Source: Candidatus Enterovibrio altilux (GTDB lineage: Bacteria; Pseudomonadota; Gammaproteobacteria; Enterobacterales; Vibrionaceae). Taken from it: a stretch of 64,000 nt of DNA. The stretch spans positions 1 to 64,000 of the forward strand of contig NZ_CP020663.1 in NCBI RefSeq assembly GCF_002381345.1, written 5' to 3'. Position 1 is the stretch's first letter; every line of letters begins with the position of its first letter. The notes below the pieces were generated by a model. It worked only from the letters and a program-made list of their open reading frames with translations. It did not search any database and had not been told where the DNA came from. The position numbers and the translations under genes are program-made. Shown here one piece after another: positions 1-64,000 of the stretch.

Positions 1-1269
1 GTTCCTACTGTAGCCTCTGCTGTAAAAAAAGTGTATGTTCCAGATATTGGTAATGATGAAGTCGAGGTTACCGAAATTATGGTGACAATTGGCGATAGCA
101 TTGCAACGGAACAACCTTTGATCACTATTGAAGGTGACAAGGCATCAATGGAAGTACCTGCGCCGTTCGCTGGCATATTAAAAAAAATCAAAGTAGCAGC
201 AGGTGATAAAGTGTCTACTGGTTCTTTACTTATGGTCTTTGAAGAGGTAAGTGCAGGATCTATGGAAGCGGCAGATCCTGCACCTGCGACTCAAACAGCG
301 CCTGTAACATCAGTTGATTTCGTTGAGTACAATGAATGCGTGCATGCATCACCAGTTGTGCGTCGTTTAGCACGTGAATTTGGTATTAACTTAGCTAAAG
401 TGAAGAATTCTGGTCGTAAGAACCGTATCCTGAAAGAAGATGTTCAAAACTACGTGAAAGACATGCTTAAGCATCTTGAGTCTGGTATAGCGGCATCTAC
501 TTCAGGAAACGGTAATAGCGGGGCACTTAATTTATTGCCTTGGCCACAAGTTGACTTCAATAAATTTGGCGGAACCGAAACTAAATTGCTGTCTCGTATC
601 AAAAAAATTTCTGGCGCTAACCTACACCGTAACTGGGTGATAATCCCGCACGTTACGCAGTGGGATAATGCAGACATTACTGAACTAGAAGCATTCCGTA
701 AAGAGCAAAATGAGGAAAAAAAGAAGCAAATTACTGATATGAAGATCACTCTATTGGTGTTCATCATGAAAGCGGCTGCGAAAGCACTTGAAGTGTTCCC
801 AGTGTTCAATTCTTCCTTGTCTGACGACGGGGAAAGCTTGATCCTGAAAAAATACATTAACATCGGTATCGCGGTGGATACACCAAATGGCTTGGTTGTT
901 CCTGTGTGCCGCGACGTGAATAAAAAAAGCATCTATGAGCTGTCTGCAGAGTTAGTAGAAGTATCCCAAAAGGCACGCTCAGGCAAATTGACCGCGTCGG
1001 ATATGAAAGGCGGAAGCTTTACTATCTCAAGCCTAGGAAGTCTGGGGGGTACTGCATTTACCCCAATTGTCAACGCACCAGAAGTGGGTATTTTGGGTGT
1101 GTCTAAATCAGAAATGAAACTTGTTTGGGATGGCAAAAATTTTATTCCTCGCTTAATATTGCCGTTATCACTCTCTTACGATCATCGTGTAATCGATGGT
1201 GCAGAAGGTGCACGTTTTATAACTTTTTTGAACAAGTGTTTGTCTGATATTCGCCGTTTGATACTGTAA
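1..1269 (+). CDS. aceF: Dihydrolipoamide acetyltransferase, E2 of pyruvate dehydrogenase (5' end outside window)
   Basis: E2 core of the pyruvate dehydrogenase complex; it moves the acetyl group from lipoamide to CoA. The frame is open from base 1, so the N-terminus and any earlier lipoyl domains lie upstream. Visible domains in order: a lipoyl domain with the [10 protein letters not shown] loop (lipoylated Lys at 139-141), a short linker, a peripheral-subunit-binding domain (from [14 protein letters not shown]), then the catalytic domain ending with [12 protein letters not shown], which holds the active-site HxxxDG. The linker is shorter and less Ala/Pro-rich than usual. lpdA follows on the same strand; aceE is expected just upstream. 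Family assignment is secure. Confidence 0.96.
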
Positions 1270-1492
1270 TATAATATTCTACCAGTATCAGTCAGTCAGC
1301 ATATGCCTGGTGCTGATTTGACGTGCAGCTCACAAGCTATGGTTTTTTATTTTTCAGCTAGTTAACATATCTATAGAATACAGCATCAATAAGTATGCTC
1401 TTATATAGAAGTGCACACAGTTAAACAAAAAAATTTTATTATAAAAATAATTTCTTAACCTGTCAGGAACATAACACTACAATGAGGTTAAA
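1270..1492. other. aceF-lpdA intergenic region
   Basis: AT-rich spacer between E2 and E3 with no IS remnant. It probably carries leader or promoter sequence for lpdA. I see no convincing sigma70 promoter or terminator. Confidence 0.4.
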
Positions 1493-2935
1493 ATGAATAA
1501 AAAAATCAAAACCCAAGTCGTAGTACTGGGTTCAGGTCCTGCTGGTTATTCAGCTGCTTTCCGTTGCGCGGACTTGGGTCTAGCAACTGTTTTAGTAGAA
1601 AAATACAGCACACTGGGTGGTGTTTGTCTAAATGTAGGTTGTATCCCATCTAAAGCCTTGCTTCATGTTGCAAAAGTCATTGCAGAAGCCAAAACGTTGT
1701 CTGCACATGGTGTTGTATTTAGTGAACCGCAAATAGACATTAATAAAATTCGATTTTGGAAAAACAAAGTTATTAGTCAACTGACTGGCGGTCTTGACAG
1801 TATGGCTAAAATGCGTAATGTAAATGTAATTAATGGTTACGGTAAATTTGCCAACTCTAATACTATTGTTGTTGAAGGTACAGAAGGTTCAATGATGATT
1901 ACTTTCGATAATGCAATAATTGCAGCTGGTTCACGTTCAATCGAACTACCATTGATTCCACATGAAGACCCTCGTATTTGGAATTCAACAGATGCGCTGG
2001 ACCTAAAAAATATTCCCCAAAAACTTCTGGTTATTGGTGGCGGTATCATTGGTCTTGAAATGGGTACCATTTATCACGCTCTAGGTTCAAAAGTTGATGT
2101 GAATGAAATGTTTAACCAAGTCATTCCTACTGCAGATGAAGACATCATCAAAGTCTTTACTAAACGCATCAAGAAAAAATTTAACCTAATGTTAGAAACT
2201 AAAGTGACTGCAATTAAAGCAAAAGAGGATGGTATTTATGTCTCGATGGAAGGAAAAAAAGCACCTGTAGAACCTACCCGTTATGATGCGGTTCTTGTTG
2301 CTATCGGTCGTGTACCAAACGGTAAGTTGCTGGACGCTGATAAAGCAGGTGTTGAAGTTGACGAAAGTGGCTTTATCAATGTAGATCAGCAATTGCGCAC
2401 TAATATTGGTCACATCCATGCTATCGGTGATATTGTTGGCCAACCAATGCTGGCGCACAAAGGTGTGCACGAAGGTCACGTAGCGGCGGAAGTAATTTCT
2501 GGCAAAAAACATTACTTCGATCCTAAAGTGATCCCTTCTATTGCATACACAGAGCCAGAAGTTGCATGGGTGGGTAAAACAGAGAAAGAAGCGAAGGCAG
2601 AAGGCATTAACTACGAGGTTGCTATTTTCCCTTGGACTGCATCTGGCCGTGCGATCGCCTCTGTTTGTTCAGACGGAATGACCAAAATGATTTTCGACAA
2701 AGAGACTCACCGTATTATTGGTGGAGCAATTGTCGGTACCAATGGTGGTGAACTCTTGGGTGAAATTGGCCTTGCAATAGAAATGGGCTGTGATGCTGAA
2801 GATATTGCACTGACTATCCACGCACACCCAACTCTGCATGAATCTGTGGGTCTTGCAGCGGAAGTATTCGAAGGTTCTATTACTGACTTACCAAACGTCA
2901 AAGCAGTCAAAAAAAGTAATTATCGATGTGAATAG
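1493..2935 (+). CDS. lpdA: Dihydrolipoamide dehydrogenase (E3)
   Basis: FAD-dependent E3 that reoxidises dihydrolipoamide for pyruvate and 2-oxoglutarate dehydrogenases, passing electrons to NAD. The N-terminal FAD fold has LGSGPAGYSAA. The redox disulphide is Cys45/Cys50 in GGVCLNVGCIPSK. The NAD-binding fold has VIGGGIIGLEMG, a second FAD motif is HAIGDIVG, and the catalytic His-Glu pair is in HAHPTLHESVG near the C-terminus. At 480 aa it is normal length. The ATG at 1493 follows a TGAGG ribosome-binding site. The gene looks fully functional. Confidence 0.97.
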   Translation: MNKKIKTQVVVLGSGPAGYSAAFRCADLGLATVLVEKYSTLGGVCLNVGCIPSKALLHVAKVIAEAKTLSAHGVVFSEPQIDINKIRFWKNKVISQLTGGLDSMAKMRNVNVINGYGKFANSNTIVVEGTEGSMMITFDNAIIAAGSRSIELPLIPHEDPRIWNSTDALDLKNIPQKLLVIGGGIIGLEMGTIYHALGSKVDVNEMFNQVIPTADEDIIKVFTKRIKKKFNLMLETKVTAIKAKEDGIYVSMEGKKAPVEPTRYDAVLVAIGRVPNGKLLDADKAGVEVDESGFINVDQQLRTNIGHIHAIGDIVGQPMLAHKGVHEGHVAAEVISGKKHYFDPKVIPSIAYTEPEVAWVGKTEKEAKAEGINYEVAIFPWTASGRAIASVCSDGMTKMIFDKETHRIIGGAIVGTNGGELLGEIGLAIEMGCDAEDIALTIHAHPTLHESVGLAAEVFEGSITDLPNVKAVKKSNYRCE

Positions 2936-2998
2936 TTAAAAAATAATTTTTATTTATGTGAGTTTTTGGATGTTTAAAAGTACATTTTATCTTTTTGA

Positions 2999-3223
2999 GG
3001 TCTTATTTTTAATCTGGTTCAGATAATAAATCTCATTATGATTCACTATTAAACTAGCGCTTTAGTTTTAGGCATAACTCTAGCCTATCAGCTTGTTTAA
3101 TATTTTGTTATCGCGCAAGTTCCACTAATTTAGGCATTGTAACCCCTTAAGTTCAATATCCCATCACATAATTTTGACTCGGAACATTGCTGTCTCTGAT
3201 CTCGAGAACATGTTATGCTAACG
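2999..3223 (-). mobile_element. IS5-family remnant: right-end fragment only
   Basis: About 225 bp matching the terminal (transposase C-terminal) part of the window-wide IS, in minus orientation. It starts with a degraded GGTCTTATTTTTAATC inverted-repeat end and stops near the GTTATG segment, the same internal breakpoint found in the composite copies. No coding capacity. It lies between the lpdA and rsmC 3' ends. Confidence 0.7.
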
Positions 3224-3270
3224 ATGATTTTGGCGTTTGTAACAAAGAACTGCGAACAGCTCTGAAATGT

Positions 3271-4296
3271 TTACGCTTTTTTAATCGCATGATAAATCGT
3301 AAATTTATTATTCTTTGCTGGTATGTCGCAGTGATTAAATGCACCTTTTATAAAAAATATGTAATGCAGAAAACTATTTGCAACAATCGTCAGCGCTCCA
3401 TTTTTAAACAAATATGACGGAGTTTGCTTAAGAAAGGTTTCGGTTGTAGTATAATGAACTTTCAGACCTGTATGAAACGGAGGATTACTAATTATATGGT
3501 TGAATTTTGTTTTTATGGCGCTATATACATCGGAAGCAAATACATCTCCGTTAAGATTGTTAAAACGTAACGTTTCTGTTGCTGATGCCACAGCTAAGGA
3601 GCTAATATCAACCATTGTGATTTTAATATTTGGGTAAAGCAGTTTAATTGCGCAACCAATAACTCCCGCACCGCACCCAAAATCAAGCACGTTACCTTTT
3701 AAAGCGGGAAGTGTATCGAGAAGTAGTTGACTACCTACATCAAGTTCACCATAACTAAATACTCCAGGTAGAGAGCGTATAGTAAGTCTTTGCTTACCCA
3801 ACAGCATCACGTAACTTTTGAACCAGTCATCTATTTTAAAAGGTATAGGCTCTTTGGTGCATTGTCCCCAATAAAAACTACAACGACGAGCAGTGTCAAA
3901 TTTAGTAACCTTACCGTAAGGAGCGAACATTTTTGAAATGCTTCGAACACCGCTTAAATTTTCGCCCACGACAATAATTTCAGTACCTTTACCTAGAGCA
4001 GCCATTAGCATTGTCAGAAGGAATGCAGCCTCAGCTTTTACTTTTGGCCAATACAGTATAACGACGTCCACATTCGATCTTTTGTGGTAGCAGTCACTAA
4101 ATTGTGTGGTAATTAGCGAATACTTAGACATTTGGTTGGCAAATGCTAAGTTTGTTGTGAAGATACTAACACTTGCAGCGCTATTACATAGTTCACCGGC
4201 AAAGGTATCTTCCAATTTGCCAGCAAGTAAAATATGCTTGCCTTCCAAGTATTCAAGCTGACGAGCAATTACTTGACTTGGGGGGCTGTAAGACAT
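3271..4296 (-). CDS. rsmC: 16S rRNA (guanine1207-N2)-methyltransferase RsmC
   Basis: SAM-dependent enzyme methylating G1207 of 16S rRNA in the 30S subunit. At 341 aa it is close to the E. coli length (343). The N-terminal half is the degenerate non-catalytic methyltransferase-like domain. The C-terminal half has the SAM-binding VLDFGCGAGVIG, acidic VDIS and the catalytic ISNPPFHTG (NPPF motif). The ATG at 4296 is preceded by an AGGCG ribosome-binding site. IS debris lies on both sides. No defects seen. Confidence 0.95.
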   Translation of the reverse strand: MSYSPPSQVIARQLEYLEGKHILLAGKLEDTFAGELCNSAASVSIFTTNLAFANQMSKYSLITTQFSDCYHKRSNVDVVILYWPKVKAEAAFLLTMLMAALGKGTEIIVVGENLSGVRSISKMFAPYGKVTKFDTARRCSFYWGQCTKEPIPFKIDDWFKSYVMLLGKQRLTIRSLPGVFSYGELDVGSQLLLDTLPALKGNVLDFGCGAGVIGCAIKLLYPNIKITMVDISSLAVASATETLRFNNLNGDVFASDVYSAIKTKFNHIISNPPFHTGLKVHYTTTETFLKQTPSYLFKNGALTIVANSFLHYIFFIKGAFNHCDIPAKNNKFTIYHAIKKA

Positions 4297-4380
4297 GAAC
4301 GCCTCATGGGTTAAAAAATTAACTTAAGTTTTTTTCACAAAGCCTATCGTAAGAAAACAATGTGAACTATTTATCTTCGT

Positions 4381-5314
4381 GATGCATTGAACGTAGCAGC
4401 AATGATTGCATGCATATTTATATCTACCACTAAATGTAATTTACGCGAGACTTACCGCAGAATCAACGGTTAAATGCTGGATGATTCTTTTATTCTTCGT
4501 TTTGAACGTGACGTTAACTATTTTGACTCGCTTGCTAATGCGTAAATAGTGAGGGCATGACAACGACAATTGAATAAATTTAGAAAACAGAATTAATGAA
4601 CTCTTGCCAACCTCTCAATGACATTGAAAATGCGCATTTAACCATGAGGGCCGCCGTAATGGCTACGTTACTAAATAAAAGAGGTCTTCCATGATTACCC
4701 TGCTTAGTTTAATTCCATAACTGGATTGATGAAGAAGCTATTCAGTTATGGAATTAAACTAAGCAGGGTACTGATGGGCAACAGCTAGCCTAACGCAAGT
4801 TACATTTAGCGGTAGATATAAATACGCATGAAATCATGTCTACTGAGTTAAATGCACCAAATGTGACTAGCGGTGAAATGCTATCTAACTTACTCAAACA
4901 GACCCGTTGAACAATTAATAAAATGTCAATTAATGGCGCTGACGGCACCAGACAATGTTACAAAACTGTTCTTAAACTAGCGGTCCCACGCATACCACAA
5001 GACAAGGAACAACTTTTGGGGAGCTAGATCATTCGCGTAATTTAGCGATCAGTTACCAAAAATCGTACGGTTCCAATCAGCATTGAGAAACAAGATATCG
5101 TTACCATAAACGTTCCCTAGCAAAGACGGCAAGGTTTCGAGTTAAGAAATGACATCGAGTCTAAGGAATTATAGTCCACAGATTAGCAAAATCTACGCCA
5201 TGATAAAAGCATTAAATAAGCTGACAGGGCCAAATATGCATGACATGACAGAGATTGACTAATAGTGAATTATGCTGGAATGTGTTATCCAAACTAGAGT
5301 TGGGAAACAAAGCC
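4381..5314. mobile_element. Rearranged IS5-family remnant with inverted halves
   Basis: Bases 4381 to ~4723 are a minus-strand copy of the transposase N-terminal/middle region. From ~4743 the sequence turns to plus orientation and, after losing the middle, runs to the right end at GGGAAACAAAGCC (5302-5314). The turn is a perfect inverted repeat, listed separately. All reading frames are broken. The element fills the space between rsmC and ndk. Confidence 0.8.
4696..4770. repeat. Perfect 28-bp inverted repeat with 19-nt spacer
   Basis: Arms 4696-4723 and 4743-4770 are exact reverse complements (left arm begins TACCCTGCTTAG, right arm ends CTAAGCAGGGTA). It sits where the IS remnant switches orientation. 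Other IS copies differ at many positions, so perfect arms suggest recent copying of one arm from the other. Confidence 0.9.
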
Positions 5315-5454
5315 GGTAATATACTTAATAGCTAAGTAAGATGAAAGTGAAGTCTGATATTATTCTTTGGTAGATTAATATACCTCTATTTGAGATAATC
5401 AGTTAATAGTACTGAAATCAGGTGTGACTAAAAAATATGAAGAAGAGATACAAG

Positions 5455-5886
5455 GTGCCTGTTGAGCGTACATTGTCGATTTTAAAACCAGATGCTATTG
5501 AACGTAACTTAATTGGCACAATTTATCATCGTATTGAAACTGCAGGACTACGTATAACCGCTGCAAAAATGATCCATCTCTCGAAAGAGAGAGCTGGCAG
5601 ATTTTACGCAGAGCATGAAGGCAAATTTTTTTACAATGATCTGGTCGAGTTTATGACATCAGGACCGGTGATGGTGCAAGTGGTAGAAGGCAAAAATGCA
5701 ATCGATTGTTATCGTGAATTGATGGGTAATACAAACCCTGTTGAAGCGTCTTCCGGGACATTACGTGCGGACTATGCCACAAGCATAAATTGTAACACAG
5801 TGCATGGCTCTGATAGCTATGCATCGGCGGAACGCGAAATAGCTTATTTTTTTGCTTGTAATGAAATCTACCCTCGTAAACCTTAA
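5455..5886 (+). CDS. ndk: Nucleoside diphosphate kinase
   Basis: Transfers the gamma phosphate from ATP to nucleoside diphosphates through a phosphohistidine. The N-terminus [18 protein letters not shown], the [15 protein letters not shown] segment and the active-site NTVHGSDS (phosphorylated His) are present. Starting at GTG 5455 gives MPVERTLS and 143 aa, the usual length; AAGAGATA lies upstream. An in-frame ATG at 5437 would add six basic residues (149 aa) but has no visible ribosome-binding site, so I prefer the GTG. It is flanked by IS fragments. Confidence 0.93.
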
Positions 5887-5900
5887 TCGGTTCTATAGGA

Positions 5901-6198
5901 GGTTCTGTTTCTTAATTCAAATTCAGATAGCAAATCCCAACATAATTTACTATTAGACGAGTGCTTGCATTTTAGGTATATCTAGCCCGATTAAATTATT
6001 TAACATTTTTATTATTACGTAGGTTTCGCCAATCTGAGTCTTCTACTCCCTTTAGCTTAGATTAGAAAAACTTACACTATACCATGACGACAGCATTAAA
6101 TAAGCTATTAAAGCTAAGTATGCCTAACACGAAAGCAATTGTCTAGTAGTTCATCATATTAGTATTTGCTGTCTGAACCTGAATGAGGAAATAAAAAT
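5901..6198. mobile_element. MITE-like palindromic element made of two IS right ends
   Basis: The left ~155 bp is the right end of the local IS in minus orientation (starts GGTTCTGTTTCTTAATTC). The right ~140 bp is the same end in plus orientation (ends GAATGAGGAAATAAAAATT). The halves meet near 6057-6060, where both contain the CTTAGATTAG region. Total ~298 bp, non-coding, with long imperfect terminal inverted repeats. It lies between ndk and rlmN. Confidence 0.75.
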
Positions 6199-6329
6199 TT
6201 TTAAAAATAACAAAAGGGAGCTAATTTTTATTTTGCATTTACAAAATTTATATAATAGCATTTTTTATTTTTTTGCCAGCATAGAGTGTGATATATCACC
6301 ATATCTATTATGTTTCATGAGGCAATTTA

Positions 6330-7451
6330 ATGACAACTAAAAAAATCAATCTGCTAGACTTCGATCGGGAAGCACTACAAACATTTTTTACTGATGAATT
6401 AGGCGAAAAAGCGTTTCGTGCTGATCAGATTATGAAGTGGATTTACCATTTTGGTTGTGATGATTTCGATCAGATGAACAACATGAATAAAAAGCTTCGT
6501 GAAAAATTAAAACTAATGGCTGAAATCTGTGCTCCTGAAGTTAGTGCAACCAAGTATTCAGTAGATGGCACTATCAAATGGGCTATGCGTGTAGGCAAGC
6601 AGGATGTGGAAACCGTCTATATCCCAGATAAAAGTCGTGCAACTCTTTGTGTCTCTTCTCAAGTAGGTTGTGCGCTTAACTGCAAATTTTGCTCAACAGC
6701 TCAACAAGGCTTTAACCGCAACCTGAAAGTGTCTGAAATTATAGGTCAAGTTTGGCGTGCAGCCAAAGAAATTAGTATTGCAAAAAAAACTGGATATCAT
6801 CCTATCACAAATGTAGTGATGATGGGTATGGGTGAGCCGTTACTAAATCTAAAAAACCTTATTCCAGCACTGCGCTTAATGTTGGATGATTTGGGTTACG
6901 GACTTTCTAAGCGACGTGTAACCGTGTCTACATCTGGTGTGGTGTCTGGCCTTGAGCAAATGACCAATAATATTGATGTTGCACTGGCAATTTCTTTGCA
7001 TGCACCGAATAATGAAATTCGGAGTCAGATTATGCCTATTAATGATCGGTTTAATATCCAAACGATTCTTGCTGCTGTGCACCGTTACATTGAATATTCA
7101 AAGGCTAACCGTGGTCGTGTCACTGTAGAGTATGTTCTCCTCGATCACGTCAATGATGATATGGATCATGCACATCAACTTGCAGAGCTGCTAAAAGATA
7201 CGTTAGCGAAGGTAAACCTGATTCCTTTTAACTCTTATCCTGGGTCACTATACAAAAAACCGAGTAATTCACGTATTGATAGGTTCATGAAAACATTAAT
7301 GCAATACAATTACACGGTGACCATTCGTAAAACGCGTGGCGATGACATTGATGCCGCATGTGGGCAGTTAGTTGGTGATGTTATTGACCGTACAAAGCGC
7401 ACGCAAAATAAACTGAGTGCCGAAGCGCAAATTATTGTTCAATTAATCTGA
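6330..7451 (+). CDS. rlmN: Dual-specificity 23S rRNA/tRNA adenine-C2 methyltransferase RlmN
   Basis: Radical-SAM enzyme that methylates A2503 of 23S rRNA and A37 of some tRNAs. The [4Fe-4S] CxxxCxxC motif is in [24 protein letters not shown] and STSGVV follow. The C-terminal resolving Cys lies in [12 protein letters not shown]. At 373 aa it is slightly shorter than the E. coli protein (384). The ATG at 6330 follows ATGAGG. The usual downstream neighbours (pilW, rodZ, ispG) are absent; an IS follows directly. Confidence 0.96.
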
Positions 7452-7526
7452 CAATCAGCTGATAGGATCGGCATATGGCAAGGAAGCTTAGCTCTATGAC
7501 TAATGGTATTATTACAGTAACAGAAA

Positions 7527-8569
7527 GGCTTTTTTTCTGAGTTAGGAGATTAACTATCAATCTACGCTCTAAATAGCTAGGCCCACTGAAATATTTAGAC
7601 CTATGAACAAATTTGGCTATAAAACAACTAACTGGAAGCAGCATAATCAAGTTTTAATCAATCGTGATTTACTAATATTCTGGATTGATTAAAAAGCCAT
7701 CAAACTATGGCATCAAACTAAGCCGATAATCATCGGAGACTTCGCTTATTTAGTGACTCAGCCATTATGAGGACTTTCATGGTTAACCACGTATTTGCGA
7801 TGCCATTGATAGATCTTTCAGGGTTCATTAATTTTGTTTGAATACTTATTTAACTGCTGTTGTCATACTCTCACTATTCATACATTATCAAGCGAACCCT
7901 AACGGTTAACGTTGCGTTCAAGATGAAAACTAACGAAACCATCCAGCACTTATCCATTGATTTTACGGCACTCAAAGTCTACAATGAGAGGGAATAAAAA
8001 GTAAAAAATAGGGCACTAGTGAGAAACAGCGAGTCTGGAGCAAGTGACATTCAGTGGTAAATATAAATACGCATAAAGTCATCGCTGCAAAGTTAAATGC
8101 ATGCAATGTGACTGACGGTGAAATGCAACCTAATTTGTTCAAACAGATCCATCATAAAATTCATGAAATATCAGGCGATAGAGCTTACGACACGAAACAA
8201 TATTATAAACCTTTCGGATTAAACGAGCTGTTCCTCTCATCCCACGAAGAAGAAGTACAATTTTTAGGGAACACGATCATCCGCGCAATTTAGCGGTCAG
8301 TTACCAAAAGTTATACGGTTCAAATAAGCATTGTAAAATGGGATCTGGTTACCATCAACGTTCCCTATCAAAGATAGATAATATTTTGAATCAAAAAATT
8401 GCTAAAAAGTACATTAAGTTTAAGGGATTGCCATGCCTAGGCAAACCATACGTCGTAATAAAAGTATGCAATAAGCTAACAGAGCTAGGCATGCCAAAAG
8501 GGAAAGCGAACGTTTAATAGTGAATCATGTTGCAATTTGCTATCTGAACTTGAATTAAAAAATAAAGTT
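7527..8569 (+). mobile_element. IS5-family (IS903-like) copy, near full length, dead
   Basis: Forward element of ~1.04 kb from GGCTTTTTTTCTGAG to AATTAAAAAATAAAGTTC. The transposase frame is broken by stops and frameshifts. The best remaining stretch (8054-8293) encodes NINTHKVIAAKLNA and GDRAYDTKQYYK, which correspond to the second catalytic Asp region and the conserved G-D-x-A-Y-D-T segment of IS903-type DDE transposases. No clear target-site duplication. Confidence 0.85.
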
Positions 8570-8717
8570 CATTACAGTTGGAAATTCATCAGCATGAACA
8601 ATATTAAAACGTGAAAAATTAAAATTTTTGGGATAAAATGTTAGTGTAGAAGTTTGATAAAAATAACGATTAGTTATGCAAAAATTAGCCTTAAGCTATA
8701 AGTAATTTATGATGCAC

Positions 8718-9111
8718 CCTGGGTCTGCTTGAGCAAGCCGGACAGCATTTTACCTTCAGCCATATTCAATGAACTTGACTAGCAGCAATAATTTTACACG
8801 CATTTATATCTATCAATAAATGTAACAAATGTTAAATTCTACGCTCACCGTGAGTATTAGGTTTTGTTTTCTAATTTGAATTCAAATAATAAATCTCAAC
8901 ATGATTCACTATTAGACAATCGCTTTCGTGCTAAGTATACTTAGTCTTGTCAGACTTATTTTAAGCTTTTATCATTGTACCAGTTCAGCTAATCTAGGCT
9001 GTATGATTCCTTAGGTTCAGTATCCCTCCAAGTAGTATCTTAGCTCAAACCATTTCTGTCTCTGCTAGAGAATGTTTAAGGTAGCCGACTTTATCCTTTA
9101 AATAAAGAAAC
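8718..9111 (-). mobile_element. Two abutting IS remnants, the second with the composite junction
   Basis: 8718-8833 is a minus-strand piece of the transposase middle (GGTCTGCTTGAGCAAG). 8860-9086 is a minus-strand right end (starts GGTTTTGTTTTCTAATTT) that ends in AAGGTAGCC. It runs straight into GACTTTATCCTTTAAATAAAG (9087 onward), a degraded left inverted repeat of a forward copy whose body is missing. The breakpoint matches the other composites. Confidence 0.7.
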
Positions 9112-9247
9112 AATGTCAGTCTCATAAACAACTTGCTGGATGGATTCATTGCACGTTTATTTTAACCCAAGCAGCCACACATCAAGATGACTAGTCTGAA
9201 TAAGCAAACACTTATACAGAGCTGAAGTTAAATAGTAGCTTGCCGCA

Positions 9248-10198
9248 TTAAGTACTTGAGGTGTCAGGTGTTAATGGACTGATATAACTATCAGGTTTGA
9301 TGGTCAGAACATCACAGTTGAGTTGATCGATAGTGCGCTCTGCGATATTGCCAATGAAGACAGCGGAAAGCCCAGCACGCCCCGTGGTTCCCACAATAAC
9401 AAGTTCTGCATTTAACGTTTTAGAAACAGCAGAAATAACGTCTTCCGGAAGACCTTCCTGGCAAAAAGTTTGAGCTTCATCAATAGTATATTTTTGTCGC
9501 AATGCTTTCATGGCCAGTAGATGATGACCACGTACAGCGTTAGTGTATAAGGTAGTCTCAAACTCGGGTAATTCCATTGAAACATTAACTGGCGGTGCAG
9601 GGTATGCATTCACTAAATTAACTTCAGCGTTGAGTAGTCTACTCATTGCTTTTGATTCATCAATTAACTTTTGGTTCAGCGAAATATGCGTTTTATTTTC
9701 CGAGGAAAGATTTACAGCTGTAAGTATTTTGCCGTTGGCAGGCCAACCGTATTTTTTCACAAGAAGTACTGGACATGGGCATTTGCGTAGTAAATGCCAA
9801 TCAGTGGGTGTAAAAATGACAGACTTAATTTTATTATGTTTATGACTGGCTTTGATCAATAAGTCATGGCTACCATCAAATACTTGAGCAATCATGCTTT
9901 CATAAGGTCGATTGTGCCAAATAACGTGTTTAACAATATTTACCCCTTTTGTGTGGTATTGGCTTACTAGGGAAGCGAGCCATTCTTCACGCTGACGCAA
10001 AACACTGGCTCGCATTGCTTGGCGCTCTTCAGAAGAAAGCATTGATGTCATTTCATAAAAAAAATCATAAATTACCAAAAAAAGAGTAATTTTGACAGAT
10101 ACATTGGACCTTTGTGCAATGTCTAATGCCCGTATAAATGCGGGTTGCTCTTCGTAATCGGGAGTGATAGCAACGAGCATGTTAGTGTATCTGTTCAT
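9248..10198 (-). CDS. uspE: Universal stress protein UspE (tandem Usp domains)
   Basis: 316 aa, the same length as E. coli UspE, with two Usp folds. The first ends with LLRKCPCPVLLVKKYG. The second has the ATP-binding-like loop VGTTGRAGLSAVFIGNIAE and ends with LNCDVLTIKPD. UspE proteins act in stress resistance and motility/adhesion control; the biochemical role is poorly defined. The ATG at 10198 follows GAAGG. It keeps its canonical place beside fnr, although fnr itself is dead here. Confidence 0.93.
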   Translation of the reverse strand: MNRYTNMLVAITPDYEEQPAFIRALDIAQRSNVSVKITLFLVIYDFFYEMTSMLSSEERQAMRASVLRQREEWLASLVSQYHTKGVNIVKHVIWHNRPYESMIAQVFDGSHDLLIKASHKHNKIKSVIFTPTDWHLLRKCPCPVLLVKKYGWPANGKILTAVNLSSENKTHISLNQKLIDESKAMSRLLNAEVNLVNAYPAPPVNVSMELPEFETTLYTNAVRGHHLLAMKALRQKYTIDEAQTFCQEGLPEDVISAVSKTLNAELVIVGTTGRAGLSAVFIGNIAERTIDQLNCDVLTIKPDSYISPLTPDTSST

Positions 10199-10364
10199 GA
10201 TAACCTTCAGCTAGATGATGTTATACTTTAATGTAGCGCAATCTCAGTGAATGTTGTGGTAAATTTAAGTAGATATAAATTAAAAAAATGGCGCGCTCGT
10301 ACTACTTTTAAAATAAAAGTTTATGGTACCTTTACTGACTAACATCTACCAGTCGACTTAATGT

Positions 10365-10890
10365 CTATTGATTCAAAATCATTATGTATTTTTTCACACT
10401 TAGTATTTCACTTTTATGGAAATGTTCAAGCATATGACTGACGATTTCAACGGTTAAGCCCAGATAATTATTAATACGATTACAGATCATAGTTAAACGA
10501 CATTCATTGAAAGAAGCATATGAAAGGTTATTGAAAAATACAGCCAAGTATTCTTCCGCCTTTTTATCGAATACCAAGAAAATCATATTCTAGTAACATT
10601 TTGTGTTATACTCATTCAACGGATGATTTGTTAACGTAATTTCAATATTTCACCTGATAAATCGTCGAAATATCAGGTGAAATATTACAATCCATTAATG
10701 TTATTAATGCTTGAAAAAACTCAAATGAGACACTCAGTTTATGGTATCGAAATCAACTAAGTTACCTGTCAAATGAAACGCTATCAGTTGTGTTTGACCT
10801 ACTCGCATAAAATAACGTAATTGATCTCCCGTTAAAAAATAGTTGATCTTGTTGGATCAATTATTTACGCTCAATAATTTAATAAAGATG
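10365..10890 (-). pseudogene. fnr: Fnr anaerobic transcription regulator, decayed
   Basis: Pieces of Fnr can be read in order on the minus strand in changing frames. They are IIERK then LIQQDQLFFNG (~10880-10830), AFHLTGNLVDFDTI (~10790-10735), FDDLSGEILKLR (~10675-10635), and a C-terminal piece (10586-10365) with [36 protein letters not shown] and [18 protein letters not shown]. The last matches the Fnr helix-turn-helix region. Several stops and frameshifts separate them and the N-terminal cysteine region is not visible. Position next to uspE agrees with the conserved fnr-uspE order. Confidence 0.88.
10644..10686. repeat. Perfect 16-bp inverted repeat inside the fnr pseudogene
   Basis: Arms 10644-10659 (AATATTTCACCTGATA) and 10671-10686 are exact reverse complements with an 11-nt loop. 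One arm encodes the Fnr-like DLSGEI stretch on the minus strand. The other replaces the segment expected to encode the conserved C-x-I-P-F-x-T. Confidence 0.9.
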
Positions 10891-10968
10891 ATTCCATTTA
10901 CCTGTATTCAATGTAAATAGAATGTAAAGCTGACTAATCTTGCAAGCCTGACGATACAACATGCTTAG

Positions 10969-12300
10969 GGCTTTGCATCCTAATTCGAAATTAAATAGTA
11001 AATTTTAACATGATGAACTGTTAGAAAATTACCTTCATGTTAAGCATACTTAGTCCCGCCAGCATATTCAATGCTTTGATCATGCCGTATATTTCGCTAA
11101 TCTGAGCGTTATAACCTATGAAACTCAATGTCCTTCTGAGTAGTTTTTTAACTCGAAACATTGCCGTCTCTGATAAGAAGCGTTTATGGTAAATAGCTTT
11201 ATTTTTTAAGTAAAAAACTGAATTTTTCATTAATATTCTAAACAGTTAGGCTCATTTAAATATTCAGATCTATGAACAATCTTAGCTACAAAACAACTAA
11301 CTGAAAGCAGTATAATCAAGCTTTAATTAATCGTGGTCCACTCACATTTTGAATTGATAAAAAAACTATTTAGTTATGGAATCAAACTAAGCAGAATGAT
11401 CATGGGAGACCTCATCTATTGAGCAATTTAGCCATTACGATAGTCCTCATAGTTAAATGCGTCTTTTCAATGCCATGGAGAGGTCTGCAAAGATTAATTA
11501 ATTCTGTTTTCAAACTTGCTCAACTGCCCTTGTCATGCCCTTACTATTCATGCATTAGCAAGCGAGCCACAATGATGAACGTCATGTTCAAGACGAAGAC
11601 TAAAGGAACCATCCAACACTTAGCTATTGATCTTACAGAGCTCAAAATCTACGGTGAAAACGAGTGGAAAGTAAAAAAGCATGGTATTGATGAGAAACGG
11701 CAAGTTTGGCGTAAGTTCCATTTAGGAGTAGATATAAATACGCATGAAATAGTTGCCGCTGAATTAAACGCATTAAATGTAACTGATGGTGAAGTACTAC
11801 CTAACTGACTCAAACAGACTCGCTGAAAAATTAATTAAATATCAACCGATGGTGCTTACGGCACCAGACAATGTTACGAGGCCGTTCGTACTAAGCGAAC
11901 GGTTCACTAATCCCATCAAGAAGAAGTATAACTTCTGAAAAACTAGGTTACCCGCGTAATTTAGCGATTAGTTATCAGGAGTTATACGGTTCAAATCAAC
12001 ATTGGTAGGCGTAGTTGCTATAAGCGTCCCTATCCGGATGGGCGAGATGTCGAATCAAAAACGGCTCGGAGGAATATTGAAACTGAGGCATTACAATGCC
12101 CAGACTAGCGAAATCTACACATGATAAAAACATTAAATAAGCTGATAGGGCTAGCTATGCTTAGAATGCCAGCGAACTAAAATGGTTACACATATTGAAC
12201 GTGCTATATAAACTTGCATTAAAATATTATGTAGCAAAGGCGAACGGTTAATATTACACATCAAAGAAAGTTTATCTGAGATTGCATTAAGAAAAAATAC
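10969..12300 (+). mobile_element. Composite IS5-family element: inverted right end plus full forward copy
   Basis: 10969 to ~11192 is a minus-strand right end (GGCTTTGCATCCTAATTC onward). It joins at TTTATGGTAAA to a forward copy starting AGCTTTATTTTTTAAG (~11195) and running to ~12233. The longest surviving transposase piece in the window, 129 aa (11419-11808), includes GTIQHLAIDLTELKIYG (first Asp region) and GVDINTHEIVAAELNA. A stop follows at the PN-LKQT position. A second ~60 bp right-end fragment (12238-12300, ending TTGCATTAAGAAAAAAT) is repeated in tandem. Confidence 0.82.
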
Positions 12301-12356
12301 AAAATATTTCACTCACGCCTAAGCGTATGGTATATTCAAAATACCGTCATTTTTTA

Positions 12357-13175
12357 TCAATTTTTAAAAACCTTATTACTTCGTTGTATTGTGCCATTCT
12401 TGCTAATTTTAGCCAGGATCTCTTTAAGTACTTTAGGGCTAGCAGAAATAATATTGCCTGATTCTATATAATCAGTGCCACCTGTGAAGTCTGTGCACAG
12501 TGCACCAGCTTCACGAGCAATAAATTCACCAGCCGCTATATCCCAAGATTTAAGACTTAGCTCGAATAAACCATCTACACGGCCAGCGGCTACGTAGCAC
12601 AGGTCAAGCGCAGCAGAACCCATACACCGGAGGTCTACACAATCAATAAGCAGGGCACTAATAACTTTGATAAAATCTTCAGAGTGTTTCTTAGCTTTGT
12701 ATGGAAAACCTGTCGCTATAATCGTACCAAATAAATTTTTAGGGTTGCTAACGCGGATACGTTTATTATTAAGTTGTGCACCAGAACCACGTTGGGAAGT
12801 AAACAGCTCATTGCGGATTGGGTCATACACACAGGCTACTTCTGTACGACCTCTAACGCGTAATGCAATAGAGACTGAAAAATGAGGAATGCCTTTAATG
12901 AAGTTAGAAGTGCCATCCAATGGGTCAATGATCCATTGATAATCAGCATTTTTACCTTTAATTACACCAGCTTCTTCAGAAACTATGCCATGTTCGGAGT
13001 AAGACTTCTTGATTACATCAATAATGATGTGTTCTGCAAAAGTATCAATATTGGTAATAACGTCATTAGCACCTTTTTGAATCGCTTCTACATTATCGAA
13101 ATTTTCAGCAGATCTAGCAATAAAGTCACCAGCCTTTCGCGCTGCACGAATAGCAATATTTAGCATTGGATGCAT
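12357..13175 (-). CDS. suhB: Inositol-1-monophosphatase family protein SuhB
   Basis: Mg-dependent inositol monophosphatase that in enterobacteria also acts in rRNA transcription antitermination. 272 aa (E. coli 267). Metal-binding motifs are present: SEEAG, WIIDPLDGTSNFIKG, and near the C-terminus KSWDIAAGEFIAREAG. The C-terminal tail after KISKNG is somewhat longer than usual. The ATG at 13175 is the natural family start (MHPMLNIAIRAARKAG). suhB and trmJ are divergent neighbours as in other gammaproteobacteria, now separated by a composite IS. Confidence 0.95.
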   Translation of the reverse strand: MHPMLNIAIRAARKAGDFIARSAENFDNVEAIQKGANDVITNIDTFAEHIIIDVIKKSYSEHGIVSEEAGVIKGKNADYQWIIDPLDGTSNFIKGIPHFSVSIALRVRGRTEVACVYDPIRNELFTSQRGSGAQLNNKRIRVSNPKNLFGTIIATGFPYKAKKHSEDFIKVISALLIDCVDLRCMGSAALDLCYVAAGRVDGLFELSLKSWDIAAGEFIAREAGALCTDFTGGTDYIESGNIISASPKVLKEILAKISKNGTIQRSNKVFKN

Positions 13176-13233
13176 ACAAATTTTCCAGCTGATATTAAAG
13201 AATGGAAAGAAATAGTAAGTTTATCATAGCTGA

Positions 13234-14492
13234 GGTTTGGTTTCCTAATTCAAAGTTAGATCATAGATCCCAACATAATGAGCTATTAGACAATCACTTT
13301 CGTTTTTTACATGCCTAGCCATGTCAACTCATGCATAAGTTTCTCTAATCTGAGCTTTGTGCTCTTTTAAGCACAATGTCCCCTCACACTAATTTTTTAA
13401 CTCTAACCATTGCTATTTCTGTTAGGGAACATTTATGGTAATCGGCTTTACTTCCTAAATCAGGGAACTCAATTTTCAACCAACACTCTAAACAGCTAGG
13501 CTAACTTAAATATTCAGGTCTATGAATAAGCTTCGCTAAAAAATAACTCATTGGAAGTTAGTATGATCAAGTTTTAATCAATCGTGGCTCACTAATATTT
13601 TAAATTAATAAATAAGCCATTCAGCTATGGAATAAAACTAAACAGGGTAATCATGGGAGACTTCGTTTATTTAACGACTTAGCCATTCCGACGGTTCTCA
13701 TGGTTAAACGTGTATTTCCAATGCGATTAGGGATCTGCAAGGATTTATTAATTTTTTTGTAAACTGGCTCAATGGGTATTGTTATGTCCTCACTATTCAT
13801 ATATTAGCAATCGAGCCAAAACAGTTAACGTTTCGTTCAATACGAAGACTAGAGGAATCATCCAACATGGAGCAATTGATTCTATGGGTTCAAAATCTGC
13901 GGTGAAGGCAAATGAAGAGTAAAAAAGCATGGCATTGATGGGGAAACAACGAATCTGGCGTAAGTTACATTTAGCGGTATATATAAGTACGCATGAAATC
14001 ATTGCTGCTGAGTTAAGTGCATCAAATGTAACTGACGGTAACGTGTTACCTAACTGGTTCAAACAGACCAGCCGCAGAATCAATGAAATATTAAGCAATG
14101 AAGCTTACGACACCAGACAATGTTACGAATCCGTTCGTATTAAACGAGGGGTTCCACTCATACCACCAAAAAAGACGTCGCCTTTTCGAAACGAGGTTAT
14201 CCGCGTAACTTAGCAGTCAGTTACCCACAGTGATACGATTTCAATAAACATTGTAAAACAAAGTATGGTTACCATATACGTTCCCTATCAAAGATGGCAA
14301 TGTTTCAAGTCAAACAACTACTTGGAGGAACATTGAGTTTAAAAAATCATAATGCTCATATTAGCGAAACTTACGCCATGATAAAAGTGTTACATAAACT
14401 GACTAGGCTAAGTATATCTAAAATAGAAGTGGTTATTTAACCATTAATCATGTTGAAATTTATCATCTGAACCCGAATTAGGAAACAAAACC
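13234..14492 (+). mobile_element. Composite IS5-family element (clearest example)
   Basis: 13234 to ~13443 is a minus-strand right end (GGTTTGGTTTCCTAATTC onward), joined at TTTATGGTAATC to a forward left end GGCTTTACTTCCTAAATC. The forward copy then continues to its own right end GAATTAGGAAACAAAACC at 14492. Both outer termini are therefore right ends. Transposase fragments: MALMGKQRIWRKLHLAVY, ISTHEIIAAELSASNVTDGN and NEAYDTRQCYESVRIKRG in 13929-14213. Frames are broken elsewhere. Confidence 0.87.
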
Positions 14493-14626
14493 TACAATTG
14501 AGGTAAAAGAGGAATGATTCTTTTTTACGTACTTATCGTTTCCACCATGTCAAAAGACCCACATTAGATATTAATATGATAAAATTTATTCACTCATATC
14601 TTTAGATTATACTTAGTGATTTCTAA

Positions 14627-15358
14627 ATGCTAAAAAATATTCGAGTTGTGCTTATTGGCACTACGCATTCAGGTAATATTGGCTCCGCAGCACGGGCCAT
14701 GAAAGTCATGGGACTACAAAACATGGTTTTGGTTGCTACAGAATGCAGCATGAATAGCCAAGCCATTGCATTGGCAGCTGGAGCAAATAACATAATGAAT
14801 CATGCCCGTATAGTTGCCACGCTCGCAGAAGCTGTTGCGGATTGTGGGCTTATCATTGGAACAAGTGCGCGTAGTCGTACGCTAGAGTGGCCAGTGATCA
14901 ATGCGCACGAAAGTGGCATTAGAGCCATTAAAGAAGCAAGTCAGCATCCTGTGGCATTTGTGTTCGGTCGTGAATGCACCGGCTTAACTAACGGTGAACT
15001 GCAGGCGTGTCATTACCATGCCATAATCCCTGCTAGCCCTGAATACAATTCACTTAACTTAGCCATGGCTGTTCAGATTATGTGCTACGAAATACGTATG
15101 GCTTGGCTTAATACAAGAATATACAAAGGAGAAATGGAAGAGCAAGAGTATCCATTGTCGGAAGAGCTAGAGCATTTTTACATACATTTAGAATCTATAC
15201 TTACTCAAACGAATTTTATTAATAAGCAACATTCTAGGACGATAATGACTAAATTACGTCGTATATTTAACCGCACTCGACTTGAACGTCAAGAATTGAA
15301 TATCCTTCGTGGCGTATTATCTTCAGTGGATAATATTTTGAAAATTAAGCTCAAATAG
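14627..15358 (+). CDS. trmJ: tRNA (cytidine/uridine-2'-O-)-methyltransferase TrmJ
   Basis: SPOUT-family methyltransferase that 2'-O-methylates position 32 in the tRNA anticodon loop. 243 aa (E. coli 246). N-terminal VLIGTTHSGNIGSAARAMKV, the knot motif VFGRECTGLTNGEL and the SAM-binding YNSLNLAMAVQIMCYE are present, with a basic C-terminal extension. ATG at 14627; the ribosome-binding site is weak. It sits directly upstream of iscR, the usual order. Intact. Confidence 0.95.
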   Translation: MLKNIRVVLIGTTHSGNIGSAARAMKVMGLQNMVLVATECSMNSQAIALAAGANNIMNHARIVATLAEAVADCGLIIGTSARSRTLEWPVINAHESGIRAIKEASQHPVAFVFGRECTGLTNGELQACHYHAIIPASPEYNSLNLAMAVQIMCYEIRMAWLNTRIYKGEMEEQEYPLSEELEHFYIHLESILTQTNFINKQHSRTIMTKLRRIFNRTRLERQELNILRGVLSSVDNILKIKLK

Positions 15359-15404
15359 GCTTTATTATACGAAAATTTAAAGTATAACGATTTGGGTCTC
15401 GTAA

Positions 15405-15429
15405 ATACTTGACTATTTTTGTCGGGTAT
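15405..15429 (+). promoter_or_regulatory. IscR type-1 operator overlapping the isc promoter
   Basis: ATACTTGACT-ATTTTT-GTCGGGTAT matches the published type-1 IscR site (ATA..YYGACT..AGTCRR.TAT pattern) 40 bases before iscR. TTGACT within it can serve as the -35 element. The -10 (~15432) is weak. In E. coli [2Fe-2S]-IscR represses its own operon through this kind of site, so feedback by cluster status is probably kept. Confidence 0.75.
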
Positions 15430-15468
15430 GTCATTCTTGTTGGATTACTTATCGAAGGTAAGAATGCT

Positions 15469-15990
15469 ATGCGACTAACTTCTAAAGGTAGATATGCTGT
15501 AACAGCGATGCTAGATGTCGCACTACATTCAGAAACAAGCCCTGTACCTCTTGCGGACATTTCAGAGCGTCAGGGAATTTCTCTATCTTATCTTGAGCAA
15601 CTATTTGCACGTCTTCGTAAAGCTGGATTAGTATCTAGCGTACGTGGTCCAGGTGGCGGTTACAGACTCAGTGTAAGCGCCAATAATATTGCTCTTGGAA
15701 TGGTTATTACAGCGGTCAACGAATCAATTGATACTACTAAGTGTCAAGGTAAAGGTAATTGCCAAAGTGGGACACATTGCCTCACACATACACTATGGAA
15801 TGATTTAAGTTATCATATTAGTAATTTTTTAAATAATATCACGCTCGGCGAATTAATCCAAGATAACGAAATTAAGACAGTAGCAGGGCGGCAAAACTCA
15901 ACACTAACCTCGTCAACGATTGTTGGACATGGTTTAAACCCCAGCGGCAGTGAAGGTTCCGCCTCACTGAGTGTGAACTTCCGCTCTTAA
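15469..15990 (+). CDS. iscR: Fe-S cluster-sensing regulator IscR
   Basis: Rrf2-family regulator that carries a [2Fe-2S] cluster and controls the isc operon. Start ATG 15469 gives [14 protein letters not shown], the family N-terminus; earlier in-frame starts lie in the promoter. The helix-turn-helix covers about residues 25-65 ([20 protein letters not shown]). Cluster ligands Cys92, Cys98, Cys104 and His107 are present. 173 aa, slightly longer than E. coli (162) because of a Ser/Thr-rich C-terminus. First gene of the isc operon. Confidence 0.95.
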
Positions 15991-16020
15991 TCACCCTTGC
16001 TGGAGTACTTGGAGGTACAA

Positions 16021-17235
16021 ATGAAATTGCCAATTTATTTTGATTATTCAGCAACATGTCCAGTAGATCCTCGTGTTGCGGAAGTAATGATGCAATACCT
16101 TACACGCGATGGCGTATTTGGTAACCCCGCATCTCGCTCACACTGTTTTGGTTGGCAAGCAGAAGAAGCTGTTGATACTGCACGTGAGGATATTGCAAAT
16201 TACTTAAATGCAGATCCACGCGAAATCGTATTTACATCTGGGGCGACCGAATCAGATAATTTAGCGATTAAAGGTGTAGCGCATTTCTACAGTAAAAAAG
16301 GCACACACATTATTACCTGTAAAACTGAGCATAAAGCAGTTCTTGACCCATGCCGCCAGCTTGAACGGGAAGGTTACGAGGTTACTTATCTCGAACCAGA
16401 ATCAAACGGCATTCTTGACTTGAAGAAGTTTGAAAATGCAATGCGTAAAGACACTGTACTCGCGTCAATCATGCATGTTAATAATGAAATTGGAGTAATC
16501 CAAGATATCGCAACAATAGGTGAATTGTGTCGAGAGCATAAAGTAGTATTTCACGTAGATGCAGCACAATCTATTGGTAAATTGCCGTTAGATACGCAAA
16601 AAATTAAAGTTGATCTCATTTCGATGAGCGCACATAAAGTGTATGGACCTAAAGGTATCGGTGCATTGTATATTCGTCGTAAGCCACGTATTCGTCTTGA
16701 AGCACAAATGCATGGAGGTGGTCATGAACGTGGTATGCGGTCAGGCACATTACCCACTCACCAAATCGTGGGTATGGGTATGGCTTTCCGTATTGCAAAA
16801 GCAGAATTAAGACAAGACCAAGCACACACACTTGCATTGCGTAACCGATTCTATGACGGTGTGAGAGATCTGGAAGCTGTGTACGTGAATGGCGATCTTA
16901 AGCAACGTATTACAGCTAATCTGAATATAAGCTTTGCGTTTGTTGAAGGTGAATCACTGTTGATGGCATTAAAAGATTTAGCAGTATCGTCAGGTTCGGC
17001 ATGCACTTCTGCAAGCCTTGAGCCTTCGTATGTATTGCGTGCATTAGGTCTAAATGATGAATTAGCACACAGCTCAATTCGCTTCTCTTTCGGTCGCTTT
17101 ACGACGGAAGAAGAGGTTGATCATGCAATTAAACAAATGCGTGAAGCGGTTATCAAACTGCGTAAAATATCACCTCTTTGGGATATGTACAAAGAAGGCA
17201 TTAATTTAAACACTGTTGAGTGGGCTCACCACTAA
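16021..17235 (+). CDS. iscS: Cysteine desulphurase IscS
   Basis: PLP enzyme that takes sulphur from cysteine as a persulphide and hands it to IscU and to tRNA-thiolation pathways. Start ATG 16021 ([17 protein letters not shown]) follows a strong GGAGG and gives 404 aa, the family length. The PLP Lys206 is in [13 protein letters not shown] and the catalytic Cys is in [17 protein letters not shown]. Second gene of the isc operon, 30 bases after iscR. Intact. Confidence 0.97.
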
Positions 17236-17264
17236 ATAAGTCTTAAAATTTAGAGGGATAGATC

Positions 17265-17654
17265 ATGGCTTACAGCGAAAAAGTAATTGATCACTATGAA
17301 AATCCACGTAATGTAGGTGAATTTGATAAAAACGATCCAAAGGTTGGTAGTGGTATGGTTGGTGCACCAGCATGTGGCGATGTGATGAAACTCCAAATTA
17401 AGGTTAACGACCAAGGCATTATCGAAGATGCAAAATTTAAAACTTATGGTTGTGGTTCAGCGATTGCATCTAGCTCACTAATTACAGAGTGGGTTAAAGG
17501 GAAGTCTCTTGATGAAGCAACTTACATTAAAAACTCGGCAATCGCAGAAGAATTGGAATTACCTCCAGTAAAAATTCACTGCTCAATCTTAGCGGAAGAT
17601 GCCATCAAGGCTGCAGTTAGTGATTACAAAAAAAAACACACGCTTAATATATAA
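17265..17654 (+). CDS. iscU: Fe-S cluster scaffold IscU
   Basis: Scaffold on which IscS-derived sulphur and iron form a [2Fe-2S] cluster. Cluster ligands Cys37 (GAPACGDV), Cys63 ([10 protein letters not shown]) and Cys106 ([10 protein letters not shown]) and stabilising Asp39 are all present. The LPPVK motif recognised by HscA is at about residues 99-103. 129 aa, against 128 in E. coli. Operon spacing is tight. Confidence 0.97.
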
Positions 17655-17671
17655 AAGAGTTATTATACAAA

Positions 17672-17995
17672 ATGACTATAACTATAACAGACGCAGCAGC
17701 ATCACGTATTCGCACTTTTCTTGAAAGCCGAGGGCAAGGTATTGGATTGCGTCTAGGTGTTCGTATATCTGGTTGTTCTGGAATGGCCTACGTATTGGAA
17801 TTTGTTGATGAACTTCATAAAGAAGATCAAGTCTTCGAAGAGAAAGGCGTAAATATTATTGTTGACAGTAAAAGCATGCTCTACCTCGACGGTACTGAGC
17901 TGGACTTTACAAAAAAAGGATTGAATGAAGGTTTTCAATTTAACAATCCTAACGTCAACAGCGAGTGTGGTTGCGGCGAGAGTTTTAATGTTTAA
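17672..17995 (+). CDS. iscA: A-type Fe-S carrier IscA
   Basis: Carries iron or Fe-S clusters to apo-proteins. The three conserved cysteines are Cys35 ([10 protein letters not shown]), Cys99 and Cys101 (SECGCGESF). 107 aa, the E. coli length. It lies 17 bases after iscU. No anomaly. Confidence 0.97.
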
Positions 17996-18008
17996 CACGT
18001 GAGCTATA

Positions 18009-18524
18009 ATGAATTATTTTGAATTATTTGGGCTGCTATGCCATTTTAAGCTAGATACTGGCTCTCTTGCTTTAAAGTTTCGCGAACTTCAGCGACGTTT
18101 TCATCCTGATAGATTTACTACAGCCTCCGAGCAGGATCGTCTGCTTGCTGTTCAAAAAGCCTCATTTATAAATGAGGCTTACCAAACATTACATGATCCT
18201 GTGCGACGCGCTGAGTATATGCTCTCATTGAATGAGCTAGACTTATACAATGAACAACAGACAATGCAAGAATCCACCTTCTTGATGCAACAAATGAAAC
18301 TGCGTGCAGAACTTAATGAAATTGCAGAAAGCAATCAGGTAGGTGTATTATTATTTAATTTTGAACAGAAGACGACAGCTATTTATAATGCGCTTTTATT
18401 GGAACTGGAGAATGAACTGCGTGACGCAAAGTGGGCGACCGCCGCGACACTGGTACATAAGTTGAAGTTTTTAGTCAAACTTAAGCAAGAAATCGAACGA
18501 ATAGAAGACCGACTGCTCTGCTAA
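18009..18524 (+). CDS. hscB: Co-chaperone HscB
   Basis: J-domain partner that brings IscU to HscA and stimulates its ATPase. The N-terminal J domain has the HPD motif at residues 32-34 (RRFHPDRF). A three-helix C-terminal domain (to residue 171) binds IscU. Codons around residues 50-58 contain a perfect 24-base DNA palindrome (18157-18180). 171 aa, as in E. coli. Confidence 0.96.
18157..18180. repeat. Perfect 24-nt palindrome within hscB
   Basis: AAGCCTCATTTA followed directly by its reverse complement, inside the coding sequence for KASFINEA. The protein sequence remains normal for the family. Confidence 0.85.
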
Positions 18525-18559
18525 TCGCACGAAGCGACGGTTTAGCTATAGGAATCAGC

Positions 18560-20410
18560 ATGGCACTGTTACAAATTACAGAATGCGGTAAGGGTGCTGC
18601 TCCGCACGAGCAAAAACTCACTGTCGGTATCGACTTAGGCACGACAAATACTTTAGTTGCATCAGTACGCAGTGGCACGGTAACAATATTAAATGATATT
18701 CAAGGTCGTGCACTAATTCCATCAATTGTTCACTATAGTGAAGATTCCACTCTCATCGGCTATGATGCACAAGCGCAGTCAGAAAATGACAGCACTAATA
18801 CTATTATATCAGTAAAACGCTTGATGGGCCGTTCATTAGCTGATATTCAGTCTCGCTACCCATATCTCCCTTATGTTTTCACTGCGTCCGAAAACGGCTT
18901 ACCGTTAATTAATACGCGTGCAGGAAATAAAAATCCAATTGAAGTGTCTGCCGATATCCTTCGCGCTATAAATGAACGAGCTAAATCTTCATTGGGCGAT
19001 AAGCTTGAAGGTGTTGTAATTACCGTGCCTGCTTATTTTGATGATGCACAACGTGCTGGCACAAAAGATGCGGCTAAATTAGCAGGGTTGAATGTACTTC
19101 GACTGTTGAATGAGCCTACTGCAGCAGCAATTGCTTATGGATTAGATTCTGGCCAAGAAGGGATCATTGCTGTTTATGACTTTGGGGGTGGTACCTTTGA
19201 TATTTCAATTCTTTGTCTATCAAAAGGAGTATTTGAAGTGTTAGCAACGGGTGGTGACTCGGCATTAGGCGGTGATGATTTTGACCACTTAATTGCAGAT
19301 TGGATTGCTGCACAATCCAATGTTGGTAACTTATCAGGTGGTGATTACCGCCGATTACTTAATGCAGCTACCGCAACTAAAGTAGCGCTTAGCAACGATA
19401 GTAATGCTGATATCAACGTTCTTGGCTGGCAAGGTTCGCTTAATCGCGTTCAGTTTAATGAATTAATTAGTGCATTGGTCAATAAAACGTTACTTTTTTG
19501 CCGGCGAGCACTTAAAGATGCACTAGTAACAACAAAAGAGATATCAGAAGTTGTTATGGTTGGCGGTTCTACACGTGTACCTTTAATTCGCGAAAAAGTT
19601 GGTAATTTTTTCGGTCGTATACCATTGACTGATATCAATCCAGATACAGTGGTTGCGATAGGTGCTGCGACACAAGCAGATATTTTAGTTGGCAATAAAC
19701 CTAATAACGAAATGTTATTGCTGGATGTTATGGCTTTATCTCTTGGTATTGAAACCATAGGCGGACTTGTTGAAAAAATTATTCCGCGTAATACAACAAT
19801 TCCCATTGCACGCACACAAGAATTCACAACGTTTAAAGATGGTCAAACAGGAATGAAAATACATGTGGTTCAAGGGGAACGTGACATGGTGGGTGATTGC
19901 CGTTCTTTAGCTAACTTTACCTTAAAAGGTATACCCCCCATGACTGCTGGTACAGCACATATTAGAGTAACCTATCAAGTTGATGCTGATGGATTACTCT
20001 CTGTGACGGCAAAGGAAAAGAGCACTGAAGTTCAATCTTCTATTCAGGTTAATCCATCATACGGTCTGAGTGACGACGAAGCGAGCAACATGCTCCGTTC
20101 TTCATTTACTCATGCACAAGAAGATAAAAATGCGCGATACCTTGCAGAGCAACGTATTGAAGCTAACCGTATGATTGAAGGCCTACTGGTTGCATTGGAT
20201 GCTAATAGTGACGAACTTCTGTCAAAAGATGAAAAAAAAGTACTCATTTCCGTTATTGAAGCGTTAATTTTGTTGCAAAATGGTAATGATGCATCAGCGA
20301 TTGAACAAGGCATAAAAGATACAGAAAAAGCAAGTAGAAATTTTGTGTTACGCCATATGGATAAAGCCATCAGTGAAGCGCTGACTGGCCATTCAATTGA
20401 TGAGATTTAG
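18560..20410 (+). CDS. hscA: Fe-S assembly Hsp70 chaperone HscA
   Basis: Specialised Hsp70 that releases clusters from IscU by ATP-driven binding of its LPPVK motif. 616 aa, identical to E. coli. ATPase signatures: [28 protein letters not shown] and [18 protein letters not shown] substrate-binding beta domain follows (FTLKGIPPM onward), then a helical lid. It follows hscB by 35 bases and nearly abuts fdx. Intact. Confidence 0.97.
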
Positions 20411-20413
20411 GGC

Positions 20414-20752
20414 ATGCCAAAGATTATTGTTCTGCCACACAAAGATCTTTGCCCGAAAGGCACTATTTTAGAAGCTGAAACTGGAGAGACCGTACTGAAT
20501 ATTGCACTTCGCAATGGTATTGCCATTGAGCACGCATGTGAAAAATCGTGTGCATGTACAACGTGCCACGTGATTATTCGAAAAGGTTTTGATTCGCTAA
20601 CTGAAAGTGATGAACAAGAAGATGATATGCTGGATAAAGCGTGGGGACTGGAGCCTGAATCACGCTTAGGTTGTCAAGCTAAAGTGGCCGATCAAGACCT
20701 AGTGATTGAAGTACCTCGTTACACATTCAATCACGCTGCAGAAAATAACTAA
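20414..20752 (+). CDS. fdx: Isc [2Fe-2S] ferredoxin
   Basis: Adrenodoxin-type ferredoxin that supplies electrons for cluster assembly. Ligands Cys42, Cys48, Cys51 and Cys87 fit the C-x5-C-x2-C...C pattern (CEKSCACTTC, RLGCQAK). 112 aa. The start lies three bases after the hscA stop, suggesting coupled translation. Confidence 0.97.
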   Translation: MPKIIVLPHKDLCPKGTILEAETGETVLNIALRNGIAIEHACEKSCACTTCHVIIRKGFDSLTESDEQEDDMLDKAWGLEPESRLGCQAKVADQDLVIEVPRYTFNHAAENN

Positions 20753-20812
20753 ATAGTTCTATATCATACATACTAAATATATATTGAATGATTAAACTTG
20801 GGAGTAGGTGCA

Positions 20813-21013
20813 ATGAACTTGACATGGGTTGACTTTCATAATATTGCGATGGAACTAGTAGAAAAATTTCCTGAAACTGATCCTAAAACCGTAAGATTCA
20901 CAGATCTTCATCAGTGGGTATTAGAACTTGAAAATTTTTCTGATGACCCTAATCAATCAAATGAAAAAATATTAGAGACTATTATCCTATGCTGGATGGA
21001 CGAAAGAAATTAA
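20813..21013 (+). CDS. iscX: Isc-associated protein IscX
   Basis: Small acidic protein that binds IscS and modulates cluster assembly; it has been proposed as an iron sensor or donor. Start ATG 20813 (MNLTWVDFHNIA) after GGGAGTAGG gives 66 aa, exactly the E. coli size. Conserved LHQWV and CWMDE are present. Last gene of the isc operon. I found no recognisable pepB after it. Confidence 0.95.
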   Translation: MNLTWVDFHNIAMELVEKFPETDPKTVRFTDLHQWVLELENFSDDPNQSNEKILETIILCWMDERN

Positions 21014-21293
21014 TCATGGACTAACACCAACATCCTTATTTATATATTTTTAATTGTATATTTATTAACTTGAGCCTAACATAATATATCTACTTTTTTG
21101 TATAATTATTATCGTTACTATTCATGCTTATTGTTGATTATATCAGCAAACAAGTACAATTTCAAGGTATACAATACACCATGGTAGATACTGACACTAC
21201 CATTGAAAACGAAGCTGTAGTATTTTTTGGTTTGCATATACTTACCAAGCATATCGGCCTAGTATAATACGAATACTTTTTTGAACTTACTAT
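21014..21293. other. AT-rich spacer after the isc operon
   Basis: About 280 bases without an ORF, IS match or recognisable pseudogene. I see no clear terminator hairpin. Confidence 0.4.
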
Positions 21294-22438
21294 GGCTTTA
21301 TTTCCTAAATCATGGAACTAAATCATTAATATACGTTTTAAACAACTAAGCTCACTTGAGTATGTTAGTCTATGAGTATGCTCCACTATAAAATAGCAAA
21401 TTGGAAACAGTTTAATCAAGTTTTAATTAATTTTGACTCACTCATATGCTGGATTGATAAAAAATTCATTCAACTTTGGAATAAAACTAAGCAGGTAATC
21501 ATGGAAAACTTTGTTTATTTAGCTACTTGCTATTACAATGGTTTTCATGGTTAAATACGTATTTTCAATGCTATTGAAAGGTCTACAGAGATTCATTAAT
21601 TTTATTTTCAAACTTCTTAACTATTGGTATCATACCATCACTATTCATGGATTAGCAAGCGAGCCACAACGGTTAACGCCTCATTCAAGACTAAGACTAA
21701 CAGCATCATCCTGCACTTAGCTATGGATGCTAGGGGGCTCAAAGTCTACGGTGAGAGCAAATAAAAAGTAAGAAAGCATGGCACTGGTTGGGAAATAGCA
21801 GGTCTGGCGTAAGTTACATTTAGTATTAGATATCAATACGCATAAATCATTGCTACTGAGTTAAGTGTATCAAATGTAACTGACGGTGCAGTGCTACCTA
21901 ACTTGCTCCAACAGACTCGTTGAAAAATCAATGAAATATCTGGCGATGGCGCTTACAACGCTTGACAATATTGCGAAACTATTTACATTAAAGATGTGCT
22001 TCCACTCCTCCCACCAAAAAAGGAGCAATTCTGGGGAACAAGATATGGTTACCATAAACGTTCCCTATCAGAGATAGGTAACGTTTCGAGTTAAAAAATT
22101 ACTGGGAGAAAAATTGAGCCTAAGGGTCCACAATCCCCAGATTAGTGAAACCTAGACATGATAAAAGCATTGAATCAACTGACGGGATGAGTATGCCTCA
22201 AACATAAGCGCTCACCTGATAGTGAATCATGTTAAAATTTATTACTTAGAGTAAAATGAGGAAATAAAGCTTTACTAATCTAAAATGTTAGTAAACCACG
22301 ATTCATTAAAACTTAATTATACTGCTTCCAGTGGATTATTTTGTAACGAAGTTTGTCCATAGACCTAAGTATTTAAATGAACCTAGCTGTTGAGAGCGTA
22401 AAGTACTAGTGACATTCCCTATTATAGGCAACAAAGCC
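21294..22438 (+). mobile_element. IS5-family copy followed by an inverted second left end
   Basis: Forward copy from GGCTTTATTTCCTAAATC (21294) to a right end GAAATAAAGC (~22270). After a few bases comes an inverted copy of the first ~160 bp of the IS, ending GGCAACAAAGCC at 22438, so this unit is bounded by two left ends. Transposase fragments at 21538-21720 and 21886-22077 are short and frameshifted. Confidence 0.78.
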
Positions 22439-22701
22439 TAGCAAACCTAGTAGTCTTGCTTTAATTGCAGCGATCTTGTCATACTGAGTAAATAGTACGC
22501 ATGGCTTCTGTATGTGTCTTTTTTGATGGTTATATTTTAGCTAATGCGTCCTATTCACTTTGTGAAGTAGGTCACCAACTAACTTTTGCTTTTTCTAATG
22601 TCATGAAAAATGTCTAAATATATCATATTGATTAAACTAGATATTTATCCAGCTATTTATTATTTTAATGATAATTCACTCTATACAAATGAGCCCTCAC
22701 T
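22439..22701. other. Spacer upstream of ruvA
   Basis: About 260 bases with no ORF or IS match. ruvC normally precedes ruvA, but I found no readable ruvC remnant here. Confidence 0.35.
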
Positions 22702-23331
22702 GTGATTGGTAGATTGCGCGGTATTTTGCTGGAAAAACAACCCCCTGACATTCTCCTTGAAGTCAATGATATCGGTTACGAAGTAAGTATGCCTATAAAC
22801 TGCTTCTATGAACTTCCGAATATTGGTGAAGTAGTTAATATTTATACCCATTTTCTTGTACGCGAAAATGCGCAATTGCTTTATGGGTTTAATACGACGG
22901 TTGAACGTGCGTTATTCCGAGCTGTGATTAAAACTAATGGTGTTGGTCCTAAATTAGGTCTGGCGATTCTATCCGGTATGACGGTGCCGCAATTTATTGA
23001 TAGTATAGAGCGTGCAGATCTTTCAACATTGGTAAAGATCCATGGGGTGGGAAAAAAAACCGCTAAGCGCCTAATGATTGAAATGCCTGACCGTCTGAAG
23101 AATTGGGCTAATTTTAATTTGCTGACTTGGCATGCAAATGTGGCTGCACAGTGTGTTAACAGCAAAAACGCCATAATGACAGCGTCGACGAATCCGAAAG
23201 ATGAAGCCATGGGCACGCTGATCGCTCTCGGTTATAAAGCAATGCAAGCTGAGAAAGTGGTAAAATAGATCGCACATGTTGATATGACTAGCGAAGCCAT
23301 TATACGCAATGCTTTACGTTCAATGACCTAA
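22702..23331 (+). pseudogene. ruvA: Holliday junction DNA-binding protein RuvA, one premature stop
   Basis: Starts at GTG 22702 ([12 protein letters not shown]). The OB-fold is followed by two helix-hairpin-helix motifs ([14 protein letters not shown] and [15 protein letters not shown]). Reading stops at TAG 23266-23268 after AEKVVK (188 aa). The same frame then continues with IAHVDMTSEAIIRNALRS up to a normal stop at 23329-23331. The missing ~20 residues belong to domain III, which contacts RuvB. Because ruvB beside it is dead, loss of function is likely. The tetramer and DNA-binding domains could still be made. Confidence 0.85.
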
Positions 23332-23345
23332 TGGCACTTCACTGA

Positions 23346-24350
23346 ATGATTAAGTTAGACCACTTGATGAGTATTGTACCACCACTGCGAGACGATGAAA
23401 TAATTGAGCTATTATCCGTTCTAGATTATTAAAGGATTACAGAGGTCAAGATCATGTTCGCAGCCAAATGGAAATGTTCATTCATGCTGCAAGAACACGT
23501 GAAGAAGCACTAGATCACTTATTGATTTTGGGCCTTTCTCGTTTAGGAAAAACGACTTTCACAAATATTATGGCTAATAAAATAAGTTTTAGTATTATAG
23601 TCACGTCTGGCCCTGTATTAAAGAAAACTGGAAATTTGACCACGTTACTAAGGAACCTTGAACCGGATAACAGACTTTTCATTGATGAAATTCACCGGCT
23701 CAGCGTTGTGATAGAAAAATTTTACACTCTACAATAGAAGATTACCAGTTAGATATAATGATTAAAGAAGGATCAGAAGTTCACTCAATTAAAATCGTTC
23801 ATCCACCTTCACATTGGTGGATGCGACAACACGGGCGGGCTCACTAACATCGCCGCTTCGTGATCATTTTGGTATTGCACAACATCTTAAGCATTATAGT
23901 ATTACTGATTTTAAGGGTATTGTACAGGGTAGTGCAAGTTACCTAAACCTTATGATTGATGAAAAAGGGACATATAAAATTAAAAAACATGCGAGAGGAA
24001 CACTACGAATTACTATCCGTTTACTATGTTGTGCTCGTGACTATACGGAAGCGAAAGCGCACGATGATATCAATGTAGAAGTAGAATTAAAAGCATTGAA
24101 TATACTGGATATTGATAATTGAGGCTGAGACTATATGGACCATAAACTGTTGAAACACATTATTGAAAAATTTAATGGTGGCCCTGTTGGTTTGGATAAT
24201 TTGGCAGCTGCTATAGGTGAATTGAAAGACACGGTAAAAAATGTGCTGTAACCTTACCTTATACAACAGGATTATTTGCAGTACACACAGCACAGTCATA
24301 TTACCAGTCAACGTGCTTATTTGCATTTAAGATTTAATCTGTCTGAATAA
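23346..24350 (+). pseudogene. ruvB: Branch-migration ATPase RuvB, decayed
   Basis: Begins at ATG 23346 (MIKLDHLMSIV, compare MIEADRLIS) and soon hits a stop. Fragments in order: [20 protein letters not shown] with Walker A altered to [19 protein letters not shown] (Walker B kept); ATTRAGSLTSPLRDHFGIAQ; HARGTLRITIRLLC; and [17 protein letters not shown]. Each is interrupted by stops or frameshifts. The end at 24350 is 49 bases from the convergent metG. Confidence 0.92.
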
Positions 24351-24398
24351 AACAGTATTGCAATGATACACAACATGAAGCCATTGCTTTTTTAGTTG

Positions 24399-26048
24399 TC
24401 ATGTTTTTTTAGACGCTGCTATCATAGCCTTAATTTGCTTTGGGTCGATACGATTAAATAATGCTTTAAACGGACTTACAGTGTGGTTAGTTAGAGGTAG
24501 TATGATACCTTCCCACGTCAGCGATTCATTCAAAAATATTTCAGCGCGTAATGTTAATTCAGGCATAACAGGTTTTAAGTAAGCAATCAAAACACGAAAT
24601 AAGTTAATACCCATAGAGCAAATGGCTTGTAGTTCCTCATCTTTGCCTTCTTCTTTAGCAATAACCCAAGGAGCTTTCTCGTCAACATATTGATTAGCTT
24701 TATCAGCTAATGTCATAATTTCTCGGATTGCACGGCTAAACTCACGTTTTTCATACAGATCACCTATCAGCTTAGCAGATCCGGCAAAACCGGCATATAG
24801 CTCAAGCTCCACACAATCAGCGGATAGCTTGCCTGCAAAACGCTTAGTGATAAAGCTTGCATTACGTGATGCGAGATTCACGACCTTGTTTACGATGTCA
24901 GAGTTTACGCGTTGGACGAAGTCATCAAAATTTAAATCTAAATCATTGATGCGATTATTTAGTTTTGCAGTGTAATAGTAGCGTAGACATTCAGGATCTA
25001 AATATTTCAGGTATGTACTTGCTTTAATGAAGGTACCTTTTGACTTAGACATTTTAGCACCATTAACTGTCACATAACCATGAACAAATATATTCGTTGG
25101 TTTACGGAAACCTGCACCGTCTAGCATTGCCGTCCAGAATAAGCTGTGGAAGTATATTATGTCTTTGCCAATAAAATGATACAATTCAGTGGTGCTATCT
25201 TTCTTCCAGTACTCATCGAAATCTACTGCTTTGTTTTTATCACAGTAATTCTTAAATGAACTTATGTAGCTGATTGGTGCGTCTAGCCATACATAGAAAT
25301 ATTTACCAGATTCACCTGGAATTTCGAAACCAAAATAAGGTGCATCGCGAGAAATATCCCACGGCTGCAGGCCAGTTTCAAACCACTCTGCTATTTTATT
25401 GGCAGTTTCTTCTTGAAGCGAACCGGAAGTTATCCATGCCTGCAGCATGTCTTGGAACTGTGGAAGATCGAAAAAAAAGTGTACAGAATCACGTCTCAAA
25501 GGAGTTGCACCGCTCACTACTGAGCTAGGATTCATCAGTTCTGTAGAACAGTAGATTGCGCCACAATTATCACAGTTATCACCGTACTGATCTACGGACT
25601 TGCAATTCGGGCAAGTGCCTTTAACAAAACGATCAGGAAGGAACATTTCTTTTTCTGGGTCAAACAATTGAGAAATACTGCGACTATGAATAAAACCGTT
25701 ATTTTTTAGCTGCGTATAAATATGCAACACAAGCTCACGGTTTTCTCTGCTATGTGTGCTATGGTAGTTGTCAAAACTAATGTTGAAGTTCGCAAAATCT
25801 GTTTCATGCTCTTTTTGCATTTCAGTAATCATGGCTTCCGGCTCAATTCCCAACAACTGAGCCTTTAACATGATTGGCGTACCGTGTGCATCGTCTGCAC
25901 AAATAAACTTAACCGTATTGCCACGTAAGCGCTGATAACGTACCCAGACGTCTGCTTGGATATGTTCAAGCATATGACCCAAATGAATAGAACCATTTGC
26001 GTAAGGCAGAGCGCAAGTAACCAGAATTTTTCGATAATTTGCAACCAT
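24399..26048 (-). CDS. metG: Methionyl-tRNA synthetase, core form lacking the C-terminal domain
   Basis: Charges tRNA-Met. Class I signature HLGH (residues 22-25, [12 protein letters not shown]), zinc-binding [17 protein letters not shown] and AKMSKSKG are present, followed by the anticodon-binding helical domain. The protein ends at residue 549 (MIAASKKT), whereas Vibrio and E. coli MetRS have ~125 further residues forming a dimerising tRNA-binding domain. No remnant of that domain is visible before ruvB. The truncation is close to the monomeric ~550-residue core of E. coli MetRS, which is known to be active, so I expect function. Confidence 0.93.
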
Positions 26049-26480
26049 AGTTTATAAGGTTCACTTTTTGACAGGATTAATCGAATTGATAGCACAGATA
26101 TTACTTAATATACAGTAGAATGCCTAGCCTGTATTAATATGTTTCAATTGATCGATTGTGATTAAAGGTAATATTCACGTTCAATGAATATACAAATCAT
26201 TTAAACGTATATTTCCGTTTATTTTGAGCATACAATAATCTCGCTATTGAGCCGTTTTAAGTAAGTTCCATGGATTAAATGCGTTACGTATAGAGTTTAC
26301 TAACAATGTATTTATTAGCAAGCAAGATATCGTACAGACTAAAACCATATGTACACCAAAATGCAATATTAAATATTGATAAGCGATTGAGCTTATTCTT
26401 CCCATAACAATCAAATTTGTGAATAAAAATTTTTTAATCAAGGCTCACAAGCATACTAAGGCTAGTTATGAGTATTTTTA
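26049..26480. other. Gene-free region upstream of metG
   Basis: About 430 bases of AT-rich sequence. apbC/mrp is normally divergent from metG in this position, but I could not read any Mrp motif. No IS match. Confidence 0.4.
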
Positions 26481-27257
26481 GGCTTTATTGTCTGCTTAGA
26501 ATTTAGATAGCAACTCCCAACATGATATGCTATTAGATGCTCGCTTTTGTTTTAGGCATGCCTAGCCCTGTCAGCTTGTTTAATCCTTTTCTCATGGCGT
26601 TGGTTTATCCATCTAGACCTTGCTGCTAAATAAGGGCCCAAATTATCAATTGATGTTATAGACAGCTGAGTTTGTTTAAATATTTATGCCTATGGTCACA
26701 TTTCCCTATAAAATAGTTAACTGGACGTTGTATACTCAAACTTTAATTATCATGGTTCACTAATATTCTGGCTTTATGAAGAAGCTAATCAGCTATGAAA
26801 TTAAACTAAGCCGGTAATTACGAGAAACCTCGTTCATTAAGTAACTGAACGATTATGAATGATTTTTTCATGGCCAAACGTGTATTTTCAATGTTATCAA
26901 TAGAGCTGTTAGATTTATTCATTAACCCAGAATGTTAGTAAGCGACGATTGCTCATAGACCTGAATATTGAAGTGAGCCTAATTCTTTAGACTATTGATT
27001 AAAATATAGTTTTTTTATTTAGGAATAAAACTGATTATCATAAACGTTCGATAGCAAAGACAGCAATGATTCGAGTCAAAAAAACACGGGAGTAACATTG
27101 AGCCTAAGGAATAACACAACTCAAATTAGTGAAACCGACGTCATAATAAACGTGTTAAATAAGCTGACAAGATTGGGTATACCTAAGACTAAAGTAATTG
27201 TCTAATAGTGAATCATGTGGAAATTTGCTATCTGAACTCGAATTGGCGAGCAAAGCC
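26481..27257. mobile_element. Nested palindromic IS remnant
   Basis: Four pieces in order: inverted right end (26481 to ~26620, starts GGCTTTATTGTC); forward left half (~26625-26925, including TATGAAATTAAACTAAGC); inverted left end (~26930-27035, ending TTTAGGAATAAAAC); forward right end (~27036-27257, ending GGCGAGCAAAGCC). The third-to-fourth junction (GGAATAAAACTGATTATCATAAACG) is the composite junction read on the minus strand. No ORF. Confidence 0.7.
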
Positions 27258-27495
27258 AAGCCAATATAAAGTCAATGCCTATTATTTTTTTAAGCTAGTG
27301 GGTTTTCGGTATTACGTTACCCTCTGATTTTCCGCATTGTACTAATTTTTTATATGTTTTGTTATTTTGATATATTTTAGCATTGAGTGAGTTTTTTCAT
27401 TCAGCAAGTGCGTGCAGCGTAGTCTGTAAGCCTTCTTTCGTAGCTTTGCGTCTTTTGATGCAATAAGACAGTAAATAACAGATCGGGAGATTAAT

Positions 27496-29271
27496 ATGCG
27501 CACCCAATATTGTGGTTACCTAAACAAATCCTTAGTAGGGCAAACTGTAACACTTTGTGGCTGGGTCAACCGTCGTCGTGATTTAGGAGCTCTTATATTT
27601 ATTGATATGCGTGACCGAGAAGGTATGGTTCAAGTGGTGGTTGAGCCGGATATTCAAAACATATTCGAGATTGCCAACCAGTTGCGTAGTGAATTTTGTA
27701 TCATAATTACGGGTGAAGTGCGTTTTCGCCCAGCAAGCCAAGTGAACAGGAATATGGCAACTGGTGAAGTAGAAGTACTGGCCACAGAACTAGAAATAAT
27801 CAACCATGCAGCGCCACTACCACTAGACTTTAACCAAGTTAACTCTGAAGAACAACGTTTGAGGTTCCGTTATTTGGATTTGCGTCGTCCTGAAATGAAC
27901 GATCGCATTAAACTTCGTGCAAAAGCATCTAACTGTGTGCGTCGTTTCCTGAATGACCATGGTTTTTTGGACATTGAAACTCCTGTACTAACAAAAGCTA
28001 CGCCAGAAGGTGCACGCGACTACTTAGTTCCAAGTCGTATTCATAAAGGCTGCTTCTATGCATTGCCACAATCTCCTCAGCTGTTCAAACAGCTTTTAAT
28101 GATGTCTGGGTTTGACCGTTACTATCAAGTTGTTAAGTGCTTCCGTGATGAGGATTTACGTGCGGACCGCCAGCCTGAATTCACCCAAATAGATATAGAG
28201 ACCTCATTCATGAGCGCTGATCAAGTACGTGATGTGGCTGAAAATATGGTTCGTAACATGTGGCAAGAGCTTTTGCATGTAGATCTAGGTCAGTTCCCAA
28301 TCATAACATTTGCTGAATCAATGCGTCGTTTCGGTTCGGACAAGCCTGATCTACGTAATCCATTAGAAATAGTTGATGTTGCTGACCTGTTGGGAAATGT
28401 TAAGTTCAAGGCATTCTCTAGCCCAGCCAACGATCCAAAAAGTCGTGTTGCTGTTATTCGCGTGCCTGGCGGTGCAACATTATCTCGCAAGCGAATTGAT
28501 GAATACACTAAATTTGTGGGTATTTATGGTGCGAAAAGTCTAGCATGGATGAAAGTTCACAACCATTCTGCTGGGTCTGAAGGCGTTCAATCTCCAGTTG
28601 CTGAGTTCCTAAATGAAAATATTGTTAACGGACTTCTTAAGCGCACAAGCGCAAGATCTGGTGATATCATTCTATTCTGTGCTGACCGCAAGAATGTTGT
28701 TACCGAAGCGATGGGGGCGCTGCGTCTGAAGTTAGGTACTGATATGAAACTAATTGACAAAACAAAATGGGCACCGCTTTGGATTATTGATTTCCCAATG
28801 TTTAAAAAAAATGATGATGGCAACCTGCACGCAATGCATCATCCGTTCACGTCTCCACTGGGTATAACTGCGGAAGTGCTGAAAGTTAACCCTGCATCTG
28901 CCATTTCAAATGCTTACGATATGGTATTGAATGGTTACGAAGTTGGTGGTGGTTCTGTACGAATTCATAACTCTGATATGCAAAGCGTTGTGTTTGATCT
29001 TTTAGGTATTGAATCAGACGAGCAACAAGATAGATTTAGCTTCCTACTTGAAGCATTGAAATATGGTACGCCACCGCACGCTGGTATCGCATTCGGTTTT
29101 GATCGTTTAGTTATGTTACTCTGTGGTACTGAGAATATTCGTGATGTTATTGCGTTCCCAAAAACCACTTCTGCAGCATGTTTATTGATGGATACGCCAA
29201 GTTTGGCGTATCCATCGTCGCTTGAAGAACTCGCGATTTCAGTTACGGCATCAACAAAAGAAAACGGATAA
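27496..29271 (+). CDS. aspS: Aspartyl-tRNA synthetase
   Basis: Class IIb synthetase, 591 aa (E. coli 590). N-terminal OB-fold anticodon domain ([18 protein letters not shown]), motif 2 [19 protein letters not shown], the bacterial GAD insert, and motif 3 [18 protein letters not shown] at 27496 after TCGGGAGA. A 30-base near-perfect DNA palindrome lies in the last ~30 codons (29187-29216). Normally followed by yebC and ruvC on the same strand; here yebC is inverted. Confidence 0.97.
29187..29216. repeat. 14-bp perfect inverted repeat at the 3' end of aspS
   Basis: GATGGATACGCCAA, two central bases, then its exact reverse complement, inside codons for [10 protein letters not shown]. There is no T-tract after it, so it does not look like an intrinsic terminator. 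Confidence 0.85.
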
Positions 29272-29285
29272 ATCAACAATTTATT

Positions 29286-29910
29286 GGCTTTATTTCTTAA
29301 TTCGAGTTCAGATAGCAAGTCCCAATAAATGAATTATTAGTTACTCGCTTTCGTTTTAGGCAAACCTAACCCTACCAGCTTATTTAATGCTTTTATTAGT
29401 GCAGAGATTCCGCTAATTTGGATATTTTAATCTCTTAGGGTCCGATATGTCCACCCTAACAGTTTCTTGATTCGAAACATTGTCATCTTTTATAGGGGAT
29501 GTTTATGGTAGTCATGCCTCGTTTTTCAATGTTGATTTGAACCGTATAACTTCTAGTAACTGACCGTATTTTAAAAAATTGCTCCTCTTTTGGTAAGGTA
29601 AATGGAACCCTTCGTTTATTACGAATGAAGTCGTAACATTGCTTGGTGTAATAAGTTCCGTCGACTAATATTTCATTAGTTTTTCGCCGGATTTGTTTGA
29701 GCAAGTTAGGTCACACTCCACCGTCAGTCACATTTAATGCACTTAACTCAGCAGTAATAATTTCATGCGTATTGATAGTTATTGCTATACGTAACTTACG
29801 TCAAACTCTACATTTTTGCCCGTGCCTTGTTTTGTTGCGTCCCATGCGCCCAGTTCTGTTTCCTAATTCGAGTTCAGGTAGCAAATCCTAATATGATTTA
29901 TTAAGCTCTA
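29286..29910 (-). mobile_element. IS5-family remnant plus a second right-end scrap
   Basis: 29286 to ~29835 is a minus-strand copy from the right end (GGCTTTATTTCTTAATTC) into the transposase middle. It encodes 73 aa at 29483-29704 with VDGTYYTKQCYDFIRNKRR. It breaks off, and a second right end (TTCTGTTTCCTAATTCGAG, ~29852-29910) follows in the same orientation. Confidence 0.78.
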
Positions 29911-30051
29911 CGTACCCACGAAACTACTTTGCTACATCACATCAAAGCTCACTAAAGATTATTCCTAGTATAAAATATCTACGGTTAAGAGGCTTGTAAT
30001 AGTTACCGCTGACATTAGATGTCGTTTTTATCAGCATCAACAAACAATATG

Positions 30052-30804
30052 TCACACTAACTTCAATTCATTGAATACACAATAAGAAGTATGACCCTTG
30101 TGATACACTTCTTGCACTTCGTTAAGATCTTCTAGAGCACCAATCAAACGCAATAATTTAAGTACGGTAGTTGAATCCAACTCCACTTTAGTCGAAGGAA
30201 CTAGCGCCACTTCAGCGTTTTACGCTTCAAACCCAGCCGCATCTAATACATCTTTGACCAAACTAAAATCAGCCGCCGTGGTATAAATATCCATTAATCC
30301 ACCATCATGCGTTTCAATGTCATCAGCACCACCATTCAATGCAACTTCCATCATTTCATCTTCGTCTAAACCTGCCTCATACGAAATCACACGTTTTTTG
30401 TGGAATAAATAGTTAACACTACCATCCGTTCCCAAGTTTCCACCTGACTTTGAAAATGCATGACGCACACCTGGAACGGTACGGTTACGATTGTCAGTCA
30501 TACTTTCAACCATCACCGTAATCTCTGCTGGACCATAACCTTCATACATAACCGTTTCCATGTTTTCGTCATTTTCACCGTCAGCACCACGAATAACTGC
30601 ACGGTTTATTGTATCTCGGATCATATTGTGCGATAATACTTTATCAATCGTGGCCCGCAAACGAGAATTATTACCTGACTTTAATCCGCCTTCTTTAGTT
30701 GCTACCGTGATTTCGTGAATCAGCTTAATGAAAATTTTACCACGCTTTAAATTTTGCGTGGCTTTACGGTGTTTGATACTGGTAAATTTGCTGTAACCTG
30801 CCAT
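30052..30804 (-). pseudogene. yebC: YebC/TACO1-family protein, one premature stop
   Basis: YebC-family proteins act as transcription factors or ribosome-associated translation factors. Start ATG at 30804 ([17 protein letters not shown]) after GGGAG; an upstream extension to 30888 lacks family similarity. Conserved [31 protein letters not shown] are present. TAA at 30220-30222 stops translation after DAAGFEA (194 aa). The same frame then continues [15 protein letters not shown] and [14 protein letters not shown] to a stop at 30052, matching the normal C-terminus. A single nonsense mutation therefore removes domain III. Confidence 0.88.
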
Positions 30805-30888
30805 TCTCACTCCCATTTCAAGTGGCTGAATTACCATTAATATTGCCGCATATATACTTAATAAACATGAAGATGCAGGCTTGAACAC

Positions 30889-31218
30889 CTTGAACGTATG
30901 ATTATGCTGGACATCAAAGAGCCTATAAACTCTAGCAGAGTGACAATGAAGAATGGCTCAATAGCCTCTTTAAAATAACGTTTATTTAAAATAGTACATA
31001 TTACTTCTTGACTGTACACTCATGATCTACCATAGTCTCTTTATCAGATTCATATTTGACCTATAAGAAATAAGGTATTATAGCGTAATATTCAGAATGT
31101 ATACTACAGTTTTGACGAGATGACCTCAATGATATTCCGCTACTTCACAAACAGTATGGTGCTGATAATTAATGGTTAATTTACTATTTATCGTCTCATA
31201 GTCGCTGACTATGCTACT
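30889..31218. other. Gene-free spacer upstream of yebC
   Basis: About 330 bases with no ORF, IS match or recognisable pseudogene. Confidence 0.4.
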
Positions 31219-32158
31219 GGCTTTATTTCCTAATTTGAGTTCAGACAACAAACCCCACATGATTCACTACTGAACAGTCGCTTTTGTTTTAGGCATACCT
31301 AATCTGGTCAGCTTCTTTAACACTTTTATCATGGCGTAGGTTGCACTGATCTGAATTATATGATCCCTTAGACTCAATTTTGTTGGCAGTAGTTTTTTGA
31401 CTCAAACCATTGCTGTTTCTGCTAGGCAACGTTTATTGTAACTGATTTTATTTCCTCAATAAGGAACTAAATTTTCAATTAATACTCTAAACAGTTAGGC
31501 TCACTAACATTTTAAATTAATGGAAAAACTATTTAGTTATGGAATTAAACTAAGCGAGCAATCATGGGAGGATTCGTTTATTTTCCAATTTAGTTATTAA
31601 TTCCACGGGGTTCCAAGTCTACGGCGAAGAAAAATAAAAAATAAAAAGCATTGTTTAATGGGAAACGGCAAGTCTGGCGCAAGCTACATTTAGCGGTAGA
31701 TATCAATACGCATAAAATCATTATTGCTGAGTTAAGTACATCAAATGTGACTGACGGTGAAGTGCTACCTAGCTGACTCAAACAGACCCGTCGAAAAATC
31801 AACGCAATATCAGTCGATAGTGCTTACGACACCAGACAATTTAAACAAGCGGGTCCACCCACACTACCAAGAAAAGAAGTAACTTGTTAGGGACGAAGTT
31901 ATACGATGCCAATCAGCATTGTAAAATGACGTATGGTTACCATAAACGTTCCTGTCAGAGACAGCAATGATTCGAGTCAAAAAACTACTGGAAGGAACAT
32001 TAAGCTTAAGAAATTATAATGCTAAAATTAACAAGACTTATGTCATTATAAAAACGTTAAATACTTTGACCGAACTAAAGTATGTCTACAATAAAAGCGA
32101 TTATCTAATAATTTATTACATTTGAATGTGCTATCTGAATTCAAATCAAAAACAAAGT
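31219..32158 (+). mobile_element. Composite IS5-family element with internal deletions
   Basis: 31219 to ~31442 is an inverted right end (GGCTTTATTTCCTAATTTG). It joins at TTTATTGTAACT to a forward left end GATTTTATTTCCTCAAT (~31444). The forward copy has lost two internal segments (after TTAGGCTCACT and after TTTAGTTATTA) and ends at AAACAAAGTC (~32158). Transposase remnants are in 31660-31830. Confidence 0.8.
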
Positions 32159-32248
32159 CAAAGCTTTATGGTTACTTCTTTTATTTTTTTACTCGGAGAG
32201 AGCACGACAGTGGTATGCTATATTGGAGAATAATAGAAAGGATAAGTC

Positions 32249-33130
32249 ATGCACTTTACATGTGTCGGCGCAGGGGCAATTGGGACTCTCTGGGCATTAA
32301 AACTTCATGCAATTGGACATCATGTTCATTTTTGGACACGAGCAAAACAGTCATCTGTGATGTGCAGTTTCGAATTTCAATCAAAATATATTTTCCCTGC
32401 AAATAACACCAGAATACTTGCTGAGAGTGACTGTATTCTTGTTTGCGTAAAAGCCTTTCATGTTACGACTGCTTTAAATAATTTTTTACCTTATCTACAC
32501 ACATCCCCGCTCGTGATTCTTATGCATAACGGCATGGGCACGGCAAAGGATGCACTTAGAAAGCTTGGTGACATTCCTTTGCTGCTTGCCACAACGTCAC
32601 AGGGAAGCTTATTAATATCAAAAAATACCATTAGGCATACTGGAATAGGAGAAACACGTTTGGGTGGTATTAATGCATCCGGAAAACAATGTGGTTTCAT
32701 GGCAAATATTTTTAACGATGCACTTGCACCCTGCACATGGGATACCAACATTGAACGAGCTCTTTGGCACAAACTTGCCATCAGCTGCATGATCAATCCA
32801 TTGACGGGGATTCTGCAAATCCAGAATGGTGAATTAGTGCTACCTCAATATAGAGACCAACTCCGCCAACTTGCCAATGAAGTTGCCAATGTGATGCGCG
32901 CTAAAAACATAGAAATAGATAGCGAAATTGTATTATATCATGCACTTTTCGTGGCGGTAGCGACTGCAACCAATTACTCTTCAATGAATCGTGATATTTT
33001 TTTTAAACGTTCTTCCGAAATAGGATTCATCACGGGATATTTGATTCGTTGTGCCGCCAGTTTCGGTATTGCTCTCCCTGAGAATCAATCACTATATAAT
33101 ACAATTAAACATTTAGAACAATCCTATTAA
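32249..33130 (+). CDS. panE: 2-Dehydropantoate 2-reductase (ketopantoate reductase)
   Basis: NADPH-dependent reduction of ketopantoate to pantoate in pantothenate/CoA synthesis. N-terminal dinucleotide fold CVGAGAIGTLWALKLHAIGH, then VCVKAFHVTTAL and LMHNGMGTAKDAL. The C-terminal domain contains WHKLAISCMINPLTGI with the conserved Lys and Asn. 293 aa (E. coli 303). ATG 32249 after GAAAGGATAAG. Single gene between an IS and the rsx operon. Confidence 0.92.
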   Translation: MHFTCVGAGAIGTLWALKLHAIGHHVHFWTRAKQSSVMCSFEFQSKYIFPANNTRILAESDCILVCVKAFHVTTALNNFLPYLHTSPLVILMHNGMGTAKDALRKLGDIPLLLATTSQGSLLISKNTIRHTGIGETRLGGINASGKQCGFMANIFNDALAPCTWDTNIERALWHKLAISCMINPLTGILQIQNGELVLPQYRDQLRQLANEVANVMRAKNIEIDSEIVLYHALFVAVATATNYSSMNRDIFFKRSSEIGFITGYLIRCAASFGIALPENQSLYNTIKHLEQSY

Positions 33131-33277
33131 ACACCTAGTTTTTAGTATTCCTTACCTGCAGTATAGTAAAAATATAAATCGTTACTGTTATTGATGCGAT
33201 ATAAAATTTACCACAACTCAAAATAAAATTATCCATTGTGGCAATTCGTAACTAATCCTTCCGTCATTTAGTTGTTA

Positions 33278-33305
33278 TTGACGCCTCAAAGTCTGATAAT
33301 ATAAA
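33278..33305 (+). promoter_or_regulatory. Candidate sigma70 promoter of the rsx operon
   Basis: TTGACG (33278-33283) and TATAAA (33300-33305) are separated by 16 bases, about 30 bases before the rsxA start. Pattern match only. Confidence 0.5.
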
Positions 33306-33333
33306 GATCTCTTTAAAATATTCAAATAATGGT

Positions 33334-33915
33334 ATGACTGAGTATTTATTGCTTCTTATCGGCACCGTCTTAGTGAATAATTTTGTGCTGGTTAAATTTC
33401 TTGGTATTTGCCCCTTTATGGGTGTGTCAAAAAAACTTGAAACCGCTATCGGCATGAGTCTCGCAACAACCTTTGTACTCACCTTAGCGTCCGTGAGTTC
33501 ATATCTTGTTGAAAGTTACATCTTAGAACCCTTAAATATAGAGTATTTACGTACCTTGAGCTTTATTTTAGTGATCGCTGTTGTCGTACAGTTCACCGAA
33601 ATGGTAGTACATAAAAGCAGCCCCATCCTCTATCACTTGCTTGGTATTTTTTTACCTTTAATTACCACCAACTGTGCCGTACTCGGTGTTGCACTCCTAA
33701 ATATCCATGAAAAGCACAATTTTATCGAATCCATTATTTATGGTTTTGGTGCTGCCGCGGGTTTTTCTCTAGCGTTAATTTTATTTGCAGCTATGCGCGA
33801 ACGTATCACAGCAGCCGATGTTCCTCAACCATTTCGTGGGGCATCAATTGCGATGATCACTGCAGGCCTTATGTCACTCGCCTTGATGGGGTTTACTGGT
33901 TTGGTAAAACCATAA
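33334..33915 (+). CDS. rsxA: Rsx/Rnf electron transport complex subunit A
   Basis: Integral membrane subunit of the Rnf/Rsx ferredoxin:NAD oxidoreductase, with six predicted transmembrane helices. Signature [19 protein letters not shown] and, later, [13 protein letters not shown] (each half with a conserved Cys). 193 aa, as in E. coli. Its stop overlaps the rsxB start (TAATG). Confidence 0.96.
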
Positions 33916-34427
33916 TGATCGAAATTTTGATTGCGGTTCTTGCTATCACTATTCTCGCCGCCATCTTAGGTATTTTATTGGGTTTAGCTTCTATTTATTT
34001 TAAAAGTGAAGCAGATCCAATGGTTGATCAAATTGATGCTATTCTTCCCCAAACACAGTGTGGTCAATGTAATTATACAGGTTGTCGTCCGTACGCACAA
34101 GCTATCGCCAATGGAGATGACGTTAATAAATGTCTGCCTGGAGGCCAAGCAACCATGGATAAGCTCGCAGATTTGATGGGCATTAAAGTCATTCAATCAG
34201 TCCACGATGAAGCAACTAAAATTAAAACCGTTGCTTTTATTGATGAGCACGACTGCATAGGATGCACTAAATGTATCCAAGCCTGCCCTGTTGATGCAAT
34301 CATTGGCAGTACAAAAGCGATGCACACTGTAATCAAAGACGAATGTACAAGTTGCGTTTTGTGTGTTGCTCCTTGTCCAACAAACTGCATTAAAATGATT
34401 CCGATTACAATCACCCCTGAAAATTGA
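33915..34427 (+). CDS. rsxB: Rsx/Rnf subunit B, Fe-S protein
   Basis: Membrane-anchored iron-sulphur subunit. An N-terminal transmembrane helix (residues ~4-27) precedes a cluster domain [16 protein letters not shown] with later KCLPGG, then two [4Fe-4S] ferredoxin motifs, [16 protein letters not shown] and [16 protein letters not shown]. 170 aa; E. coli RsxB is 192. Translationally coupled to rsxA. Confidence 0.95.
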
Positions 34428-34495
34428 AAATGGCAGCTTAATCAAATTTCAGTGACTCAACCCTAGGTAGATAATGTGAAAGAAATTGTAAAAAC

Positions 34496-36139
34496 ATGAA
34501 TACCCTACTTCAACAAATAAAAGATGGTCGAATTTGGGATTTCCAAGGTGGCATTCATCCGCCAGAGAATAAACGTCAATCTAGCAAGGTTTCTATTGCT
34601 TCAGTAGAGATCCCAAGCAAAATTGTATTACCACTAAAACAACACATTGGAACTTCAGGAAAAGTTCTTGTGAATATTGGTGATCGTGTACTTAAAGGCG
34701 AACCGTTAACTAAATCGGCTGTTTTCCAATGTTGTCCTGTGCACGCATCAACGTCTGGTGAAATCATCGCTATCGAAGTTCGTCCCATTGCGCACCCATC
34801 AGGCTTAAGCGATACTTGCATAGAGATTTGCCCAGACTTAGATGATAAATGGGTGTCAAAAAATTCAATTACTGAATATCTAGATGTATCAGCTGAAAAT
34901 TTGATTGATCATGTTCACTCAATGGGTATTTCAGGTATGGGTGGTGCAGGTTTTCCCGCAGCTAGTAAACTGCAAACAGGACTAGAGTGTACGGAAATAC
35001 TTATTATTAATGGTGCAGAATGCGAACCTTATATGACAGCCAATGACCGTTTGATGCAAGAACATGCTGATGAAATCATCCAAGGCATCGAAATTGTGCA
35101 ACATATTATTAAGCCGCAGTTAACCGTACTTGCAGTGGAAGATAATAAATCCAACGCTATTACCGCACTGAAAAAAGCCATTGGTAATAAACAGGATATT
35201 TTTGTGCAAGTGATACCTACCAAGTATCCGTCAGGCAGTGAAAAACAACTGATTAATCTCATCACCGGTAAGGAAGTGCCTACAAAAGGCATCCCAGCCA
35301 CCATCGGCGTGCTCATGCAAAACGTCGGGACAGTGTTAGCCATTAAACGTGCCATTATTGACGGTGAGCCAATGATCCAACGAGTCGTCACTATCACGGG
35401 AACGACATTGCGAGAGCCATGCAACCGTTGGGTATTATTGGGAACACCTGTATGCTTCTTGCTAGAAAAACATGGCTATCAACCAGACAAACAATTAGAG
35501 CGCCTGATTATAGGTGGCCCAATGATGGGATTCACTGTTCCTCATTCCGATTTACCTGTCACTAAAGTAACTAATTGCGTATTAGTTCCAAGCAGACGTG
35601 AAATAACCCCTTATCTAGGAGAAATAGCCTGTATTCGGTGTCGCATATGTGCTGAAGTATGTCCAATTTCCTTATTGCCTCAGCAACTTCAGTGGTACGC
35701 CAGATATAATGACTTCGATAAGTGCGAAGAATACAATCTATTTGATTGCATTGAGTGTGGCGCTTGTGCTTATGCTTGCCCGAGTAAAATACCACTAGTA
35801 CAGTACTATCGTCAGGCAAAGGCGGAAATTCGGCATCATAATGCAAAAAAAGTCGCTGCTGTACGAGCTAAACAGCGTTTCGAAGCTAAAAAACAGCGAA
35901 TGGAGATAGAGCAACAGCAACACGAAGCACAACACAAAAAAGCGGCTGCAAATCGTCATAAAACAATGGAAACATTAAGTGATGACGAAGTGATTGCAGC
36001 CATGCTTGCTCGTATGAAAGCAAAATTTAAGCAAAACAAGGCCGCCAATGATGTAAAATTAATGGTTATTGATGTCATTACTCCAGCTATACAAGCAGAA
36101 GTTGCAGCCAAAGATCAGACGGAAGCTGACAACAGTTAA
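34496..36139 (+). CDS. rsxC: Rsx/Rnf subunit C (short C-terminal tail)
   Basis: Peripheral NADH/FMN- and Fe-S-binding subunit. The N-terminal lipoyl-like region leads to GISGMGGAGFPAASKL and INGAECEPYMTAND (NADH/FMN site). Two [4Fe-4S] motifs follow, ACIRCRICAEVCP and CIECGACAYACP. A Lys/Gln/Ala-rich coiled tail ends at residue 547. E. coli RsxC (740 aa) has a long repetitive tail; here it is largely missing. The ~210 bases after the stop may hold debris of that tail. Confidence 0.94.
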   Translation: MNTLLQQIKDGRIWDFQGGIHPPENKRQSSKVSIASVEIPSKIVLPLKQHIGTSGKVLVNIGDRVLKGEPLTKSAVFQCCPVHASTSGEIIAIEVRPIAHPSGLSDTCIEICPDLDDKWVSKNSITEYLDVSAENLIDHVHSMGISGMGGAGFPAASKLQTGLECTEILIINGAECEPYMTANDRLMQEHADEIIQGIEIVQHIIKPQLTVLAVEDNKSNAITALKKAIGNKQDIFVQVIPTKYPSGSEKQLINLITGKEVPTKGIPATIGVLMQNVGTVLAIKRAIIDGEPMIQRVVTITGTTLREPCNRWVLLGTPVCFLLEKHGYQPDKQLERLIIGGPMMGFTVPHSDLPVTKVTNCVLVPSRREITPYLGEIACIRCRICAEVCPISLLPQQLQWYARYNDFDKCEEYNLFDCIECGACAYACPSKIPLVQYYRQAKAEIRHHNAKKVAAVRAKQRFEAKKQRMEIEQQQHEAQHKKAAANRHKTMETLSDDEVIAAMLARMKAKFKQNKAANDVKLMVIDVITPAIQAEVAAKDQTEADNS

Positions 36140-36349
36140 ATGAAAAATTTTTAAAAAAACCGTAACTGTCCAGGTTGCGAACACAAAGCATAATAAGAAC
36201 TTAAATAAGCGCAACCCCTAACCCCAAAAGCTGCTAGTGTTACTTTAATCACACGTCCTACAGCACGCAAAGCCACTCAAGAGGTCGATGTGTCTTCAGT
36301 GAAAACACAGTACCTGCATAATAAACGTCAGCAGAAGGTAAACGGAAAA
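36140..36349. other. Possible eroded rsxC tail
   Basis: In one frame with several stops the stretch reads QPLTPKAASV then TARKATQEVDVSS, an Ala/Lys/Thr-rich composition that would suit an RsxC tail. Weak; it could be chance. Confidence 0.25.
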
Positions 36350-37399
36350 AGCTTTGTTTCCTAAATCAGGAAACTAAATAATCAAATTATGCTCTAAACA
36401 GCTAGGTTCATTTAAAAATTCAAGTCTATGAACAAGCTCCGCTACAAAACAACTAATTGGAAGCAAGATAATCATGCTCTAATTCATAATGACACTGACA
36501 TTCTGGATTGATGTTAAAATTATTCAGCTATGAAATAAAACTAAGCAGGGAATCGTAAAAAATTACGTTTATTTATTAATTTAGCTATTTCCATAGTTCT
36601 CGTAATAAAAGGCATATTTTTAATGCTATTGAAAGGTCTGTAAGGGTTTATTAATTCTATTTTTTAATTTACTCAACTGCCATTGTAATGCCTTTCTTAT
36701 TTAAGGCGTTAGTAAACGAGCTACCATGGCGAACGTTACGTGTAAGACTAAGATTAGAGAAACTATTCAGCACTTAGCTATTAATCCTACGGGGCTCAAA
36801 GTCTGCGGTGGAGGCGAATTAAAAGTAAAAAAGCATGGCATGGGCGGTACACGTCGAGTTTAGCACAAGCCACATTTAGAGGTAGCTATAAATACACATG
36901 AAATCATTGTTGCTGAGTTAAGTGCATCAAATATGACTGATGGTGAAGTACTACCTAAGTTTCTCAAACGGACTCAGCAAAGAGCCAAGGAAATATTAGG
37001 CAATGGTGCTGACGAGACCAGACAATGTTACAAAACCGTTCGTGTTAAACGAGTGATTTCAATCATTCCACCAAGAAAAGGAGCAACTTTTAGGTAACGA
37101 AATCATTCGCATAATTTAGCGGTCAATTACCAGAAGTTATGCGGTTCAAATAAGCATTAGTAAACGAAGTGTGGTTACTATAAATATTCCCTATAAAATG
37201 CGATAATATTTTGAGTTGAAAAACTCTTCGGAGGGACATTGAGCTTAAGGAATCACCCTGTACATATTAGGAAACCCTACACAATGATAAAAACGTGAGA
37301 TAAACTGATAGGGATCGATTATGCCTAAAACGTAAACGATCGTCTGAGAGCTCATCATGTTGGGATTTCCTATCTGAACGTGAATTAGGAAACAATGCC
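36350..37399 (+). mobile_element. IS5-family copy inserted between rsxC and rsxD
   Basis: Simple forward copy of 1,050 bp from GCTTTGTTTCCTAAATC to GAATTAGGAAACAATGCC. Transposase frames are broken throughout; recognisable bits include the region after AAAAGCATGGCATGGG and ATTGTTGCTGAGTTAAGT. It splits the rsx operon in the sense orientation. Flanks do not show a convincing duplication. Confidence 0.87.
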
Positions 37400-37499
37400 A
37401 CTTTAAAAGTAAACACTATGTCCAAGAGGCTATCGAATAAATTTTGAATTAATTAAATATAAAGCCGTTCAGCTTAACACATAACAAGGATAAATAATT

Positions 37500-38561
37500 G
37501 TGGCCTTTTTGATTGCCAGCAGCCCACACAGCCACAGTTGTAAAAGCACCTGTGACATTATGATGATAGTTATACTATGCACTTTGCCCGGTATTATTAC
37601 GCTTTATTATTTCTTTGGCTGTGGTGTTTTGCTACAAGTAGCAATAGCCTCACTTACAGCAGTACTCGCAGAGGCTACTATAATTGCTCTACGTCGTAGG
37701 CCAATTATACATTATTTACAAGACAATTCAGCTTTGTTAGCTGGCCTCTTGATTGGCATTGCCGTTCCACCCTTTGCTCCTTGGTGGATAGCAGTCATTG
37801 GTACATTATTCGCTATCGCCATTGCCAAGCATTTATATGGCGGACTGGGACAAAATCCATTCAACCCTGCCATGGTCGCTTATGTCGTTTTACTAATTTC
37901 ATTCCCTGTGCAAATGACCACTTGGCTTCCGCCTTTCTTTTTGCTTTCAACTCCATTGAGCATCATGGACAGCATGTCAACCATCTTTACGGGGTTCAGC
38001 ACTGATGGTTTCAGTGTTAACCAATTGCTCCTTACTGTAGATGGCATCACCATGACAACACCACTAGATACGGTTAAAACAGCTATTATAACAGGAAGAC
38101 CCATATCGGACGCTGTTCAAGAGTCAATATTCGGTGGATTCGTTGGCTTAGGCTGGGGTTGGGTAAACGTCGCATTTTTGCTCGGCGGCTTAATCCTACT
38201 AAAGCAAAAAATTATTTCATGGCACATTCCTATTGCAATGCTAGTGACCTTATTGACCTTCAGTGTTGTCGGTTATGCAGTTAGTCCAGATACTGTCGCG
38301 TCCTCACTTATTCATTTATTCTCTGGTGCAACCATGGTTGGTGCATTTTTTATTGCAACTGATCCCGTTTCAGCATCAACAACGACAACAGGTCGACTAA
38401 TATTTGGGGCTATGATCGGCATGTTAATCTACCTCATCAGAACTTTTGGAGGCTTTCCAGATGGCGTTGCATTTGCCGTACTAATTGCAAATATGTGTGT
38501 ACCTTTGATTGACTATTACACCAAGCCTATAACCTACGGCTATAAGAAGGAGAGCAAATGA
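37500..38561 (+). CDS. rsxD: Rsx/Rnf subunit D
   Basis: Integral membrane flavoprotein with eight to ten predicted helices. Conserved DNSALLAGLLIGIAVPP, YGGLGQNPFNPAMVAYV, the MTTPLDTVKT segment with a candidate FMN-attaching Thr, and GAFFIATDPVSASTTTTG. 353 aa (E. coli 352). Start GTG 37500 after AAGGATAA. Now ~1.36 kb from rsxC because of the IS, so its expression depends on read-through or on a promoter near the IS right end. Confidence 0.95.
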   Translation: MAFLIASSPHSHSCKSTCDIMMIVILCTLPGIITLYYFFGCGVLLQVAIASLTAVLAEATIIALRRRPIIHYLQDNSALLAGLLIGIAVPPFAPWWIAVIGTLFAIAIAKHLYGGLGQNPFNPAMVAYVVLLISFPVQMTTWLPPFFLLSTPLSIMDSMSTIFTGFSTDGFSVNQLLLTVDGITMTTPLDTVKTAIITGRPISDAVQESIFGGFVGLGWGWVNVAFLLGGLILLKQKIISWHIPIAMLVTLLTFSVVGYAVSPDTVASSLIHLFSGATMVGAFFIATDPVSASTTTTGRLIFGAMIGMLIYLIRTFGGFPDGVAFAVLIANMCVPLIDYYTKPITYGYKKESK

Positions 38562-39190
38562 TTCACATCATGAAAAATAATGGAGGAATCCTTGCTCTCG
38601 CAGCGTTTCTTTCTACCGGGTTAATTGCAATCACCAATAGTCTCACAAAAGATACCATTACCGAGCAGCAACGTCTGCAATTGCTGCAAGTGCTAAACCA
38701 AGTGATTCCAACAGATATTCACAACAATATGCTGTCTCATCGCTGCACTTTGATTCCCAAACTACACTTAAACATTACCCAGCCAATGCCAGTCTATATT
38801 GCAATCAAGAATGGTAAACTGCTCGCTATGGCTGTTGAAGCAATTGCTCTTGATGGGTATAATGGGGCTATTAAAGTTCTCGTTGGCGTAGATACTAACA
38901 ATACCGTTTTAGGTGTCCGCGTGTTACAGCATAATGAAACACCAGGACTAGGTGATAAAATTGATTTAAATATTTCTGATTGGGTATTATCGTTTAGTGG
39001 CAAATCAATCGAAAGTGTAACCGACAAACGCTGGGCTGTTTATAAAGACGGGGGGCAATTTGACCAATTCACAGGCGCAACCATTACGCCCCGCGCAGTA
39101 GTAAATACCGTTAAAAAAGTAGCATGGTATGCCAGTCAAAATAAAGACAAGATTATTTGCCAGCAAAATAATTATGAAGACCCACAATGA
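38558..39190 (+). CDS. rsxG: Rsx/Rnf subunit G
   Basis: FMN-binding subunit with one N-terminal transmembrane helix (residues ~10-28). The covalent FMN site [12 protein letters not shown] and upstream [11 protein letters not shown] are present. 210 aa (E. coli 206). ATGA overlaps with both rsxD and rsxE indicate translational coupling. Confidence 0.95.
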
Positions 39191-39846
39191 GTCCAAATAA
39201 AAAATTAATGAAAAATGGATTATGGAATAACAATCCTGTATTGATCCAACTGTTAGGCTTGTGTCCATTTTTGTCAGTGTCAGCAACAGTAGCTAATGCG
39301 CTTGGACTGGGTCTAACTACAACACTGGTATTGGTTGGTTCAAATCTGACTGTTTCATTGGTGCGCCAATATGTACCGAAAGAAGTTCGTATTCCAGTTT
39401 TCGTCATGATTATTGCCTCAATCGTCACCTGCGTCCAGTTACTAATGAATGCCTATGCGTTTAACTTGTATCAGTCTCTTGGAATTTTTATTCCTTTAAT
39501 CGTAACTAACTGTAGCATTATTGGTCGAGCTGAATCCTTTGCATCAAAAAACACTCCAATACTCTCGATACTTGATGGTTTCTGGATGGGTATGGGCATA
39601 ACAACATCTCTTGTTATTTTAGGCTCAATTCGAGAAGTACTTGGCAATGGAACACTGTTTAACGGCGCAGACCGCCTTCTTGGAAACTGGGCTGCAGGGA
39701 TGCGTATTGAAATTTTTCATTTTAATAGCCCCTTCCTTCTTGCAATGCTACCACCAGGAGCTTTTCTAACGGTTGGTTTCTTGATTGCCGCAAAAAATAT
39801 TATTGATACTAACAAAGCAAGGAATCCCAAAAAAAATTATACATGA
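39187..39846 (+). CDS. rsxE: Rsx/Rnf subunit E
   Basis: Integral membrane subunit homologous to RsxA, with conserved [19 protein letters not shown] and [15 protein letters not shown]. 219 aa. The nth gene that usually follows in enterobacteria and vibrios is not found; an IS scrap and a dead aroF follow. Confidence 0.95.
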
Positions 39847-40026
39847 ATATATTTGTGCGCTTTTCGCAGATTAAAAACCTTCTTACGGCTGCAGAAGGAA
39901 CAGTCAAAACAGCATTATGCTACTAAAATTTTTTCGTGCAATTTTTGAAACTAAAACTTGAAGAAGAAGTTCCAAGAGCTTTCTTCTCATCACCTAAATG
40001 CTAGTAATTATTGAGTATCTCAGTGA

Positions 40027-40212
40027 GGCTTTGTTTCGAATCAAAAACTACTTGAAGGGACACTGCGCTTAAGAAATCACAATGTTCACATTAGTAAAAC
40101 CTTAGCATAATAAAAGCATTAAATAAGCTAACAGAGCTAAGTATGCCTAACACAAAAGCTGTTACCTAATAGTAAATTAGGTTGGGATTTACTATCTAAA
40201 CGTGATTTTATC
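40027..40212 (+). mobile_element. Mini-IS: left inverted repeat fused to right end
   Basis: GGCTTTGTTTC (left terminal repeat) runs directly into GAATCAAAAACTACTTG, the segment ~170 bp before the IS right end. The fusion is at GTTTC, shared by both sites. The element continues to a degraded right end near 40212. It is a ~185 bp non-coding deletion derivative. Confidence 0.65.
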
Positions 40213-40439
40213 GTTTACATTAAATTAACAATAGTAGTAAATAAAATAGATGCAGTCTTGATGCAAGCATCTTCAATACATACTAGTATGATATACTAAG
40301 TGATATTTTTTGTAAAATTGAGTTCATATTGTACGCCTATATTTACATTTTAAGTTGCAATCATTGCTCGTATTGTTACAATATATCATTATGTCTTACA
40401 GTATAGAGAGAATATCAAGACATATGAAAGCATAGATAG

Positions 40440-41288
40440 AAGGAAGCCGTCTAGTCTACTGATCAACGTGCATGTTCAGGATGAAGCTGTTTTTTATTAT
40501 ATCAATGTAGTTGCGCCAAAAAGTTATCTCTTAAAATAAAAATATTTGCCTTTATTTACGATGCTAATGAAGCTATTAAAAATAACTAAAAATACTTTTA
40601 AATTTATATAGCGCTTAACTTTACATTAGTGAACAGACGGAAGTATTTCGTTAAGAACAGAAGTGCTAGACCTAATCTAACAATCAGTAGATGGTCAATT
40701 TGCTGAGTTAGATGATGATAAGAGCACGAACAATTAAACGTAAACCTACCGTGAAATAGTCAGTAATTTATTTTTTTAAATAGTACCCATGGCAATCTAT
40801 CTACGGTAATTGATTCAATGATAATAATAGCTTCTGCATATCACTTCATAGATTTAAATAAAAAGAATTGTGCTACACTACTGACAATACAGGGAAAATC
40901 TAATCAATTATGTTATTTTTAACGATAGCTAACAAACAGATTTTAACTACGTTTATTTAACGAAACATAAAATGAAAGATGAAGGGTTTAAAGCGTCCCT
41001 AGCGGTAGACTGCAGCCACATAAATGCAAAAAAAATTTGCGTCGATAGTCGTTAGTCTCTGAATATATTTTTCATTCAATCCATTCAGGAAATAAAGCCA
41101 TTATTGGTTTAATGGTAGACAATAATATCAATCAATCTAATCAATCAACAGAATTATCTTAGGGAAAGATAGCGTACAGTATCTCAATCATGGACGTATG
41201 CATTGATTAGCAAGATACGGAAAAAAAACTTATCCATGCGTACACCAAATTAACCCTATTTTTGGAACAGCATTCAAAAGGAAACTAA
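40440..41288 (+). pseudogene. aroF: 3-Deoxy-7-phosphoheptulonate (DAHP) synthase, AroF type, decayed
   Basis: Readable pieces in order: LINVHVQDEAVFY (N-terminus, ~40458), EVLDLI then QFAEL (~40665, compare EALDPISPQYLGDLF), DLNKKNCATLLTIQGK (~40855), LAVDCSHINAKK (~41000, the conserved VDCSHAN), GNKAIIGLMVDNNIN (~41090) and MDVCID then QDTEKK (~41190). Stops, frameshifts and deletions separate them. It ends ~8 bases before tyrA, the normal aroF-tyrA operon position. Confidence 0.88.
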
Positions 41289-41293
41289 ATTCA

Positions 41294-42421
41294 ATGGTTG
41301 CAGAGTTGCTCTGTTTACGAGACCAAATTGATGAAGTTGATAAACAAATGATGGATTTGCTTGCACGGCGCTTGTCTTTAGTCGCTGAAGTTGGTGAAAT
41401 TAAAAGTAAGTATGCCTTACCTATTTATGCCCCAGACAGAGAAGCTGCAATGCTGGCTTCTCGTCGTAAGGAAGCTGAGTCTCAAGGGATTCCACCTGAT
41501 TTAATAGAAGATATTCTACGACGTACTATGCGAGAGTCCTATGCTAGTGAAAATAGTTCAGGATTTAAATGTTTGAATCCAGAATTACGCTCAATAGTGG
41601 TCATTGGTGGTCATGGTCGGTTCGGCAAGTTATTTTGTAAACTTTTTTATTTATCTGGTTACAATGTTAAAATATTAAATAATCATGACTGGGATTGTGC
41701 TGGCGAAATACTTATAGACGCTGGGATGGTTGTAGTAGCAGTACCTATTAATCAAACGGAAGCCATTATTCGTCAACTTTGTAACCTTCCTGACGACTGT
41801 ATCCTTGCGGATCTAACATCGATCAAGAGTGCACCTCTACAAGCCATGCTGGAATCTCACGCAGGACCAGTTATTGGTCTCCATCCTATGTTTGGTCATG
41901 AGATTACGAGTCTTGCAAAACAGGTTATTGTATATTGTGATGGTCGAAACCCAGAAACATATCAATGGTTATTAGCGCAGTTCCGCATTTGGGGAGCAAA
42001 TTTGCACCGTATTAGTGCGATTGAGCACGATCAAGATATGACTCTAATTCAGGCGTTACGTCATTTTACCTCATTTGTGTATGGCTTACATCTTGCAGCA
42101 GAAAATCCAAATCTATCACAACTCACTGCTTTAAGTTATCCAACTTATAGATTAGAACTCACCATGGTTGGGCGTTTGTTCGCACAAGATGCGCAGCTTT
42201 ATGCTGACATCATTATGTCATCATCACAAAATATTAACATGATTAAGCGTTTTCATCGCCGTTTTGGCGATGCAATAAAATTTCTGGATAACCAAGATAC
42301 AGAAGGTTTTATTGCCACATTTGGACTGGTGAAAAATTGGTTTGGAGATTTTGCACCGCTTTTTTTGAAAGAAAGCCAAAATCTATTACAGCAAGCTCAT
42401 GACACTGCACAGTGTGATTAG
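41294..42421 (+). CDS. tyrA: Chorismate mutase / prephenate dehydrogenase (T-protein)
   Basis: Bifunctional enzyme of tyrosine synthesis. N-terminal chorismate mutase (residues ~1-90; [20 protein letters not shown], and [11 protein letters not shown]). The prephenate dehydrogenase domain starts with [13 protein letters not shown] and contains GLHPMFGHE with the catalytic His. 375 aa (E. coli 373). Its operon partner aroF is dead, so supply of chorismate depends on another DAHP synthase outside the window. Confidence 0.96.
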
Positions 42422-42542
42422 ATCTATGAGTGAAAGTGTTCTCCCGTTAATAGCATTCGAAAGTATCCTATTGAAACTTCTTTTTAGTCGCTTCAGTTAC
42501 ACTATTGACTCTATTACTTTGGTTAGTTTTGTTTTATCAATC

Positions 42543-43127
42543 AACTTTGTTTCCTAATTCAAGTTTAAATAGCAAATTTCAACATAATTCGCTATTAAAT
42601 AATTACTTTTGTTTTAACCATACTTAGCCCTATTGGCTTATTTAACGTTTTATTATACCGTAAGTTTCACTAATCTGAGCATGCTGATTCCTTAGGTTTA
42701 ATGTCCCTCCTAGTCGTTTATTAACTCAAAACATTTCCGTCTCTGATAAGGAATATTTGTAGCAATCATACCTCGTTTTCCAATACTGATTTGAACCGCA
42801 TAACTTTTAATAATTGAGCCCGTCCATTACATGAATGACTTTGCTTTTAAAAAATTGCTCCTTTTTTGGTAGAATGAGTGAAACCTCTCATTTAATACAA
42901 ACAATTTCGTAACATTGTCTGGGGATGATAAGCTCTATCACTTGATATATTATTGATTTTTCAGAGAGTCTGTTTAAGTAAATTAGGTAGTATATAACCA
43001 TCAGTCACATTTGATGCACTTAACTTAGCAGCAATGATTTCATACATATTTATATCTATTACTAAATGTCACTTGTACCAGCCTCGCCATTTTTGATTAG
43101 TACCATGCTTTTTACTTTACATTAGAG
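42543..43127 (-). mobile_element. IS5-family remnant, right ~580 bp
   Basis: Minus-strand copy from a right end (TTTGTTTCCTAATTCAAG) to the transposase middle near ACCATGCTTTTTACTTT, where the next composite element begins. Frames are broken. Confidence 0.78.
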
Positions 43128-43131
43128 ACTT

Positions 43132-44313
43132 GGTTTTTTAATTCGACTTCAGATAGCATAACCCTACATAATTCACGATTAAACAATCGCTTTCATATTA
43201 AGCATACATAACTTTGCTAGCTTATGTAATGCTTTTATCATGACGTTGGTTTCACGAACCTGAGTTATGTGATTTCTTAGACTCAATGTGCATATTAGTA
43301 GTTTTTTGACTCGAACTACTACAGTCTCTACTATGAGAGGTTTATGGTAACCTGCTTTATTTTTTAAATTAGGGAACTAAATTTTTAATTGAAACTTTAA
43401 ACAGTTAGACTCACTAAAATATTCAGATCTATGAATAATTTAGCTGCAAAGCAACTAACTGAAAGCAGTACAACCAAACTTTAATCAATCGCAGCTAACT
43501 AATATTCTGGATTAATAAAGCAGCTATTCAGCTATGAAATCAAACTGAGCAGAGTAATCATGGGAGACCCTGTTTATTTAACGACTTAGCCATCACGACG
43601 GCCCTCATAGTTAGATGCATATTTTCAATGCCATTATCATACCCTCATTATTCATGCATGAGCAAGCGAGTTAAAACAGTTAACGTCACGTTCAAAGTGA
43701 ACGAATAAAGGAATGCACAGGACTTAGCCATTGATTATACGGGCCTGCAAAGCAATGGTGAAAGAGAGTAACGAGTTTAGCATAAGTTACATTTAGTGGT
43801 AGATATAAATATGCATGAAACCATTACTGTTATGTTCGATGAATTACATATGATTGACGGTGAAGTGCTACCTAATTTACTCAAATAGACCCACCTAAAA
43901 ATCAATGAAATATCAGGCGATGGTGCTTATGATACCAGACAATGTTACAAAAACATTCGTATTAAACGAGAGGTTCCACTCCTCCCATCAAAAAAATATA
44001 ATTTTTGAAACCAAAGTTAACCATGTAATTGAATGGCCAGTTACCGACAGTTATATGGTTCAAATCAGTATTGGAAAATGAAGTATGATTATTATAAACA
44101 CTCCCTATTAAAAATGACAATATTTTAAATTAAAAAACGACTTGGAGGGACATTGAACTGAAGGGCTCACCATGCTCAGATTAGTGGAATCTGCGTCATG
44201 ATAAAATAGTTCAATAAGCTGACAGGACTAAGTATGCCAAAATGAAAGCGCTTGTCTAATAGTTCATCAGGTTGATGACTTACTATCTGAACTTGCATTA
44301 AGAAATAAAGTTT
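43132..44313 (+). mobile_element. Composite IS5-family element
   Basis: 43132 to ~43351 is an inverted right end (GGTTTTTTAATTCGAC). It joins at TTTATGGTAACC to a forward left end TGCTTTATTTTTTAAATTAG (43353), which continues to CATTAAGAAATAAAGTTT (~44313). The forward body is short of the full length by internal deletion. No transposase ORF survives. Confidence 0.82.
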
Positions 44314-44443
44314 ATGCATGCTGATGAATGAAATCATTTGCGTTAAAATGTTACCAATCACTTTAAGGTGTTTTCTTGAATATCACAAGTTATCTTGGAA
44401 TTACTGGGAATCAAACTACAACTAGCACTAGTAAAGGACCCCA

Positions 44444-45793
44444 ATGATCATTTTATTGTTTAAAAATGCGACGATCGTCAATGAAAATCAAATCTTCGAA
44501 TCTGACTTGCTTGTTGAAAATGGCCGCATTACTAAGATTGCAAACGATATTAAGGCACCAACAGATTGCCGCGTTATTGATGCTACCGGTAAACACCTTA
44601 TTCCAGGTATGATAGACGACCAAGTACACTTTCGAGAACCAGGACTCACCCATAAAGGTGAGATTAAAACAGAATCAAAAGCAGCTATCGCTGGTGGCAT
44701 TACCACTTATATGGAAATGCCAAATGTCAACCCGCAAACGACAACCCTTCAAGCACTTGAAGAAAAATATGCCCGCGCGTTAGATAAAAGTTTTGCGAAC
44801 TACGCTTTCTACCTAGGTGCAACCAATGACAACATTCACGAAATACGCAAGCTAGATCCAAACCAAGCATGTGGTGTAAAAATATTCATGGGTGCATCAA
44901 CGGGTAACATGCTCGTTGATAGCGAAAAAACTTTGGCAAAAATTTTCGCTGATTGCCCAGTGCTAATCGCAACCCATTGTGAAGACACACCAATGATTGC
45001 GCAGCTTGAAGAAATCTACCGCAATAAATACGGCGAAAACATACCAATGCATGAACACGCACGTATTCGTTCTTCAGAAGCATGCTTAAAGTCATCACAA
45101 CTGGCAGTAGAGCTAGCCAAAGAATACGGTACTAACCTACATGTTCTTCACCTAACCACTGCAGACGAACTTTATCAGTTTGAACCAGCTAAAACGCTGG
45201 AAGAATTGGTAAACAAGCAAATCACCACAGAAGTATGTATACATCATCTATTTTTTAATCGCAACGATTACGAACGCCTTGGCAGCCAAATCAAGTGTAA
45301 CCCTGCAGTGAAAGAAGAAGACGACCAGAGAGCACTGATCCGAGCGGTGAAAGACGGTATAATTGATATTATTGCAACTGATCACGCACCGCATACGTGG
45401 AATGAAAAACAAACCACATATTTTAATGTTCCATCTGGTCTGCCACTTGTACAACATGCATTGCTATCAGCGTTTGAATTTTACCATCGCGGCATCTTTA
45501 GCCTGGAACTTGTAATTCAAAAAGCATGTCATGCTCCTGCTGTGCGCTATCAAGTAAAAGACCGGGGCTTCATTCGTGAAGGCTTTTGGGCTGACCTGGT
45601 ACTGATTGACTTACAAAGCACAGAAACAGTGATGAAAAACAATATTTTTTACAAATGTGCATGGTCACCATTTGAAGGATACACGTTCAGCACGTCAATT
45701 AACATGACCGTGTTAAATGGAAATGTTGCATTTGAAAACGGAGAACACTGTGAACAACGTTTCGCACAACGTTTGGAGTTTGATCGTAGATAA
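44444..45793 (+). CDS. pyrC: Dihydroorotase (COG0044 type)
   Basis: Amidohydrolase converting carbamoyl-aspartate to dihydroorotate in pyrimidine synthesis. 449 aa, much longer than the ~345 aa E. coli PyrC; it belongs to the larger dihydroorotase/dihydropyrimidinase group. The metal motif reads GMIDDQVHFREPGLTHKG, with Gln in place of the first His of the usual DxHxH; this variant occurs in relatives from Bacteroidetes (from memory). Other motifs: GVKIFMGASTGNM (metal-bridging Lys), THCED, HVLHLTT and ATDHAPH. ATG 44444 after AAAGGA. Substrate could differ, but no allantoin or hydantoin context is visible. Confidence 0.82.
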   Translation: MIILLFKNATIVNENQIFESDLLVENGRITKIANDIKAPTDCRVIDATGKHLIPGMIDDQVHFREPGLTHKGEIKTESKAAIAGGITTYMEMPNVNPQTTTLQALEEKYARALDKSFANYAFYLGATNDNIHEIRKLDPNQACGVKIFMGASTGNMLVDSEKTLAKIFADCPVLIATHCEDTPMIAQLEEIYRNKYGENIPMHEHARIRSSEACLKSSQLAVELAKEYGTNLHVLHLTTADELYQFEPAKTLEELVNKQITTEVCIHHLFFNRNDYERLGSQIKCNPAVKEEDDQRALIRAVKDGIIDIIATDHAPHTWNEKQTTYFNVPSGLPLVQHALLSAFEFYHRGIFSLELVIQKACHAPAVRYQVKDRGFIREGFWADLVLIDLQSTETVMKNNIFYKCAWSPFEGYTFSTSINMTVLNGNVAFENGEHCEQRFAQRLEFDRR

Positions 45794-45930
45794 TCCAATT
45801 ATTGTTAACGTAAGAAAAGAACAGCGAGCATCAAAAAGCAAAGATCTATTCCTTTTGTTTTTGTAACGGATGCAAACGCGCCTAACCAATATATTGCTAG
45901 AAACATAACACTCTTTAATACACAATCTAG

Positions 45931-47390
45931 GGCTCTGTTTTCTAAACCAGGTGACTTAATTAGTAATCTATGTTTTAAACAGCTAGGTGCACTTAAATAT
46001 GCAGGTTTATGAATAAATTTCGCTGAAAAACAACTAATTGGGAACGGTATAATCAAGTTTTAATTAATAGTAACTAACTAATTTTTTGGATTGATGAAAA
46101 AGCCATTTAACTATGGAATCAAATAAAGCCAAGTGATCATAAAAAACTTTATTTTTTAGCAACTTAGCCATTATGTTTGCATAGTCAAATGTGTGTTTTC
46201 AATGCCATTCATAGGTCTACTATAATCTACTACTTTTATTTTTAAACTGATTCAACTACTGTTATTATACCTCATTATTCATGAATTAGGAAACGAACAA
46301 ATACGGTGAACGTTACGTTCAAGGAGCTTAGTTTCCTAATTCGACTTCAGATAGCAAATCCCAACATGATTCATTCTTGGACAGTCGCTTTTGTTTTAAG
46401 CATACCTAGCACTGTTAGCTGATTTAACGCTTTCATCACAGTATAGGTTTCGCTGATCTAAGCATTATAATCTCTTAGGCTCAATATTCTTCCGAGTAAT
46501 TTTTGACTAAAATATGACCATTTTTGCTAAAAAGGTTTATGGTAACCACACTCCGTTTTCCATTGTAGATTTGAACTGTACAACTGCTGGGAACTGACAA
46601 CTAAATTATATAGATGACCTCATTCCCTGAAAGTTGCTTCTTTTCTTAGTGGGGCGTGTAGAATCGCTCGTTTAATATGAACAGTTTCGTAACATTATCT
46701 GATGCCGTACGAACTATAAAATAATATTTCATTGATTTTCAGCTGGGTCTGCTTGAGCAAGTTAGGGAGTACTCCACCATCAGCAACCTTTGATGCATTC
46801 AATTCAACAACAATGATTTCATGCGTATTTATACCTATCACTACATATAATTTGCGTCAAATTCTAGCCGGTTCCCATCAGTGCCATGCTTTTTTGACTT
46901 CTCACTCGCCTTCATCGCAGACTTGAAGCTCCGTAGCATTAATGACTGAGGGCAGAATGGTTCTTTTAGTCTTCGTCTTGAACTTAATGTTAACCATTTT
47001 GACTCACTTATTATTGCATGATAATGTCAGTTGAACAAGTTTGAAAACAGAATTAATAAATCCTTGCAGACCTCTCAATAGCATTGAAAATATGTGTTTA
47101 ATCATGAAAATCGTCGTAACCCCTAAGTCACTAAATAAACGAAGTCTTCCATTATTACTCTGCTCAGCTAGGTTCCATAGCTGCATAACTTTTTCATAAA
47201 TTCAAAATGTTAGTGAGCCCCGATTGATTAAAACTTGATTATACTGCTTCCAGTTCGTTATTTTATAAAGTAGTTTGTTCATAGACTCGAGTATTTAAGT
47301 AAATATCGCTGTTTAGCGCGTAGATTGATAATCTAGTTCTCTGATTTAGAAAATCAAGCTTATCTGAACTCAAATTAGGAAATAACACTT
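45931..47390. mobile_element. IS copy interrupted by an inverted second copy
   Basis: 45931-46324: forward left part (GGCTCTGTTTTCTAAACC onward). 46325-47361: near-complete minus-strand copy, from AGCTTAGTTTCCTAATTCG to the left end TTCTCTGATTTAGAAAATC. 47362-47390: a scrap of forward right end (ATCTGAACTCAAATTAGG) that probably belongs to the first copy. Transposase frames are broken; a 60-aa piece lies at 47004-47186. Confidence 0.78.
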
Positions 47391-47656
47391 GTATACGATA
47401 CACTTCCCAAGAATAGACACACTGTTGACAAACTCTATACGTAACCGTATTAAAAGGAAGAATTTGACCCACCGCACTCGCTTTAAAATTAAAGAAAATG
47501 CATGATAAAGTCATTCGTACCTTCATTGAACATGAGTATTACCTTTCAATCACTGTTAATTATTGAATACATGGCCCTATTGCATATAGCTGATTATTGT
47601 CACGCACAGCTAACCTACTACAGAAAACTCATTACATCCGAGATTTGGCAAAAAGC
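47391..47656. other. Spacer before the FliL-like gene
   Basis: About 265 bases, AT-rich, with no IS match or readable gene. It may hold the promoter of the downstream gene. Confidence 0.35.
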
Positions 47657-48067
47657 ATGAAAAAATATTTAATTTTTTTACACACTCTGTTCATTACAAT
47701 ATTAATATCATCTATATCTATGGCGAAAGAAAAAGAAAATACACCAAAATTTAACTACTTCACACTTGAACCTGACATCACCACTAATTTTATCACTGAA
47801 GGGCATAAACTTGGATTCATCAATATACGTGTTGACTTAATAGTCGATGACATCATGTTGATCCATATGTTGGAATATCACCAACCATTAATACGAGATA
47901 CCATTATTAAAGCGTTGGGTCAGGAAAGTGAAGTACGAGTAAAGTCCTTATCAGGACGTGAAGCAATCCGTAAAAATTGCTTGGAAAAAGTTAATGAAAT
48001 TCTACTTGCAGAGACTAAACAGAAAGTACTAGTCGACCTTCTGTTTACTATGTATTTGTACCAATAA
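47657..48067 (+). CDS. FliL-like exported protein
   Basis: 136 aa. An N-terminal hydrophobic segment (residues ~3-22, LIFLHTLFITILISSISMA) looks like a signal peptide or anchor. The remainder (NYFTLEPDITTNFIT, LGFINIRVDLIVDD, LVDLLFTMYLYQ) matches the FliL fold found in stand-alone FliL-like proteins of vibrios; FliL proper is associated with the flagellar basal body. ATG 47657 is chosen because it starts the signal-like segment. No flagellar gene is nearby, so its role here is unknown. Confidence 0.75.
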   Translation: MKKYLIFLHTLFITILISSISMAKEKENTPKFNYFTLEPDITTNFITEGHKLGFINIRVDLIVDDIMLIHMLEYHQPLIRDTIIKALGQESEVRVKSLSGREAIRKNCLEKVNEILLAETKQKVLVDLLFTMYLYQ

Positions 48068-48091
48068 ATAAAGCATACCGGCCATGCATTA

Positions 48092-49312
48092 GACTTTGTT
48101 TCCTAATGCTTATTTAGATAGCAACCTCAATATGATTAACTATTAAACAATCACTTTTATTTTAGCCATACCTAGTCCTGCCAGCTTATTTAACGCTATT
48201 ATGATAGCGTAGATTTCGCTTATCTGAACTGTATGATCCCTTAGGCTCAATGTTCTTCCCAATGTTTTTTTGACTTGGAACATTGCTATCTCTGCCAAAA
48301 AACATTTATGTAACCGACTTTATTTTCTCAATTAGATAACTAAATTTTTAATCAACACTCTAAACAGTTAGATTAACTTAAATATTTAAATCTATGAACC
48401 AGCTTAGCTACAAAGCAACTCACTGGAAGCAATATAATTAAGTTTTAATCAACCGGGGCTCACTAAAATTCTGAATTCATGAAAGAACCATTCAGCTATG
48501 GAATAAAACTAAGCAGGGTAATCATGGAAGACTTCGTTTATTTAATCACTTAACTATTATAATGGCCCTCGTGGTTAAATGCGTATTTTCAATACTATTG
48601 AAAAGTCTGCAAGGCTTCATTAACTCTATTTTTAAACTTGCTCAACTTCCATTTTCATGCCCTCACTATTCATGCATTAGCAAGCGAACCAAAACAGTTA
48701 ACGTCGCGTTCAAAACGAAGATTAAAGGAGTTATCCAGCATTTAGCCATTGCTGCTACAGGGCTAAAAATCTACGGTGAAGGAAAAGAGAAAATAAAAAA
48801 ACATGACACTAATAAGAAACTACTAGCCTGCCACGAATTCCATATAGCAATAAATATAAATACACATGCATGCAATAACTACCGCTGAGTTGAGTGCATT
48901 AAATGTGGCTAACGGTGAAAGACAACCTAACTTACTCAAACAAAGCCGCTTAAAAATTAATTTGATCTCAGGCGATGGTTGCTTACGAGACTAAACAATG
49001 TTATAGGACCGTTTGTATTAAACGAGCGGTTCCATTCATCCCACCACGAAAGGGAGAAATTTTTTAAAAACAATCTCATCCGCGTAATTTAACGGTCAGC
49101 TACTCTAAGTTATACGGTTCCAATCAGCATTGAAAAACAAAGTATGATTACTATAAATGCTTTCTATCAAAGAAGGCAATGTTTCGAGTCAAAAAACTAC
49201 TGGGAGGAGCATTGGACTTAAGAGATCACATACTCAGATTAGCGAAACCTATGCCATGGTAAAAGTGTTAAATCAGCTGATAGTGCTAAGTATGCCTAAA
49301 ATGAAAGCAATT
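48092..49312 (+). mobile_element. Composite IS5-family element, right end truncated
   Basis: 48092 to ~48313 is an inverted right end (GACTTTGTTTCCTAATGC). It joins at TTTATGTAACC to a forward left end GACTTTATTTTCTCAATTAG (~48315). The forward copy encodes a 108-aa transposase piece (48562-48888; KTVNVAFKTKIKGVIQHL, GLKIYGEGKEK). It breaks off near 49312, ~30 bases before fabV, without its final ~60 bp. Confidence 0.8.
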
Positions 49313-49343
49313 ATCCTAAGTTAAACTGTAAGGAATATTAAAT

Positions 49344-50546
49344 ATGGTTATTCAACCTAAAATTAGAGGATTTATCTGTACGACGACACACCCAGAAGGT
49401 TGTGAAGCTAACATCAAAGAACAAATTACATTTACTCAATCACAAAGTGCTATAACAAATGCACCTAAAAATGTACTAATCATTGGTTCATCAAGTGGCT
49501 ACGGCATGTCATCACGCATTACGGCAGCGTTTGGCGGTGGGGCTGCTACTATCGGTGTCTTTTTTGAAAAGCCAGGCACAGAAAAAAAGCCAGGTACTGC
49601 TGGTTGGTATAATACAGCAGCATTCGATAAATTGGCTAAAAGAGAAGGTCTTTACAGCAAAAATCTGAATGGTGATGCTTTCTCCGATGAAGCAAAGCGT
49701 AAAGTTATTTCTCTTATTAAAGAGGACTTAGGGCAAGTAAATATGGTAATTTACTCTCTGGCATCTCCAGTACGTAAATTACCAAAAACTGGTGAAGTTA
49801 TTCGTTCTTGTATAAAACCTATTGGAAATGCTTACTCTTCAACATCAGTCGATACCAACCAAGATAAAATTATTGAAGTACACATTGAGCCTGCAAACGA
49901 GCAAGAAATCCAAAACGCAGTCACTGTTATGGGAGGGCAAGACTGGGAGCTTTGGATGCAATCTCTAGCTGATGTTGGCGTTCTTGCTGATGGTTGCAAA
50001 ACCGTCGCGTATAGCTATATCGGTACTGAATTGACGTGGCCGATCTATTGGAATGGCGTATTGGGCTGTGCAAAAATGGATTTAGAACGTGCAGCAAGAG
50101 TGCTTAACAAAAAGCTGTCAGCGACAGGAGGCACAGCAAATGTTGCCGTATTGAAGAGTGTTGTAACTCAAGCAAGCTCCGCAATTCCTGTGATGCCGTT
50201 ATACATTTCAATGGTATTCAAAAAAATGCGGGAAGAGGGTGTTCATGAAAACTGCATTGAACAAATCTATCGTATGTTTAGTCACAGTCTTTACCGTGAG
50301 GACGGTGCCGCACCATCTGTAGATAATAAAAATCGTTTGCGTCTAGATGATTGGGAACTGCGCAAAGATATTCAAAAATATTGCTGCGAGTTATGGCCTC
50401 AGATTACTTCAGAAAACCTAAAAGAGCTGACTGACTATGCTGAGTATAAAGCGGAATTTTTGAAATTATTTGGTTTTGGTATCGACAGTGTTGATTACGA
50501 TACGGATGTAAACCCAGAAGTTAACTTTGACGTTCAAATAATGTAA
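49344..50546 (+). CDS. fabV: Enoyl-ACP reductase FabV
   Basis: NADH-dependent trans-2-enoyl-ACP (CoA) reductase, last step of fatty-acid elongation; a triclosan-resistant isozyme first described in Vibrio cholerae. 400 aa. N-terminal [15 protein letters not shown]-like region, cofactor motif [15 protein letters not shown], and the active-site Tyr-x8-Lys in [19 protein letters not shown] 49344 after TAAGGA. The upstream IS remnant ends within ~30 bases, so the promoter must lie in IS-derived sequence or in this short spacer. Confidence 0.96.
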
Positions 50547-50618
50547 GTTATTTCGGCTATAAAACAAAAAAGCCAGCCTACATAGGTTGGCTTTTTTGTT
50601 TTATAGCCGAAATAACTT
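50545..50618. terminator. Very long bidirectional hairpin terminator after fabV
   Basis: Arms of ~36 bases (50545-50580 and 50583-50618) with one mismatch and a minimal loop. The core AAAAAAGCCAGCC/GGTTGGCTTTTTT is a typical bidirectional intrinsic terminator. The arms extend a further ~19 bases on each side and overlap the fabV stop codon. Confidence 0.9.
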
Positions 50619-50619
50619 T

Positions 50620-51661
50620 ATTGTTTACTTCGGGTTCAGATAGCAAATTTCAACATAATTCACTCTTAGACCATCGTTTTTATTCTAAGCATATGTAGCC
50701 CTGTTAACTTATTTGACGTTTTTATCATGGCGTAGGTTTCGCTAATCTGAGTATTATGATCTCTTAAGCCCAATGTCTCTCCCAGGAGTTTTTTAACTTG
50801 AAACATTGCCTTCTCTGATAGAAAGCGTTTATAGTAACCATACTTTATTTTTCAATGCTAATTTGAACAGTATAACTCTGGTAACAGTTTGCTAAGTTAT
50901 GCAAATGATCTCTTTCCCAACAATTTGCACTCTTTTTTGGTGGGGGGCGTAGCACCAACCGTTTCATACGAACGATTTAGTAACATTACCTGGTGTCGTA
51001 AGCACCATCGCCTTATATCTCATTAATTCTGCACCAGGTCTGTTTGAACACATTAGGTAGTACTTTACCGACAGTCACATTTAATAAACTTAATTCAGTC
51101 GCAATTATTTCATGCGTATTTATAGCTACCGCTAAATGTGACTTATGCCAAACTCACCCTTTTTTATCAGTACTATGTCATTTTACTTTCATTCGCCTCC
51201 ACCATAGACTGTGAGTCCCGTAGCATCCATGGTTAAACATTAAATGGCTCCTTTATTCTTCTTCTTGACCGTGACGTTAGCCGATTTAGCTCGCTTGCTA
51301 ATGCATGAACAGTAGGGCATGGCCACGGTGGTTGAGCCGGTTTAAAAACAGAATTAATGAATCCTTGTAGACTTCTAGATAGTATTGAAAATGCGCGTTT
51401 AACCATGAGGGCCATCGTGATGGCTAACTCGCTAAATAAACGAGGTCTCCCATAATTACTCTGTTTAGTTTGATTCCATAACGGAATAATTTCTTCACCA
51501 ACCCAAAATATTAGCGCACCACTGTTGAGTAAAACTTGATTATACTGCTCCCAATTAGTTATTTTATAGCGAAGCTTATTCGTAGACCTAAATATTTCAG
51601 TAAACCTAGCTGTTTAAAGTAGAGATTAATAATTTAATTTCCTAATTTAAGAAACAAAGCC
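50620..51661 (-). mobile_element. IS5-family copy, near full length, dead
   Basis: Minus-strand copy from a degraded right end (TTGTTTACTTCGGGTTC) to the left end CCTAATTTAAGAAACAAAGC (51661). A 60-aa transposase piece (51233-51415; MVKRAFSILSRSLQGFINSV) survives. It abuts a forward partial copy, forming a long inverted repeat. Confidence 0.82.
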
Positions 51662-51663
51662 AC

Positions 51664-52481
51664 CTATCCATTACGACGATCCTCATGGTTAAACGCGCAT
51701 TTTCAATACTCTCTAGAAGTCTACAAGGATTCATTAATTTTGTTTTTAAACCAGCTCAACCGCCATGGCCATACCCTACTATTCATGCATTAGCAAGCGA
51801 GCCAAATCGGTTAACGTCACAGTCAAGACGAAGGATAAAAGAACCATCCAACATTTAGCTATTGATGCTACGGGACTAAAAGTCTACTATGCGGACGAAT
51901 GGAAAATAAAAAAGCATGGCACTGATAGTAAACGCTAAGTTTGATGCAAGTTACATTTGGGATGGATATAAATACACATAAAATTATTTCTGCTGAATTA
52001 AGTTCATCGAATATGGTTGATGATGGAGAGTCGCCTAATTTATTCAAACAGACCAGCTGAAAAATTGATAAGATCTCAAGCAATGATGCCTTACGACACT
52101 AAATAATATTACAAATCCGTTCGTATTACATGGTAATGCTACGCTCCCCCCCCACCAAGGAAGAGTGCAGCTTGTTGGAAACGAGGTCATCCGTACAATT
52201 TAGCAGTGAGTCACCAGAAACTATACGGTTCAAACTAATATCGGCAATCAGGTATGCTGACCATAAAAATTTTTTATTAAAGGTAGCAATGTTCCGAGTC
52301 AAAAAACTGTTCTAAGATACATGGAGTCTAAGGGATTATAATACCCAGATTAGTTAAATCTATGCAAGTATAAAAATGTCAAAGAGGCTGACAGCCTTGA
52401 AATACCTAAAACGAAAATGATCGTCTAATAGTTCATTATGTTGGAACTTGCTATCTGCACTAGAACTAAAAAACAAAAACC
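51664..52481 (+). mobile_element. IS5-family copy, 5'-truncated
   Basis: Forward copy lacking its first ~230 bases: starts at CTATCCATTACGACGATCC and ends at AACTAAAAAACAAAAACC (~52481). Frames are broken. It lies immediately upstream of prfC. Confidence 0.8.
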
Positions 52482-52515
52482 ATACAGGGGTCTACATAAA
52501 TAAGGCATAAGCTTG

Positions 52516-54102
52516 ATGAATTCATATTTTATTCAACAAATTAAAAGACGCAGAACTTTTGCTATCATATCACACCCAGATGCAGGTAAAACAACGATCA
52601 CTGAAAAAGTTTTATTGTTCGGAAACGCGATTCAAAAAGCAGGTACAGTGAAAGGTCGTGGTTCTAGCCAGTACGCAAAGTCTGACTGGATGGAAATAGA
52701 AAAAGAACGTGGAATTTCCGTCACTACTTCTGTCATGCAGTTTCCTTATAAAGACTGCTTAATTAATTTACTTGATACACCTGGACACGAGGACTTCTCT
52801 GAAGATACCTATCGAACACTGACCGCAGTCGATTCATGTTTGATGGTTATCGATGCTGCGAAAGGTGTTGAAGAGCGTACGTGTAAATTGATGGAAATTA
52901 CGCGCTTGCGTAATACGCCAATCGTTACCTTTATGAATAAATTGGACCGCGAAACTCGTGACCCCATGGAATTACTAGATGAAGTTGAAAGTGAGCTGAG
53001 AATTGCATGTGCACCGATATCTTGGCCTATTGGTTGTGGTAAAGAGTTTAAGGGCGTTTATTACATTCACCGTGATGAAACGCTTTTGTATCAATCAGGA
53101 CAAGGGCGCATTATACAAAAAAAACGTGTTATTAAAGGCCTGAACAACCCAAAACTTAATGTCGTAGTGGGTGAAAATTTAGCACTTCAACTGCGTGAAG
53201 AGTTAGAGTTAGTTATTGGTATATCTCATAAATTTAATCAAAAACTGTTTCTAAAAGGTGAGCTGACACCAGTTTTTTTTGGCACAGCATTAGGTAATTT
53301 TGGTGTTGACCATATGCTAGATGGATTGACCGATTGGGCGCCTCAACCATTAGCTCGTCAAGCACATGAACGCTTGATTGAATCAAATGAAGAAAAGTTC
53401 AGTGGTTTCGTTTTTAAGATTCAAGCAAACATGGATCCTAAACATCGTGACCGCATTGCATTTATGCGTATTGTGTCAGGCAAATACAACCGAGGCATGA
53501 AAATGAAGCATGTTCGTACTGGTAAGCTAGTTTCAATCTCAGATGCGGTTACTTTCATGGCTGGTGATCGTTCGCGTGCGGAAGAAGCGTTTCCAGGTGA
53601 TATCATTGGTTTACATAATCACGGAACTATCCAAATTGGTGATACCTTCACTCAAAGTGAAAATTTTAAATTTTTAGGTATCCCGAATTTTGCACCAGAA
53701 TTGTTCCGTCGCATTCATTTACGGGATCCGTTGAAGCAAAAACAATTATTGAAAGGGCTTGTTCAGTTATCTGAAGAAGGTGCTGTGCAAGTATTCCGTC
53801 CTCTTATCTCTAACGATCTGATTATTGGTGCTATTGGTATACTGCAGTTTGACGTAGTTGTAGCGAGGCTTAAATCTGAGTACAATGTAGAAACTCTTTA
53901 TGAGCCTATTAAAATTGCTGCAGCGCGTTGGATCAAATGTTCTAATAGTAAAAAGCTGAATGATTTTCAACGCAAAAATCAAACTAATTTAGCGATGGAT
54001 GGTGGGAATAACCTTACCTATATTGCACCAACCATGGTTAATCTTCACTTGACGGAGAAACGCCATTCTGATGTAATTTTCCTAGCAACTCGTGAGCACT
54101 AA
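52516..54102 (+). CDS. prfC: Peptide chain release factor 3
   Basis: Translational GTPase that removes RF1/RF2 from the ribosome after termination. GTP motifs: [13 protein letters not shown] (G1), [12 protein letters not shown] (G2), [15 protein letters not shown] (G3), FMNKLDRE (G4). Domain II and the RF3 C-terminal domain follow, ending VIFLATREH. 528 aa (E. coli 529). ATG 52516 gives the family N-terminus. Intact. Confidence 0.97.
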
Positions 54103-54226
54103 TTACTGGTAATATTTCAATACTAAGTATTGATATATTCGTTTTTATGAAGTTATAGTTATGGTTACTTTTGATATTACATCTGTTTGGATCAGCACAC
54201 AAGTACAGTTTAAAAGCATAAAATAG

Positions 54227-55273
54227 AAATTTTATTTTCTCTTTTGAGTTCAAATAGCAAAGCTCAACATAATTAATGATTAAACAATCGCTTTCGTGTT
54301 AGACACGCCTAACCCGGTAAGATGATTTAACGTTTCTATCATGCTGGAAGCTTCGCTAATTTGAAAATAATGATCTCTTAACCTCAATGTTTTTCCGAAA
54401 AATTTTTAACCGAAACATTACCGTTCTCTAATAGAGAACATTTATGGTAATTGTACCTAGGTTTTTATGCTGATTGGAACCGTATAACTTCTGGTAATTG
54501 ACCACTAAATTACTAGTCTAAATGAAACCGCTCATTTAATGCGAACGGTTTAGTAACATTGTTTGGTGTTGTAAGTACCATCAGCTGATGCTTCATTGAT
54601 TTTTTCAGCGGGTCTATTTAAGCAAGTTAGGCAGCAACTTCACCGTCAGTCACATTTGATGTATTTAATTCAATGGCAATCATTTCATGCGCATTTATAT
54701 CTACCACTAAATGTAACTCACATCAGACTAGTCGTTTTCTATCAGTATCATGCTTTTTTACTTGTCATTCGCTTTCACGGAGACTTTGAACCCCGTAGAA
54801 TCAATGGTTAAAGTCGCTAAACAAACGAAGTTTACCATGATTACTCTGCTTAATTTGATTCTATAGCTGAATAGCTTCTTTATCCGTTCAGAATGTTAGT
54901 GAGTCACGGTTGATTAAAGCGTGATCATATTACTTCCAGTTGGTTATTTTGCAACTAAGATTGCTCATAGACTTGCATATTTAAATGGGCTTAACTGTTT
55001 AGAATGTTGATTGAACATTTAGTTCCCTTATTTAGGAAATAAAGCCGCCCACCATAAACGTTCTCTGGCAAATATGACAATGTTTTGGATCAAAAAATTA
55101 CGTGGAGGGACATTGAGAACTTCAAAAATTACAGTGCTAAGATTAGCGAAACTTACGCCATAATAAAAACGTTAAATAAATTAATAGGCCTAGGTGTGTC
55201 TAAATCAAAAATAATTATTTCATAGTAAATTATGTTGCGATTTACTATCTACAGCTCAAATTAAAAAATAAAA
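54227..55273. mobile_element. Composite IS remnant in reverse orientation
   Basis: 54227 to ~55046 is a minus-strand copy with internal deletions, from a degraded right end (TTTTATTTTCTCTTTTGAG) to the left end TTTAGGAAATAAAGCC. It joins directly to a forward right end (ACCATAAACGTTCTCTGG, ~55051-55273). Read on the minus strand this is the same composite junction as in the forward composites. Confidence 0.8.
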
Positions 55274-55517
55274 CTATTCTTTTAACATCTTCAAGTGTTT
55301 GTGTAGTTAATAGTTTTTGAAAACTATCAAATCATATTTTTAACATTGTGTCTATTGTTTATACGGAGTTCAGGTTTAACTACAAATAATAGACCTCTAA
55401 AAATCTTTAAAATAAAAAATTAAGTACTTTAAATGTTAGCCAGAATATTACAATAAATATGCTATTAAGATTCAAATCCGTATTATATTTAAAGATAATT
55501 ATTTTCATTTCATATGA
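55274..55517. other. Spacer downstream of the tRNA cluster
   Basis: AT-rich, non-coding. No further tRNA or IS match is recognisable. Confidence 0.35.
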
Positions 55518-55604
55518 TGGTGCCCCGAGCCGGACTTGAACCGACACGACGCGAACGTCGAGGGATTTTAAGTCCCTTGTGTCTACCAATTTCACCACCA
55601 GGGC
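55518..55604 (-). tRNA. tRNA-Leu (UAA anticodon)
   Basis: 87 nt with encoded CCA. The 7-bp acceptor stem GCCCTGG pairs with TCGGGGC including two G-T pairs; there is a long class II variable arm (CGACGTTCGCGTCG) and a T-loop GGTTCAAGTCC. The anticodon loop ACTTAAAAT gives anticodon TAA. Last tRNA in the minus-strand cluster. Confidence 0.95.
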
Positions 55605-55682
55605 ATACGGAATTATATTAAGGCGATAGCTCATTATCGAAGTATGCATCTTGACATACCTCATATAAATAGAATTACAATT

Positions 55683-55758
55683 TGGAGCGACACACGAGAT
55701 TCGAACTCGTGACCTCAACCTTGGCAAGGTTGCGCTCTACCAGCTGAGCTAGTGTCGC
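55683..55758 (-). tRNA. tRNA-Gly (GCC anticodon)
   Basis: 76 nt with encoded CCA. Acceptor GCGACAC/GTGTCGC, D-loop AGCTCAGCTGGTAGAGC, anticodon loop CTTGCCAAG with anticodon GCC, T-arm GAGTTCGAACCTC. Standard cloverleaf. Confidence 0.96.
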
Positions 55759-55790
55759 ATATTATCCAGCATTAACTGAATAATAAAATA

Positions 55791-55867
<77 letters not shown>

Positions 55868-55927
55868 TTCGTATTGCATCATTTTAGTATGATGTTAACT
55901 GTTTTATATCGATTGTCTGCTAAAAAA

Positions 55928-56003
55928 AGCAGCACATAAGGTTCAAATTCGTAACCTCAATTTTGGTAAAATTTAGCTCTACTGGCTAAGATAATATCAC
56001 ATA
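55928..56003 (-). pseudogene. Decayed tRNA-Gly copy
   Basis: Aligns end to end with the intact tRNA-Gly nearby: GGTTCAAATTCGTAACCTC matches its T-arm, TTTTGGTAAAATT its anticodon arm, TAGCTCTACTGGCTAAG its D-arm. The acceptor stem no longer pairs and the anticodon position reads ACC. Lies between fMet and Cys. A tRNA fossil from a former repeated cluster. Confidence 0.8.
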
Positions 56004-56077
56004 TGGAGGCGCGTCACGGAGTCGAACCGAGGTACACGGATTTGCAATCCGTTGCATAGCCATTCTGCCAACACGCC
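56004..56077 (-). tRNA. tRNA-Cys (GCA anticodon)
   Basis: 74 nt with encoded CCA. Acceptor GGCGTGT/ACGCGCC (one mismatch-like pair), anticodon loop TTTGCAAT with anticodon GCA, T-arm CGGTTCGACTCCG. First tRNA of the minus-strand cluster. Confidence 0.95.
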
Positions 56078-56195
56078 TTTATTATCAGACTTCTAACGTC
56101 AAAAAAATTAAATAGACTATACACTCATATGGAAGTTACCTTCCTTTTGGGTACGTGTGGCATTTTACATAAATTTTTGAAGGTGTCACGCATTA

Positions 56196-56201
56196 ATTAT
56201 A
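56196..56201 (-). promoter_or_regulatory. Candidate -10 element of the tRNA operon
   Basis: TATAAT on the minus strand, followed by a GC-containing stretch (GCGTGACACC), ~120 bases before tRNA-Cys. No good -35 is evident. Confidence 0.35.
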
Positions 56202-56279
56202 ACGTTTTTGTTCGTTTGCTTCTTTATCAACCAAATACGGTAAATATCAGCCACAATGATTAAATTTTAATATTTCTGC

Positions 56280-57172
56280 GTCTTTGCTTCCTAATGTGAG
56301 GTCAGATAACACATCCTGACATAATTTGCTATTATACCATCGTTTTCCTTTTAGGTCTACTTAGCTAGGTCAGCTTATTTAATGCTTTTTACCGTGGCAT
56401 AGGTTTCGCTAATCTTAGCATTGTGATCCTTTAGGTTCTATGTCCCTCCCGCAGTCTTTCGACTGGAAACATTCCTGTCTCTAATAGAGAACGTTTATGG
56501 TAACTATACTTCGCTGATTAAAACCACATAGCTTCTAGTAACTAACCGTTACATTACGCAGATGACCTCGTTCCCCAAAAGTTGCTCCTTTTTTTGAAAA
56601 AATGAGTAGAAATGCTCGTTTAATACAAACGAGATTGTAAGTACTCTCGCCTGGTATTTCCTTAATTTTTCGGCAGGTCTGTTTGAGTACATCAGCTAAC
56701 ACTTCACCGTCAGTCACATTTGATATACTTAACTCAGCAACAATAATTGCACGCGTATTTATATCTAGACTAAATGTAACTTAGTCAAACTAGTCATTTT
56801 CCATCAGTGTCATACTTTTTTTACTTGCTATTCGCCGTCATCATAGACTCTTAGCCCTCGTATCCACAATGATAAGTGATGGATGGTTCCTTTACTTTTC
56901 GTCTTGAATGTGACGTTAACTGTTTTAGTTCGTTTGCTAATGCGTGAATAATGAGGGCATAACAATGACATTGAAAATACGCATTTAACTATGAAGGCCG
57001 TCATAATGGCTAAGTCGTTCAATACACAAGGTCTTCCATGATTATCCTAATTAGTTTGATTCCAGTCAGTTGTTTTTTAGTAAAGCTTGCTCAGAGACCT
57101 AAATGCTTAAGCGAACCTAGCTGTTTAGAGCGTAAATTAATAATTTAGTTCGCTGATTGAGAAAACAAAGCT
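56280..57172 (-). mobile_element. IS5-family copy with internal deletion
   Basis: Minus-strand copy from TCTTTGCTTCCTAATG (right end) to GATTGAGAAAACAAAGC (left end), ~890 bp. It has lost part of the transposase N-terminal region. Short pieces survive at 56535-56717 and 56828-57022 (RTKTVNVTFKTKSKGTIHHL). Confidence 0.8.
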
Positions 57173-57325
57173 GTATCTAATAGCAGAGCAGGTGATTTAA
57201 ACACACATCTTGTTACAACGCTTGAAGCGTATCATAATACAGGTACACTCACGAGTTCAGATAAAAATTATTTCGCTTGATGAATGTCATCATCGCGTTA
57301 TTCTCAACGGAGTGAAACACACATT

Positions 57326-58726
57326 ATGAACTACATGCCTGTAGCAGACGTACTGCACGGCAAAACGAAAATTGGCTCTGAAGTCACTGTTCGTGGTTGG
57401 ATCCGTACACGTCGTGATTCCAAAGCCGGTATTTCTTTTCTTGCCATTTATGACGGTTCTTGTTTTGACCCTATTCAAGCAGTTGTTCCCAATAGTTTAA
57501 ATAATTATCAAAAAAAAATTTTACGTCTAACCACAGGGTGCTCTGTAGAAGTCACTGGTAAAGTTCAAGAAAGCTCAGGTCAAGGCCAAGTATTTGAACT
57601 GCATGCAACGCATGTCAACATAGTTGGTTGGGTTGAAGATGCCGATACGTACCCCATGGCAAAAACGCGCCACTCTATCGAATACTTGCGTGAAGTTGCT
57701 CACCTGCGTCCACGTACTAATGTGATTGGTGCGGTTGCACGTGTTCGTAACTGTTTGGCCCAAGCTATTCATCGTTTTTATCACGAAAAAGGTTACTTCT
57801 GGGTCTCTGCTCCGCTGATCACATCCTCAGATGCAGAAGGCGCTGGTGAAATGTTCCGTGTATCAACTCTTGACTTAGAAAACTTACCACGCACTGACAA
57901 AGGAACCGTTGATTTCAATGAAGATTTTTTCGGTCAAGAGACTTTCCTTACTGTATCTGGTCAGTTGAATGCAGAAGCGTACGCTTGTGCACTGAGCAAG
58001 GTTTACATCTTCGGCCCAACGTTCCGCGCTGAAAACTCAAACACTAGACGTCACCTAGCGGAATTTTGGATGGTCGAGCCTGAAGTGGCTTTCGCTGATT
58101 TAGATTATGTAGCAATACTGGCAGAAGACATGCTGAAATATGTGTTTAAAGCTGTACTTGCAGAGCGTCATGATGACCTTGAATTTTTCGCACAACGCAT
58201 TGACAAAAGAACAATCACGCGCCTAGAAAATTTCGTCACTTCTAACTTTGCTCAAGTTGACTACACAGATGCAATTAATATCTTACTCAAATCTGGCCAA
58301 ATATTTGAGCACCCTGTTGAGTGGGGTATCGACTTAGCATCAGAACACGAACGCTATCTTGCAGAGAAATACTTCGAAGCACCTGTAGTTGTGAAAAACT
58401 ACCCGAAAGACATCAAAGCGTTCTATATGCGTATGAATGACGATGGCAAAACAGTTGCAGCGATGGACATTCTAGCTCCTGACATTGGCGAAATCATCGG
58501 TGGCGCACAACGTGAAGAACGTTTAGTCGTACTTGACGCTCGTATGCGTTCAATGAACATCAATCCAGAGAACATGAGCTGGTACCGCGACCTACGTCGT
58601 TATGGCACTGTTCCACATGCTGGTTTTGGTCTAGGTTTTGAACGCTTAGTGTCTTACGTGACAGGAATGGGTAACATCCGTGATGTAATTCCATTTCCCC
58701 GCGTACCCCATAGCGCAAACTTTTAA
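57326..58726 (+). CDS. asnS: Asparaginyl-tRNA synthetase
   Basis: Class IIb synthetase. Start ATG 57326 ([12 protein letters not shown]) after GGAGTGAAA gives 466 aa, the E. coli length; an in-frame upstream start at 57284 lacks similarity. OB-fold [19 protein letters not shown], motif 2 [19 protein letters not shown], motif 3 [13 protein letters not shown]. aspC lies nearby as in other gammaproteobacteria. Intact. Confidence 0.97.
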
Positions 58727-58765
58727 AATAATGTTTTTACATTAGATTGTCTTTGTATAGGCCAC

Positions 58766-58800
58766 TGCGGAGCAGCTTTTTTTAGTCTCCGCATGTCTTT
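58766..58800 (+). terminator. Candidate terminator after asnS
   Basis: TGCGGAG pairs with CTCCGCA across a 14-base loop, followed by TGTCTTTTG. The loop also contains a T-run. Moderate stability. Confidence 0.55.
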
Positions 58801-58916
58801 TGTAAAAATACGCCTAATACACCAATAATAACTCTACTATTCGTCGTTAAACTTGAACTTTTCTTGTAGTAGTAAATGTACAATATGCATTTCTGCATTT
58901 TTCTTTTCTTTGAAAC

Positions 58917-59030
58917 TAGCCTTGTTCCTAAATTAAAAAACTAAGCTATAAATTTACGCTCTAAACAGCTCGATTCACTTAAATATTAAGGTTTATGCAC
59001 TTAGCTTTTAAAATCCTAGATTGGTGCTTT
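58917..59030 (+). mobile_element. IS5-family left-end fragment
   Basis: About 110 bases matching the forward left end (CCTTGTTCCTAAATTAAA, then CGCTCTAAACAGCTCG). The rest of the element is gone. Confidence 0.65.
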
Positions 59031-59104
59031 AGTTCTTTGAACTAGGGAATTAAGTCTCTTTTATTGCGCTACGTATTTTTTATCGAAAACAGTACAACGA
59101 TAAT

Positions 59105-60298
59105 TTATTTTGATACTGCTGCAATTGCTTTACACAATGTCCCAATGTTTGAGCGCATCATGCCAGCAATGCTGATACGACCAGAACTAACAATATATAC
59201 GCTAAATTCATCTTTCAAACGCCCAACTTGTTTTCGGTTTAAACCAGAAAAAGAAAACATGCCATTTTGGCGTTGAATAAAGTTAAAATTACCGTCCACA
59301 CCTTCTTCAGTAAGAGTCGCAACGAACTGTTTGCGCATCTCTTGAATACGAACACGCATATTAGTCACTTCTTGCTCCCATTCTGCGCGTAGATTGGTAT
59401 TATTTAGAATCAGCGTTACTATGGCTGCGCCATGTGCTGGTGGGTTAGAGTAAATGACGCGCGCGATGTTTTTTATTTGACTGAATGCAGTAGCTGTGTT
59501 TTCTGCGGTTTTACCTACAATAGTAAATGCACCAACACGTTCATTGTATAAACTGAAGTTTTTAGAAAATGAACTCGCAACTAATAGTTCAGCACAAGAA
59601 TCAGTAAAAATACGTAAACCAGCTGCATCTTCTTCTACGCCAAATGCGAATCCTTGGTATGCAAAATCAAACATTGGCAGTAAATTTTTATTATTACAAA
59701 GCACTGCAAGTTGTTGCCATTGCGCAGTATCAAGATCAATACCCGTTGGGTTGTGGCAACAACCATGTAGTAAAACGACATCATTAGCTTCTGCCGTTTT
59801 AAGGTCTTCCAGCATTCCAGCGAAATCCATGTCTTTGGTTTCTGTGTTGTAGTAATCGTATGCAGCAACGCTAAGGCCAGCAGCAGCAAAAATGCCATTA
59901 TGGTTCGCCCATGTAGGGTCACTGACCCATACTTTTACATCGCCAAGCTGTCGTTTAATAAATTCAGCAGCCAAACGCAAAGCTCCGGTGCCACCTGGTG
60001 CTTGGGCCGTCTGTACGCGTTTTTCAGCAATCACCATCGCTTCGTTGCCGAATAATAATTTTTGAACTGCAAGACCATACTCGGGTGTGCCTGAAATACT
60101 TAAGTAAGATTTGGTGGTTTCTTTTGCTAGGAGAATAGTTTCTGCTTTTTTTACGGTTTTTAAAACAGGAGTATTCCCAGATTCATCCTTGTAAATACCT
60201 ACGCCCAAGTTAATTTTTTCGACTCGAGGGTCTGATTTGAATTCTTCAGTCAGACCTAGAATAGGATCGTCTGGTGCCGCAACAATTTTTTCAAACAT
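59105..60298 (-). CDS. aspC: Aspartate (aromatic) aminotransferase
   Basis: PLP aminotransferase of class I interconverting aspartate/oxaloacetate and glutamate/2-oxoglutarate; it may also perform tyrosine/phenylalanine transamination. 397 aa (E. coli 396). NLGVGIYKDESG at the N-terminus, LLHGCCHNPTGIDL, the PLP lysine in ASSFSKNFSLYNERVGA, and NPPAHGA. Start ATG 60298. It could supply the aminotransferase step after TyrA. Confidence 0.95.
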   Translation of the reverse strand: MFEKIVAAPDDPILGLTEEFKSDPRVEKINLGVGIYKDESGNTPVLKTVKKAETILLAKETTKSYLSISGTPEYGLAVQKLLFGNEAMVIAEKRVQTAQAPGGTGALRLAAEFIKRQLGDVKVWVSDPTWANHNGIFAAAGLSVAAYDYYNTETKDMDFAGMLEDLKTAEANDVVLLHGCCHNPTGIDLDTAQWQQLAVLCNNKNLLPMFDFAYQGFAFGVEEDAAGLRIFTDSCAELLVASSFSKNFSLYNERVGAFTIVGKTAENTATAFSQIKNIARVIYSNPPAHGAAIVTLILNNTNLRAEWEQEVTNMRVRIQEMRKQFVATLTEEGVDGNFNFIQRQNGMFSFSGLNRKQVGRLKDEFSVYIVSSGRISIAGMMRSNIGTLCKAIAAVSK

Positions 60299-60487
60299 TT
60301 CATTTATCCATGGTATTTTTAAAAAAATAGTTTTTATTTATATCATGCTGGTCCATTGTAATAAAATTGAGCTCTGCTGCATTTCAATTGTACTTAGTTC
60401 TTGCTATTTTCACGATCTCAAGTTCAAGCTTTTCCGTGCCATAATTACACACCAATATACACTTTATTGTATTTTATGCATGCAGAC

Positions 60488-61737
60488 CGACTGTGTTTCT
60501 AATTTGAGTTCAGATAGCAAATCCCAACATGATTCATTATTAAATAATCGCTTTCATTTTAGGCACACTTAGCTCTATCAGCTCACTTAACACTGTTATT
60601 ATAACGTAGATCTCGCTAATCTGAACATTGTGATCTCTTAGGCCCAATGTCCCTCCTAGTAGTTTTTTTGACTCGAACCATTCCTATCTTTGCTAAGAAA
60701 CCTTTATAATAACTTACTTTATATCCTAAGTAATGGAACTAAATTTTCAATCAACACTCTAAACAGTTAGGCTAACTTAAATATTCAGGTCTATAAAAAA
60801 TCCTCGCCACAAAACAACTGACTGGAAGCAGTGTAATCAAAATTTAATCAATCATGGATCACTAACATTTGAGTTTGATGAATAAGCCATTCATTCTATG
60901 ACATCAAATTAAGCAAGGTAATCGTGGTAGACCTCTTGTATTTAGCGACTTTTCCATTACGATGGCCTTCATAGTTAAATGCATATTTTTAATTCTGTTT
61001 TCAAACTTGTTCAAAGAAAATTATTATGCTTTCACTATTCATGCATGAGCAAGCGAGCCAAAACAGTTAACGTCACGTTCAAGACTAAGATTAAAGGCAC
61101 CATTCCGCACTTAACCGTTGATTCTGCGGGGCTCAAAGTCCTGCGGTGAAGGCAAATGAAAAGTGAAAAAGCATGGTACTTATGGAAAACGTAAAATCTG
61201 GCACCAGTTACATTTAGCGGTAGATGTAAATACGCATGAATCATTGCGGCTGAGTTAAGTGCATCAAATGTAACTGACGGTGAAGTGCTGCCTAATTTAC
61301 TCAAAGAAATTTGCTAAAAAATCAATACAATATCAGCCGATGGTGCTTACGACACCAGACAATGTTACGAAGCCGTTCGTATTAAACGAGTGGTTCCACT
61401 CATCCCGCCAATAACAGGAGCAACTTGTTCAGAACGAGGTTATCCGCGTAATGTAGCGGTCAGTTACCAGCAGCTATACGGTTCAAATAAGCATTGAAAA
61501 ACGAAGTATAGTTACCATCAACGTTCCCTAAGCAGAAACGTCAATGTTTCGAGTCAAGGAACTCTTCGGAGGGACATTGAGCTTGAGAAATCATAATACT
61601 CAGGTTAACACAACCTACGCCATGATAAAAACGCTAAATAAACTGATAGAATTAAATATGCCTAAAGTAACCGCGATTGTTTAATAGTGAATCAGGTTGG
61701 AATCTATTCTCTGAGTTAGGATGAAGAAAGAAACCCT
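60488..61737 (+). mobile_element. Composite IS5-family element
   Basis: 60488 to ~60711 is an inverted right end (CTGTGTTTCTAATTTGAG). It joins at TTTATAATAACTT to a forward left end ACTTTATATCCTAAG (~60715), continuing to a right end GGATGAAGAAAGAAACC (~61737). Transposase motifs are readable in shifting frames (LAVDVNTHE, SADGAYDTRQCYEAVRIK). Confidence 0.84.
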
Positions 61738-62125
61738 AACTTCTACAATAAATGATAAGTTTAAAGTAGTTAAGCCTGCTTCTTCAAGTTGATTGAATAT
61801 TTAAATGAAATAATTTATTCATGTTTTGTGCTCTTATTCTGTTGTTTGCCTTTCTATATAATAATTCATTATTTATTTTGATCAGCTGGCGTTACTTTTT
61901 TATACAGGTATTGTTTTTGAAACTAAAAAAATGCGTTTTTATCAGCAAGGGAATACAACACAGTATATAGCAATTAACATTGAGTCTTGAGAATAATGAT
62001 GATTCGGTTTGAGCTTAGAGACAGTATTGAGTAGTATTGTACAAAATAAAAGGGGATTAACATCGATGCGTTATTAACGCATCTGACACAGTCAAAGAAC
62101 AACACTATGACAGGACTGCTAATTT
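61738..62125. other. Leader region of queD
   Basis: Non-coding. Contains a perfect 9-bp inverted repeat, GATGCGTTA-T-TAACGCATC (62065-62083), 43 bases before queD, preceded by AAAAGGGG. No recognisable preQ1 riboswitch. Confidence 0.45.
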
Positions 62126-62488
62126 ATGCATACTGAACTGTTTAAAGAATTCATGTTTGAAGCTGCTCACCATTTACCACATGTGTCAAAAGGACATAAG
62201 TGTGGTCGATTACATGGGCATTCTTACCACGTGCGTATTTATGTGACAGGTGAGGTTAACCCCTACACAGGCTGGATCATTGACTTCGCCGAAATTAAAA
62301 TAGCATTCAAACCTCTCTATGACCGCCTTGATCACTATTATCTGAATGATATTAAAGGTCTAGAAAATCCAACAAGCGAAGTACTAGCAAAATGGATTTG
62401 GGAACAATTGCTACCAGAACTGCCTTGCTTAAGTAAGATCATGATCAAAGAAACATGCACTGCGGGTTGCATCTATACGGGGGATTAA
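62126..62488 (+). CDS. queD: 6-Carboxy-5,6,7,8-tetrahydropterin synthase QueD
   Basis: Second step of the preQ0/queuosine pathway. Zinc ligands His16, His30 and His32 ([18 protein letters not shown]) and catalytic Cys26 (GHKCGRL) are present; the C-terminus [14 protein letters not shown] is typical. 120 aa (E. coli 121). Convergent with queE. Intact. Confidence 0.95.
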
Positions 62489-62597
62489 TTCACCTAACAC
62501 ATATACCCAGCCACACGCACGAAAAAATGAGAGCAATGAGGCTTTTCTTAAGTGTTCCTAGCCCAATAAAATTTAGCGTGTAACGCTATATTATCGC

Positions 62598-63263
62598 TTA
62601 GGTAATGTCAAGATATTTATGAACTTGAATCGACAAACGCCAATTACGTTTAATACATGTTTCAATACAAAGCGCTGTAGTGCGAGATTTCTGACTAATA
62701 GGTTGTAATGCTATTTCAGCATCTGGTCGCAGATTAACACCCTTAAGTAACCTGTCAAGTTTTTCTATATCAGTTACAGTGCCGACTGTATATTTTATCT
62801 CATTTGCGCGTATTAATACAGTGTTAAGGACAGGTAATTTGCCTCGCATATTTATTTTCGGTGATACTGTAACCCATGTGTTGTCAGTTACGCTCACATG
62901 ATAGGTACCACTAGTTTCAATTTGGCAGCGATATCCAGCAGCTTCAAGCATGTAGATTAGCGGTTGCAGATCAAATATACAAGGCTCTCCGCCAGTGATC
63001 ACTACGTGCTTAGCAGTATAGTTTGCTTGCAGATGTTCTAAAATTTTTTGCGTATCAACTTTTGTCCACAGTTGACTATAATCAGTTTTGGCGACTACGG
63101 TACTAAAATCTCTTTCGTCCGAAGGTAAAGTGTTCCATGTTTGTTTTGTGTCGCACCATGGGCAACCGACAGGGCAGCCTTGTAAGCGTACAAATATAGC
63201 AGGAATGCCAGTAAAGGTTCCTTCTCCTTGAATGGTTTCAAATATATCGTTGACATTGTACAT
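62598..63263 (-). CDS. queE: 7-Carboxy-7-deazaguanine synthase QueE
   Basis: Radical-SAM enzyme forming the 7-deazaguanine ring after QueD. The cluster motif is the unusual C-x3-C-x2-C: Cys30, Cys34 and Cys37 in LQGCPVGCPWCD. Also ETIQGEGTFTGIPAIFVR and VITGGEPC. Start ATG 63263 (MYNVNDIFETIQGEG) matches relatives; an in-frame TTG at 63296 would add 11 residues. 221 aa (E. coli 223). Pairs functionally with the adjacent queD. Confidence 0.95.
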   Translation of the reverse strand: MYNVNDIFETIQGEGTFTGIPAIFVRLQGCPVGCPWCDTKQTWNTLPSDERDFSTVVAKTDYSQLWTKVDTQKILEHLQANYTAKHVVITGGEPCIFDLQPLIYMLEAAGYRCQIETSGTYHVSVTDNTWVTVSPKINMRGKLPVLNTVLIRANEIKYTVGTVTDIEKLDRLLKGVNLRPDAEIALQPISQKSRTTALCIETCIKRNWRLSIQVHKYLDIT

Positions 63264-63397
63264 ACAGCTTAAACAGTCAAATTTGAATGTGACCAAGATT
63301 ATGTCAGTTTATAGCCCAAGTGTCTTGAGTAGTTACTTCTTGAAAAATAATGTTCAGTACAGTGACATAATAAACTGTTGATTTTAGTAGAACCCAG

Positions 63398-64000
63398 GAT
63401 TTTGTTTCTTCATTTGAGTTCAGCGAGAAAATCTCAATATGATTCACTATTAGACTATTGCTTTCATTTTAGGCATATCTAGTTCTGTCCACTTATTTAA
63501 CGCTTTTATTATGCCGTTTGTTTCGCTAATCTGAGCACTGTGATTTCTAACCTTAATGTTCTTCTTTGTAAGTTTTTAACGCAACACATGGCCATCTCTG
63601 CTAGGGAACATTTATGACAACTATATCTCATACTTTTATGCTGATTTGCACTGCATAACTGTTGGTAACTAACTGCTAAATTGGGCGGGTGACCTCATTT
63701 TTAAAAATTGTTTCTTTTTTGATTGAATGAGTTGAACTGCTCGCTTAATACGAACGGTTTCGTGATATTGTCTGGTATTGTAGGCCCCATCGGCTGATAT
63801 TTCATTGATTTTCGGCGGGTCTATTTGAATAAATTAGGTAACACTTCACCGTCAGTCATATTTGATGCACTTCACGCGCAGCAGCAATCATTTTATGCGT
63901 ATTTATATCTACCGCTAAGTGTCACTTGCGCCAGACTCGTCATTTTCCATCAGTGCCATGCTTTTTTTACTTTTCATGCTCTTTTATTATAGACTTTGAG
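63398..64000 (-). mobile_element. IS5-family copy running off the window
   Basis: Minus-strand copy from the right end (GATTTTGTTTCTTCATTTG) into the transposase middle at the window edge. Frames appear broken. Its left end lies beyond 64000. Confidence 0.78.

What the first reader, a model, noticed from the sequence alone, without database searches (positions are those of the whole stretch)
10969..14492. A recurrent chimeric IS unit: inverted right end fused to a complete forward copy
Seven loci (8860-9111, 10969-12233, 13234-14492, 31219-32158, 43132-44313, 48092-49312, 60488-61737) share one junction. The inverted last ~225 bp of the IS ends at GTTTATGGTAACC and is followed at once by the left terminal repeat GGCTTTATTTCC of a forward copy. 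Two more (54227-55273 and part of 26481-27257) show it on the other strand. Independent insertions would not repeat the exact breakpoint and always lose the rest of the inverted copy. The simplest reading is that a ~1.25 kb unit with two right ends (long terminal inverted repeats) transposed as a whole. I know of no described IS903-type derivative of this build.
Basis: partly seen in the sequence, partly recalled or inferred. Interest (0 to 1): 0.78.

Follow-up and report, generated by a model that had tools for sequence, protein, structure and literature searches.

The report
Jumping gene with duplicated inverted end
In the reduced genome of a deep-sea anglerfish light-organ symbiont, one bacterial jumping gene acquired an extra, inverted copy of its own right end and then spread through the genome as that longer unit, an uncommon case of a mobile element changing its own boundaries.

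Summary
The window is contig C2 of Ca. Enterovibrio luxaltus CC26 (2,143,356 bp, exact match to the published assembly), a genome with hundreds of decayed IS5-family copies. The inverted ~226-bp right end fused to a forward left end occurs at nine places in the window and 63-84 genome-wide (pattern limited). In 736 kb examined, 112 of 125 such fusions break at the same base.

The unit moved as a whole. (1) Composite left ends share derived substitutions (T32, A39, A42, A7) that simple copies and Vibrio relatives lack (Fisher P 1e-11 to 1e-32). (2) The arms form their own clade (80 of 83, support 0.96). (3) 9-bp duplications flank the outer right ends in 5 of 56 (0 of 20,000 permutations). (4) The rest of an inverted target copy never follows at the break site. 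(5) The buried left repeat is fixed for G7A, while both outer repeats keep G. (6) About 80 relatives elsewhere are all simple ~1.05-kb ISs.

Best reading: one IS inserted into an inverted sibling; transposase then used the two outer right ends, and the buried left end decayed. The class is known (IS903-type); the architecture is a new variant.

The parts
10969..11193 (-). inverted right-end arm of composite copy
   Evidence: nhmmer arm/right-end models; arm of the less derived type
11194..12233 (+). forward IS body (left end to right end) of the same composite
13235..13442 (-). inverted right-end arm
13443..14491 (+). forward IS body, both termini present
8861..9086 (-). inverted right-end arm; followed by ~25 bp of left end (9087-9111), rest deleted
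27032..27257 (+). arm of a composite lying on the - strand; its left end is 26935-27030
26481..26617 (-). shorter arm (136 bp) abutting a forward left-end fragment at 26619-26928; deleted or separate fusion
31219..31443 (-). inverted right-end arm; body 31444-32158 has an internal deletion
43129..43352 (-). inverted right-end arm, derived type
43353..44310 (+). forward IS body
48093..48315 (-). inverted right-end arm
48316..49316 (+). forward IS body
54233..55046 (-). IS body of a composite on the - strand
55047..55263 (+). arm of the - strand composite
60493..60713 (-). inverted right-end arm
60714..61734 (+). forward IS body
36351..37399 (+). simple (armless) full-length copy, for contrast: left end GGCTTTGTTTCCTAAATCAGG

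Best explanation
This is a structural variant of an IS5-family, IS903-type insertion sequence. Its ~1.28-kb unit has two right ends: an inverted 226-bp right-end arm, then a complete forward copy. Inferred origin: an ancestral ~1.05-kb IS inserted into an inverted sibling, 225-226 bp from that sibling's right end. Shown by sequence: the whole unit then multiplied. Its outer ends are two right-end repeats in inverted orientation with the transposase gene between them; the rest of the target copy lies outside and was left behind. The buried left repeat became fixed for G7A plus neighbouring changes. Inferred: this weakened it and locked the element into using the arm's outer end. The element flourished during the symbiont's IS expansion and is now entirely fossil.
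For: Same breakpoint in 112 of 125 fusions. Composite versus simple left ends differ at positions 7, 32, 39 and 42 (T32 96:5 versus 8:65, and so on), and the nearest Vibrio ISs (L145, L146, L220) show the simple state at nearly all of them. Arm-specific states at right-end positions 21, 36, 85-87 and 155 are rare in composite and simple right ends and nearly absent from outgroups, so derived. Arms: 80 of 83 in one clade, support 0.96, 22 label changes versus 72 shuffled. 9-bp duplications at outer right ends, 5 of 56 at <=2 mismatches, permuted mean 0.32, 0 of 20,000, and only at length 9. Perfect 9-bp duplications at many intact relatives. Buried left repeat position 7 A:G 94:6, against 42:106 at the outer repeats of composites (Fisher 3e-27). 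The derived left end is almost never found without an arm. Shared-derived similarity of arms correlates with that of the left 120 bp across loci (Mantel P about 0.003).
Against: Target duplications survive in a minority only. Arm-to-body covariation beyond the left end is not significant (P about 0.11); arm-to-left derived-state correlation is P 0.11 by rank and 0.02 by Fisher. Some arms are mosaic or body-like, so arm and right end have exchanged sequence, or the junction formed more than once. The founder nested locus was not found. No copy is intact, so nothing can be assayed as it stands.
Confidence: 0.88

Rival explanations
1. Insertion hot spot: simple ISs repeatedly and independently inserted at one preferred internal site of inverted sibling copies, and the rest of each target was later lost.
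For: The break lies by a near-palindrome (ATGGTTACCAT), and IS903 is said to favour symmetric targets (own knowledge, not tested here). Eight same-junction copies have the ancestral left end.
Against: Arms cluster together and apart from other right ends. Left ends of composites share derived bases rarely seen in simple copies. None of 74 composites is followed by the inverted target at the break site. Outer right ends carry 9-bp duplications.
Confidence: 0.05
2. Same mobile composite, but the founder arose by a replication template switch or other rearrangement at the near-palindrome rather than by nested insertion; amplification as above.
For: Palindrome ATGGTTACCAT at the breakpoint; the founder nested locus is not in the genome.
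Against: The join falls exactly at the left terminal base (GGTAACC|GGCTTT), which is what transposase-made insertion gives and template switching need not give. The arm's derived right-end type also occurs in one simple copy (C1 984569-985598), so a separate donor copy is possible.
Confidence: 0.15
3. Two or more independent foundings of the same architecture: the main junction at 826 plus others at 845-926 with ancestral left ends.
For: About seven fusions with other breakpoints, mostly shorter arms, carry simple-type left ends.
Against: They may be deletions across the join of early composites, and each is a single fossil copy; the main junction still dominates 112 of 125.
Confidence: 0.3
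4. Assembly artefact.
For: Short-read assembly of a highly repetitive genome (PMC6020299).
Against: Copies differ from their consensus by ~16% each and arms from right ends by ~24%, flanks are all different, and over 100 loci agree to the base.
Confidence: 0.01

Closest known systems
IS5 family, IS903-type insertion sequences of Vibrio and Shewanella (annotated 'IS5-like element ISVa2 family')
   Same: Transposase (consensus about 81-86% identical), ~1.05-kb simple form, GGCTTTGTT termini, 9-bp target duplication
   Different: The composite has an extra inverted 226-bp right end and a mutated internal left repeat; none of the ~80 relatives has this
Plant Mutator-like elements with multiple long TIRs (Ferguson and Jiang 2012, PMC3310237)
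   Same: Extra terminal repeat, amplified copies, divergence of the internal repeat, and no single-repeat copies derived from the multi-repeat ones
   Different: Eukaryotic, mostly tandem repeats at both ends, different transposase superfamily
Bacterial composite transposons such as Tn903 (own knowledge)
   Same: Outer ends of two IS copies used together to mobilise everything between
   Different: There the two IS copies flank cargo; here one copy is reduced to its right end and abuts the other with no cargo
Bacterial MITEs and miniature inverted-repeat elements (own knowledge)
   Same: Units defined only by paired inverted ends
   Different: Those lack a transposase gene; this unit keeps the whole gene

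Membership tests
IS5 family, IS903-type | DDE transposase of the family | tested here: met
   Consensus hits NF033579 transpos_IS5_2 363 bits (cut-off 140), PF13737 and PF01609; all genomic copies are reported as pseudogenes (PMC6020299)
IS5 family, IS903-type | ~18-bp terminal repeats beginning GGCTTTGTT | tested here: met
   Outer repeats of composites and both repeats of simple copies
IS5 family, IS903-type | 9-bp target duplication | tested here: met
   Perfect in many relatives; 5 of 56 composites at <=2 mismatches versus 0.32 expected; simple copies here too few to show it (1 of 41)
IS5 family, IS903-type | single ~1.05-kb unit with one left and one right end | tested here: not met
   Composite is ~1.28 kb with two right ends; simple copies do meet it
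Composite transposon | two whole IS copies flanking cargo | tested here: not met
   One copy is only a 226-bp end and there is no cargo
MITE | no transposase gene | tested here: not met
   Full transposase reading frame in the composite consensus apart from one stop codon, probably a decayed TGG
Multi-TIR MULE-like behaviour | outer repeats used, inner repeat diverged | tested here: met
   G7A 94:6 at inner, G kept as majority at outer; works alike, not a member
Current mobility | active transposition of the composite | not testable with these tools
   All copies are fossils; needs a bench assay

The most novel reading that the evidence does not exclude
A bacterial IS shifted its own boundary in nature: it captured a sibling's right end, its original left end was inactivated by mutation (G7A and neighbours), and the longer two-right-end form became one of the main mobile lineages (roughly a third of copies with a left end) during a symbiont's genome reduction.
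Probability: 0.6. Interest if true: 0.6.

Novelty: new variant of a known kind. Interest (0 to 1): 0.5.

Why it matters
It is a well-replicated natural case, with about a hundred fossils examined, of an insertion sequence gaining a new end by nested insertion and then locking it in. It gives a testable route by which IS elements acquire long terminal repeats, and shows in bacteria the same pattern reported for multi-repeat plant Mutator elements. It also explains part of the IS load that shaped a reduced symbiont genome.

Tried and rejected
An exact-junction scan of named genomes found nothing, its own genome being left out. Target duplications of lengths other than 9 showed no excess. A founder nested locus was sought and not found. 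Nested insertions of composites into other copies gave only one case, with a 56-bp gap and no duplication. A similar flank at an IS left end in another Enterovibrio genome (G017) has no arm and is probably chance. A 295-bp right-right miniature form was found at two loci but is not a multi-copy family.

Full report
What it is in. The assembly holding the window has 2,143,356 bases in 4 contigs, the largest 1,604,691. These are exactly the figures published for Ca. Enterovibrio luxaltus CC26, luminous symbiont of the anglerfish Cryptopsaras couesii (PMC6020299). That paper counts 672 IS5-family transposase genes there, none complete; the passages I read do not mention the fused structure. In the window this one IS covers 20,042 of 64,000 bases.

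The observation. The junction in the finding is present at all nine places. The strict 19-mer gives 63 genomic hits with 0 in the reversed control. I fetched 736 kb: all stretches around those hits plus 20 stretches of 20 kb and the window. Profile searches there found 127 inverted right ends next to a left end. Of 125 left ends that abut an inverted piece, 112 break at body position 826 give or take two. In ten blocks chosen without regard to hits (244 kb) there were 20 arm sites, so a rough genome total is 150-200; this is an extrapolation.

Simple copies also exist. In the larger blocks 70 of 106 left ends have no arm; some of those have damaged arms. About 80 related ISs from Vibrio, Shewanella and Photobacterium are simple, about 1.05 kb where complete, many with perfect 9-bp duplications and none with an arm. 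The simple form is therefore taken as ancestral. The transposase consensus is an IS5-family protein by Pfam and NCBIfam, 81% identical to proteins annotated ISVa2 family.

Was the unit mobilised whole? First, the left ends of composites carry T32, A39, A42 and A7, where simple copies and the nearest outgroups mostly carry A, T, G, G. Second, arms carry derived bases at right-end positions 21, 36, 85-87 and 155 that are rare in composite and simple right ends and nearly absent from outgroups, and in a tree of 217 right ends they fall mainly in one clade of 80 arms among 83. Third, 9-bp duplications bracket the outer right ends in 5 of 56 composites, with a permuted mean of 0.32 and no permutation in 20,000 reaching 5; other lengths show nothing. 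Given ~16% decay per copy, many true duplications would no longer pass the 2-mismatch limit. Fourth, if simple copies had inserted into inverted targets at each place, the rest of the target should follow; in 74 composites it never does at the break site, and the expected sequence is absent genome-wide.

Which ends were used? At position 7 of the terminal repeat the arm's outer end has G 59, A 26; the composite's right end G 47, A 16; simple left ends G 32, A 28; the composite's buried left end G 6, A 94. G-to-A decay affects all of them, but only the buried end is near fixation. Derived left ends without an arm are almost absent: of eight candidates four show arm remnants or run off the fetched stretch, and the others match only partly. 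The simplest inference is that the buried left end stopped working and only the outer pair moved.

Complications. Some arms are mosaics, with derived inner and ancestral outer segments, or are wholly right-end-like, including 10969-11192 in this window. Eight same-junction copies have ancestral left ends; in the separate scoring, four of the five composites with a mostly ancestral left end also have mostly ancestral arms, which fits an early stage before the derived changes. About seven fusions with other breakpoints (742-926) have ancestral left ends and may be separate events or deletions. Shared-derived similarity between arm and left end across loci is significant (Mantel P about 0.003), but arm against the remaining body is not (P about 0.11).

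Origin and mechanism. Shown: the architecture, common descent, joint amplification and the different fate of inner and outer repeats. Inferred: that the founder was an IS inserted into an inverted sibling, and that transposase paired the two outer right ends. The exact join at the left terminal base favours insertion over template switching.

Comparison and novelty. The transposase and ends make it an IS903-type IS5-family element; the architecture fails the usual one-left-one-right definition. The nearest parallel I found is plant Mutator-like elements with extra terminal repeats, in which the internal repeat diverged and no single-repeat copies arose from multi-repeat ones (PMC3310237). Eight paper searches found no bacterial IS of this build, judged from titles and abstracts, and the library is partial. 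The junction is absent from other Vibrionaceae genomes in a draw of 298 that included this one; the few hits elsewhere are at 2 mismatches, at about the rate of the reversed control.

Noticed in passing
window 5902-6194; L126 18548-18827 (C1 158548-158827): Two ~295-bp right-right near-palindromes sharing the same centre (GCTCA microhomology), a miniature form with the whole body deleted; only two loci found in the genome.
   Followed up: partly
C1 984569-985598: A simple copy whose right end is almost fully of the arm-specific type: either a relic of the arm's donor lineage or a recombinant.
   Followed up: no
arms at C1 520050-520274, C1 1173909-1174131, C1 1442341-1442566, C3 112286-112509: Mosaic arms: inner part arm-type, outer ~90 bp right-end-type, suggesting exchange between the two inverted ends.
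   Followed up: partly
C1 152683, 154420, 253000, 413198, 576859, 800327: Right-end/left-end fusions with shorter arms and ancestral left ends; possible independent foundings.
   Followed up: partly
window 26481-27257: Two such fusions face to face with both bodies largely deleted.
   Followed up: partly
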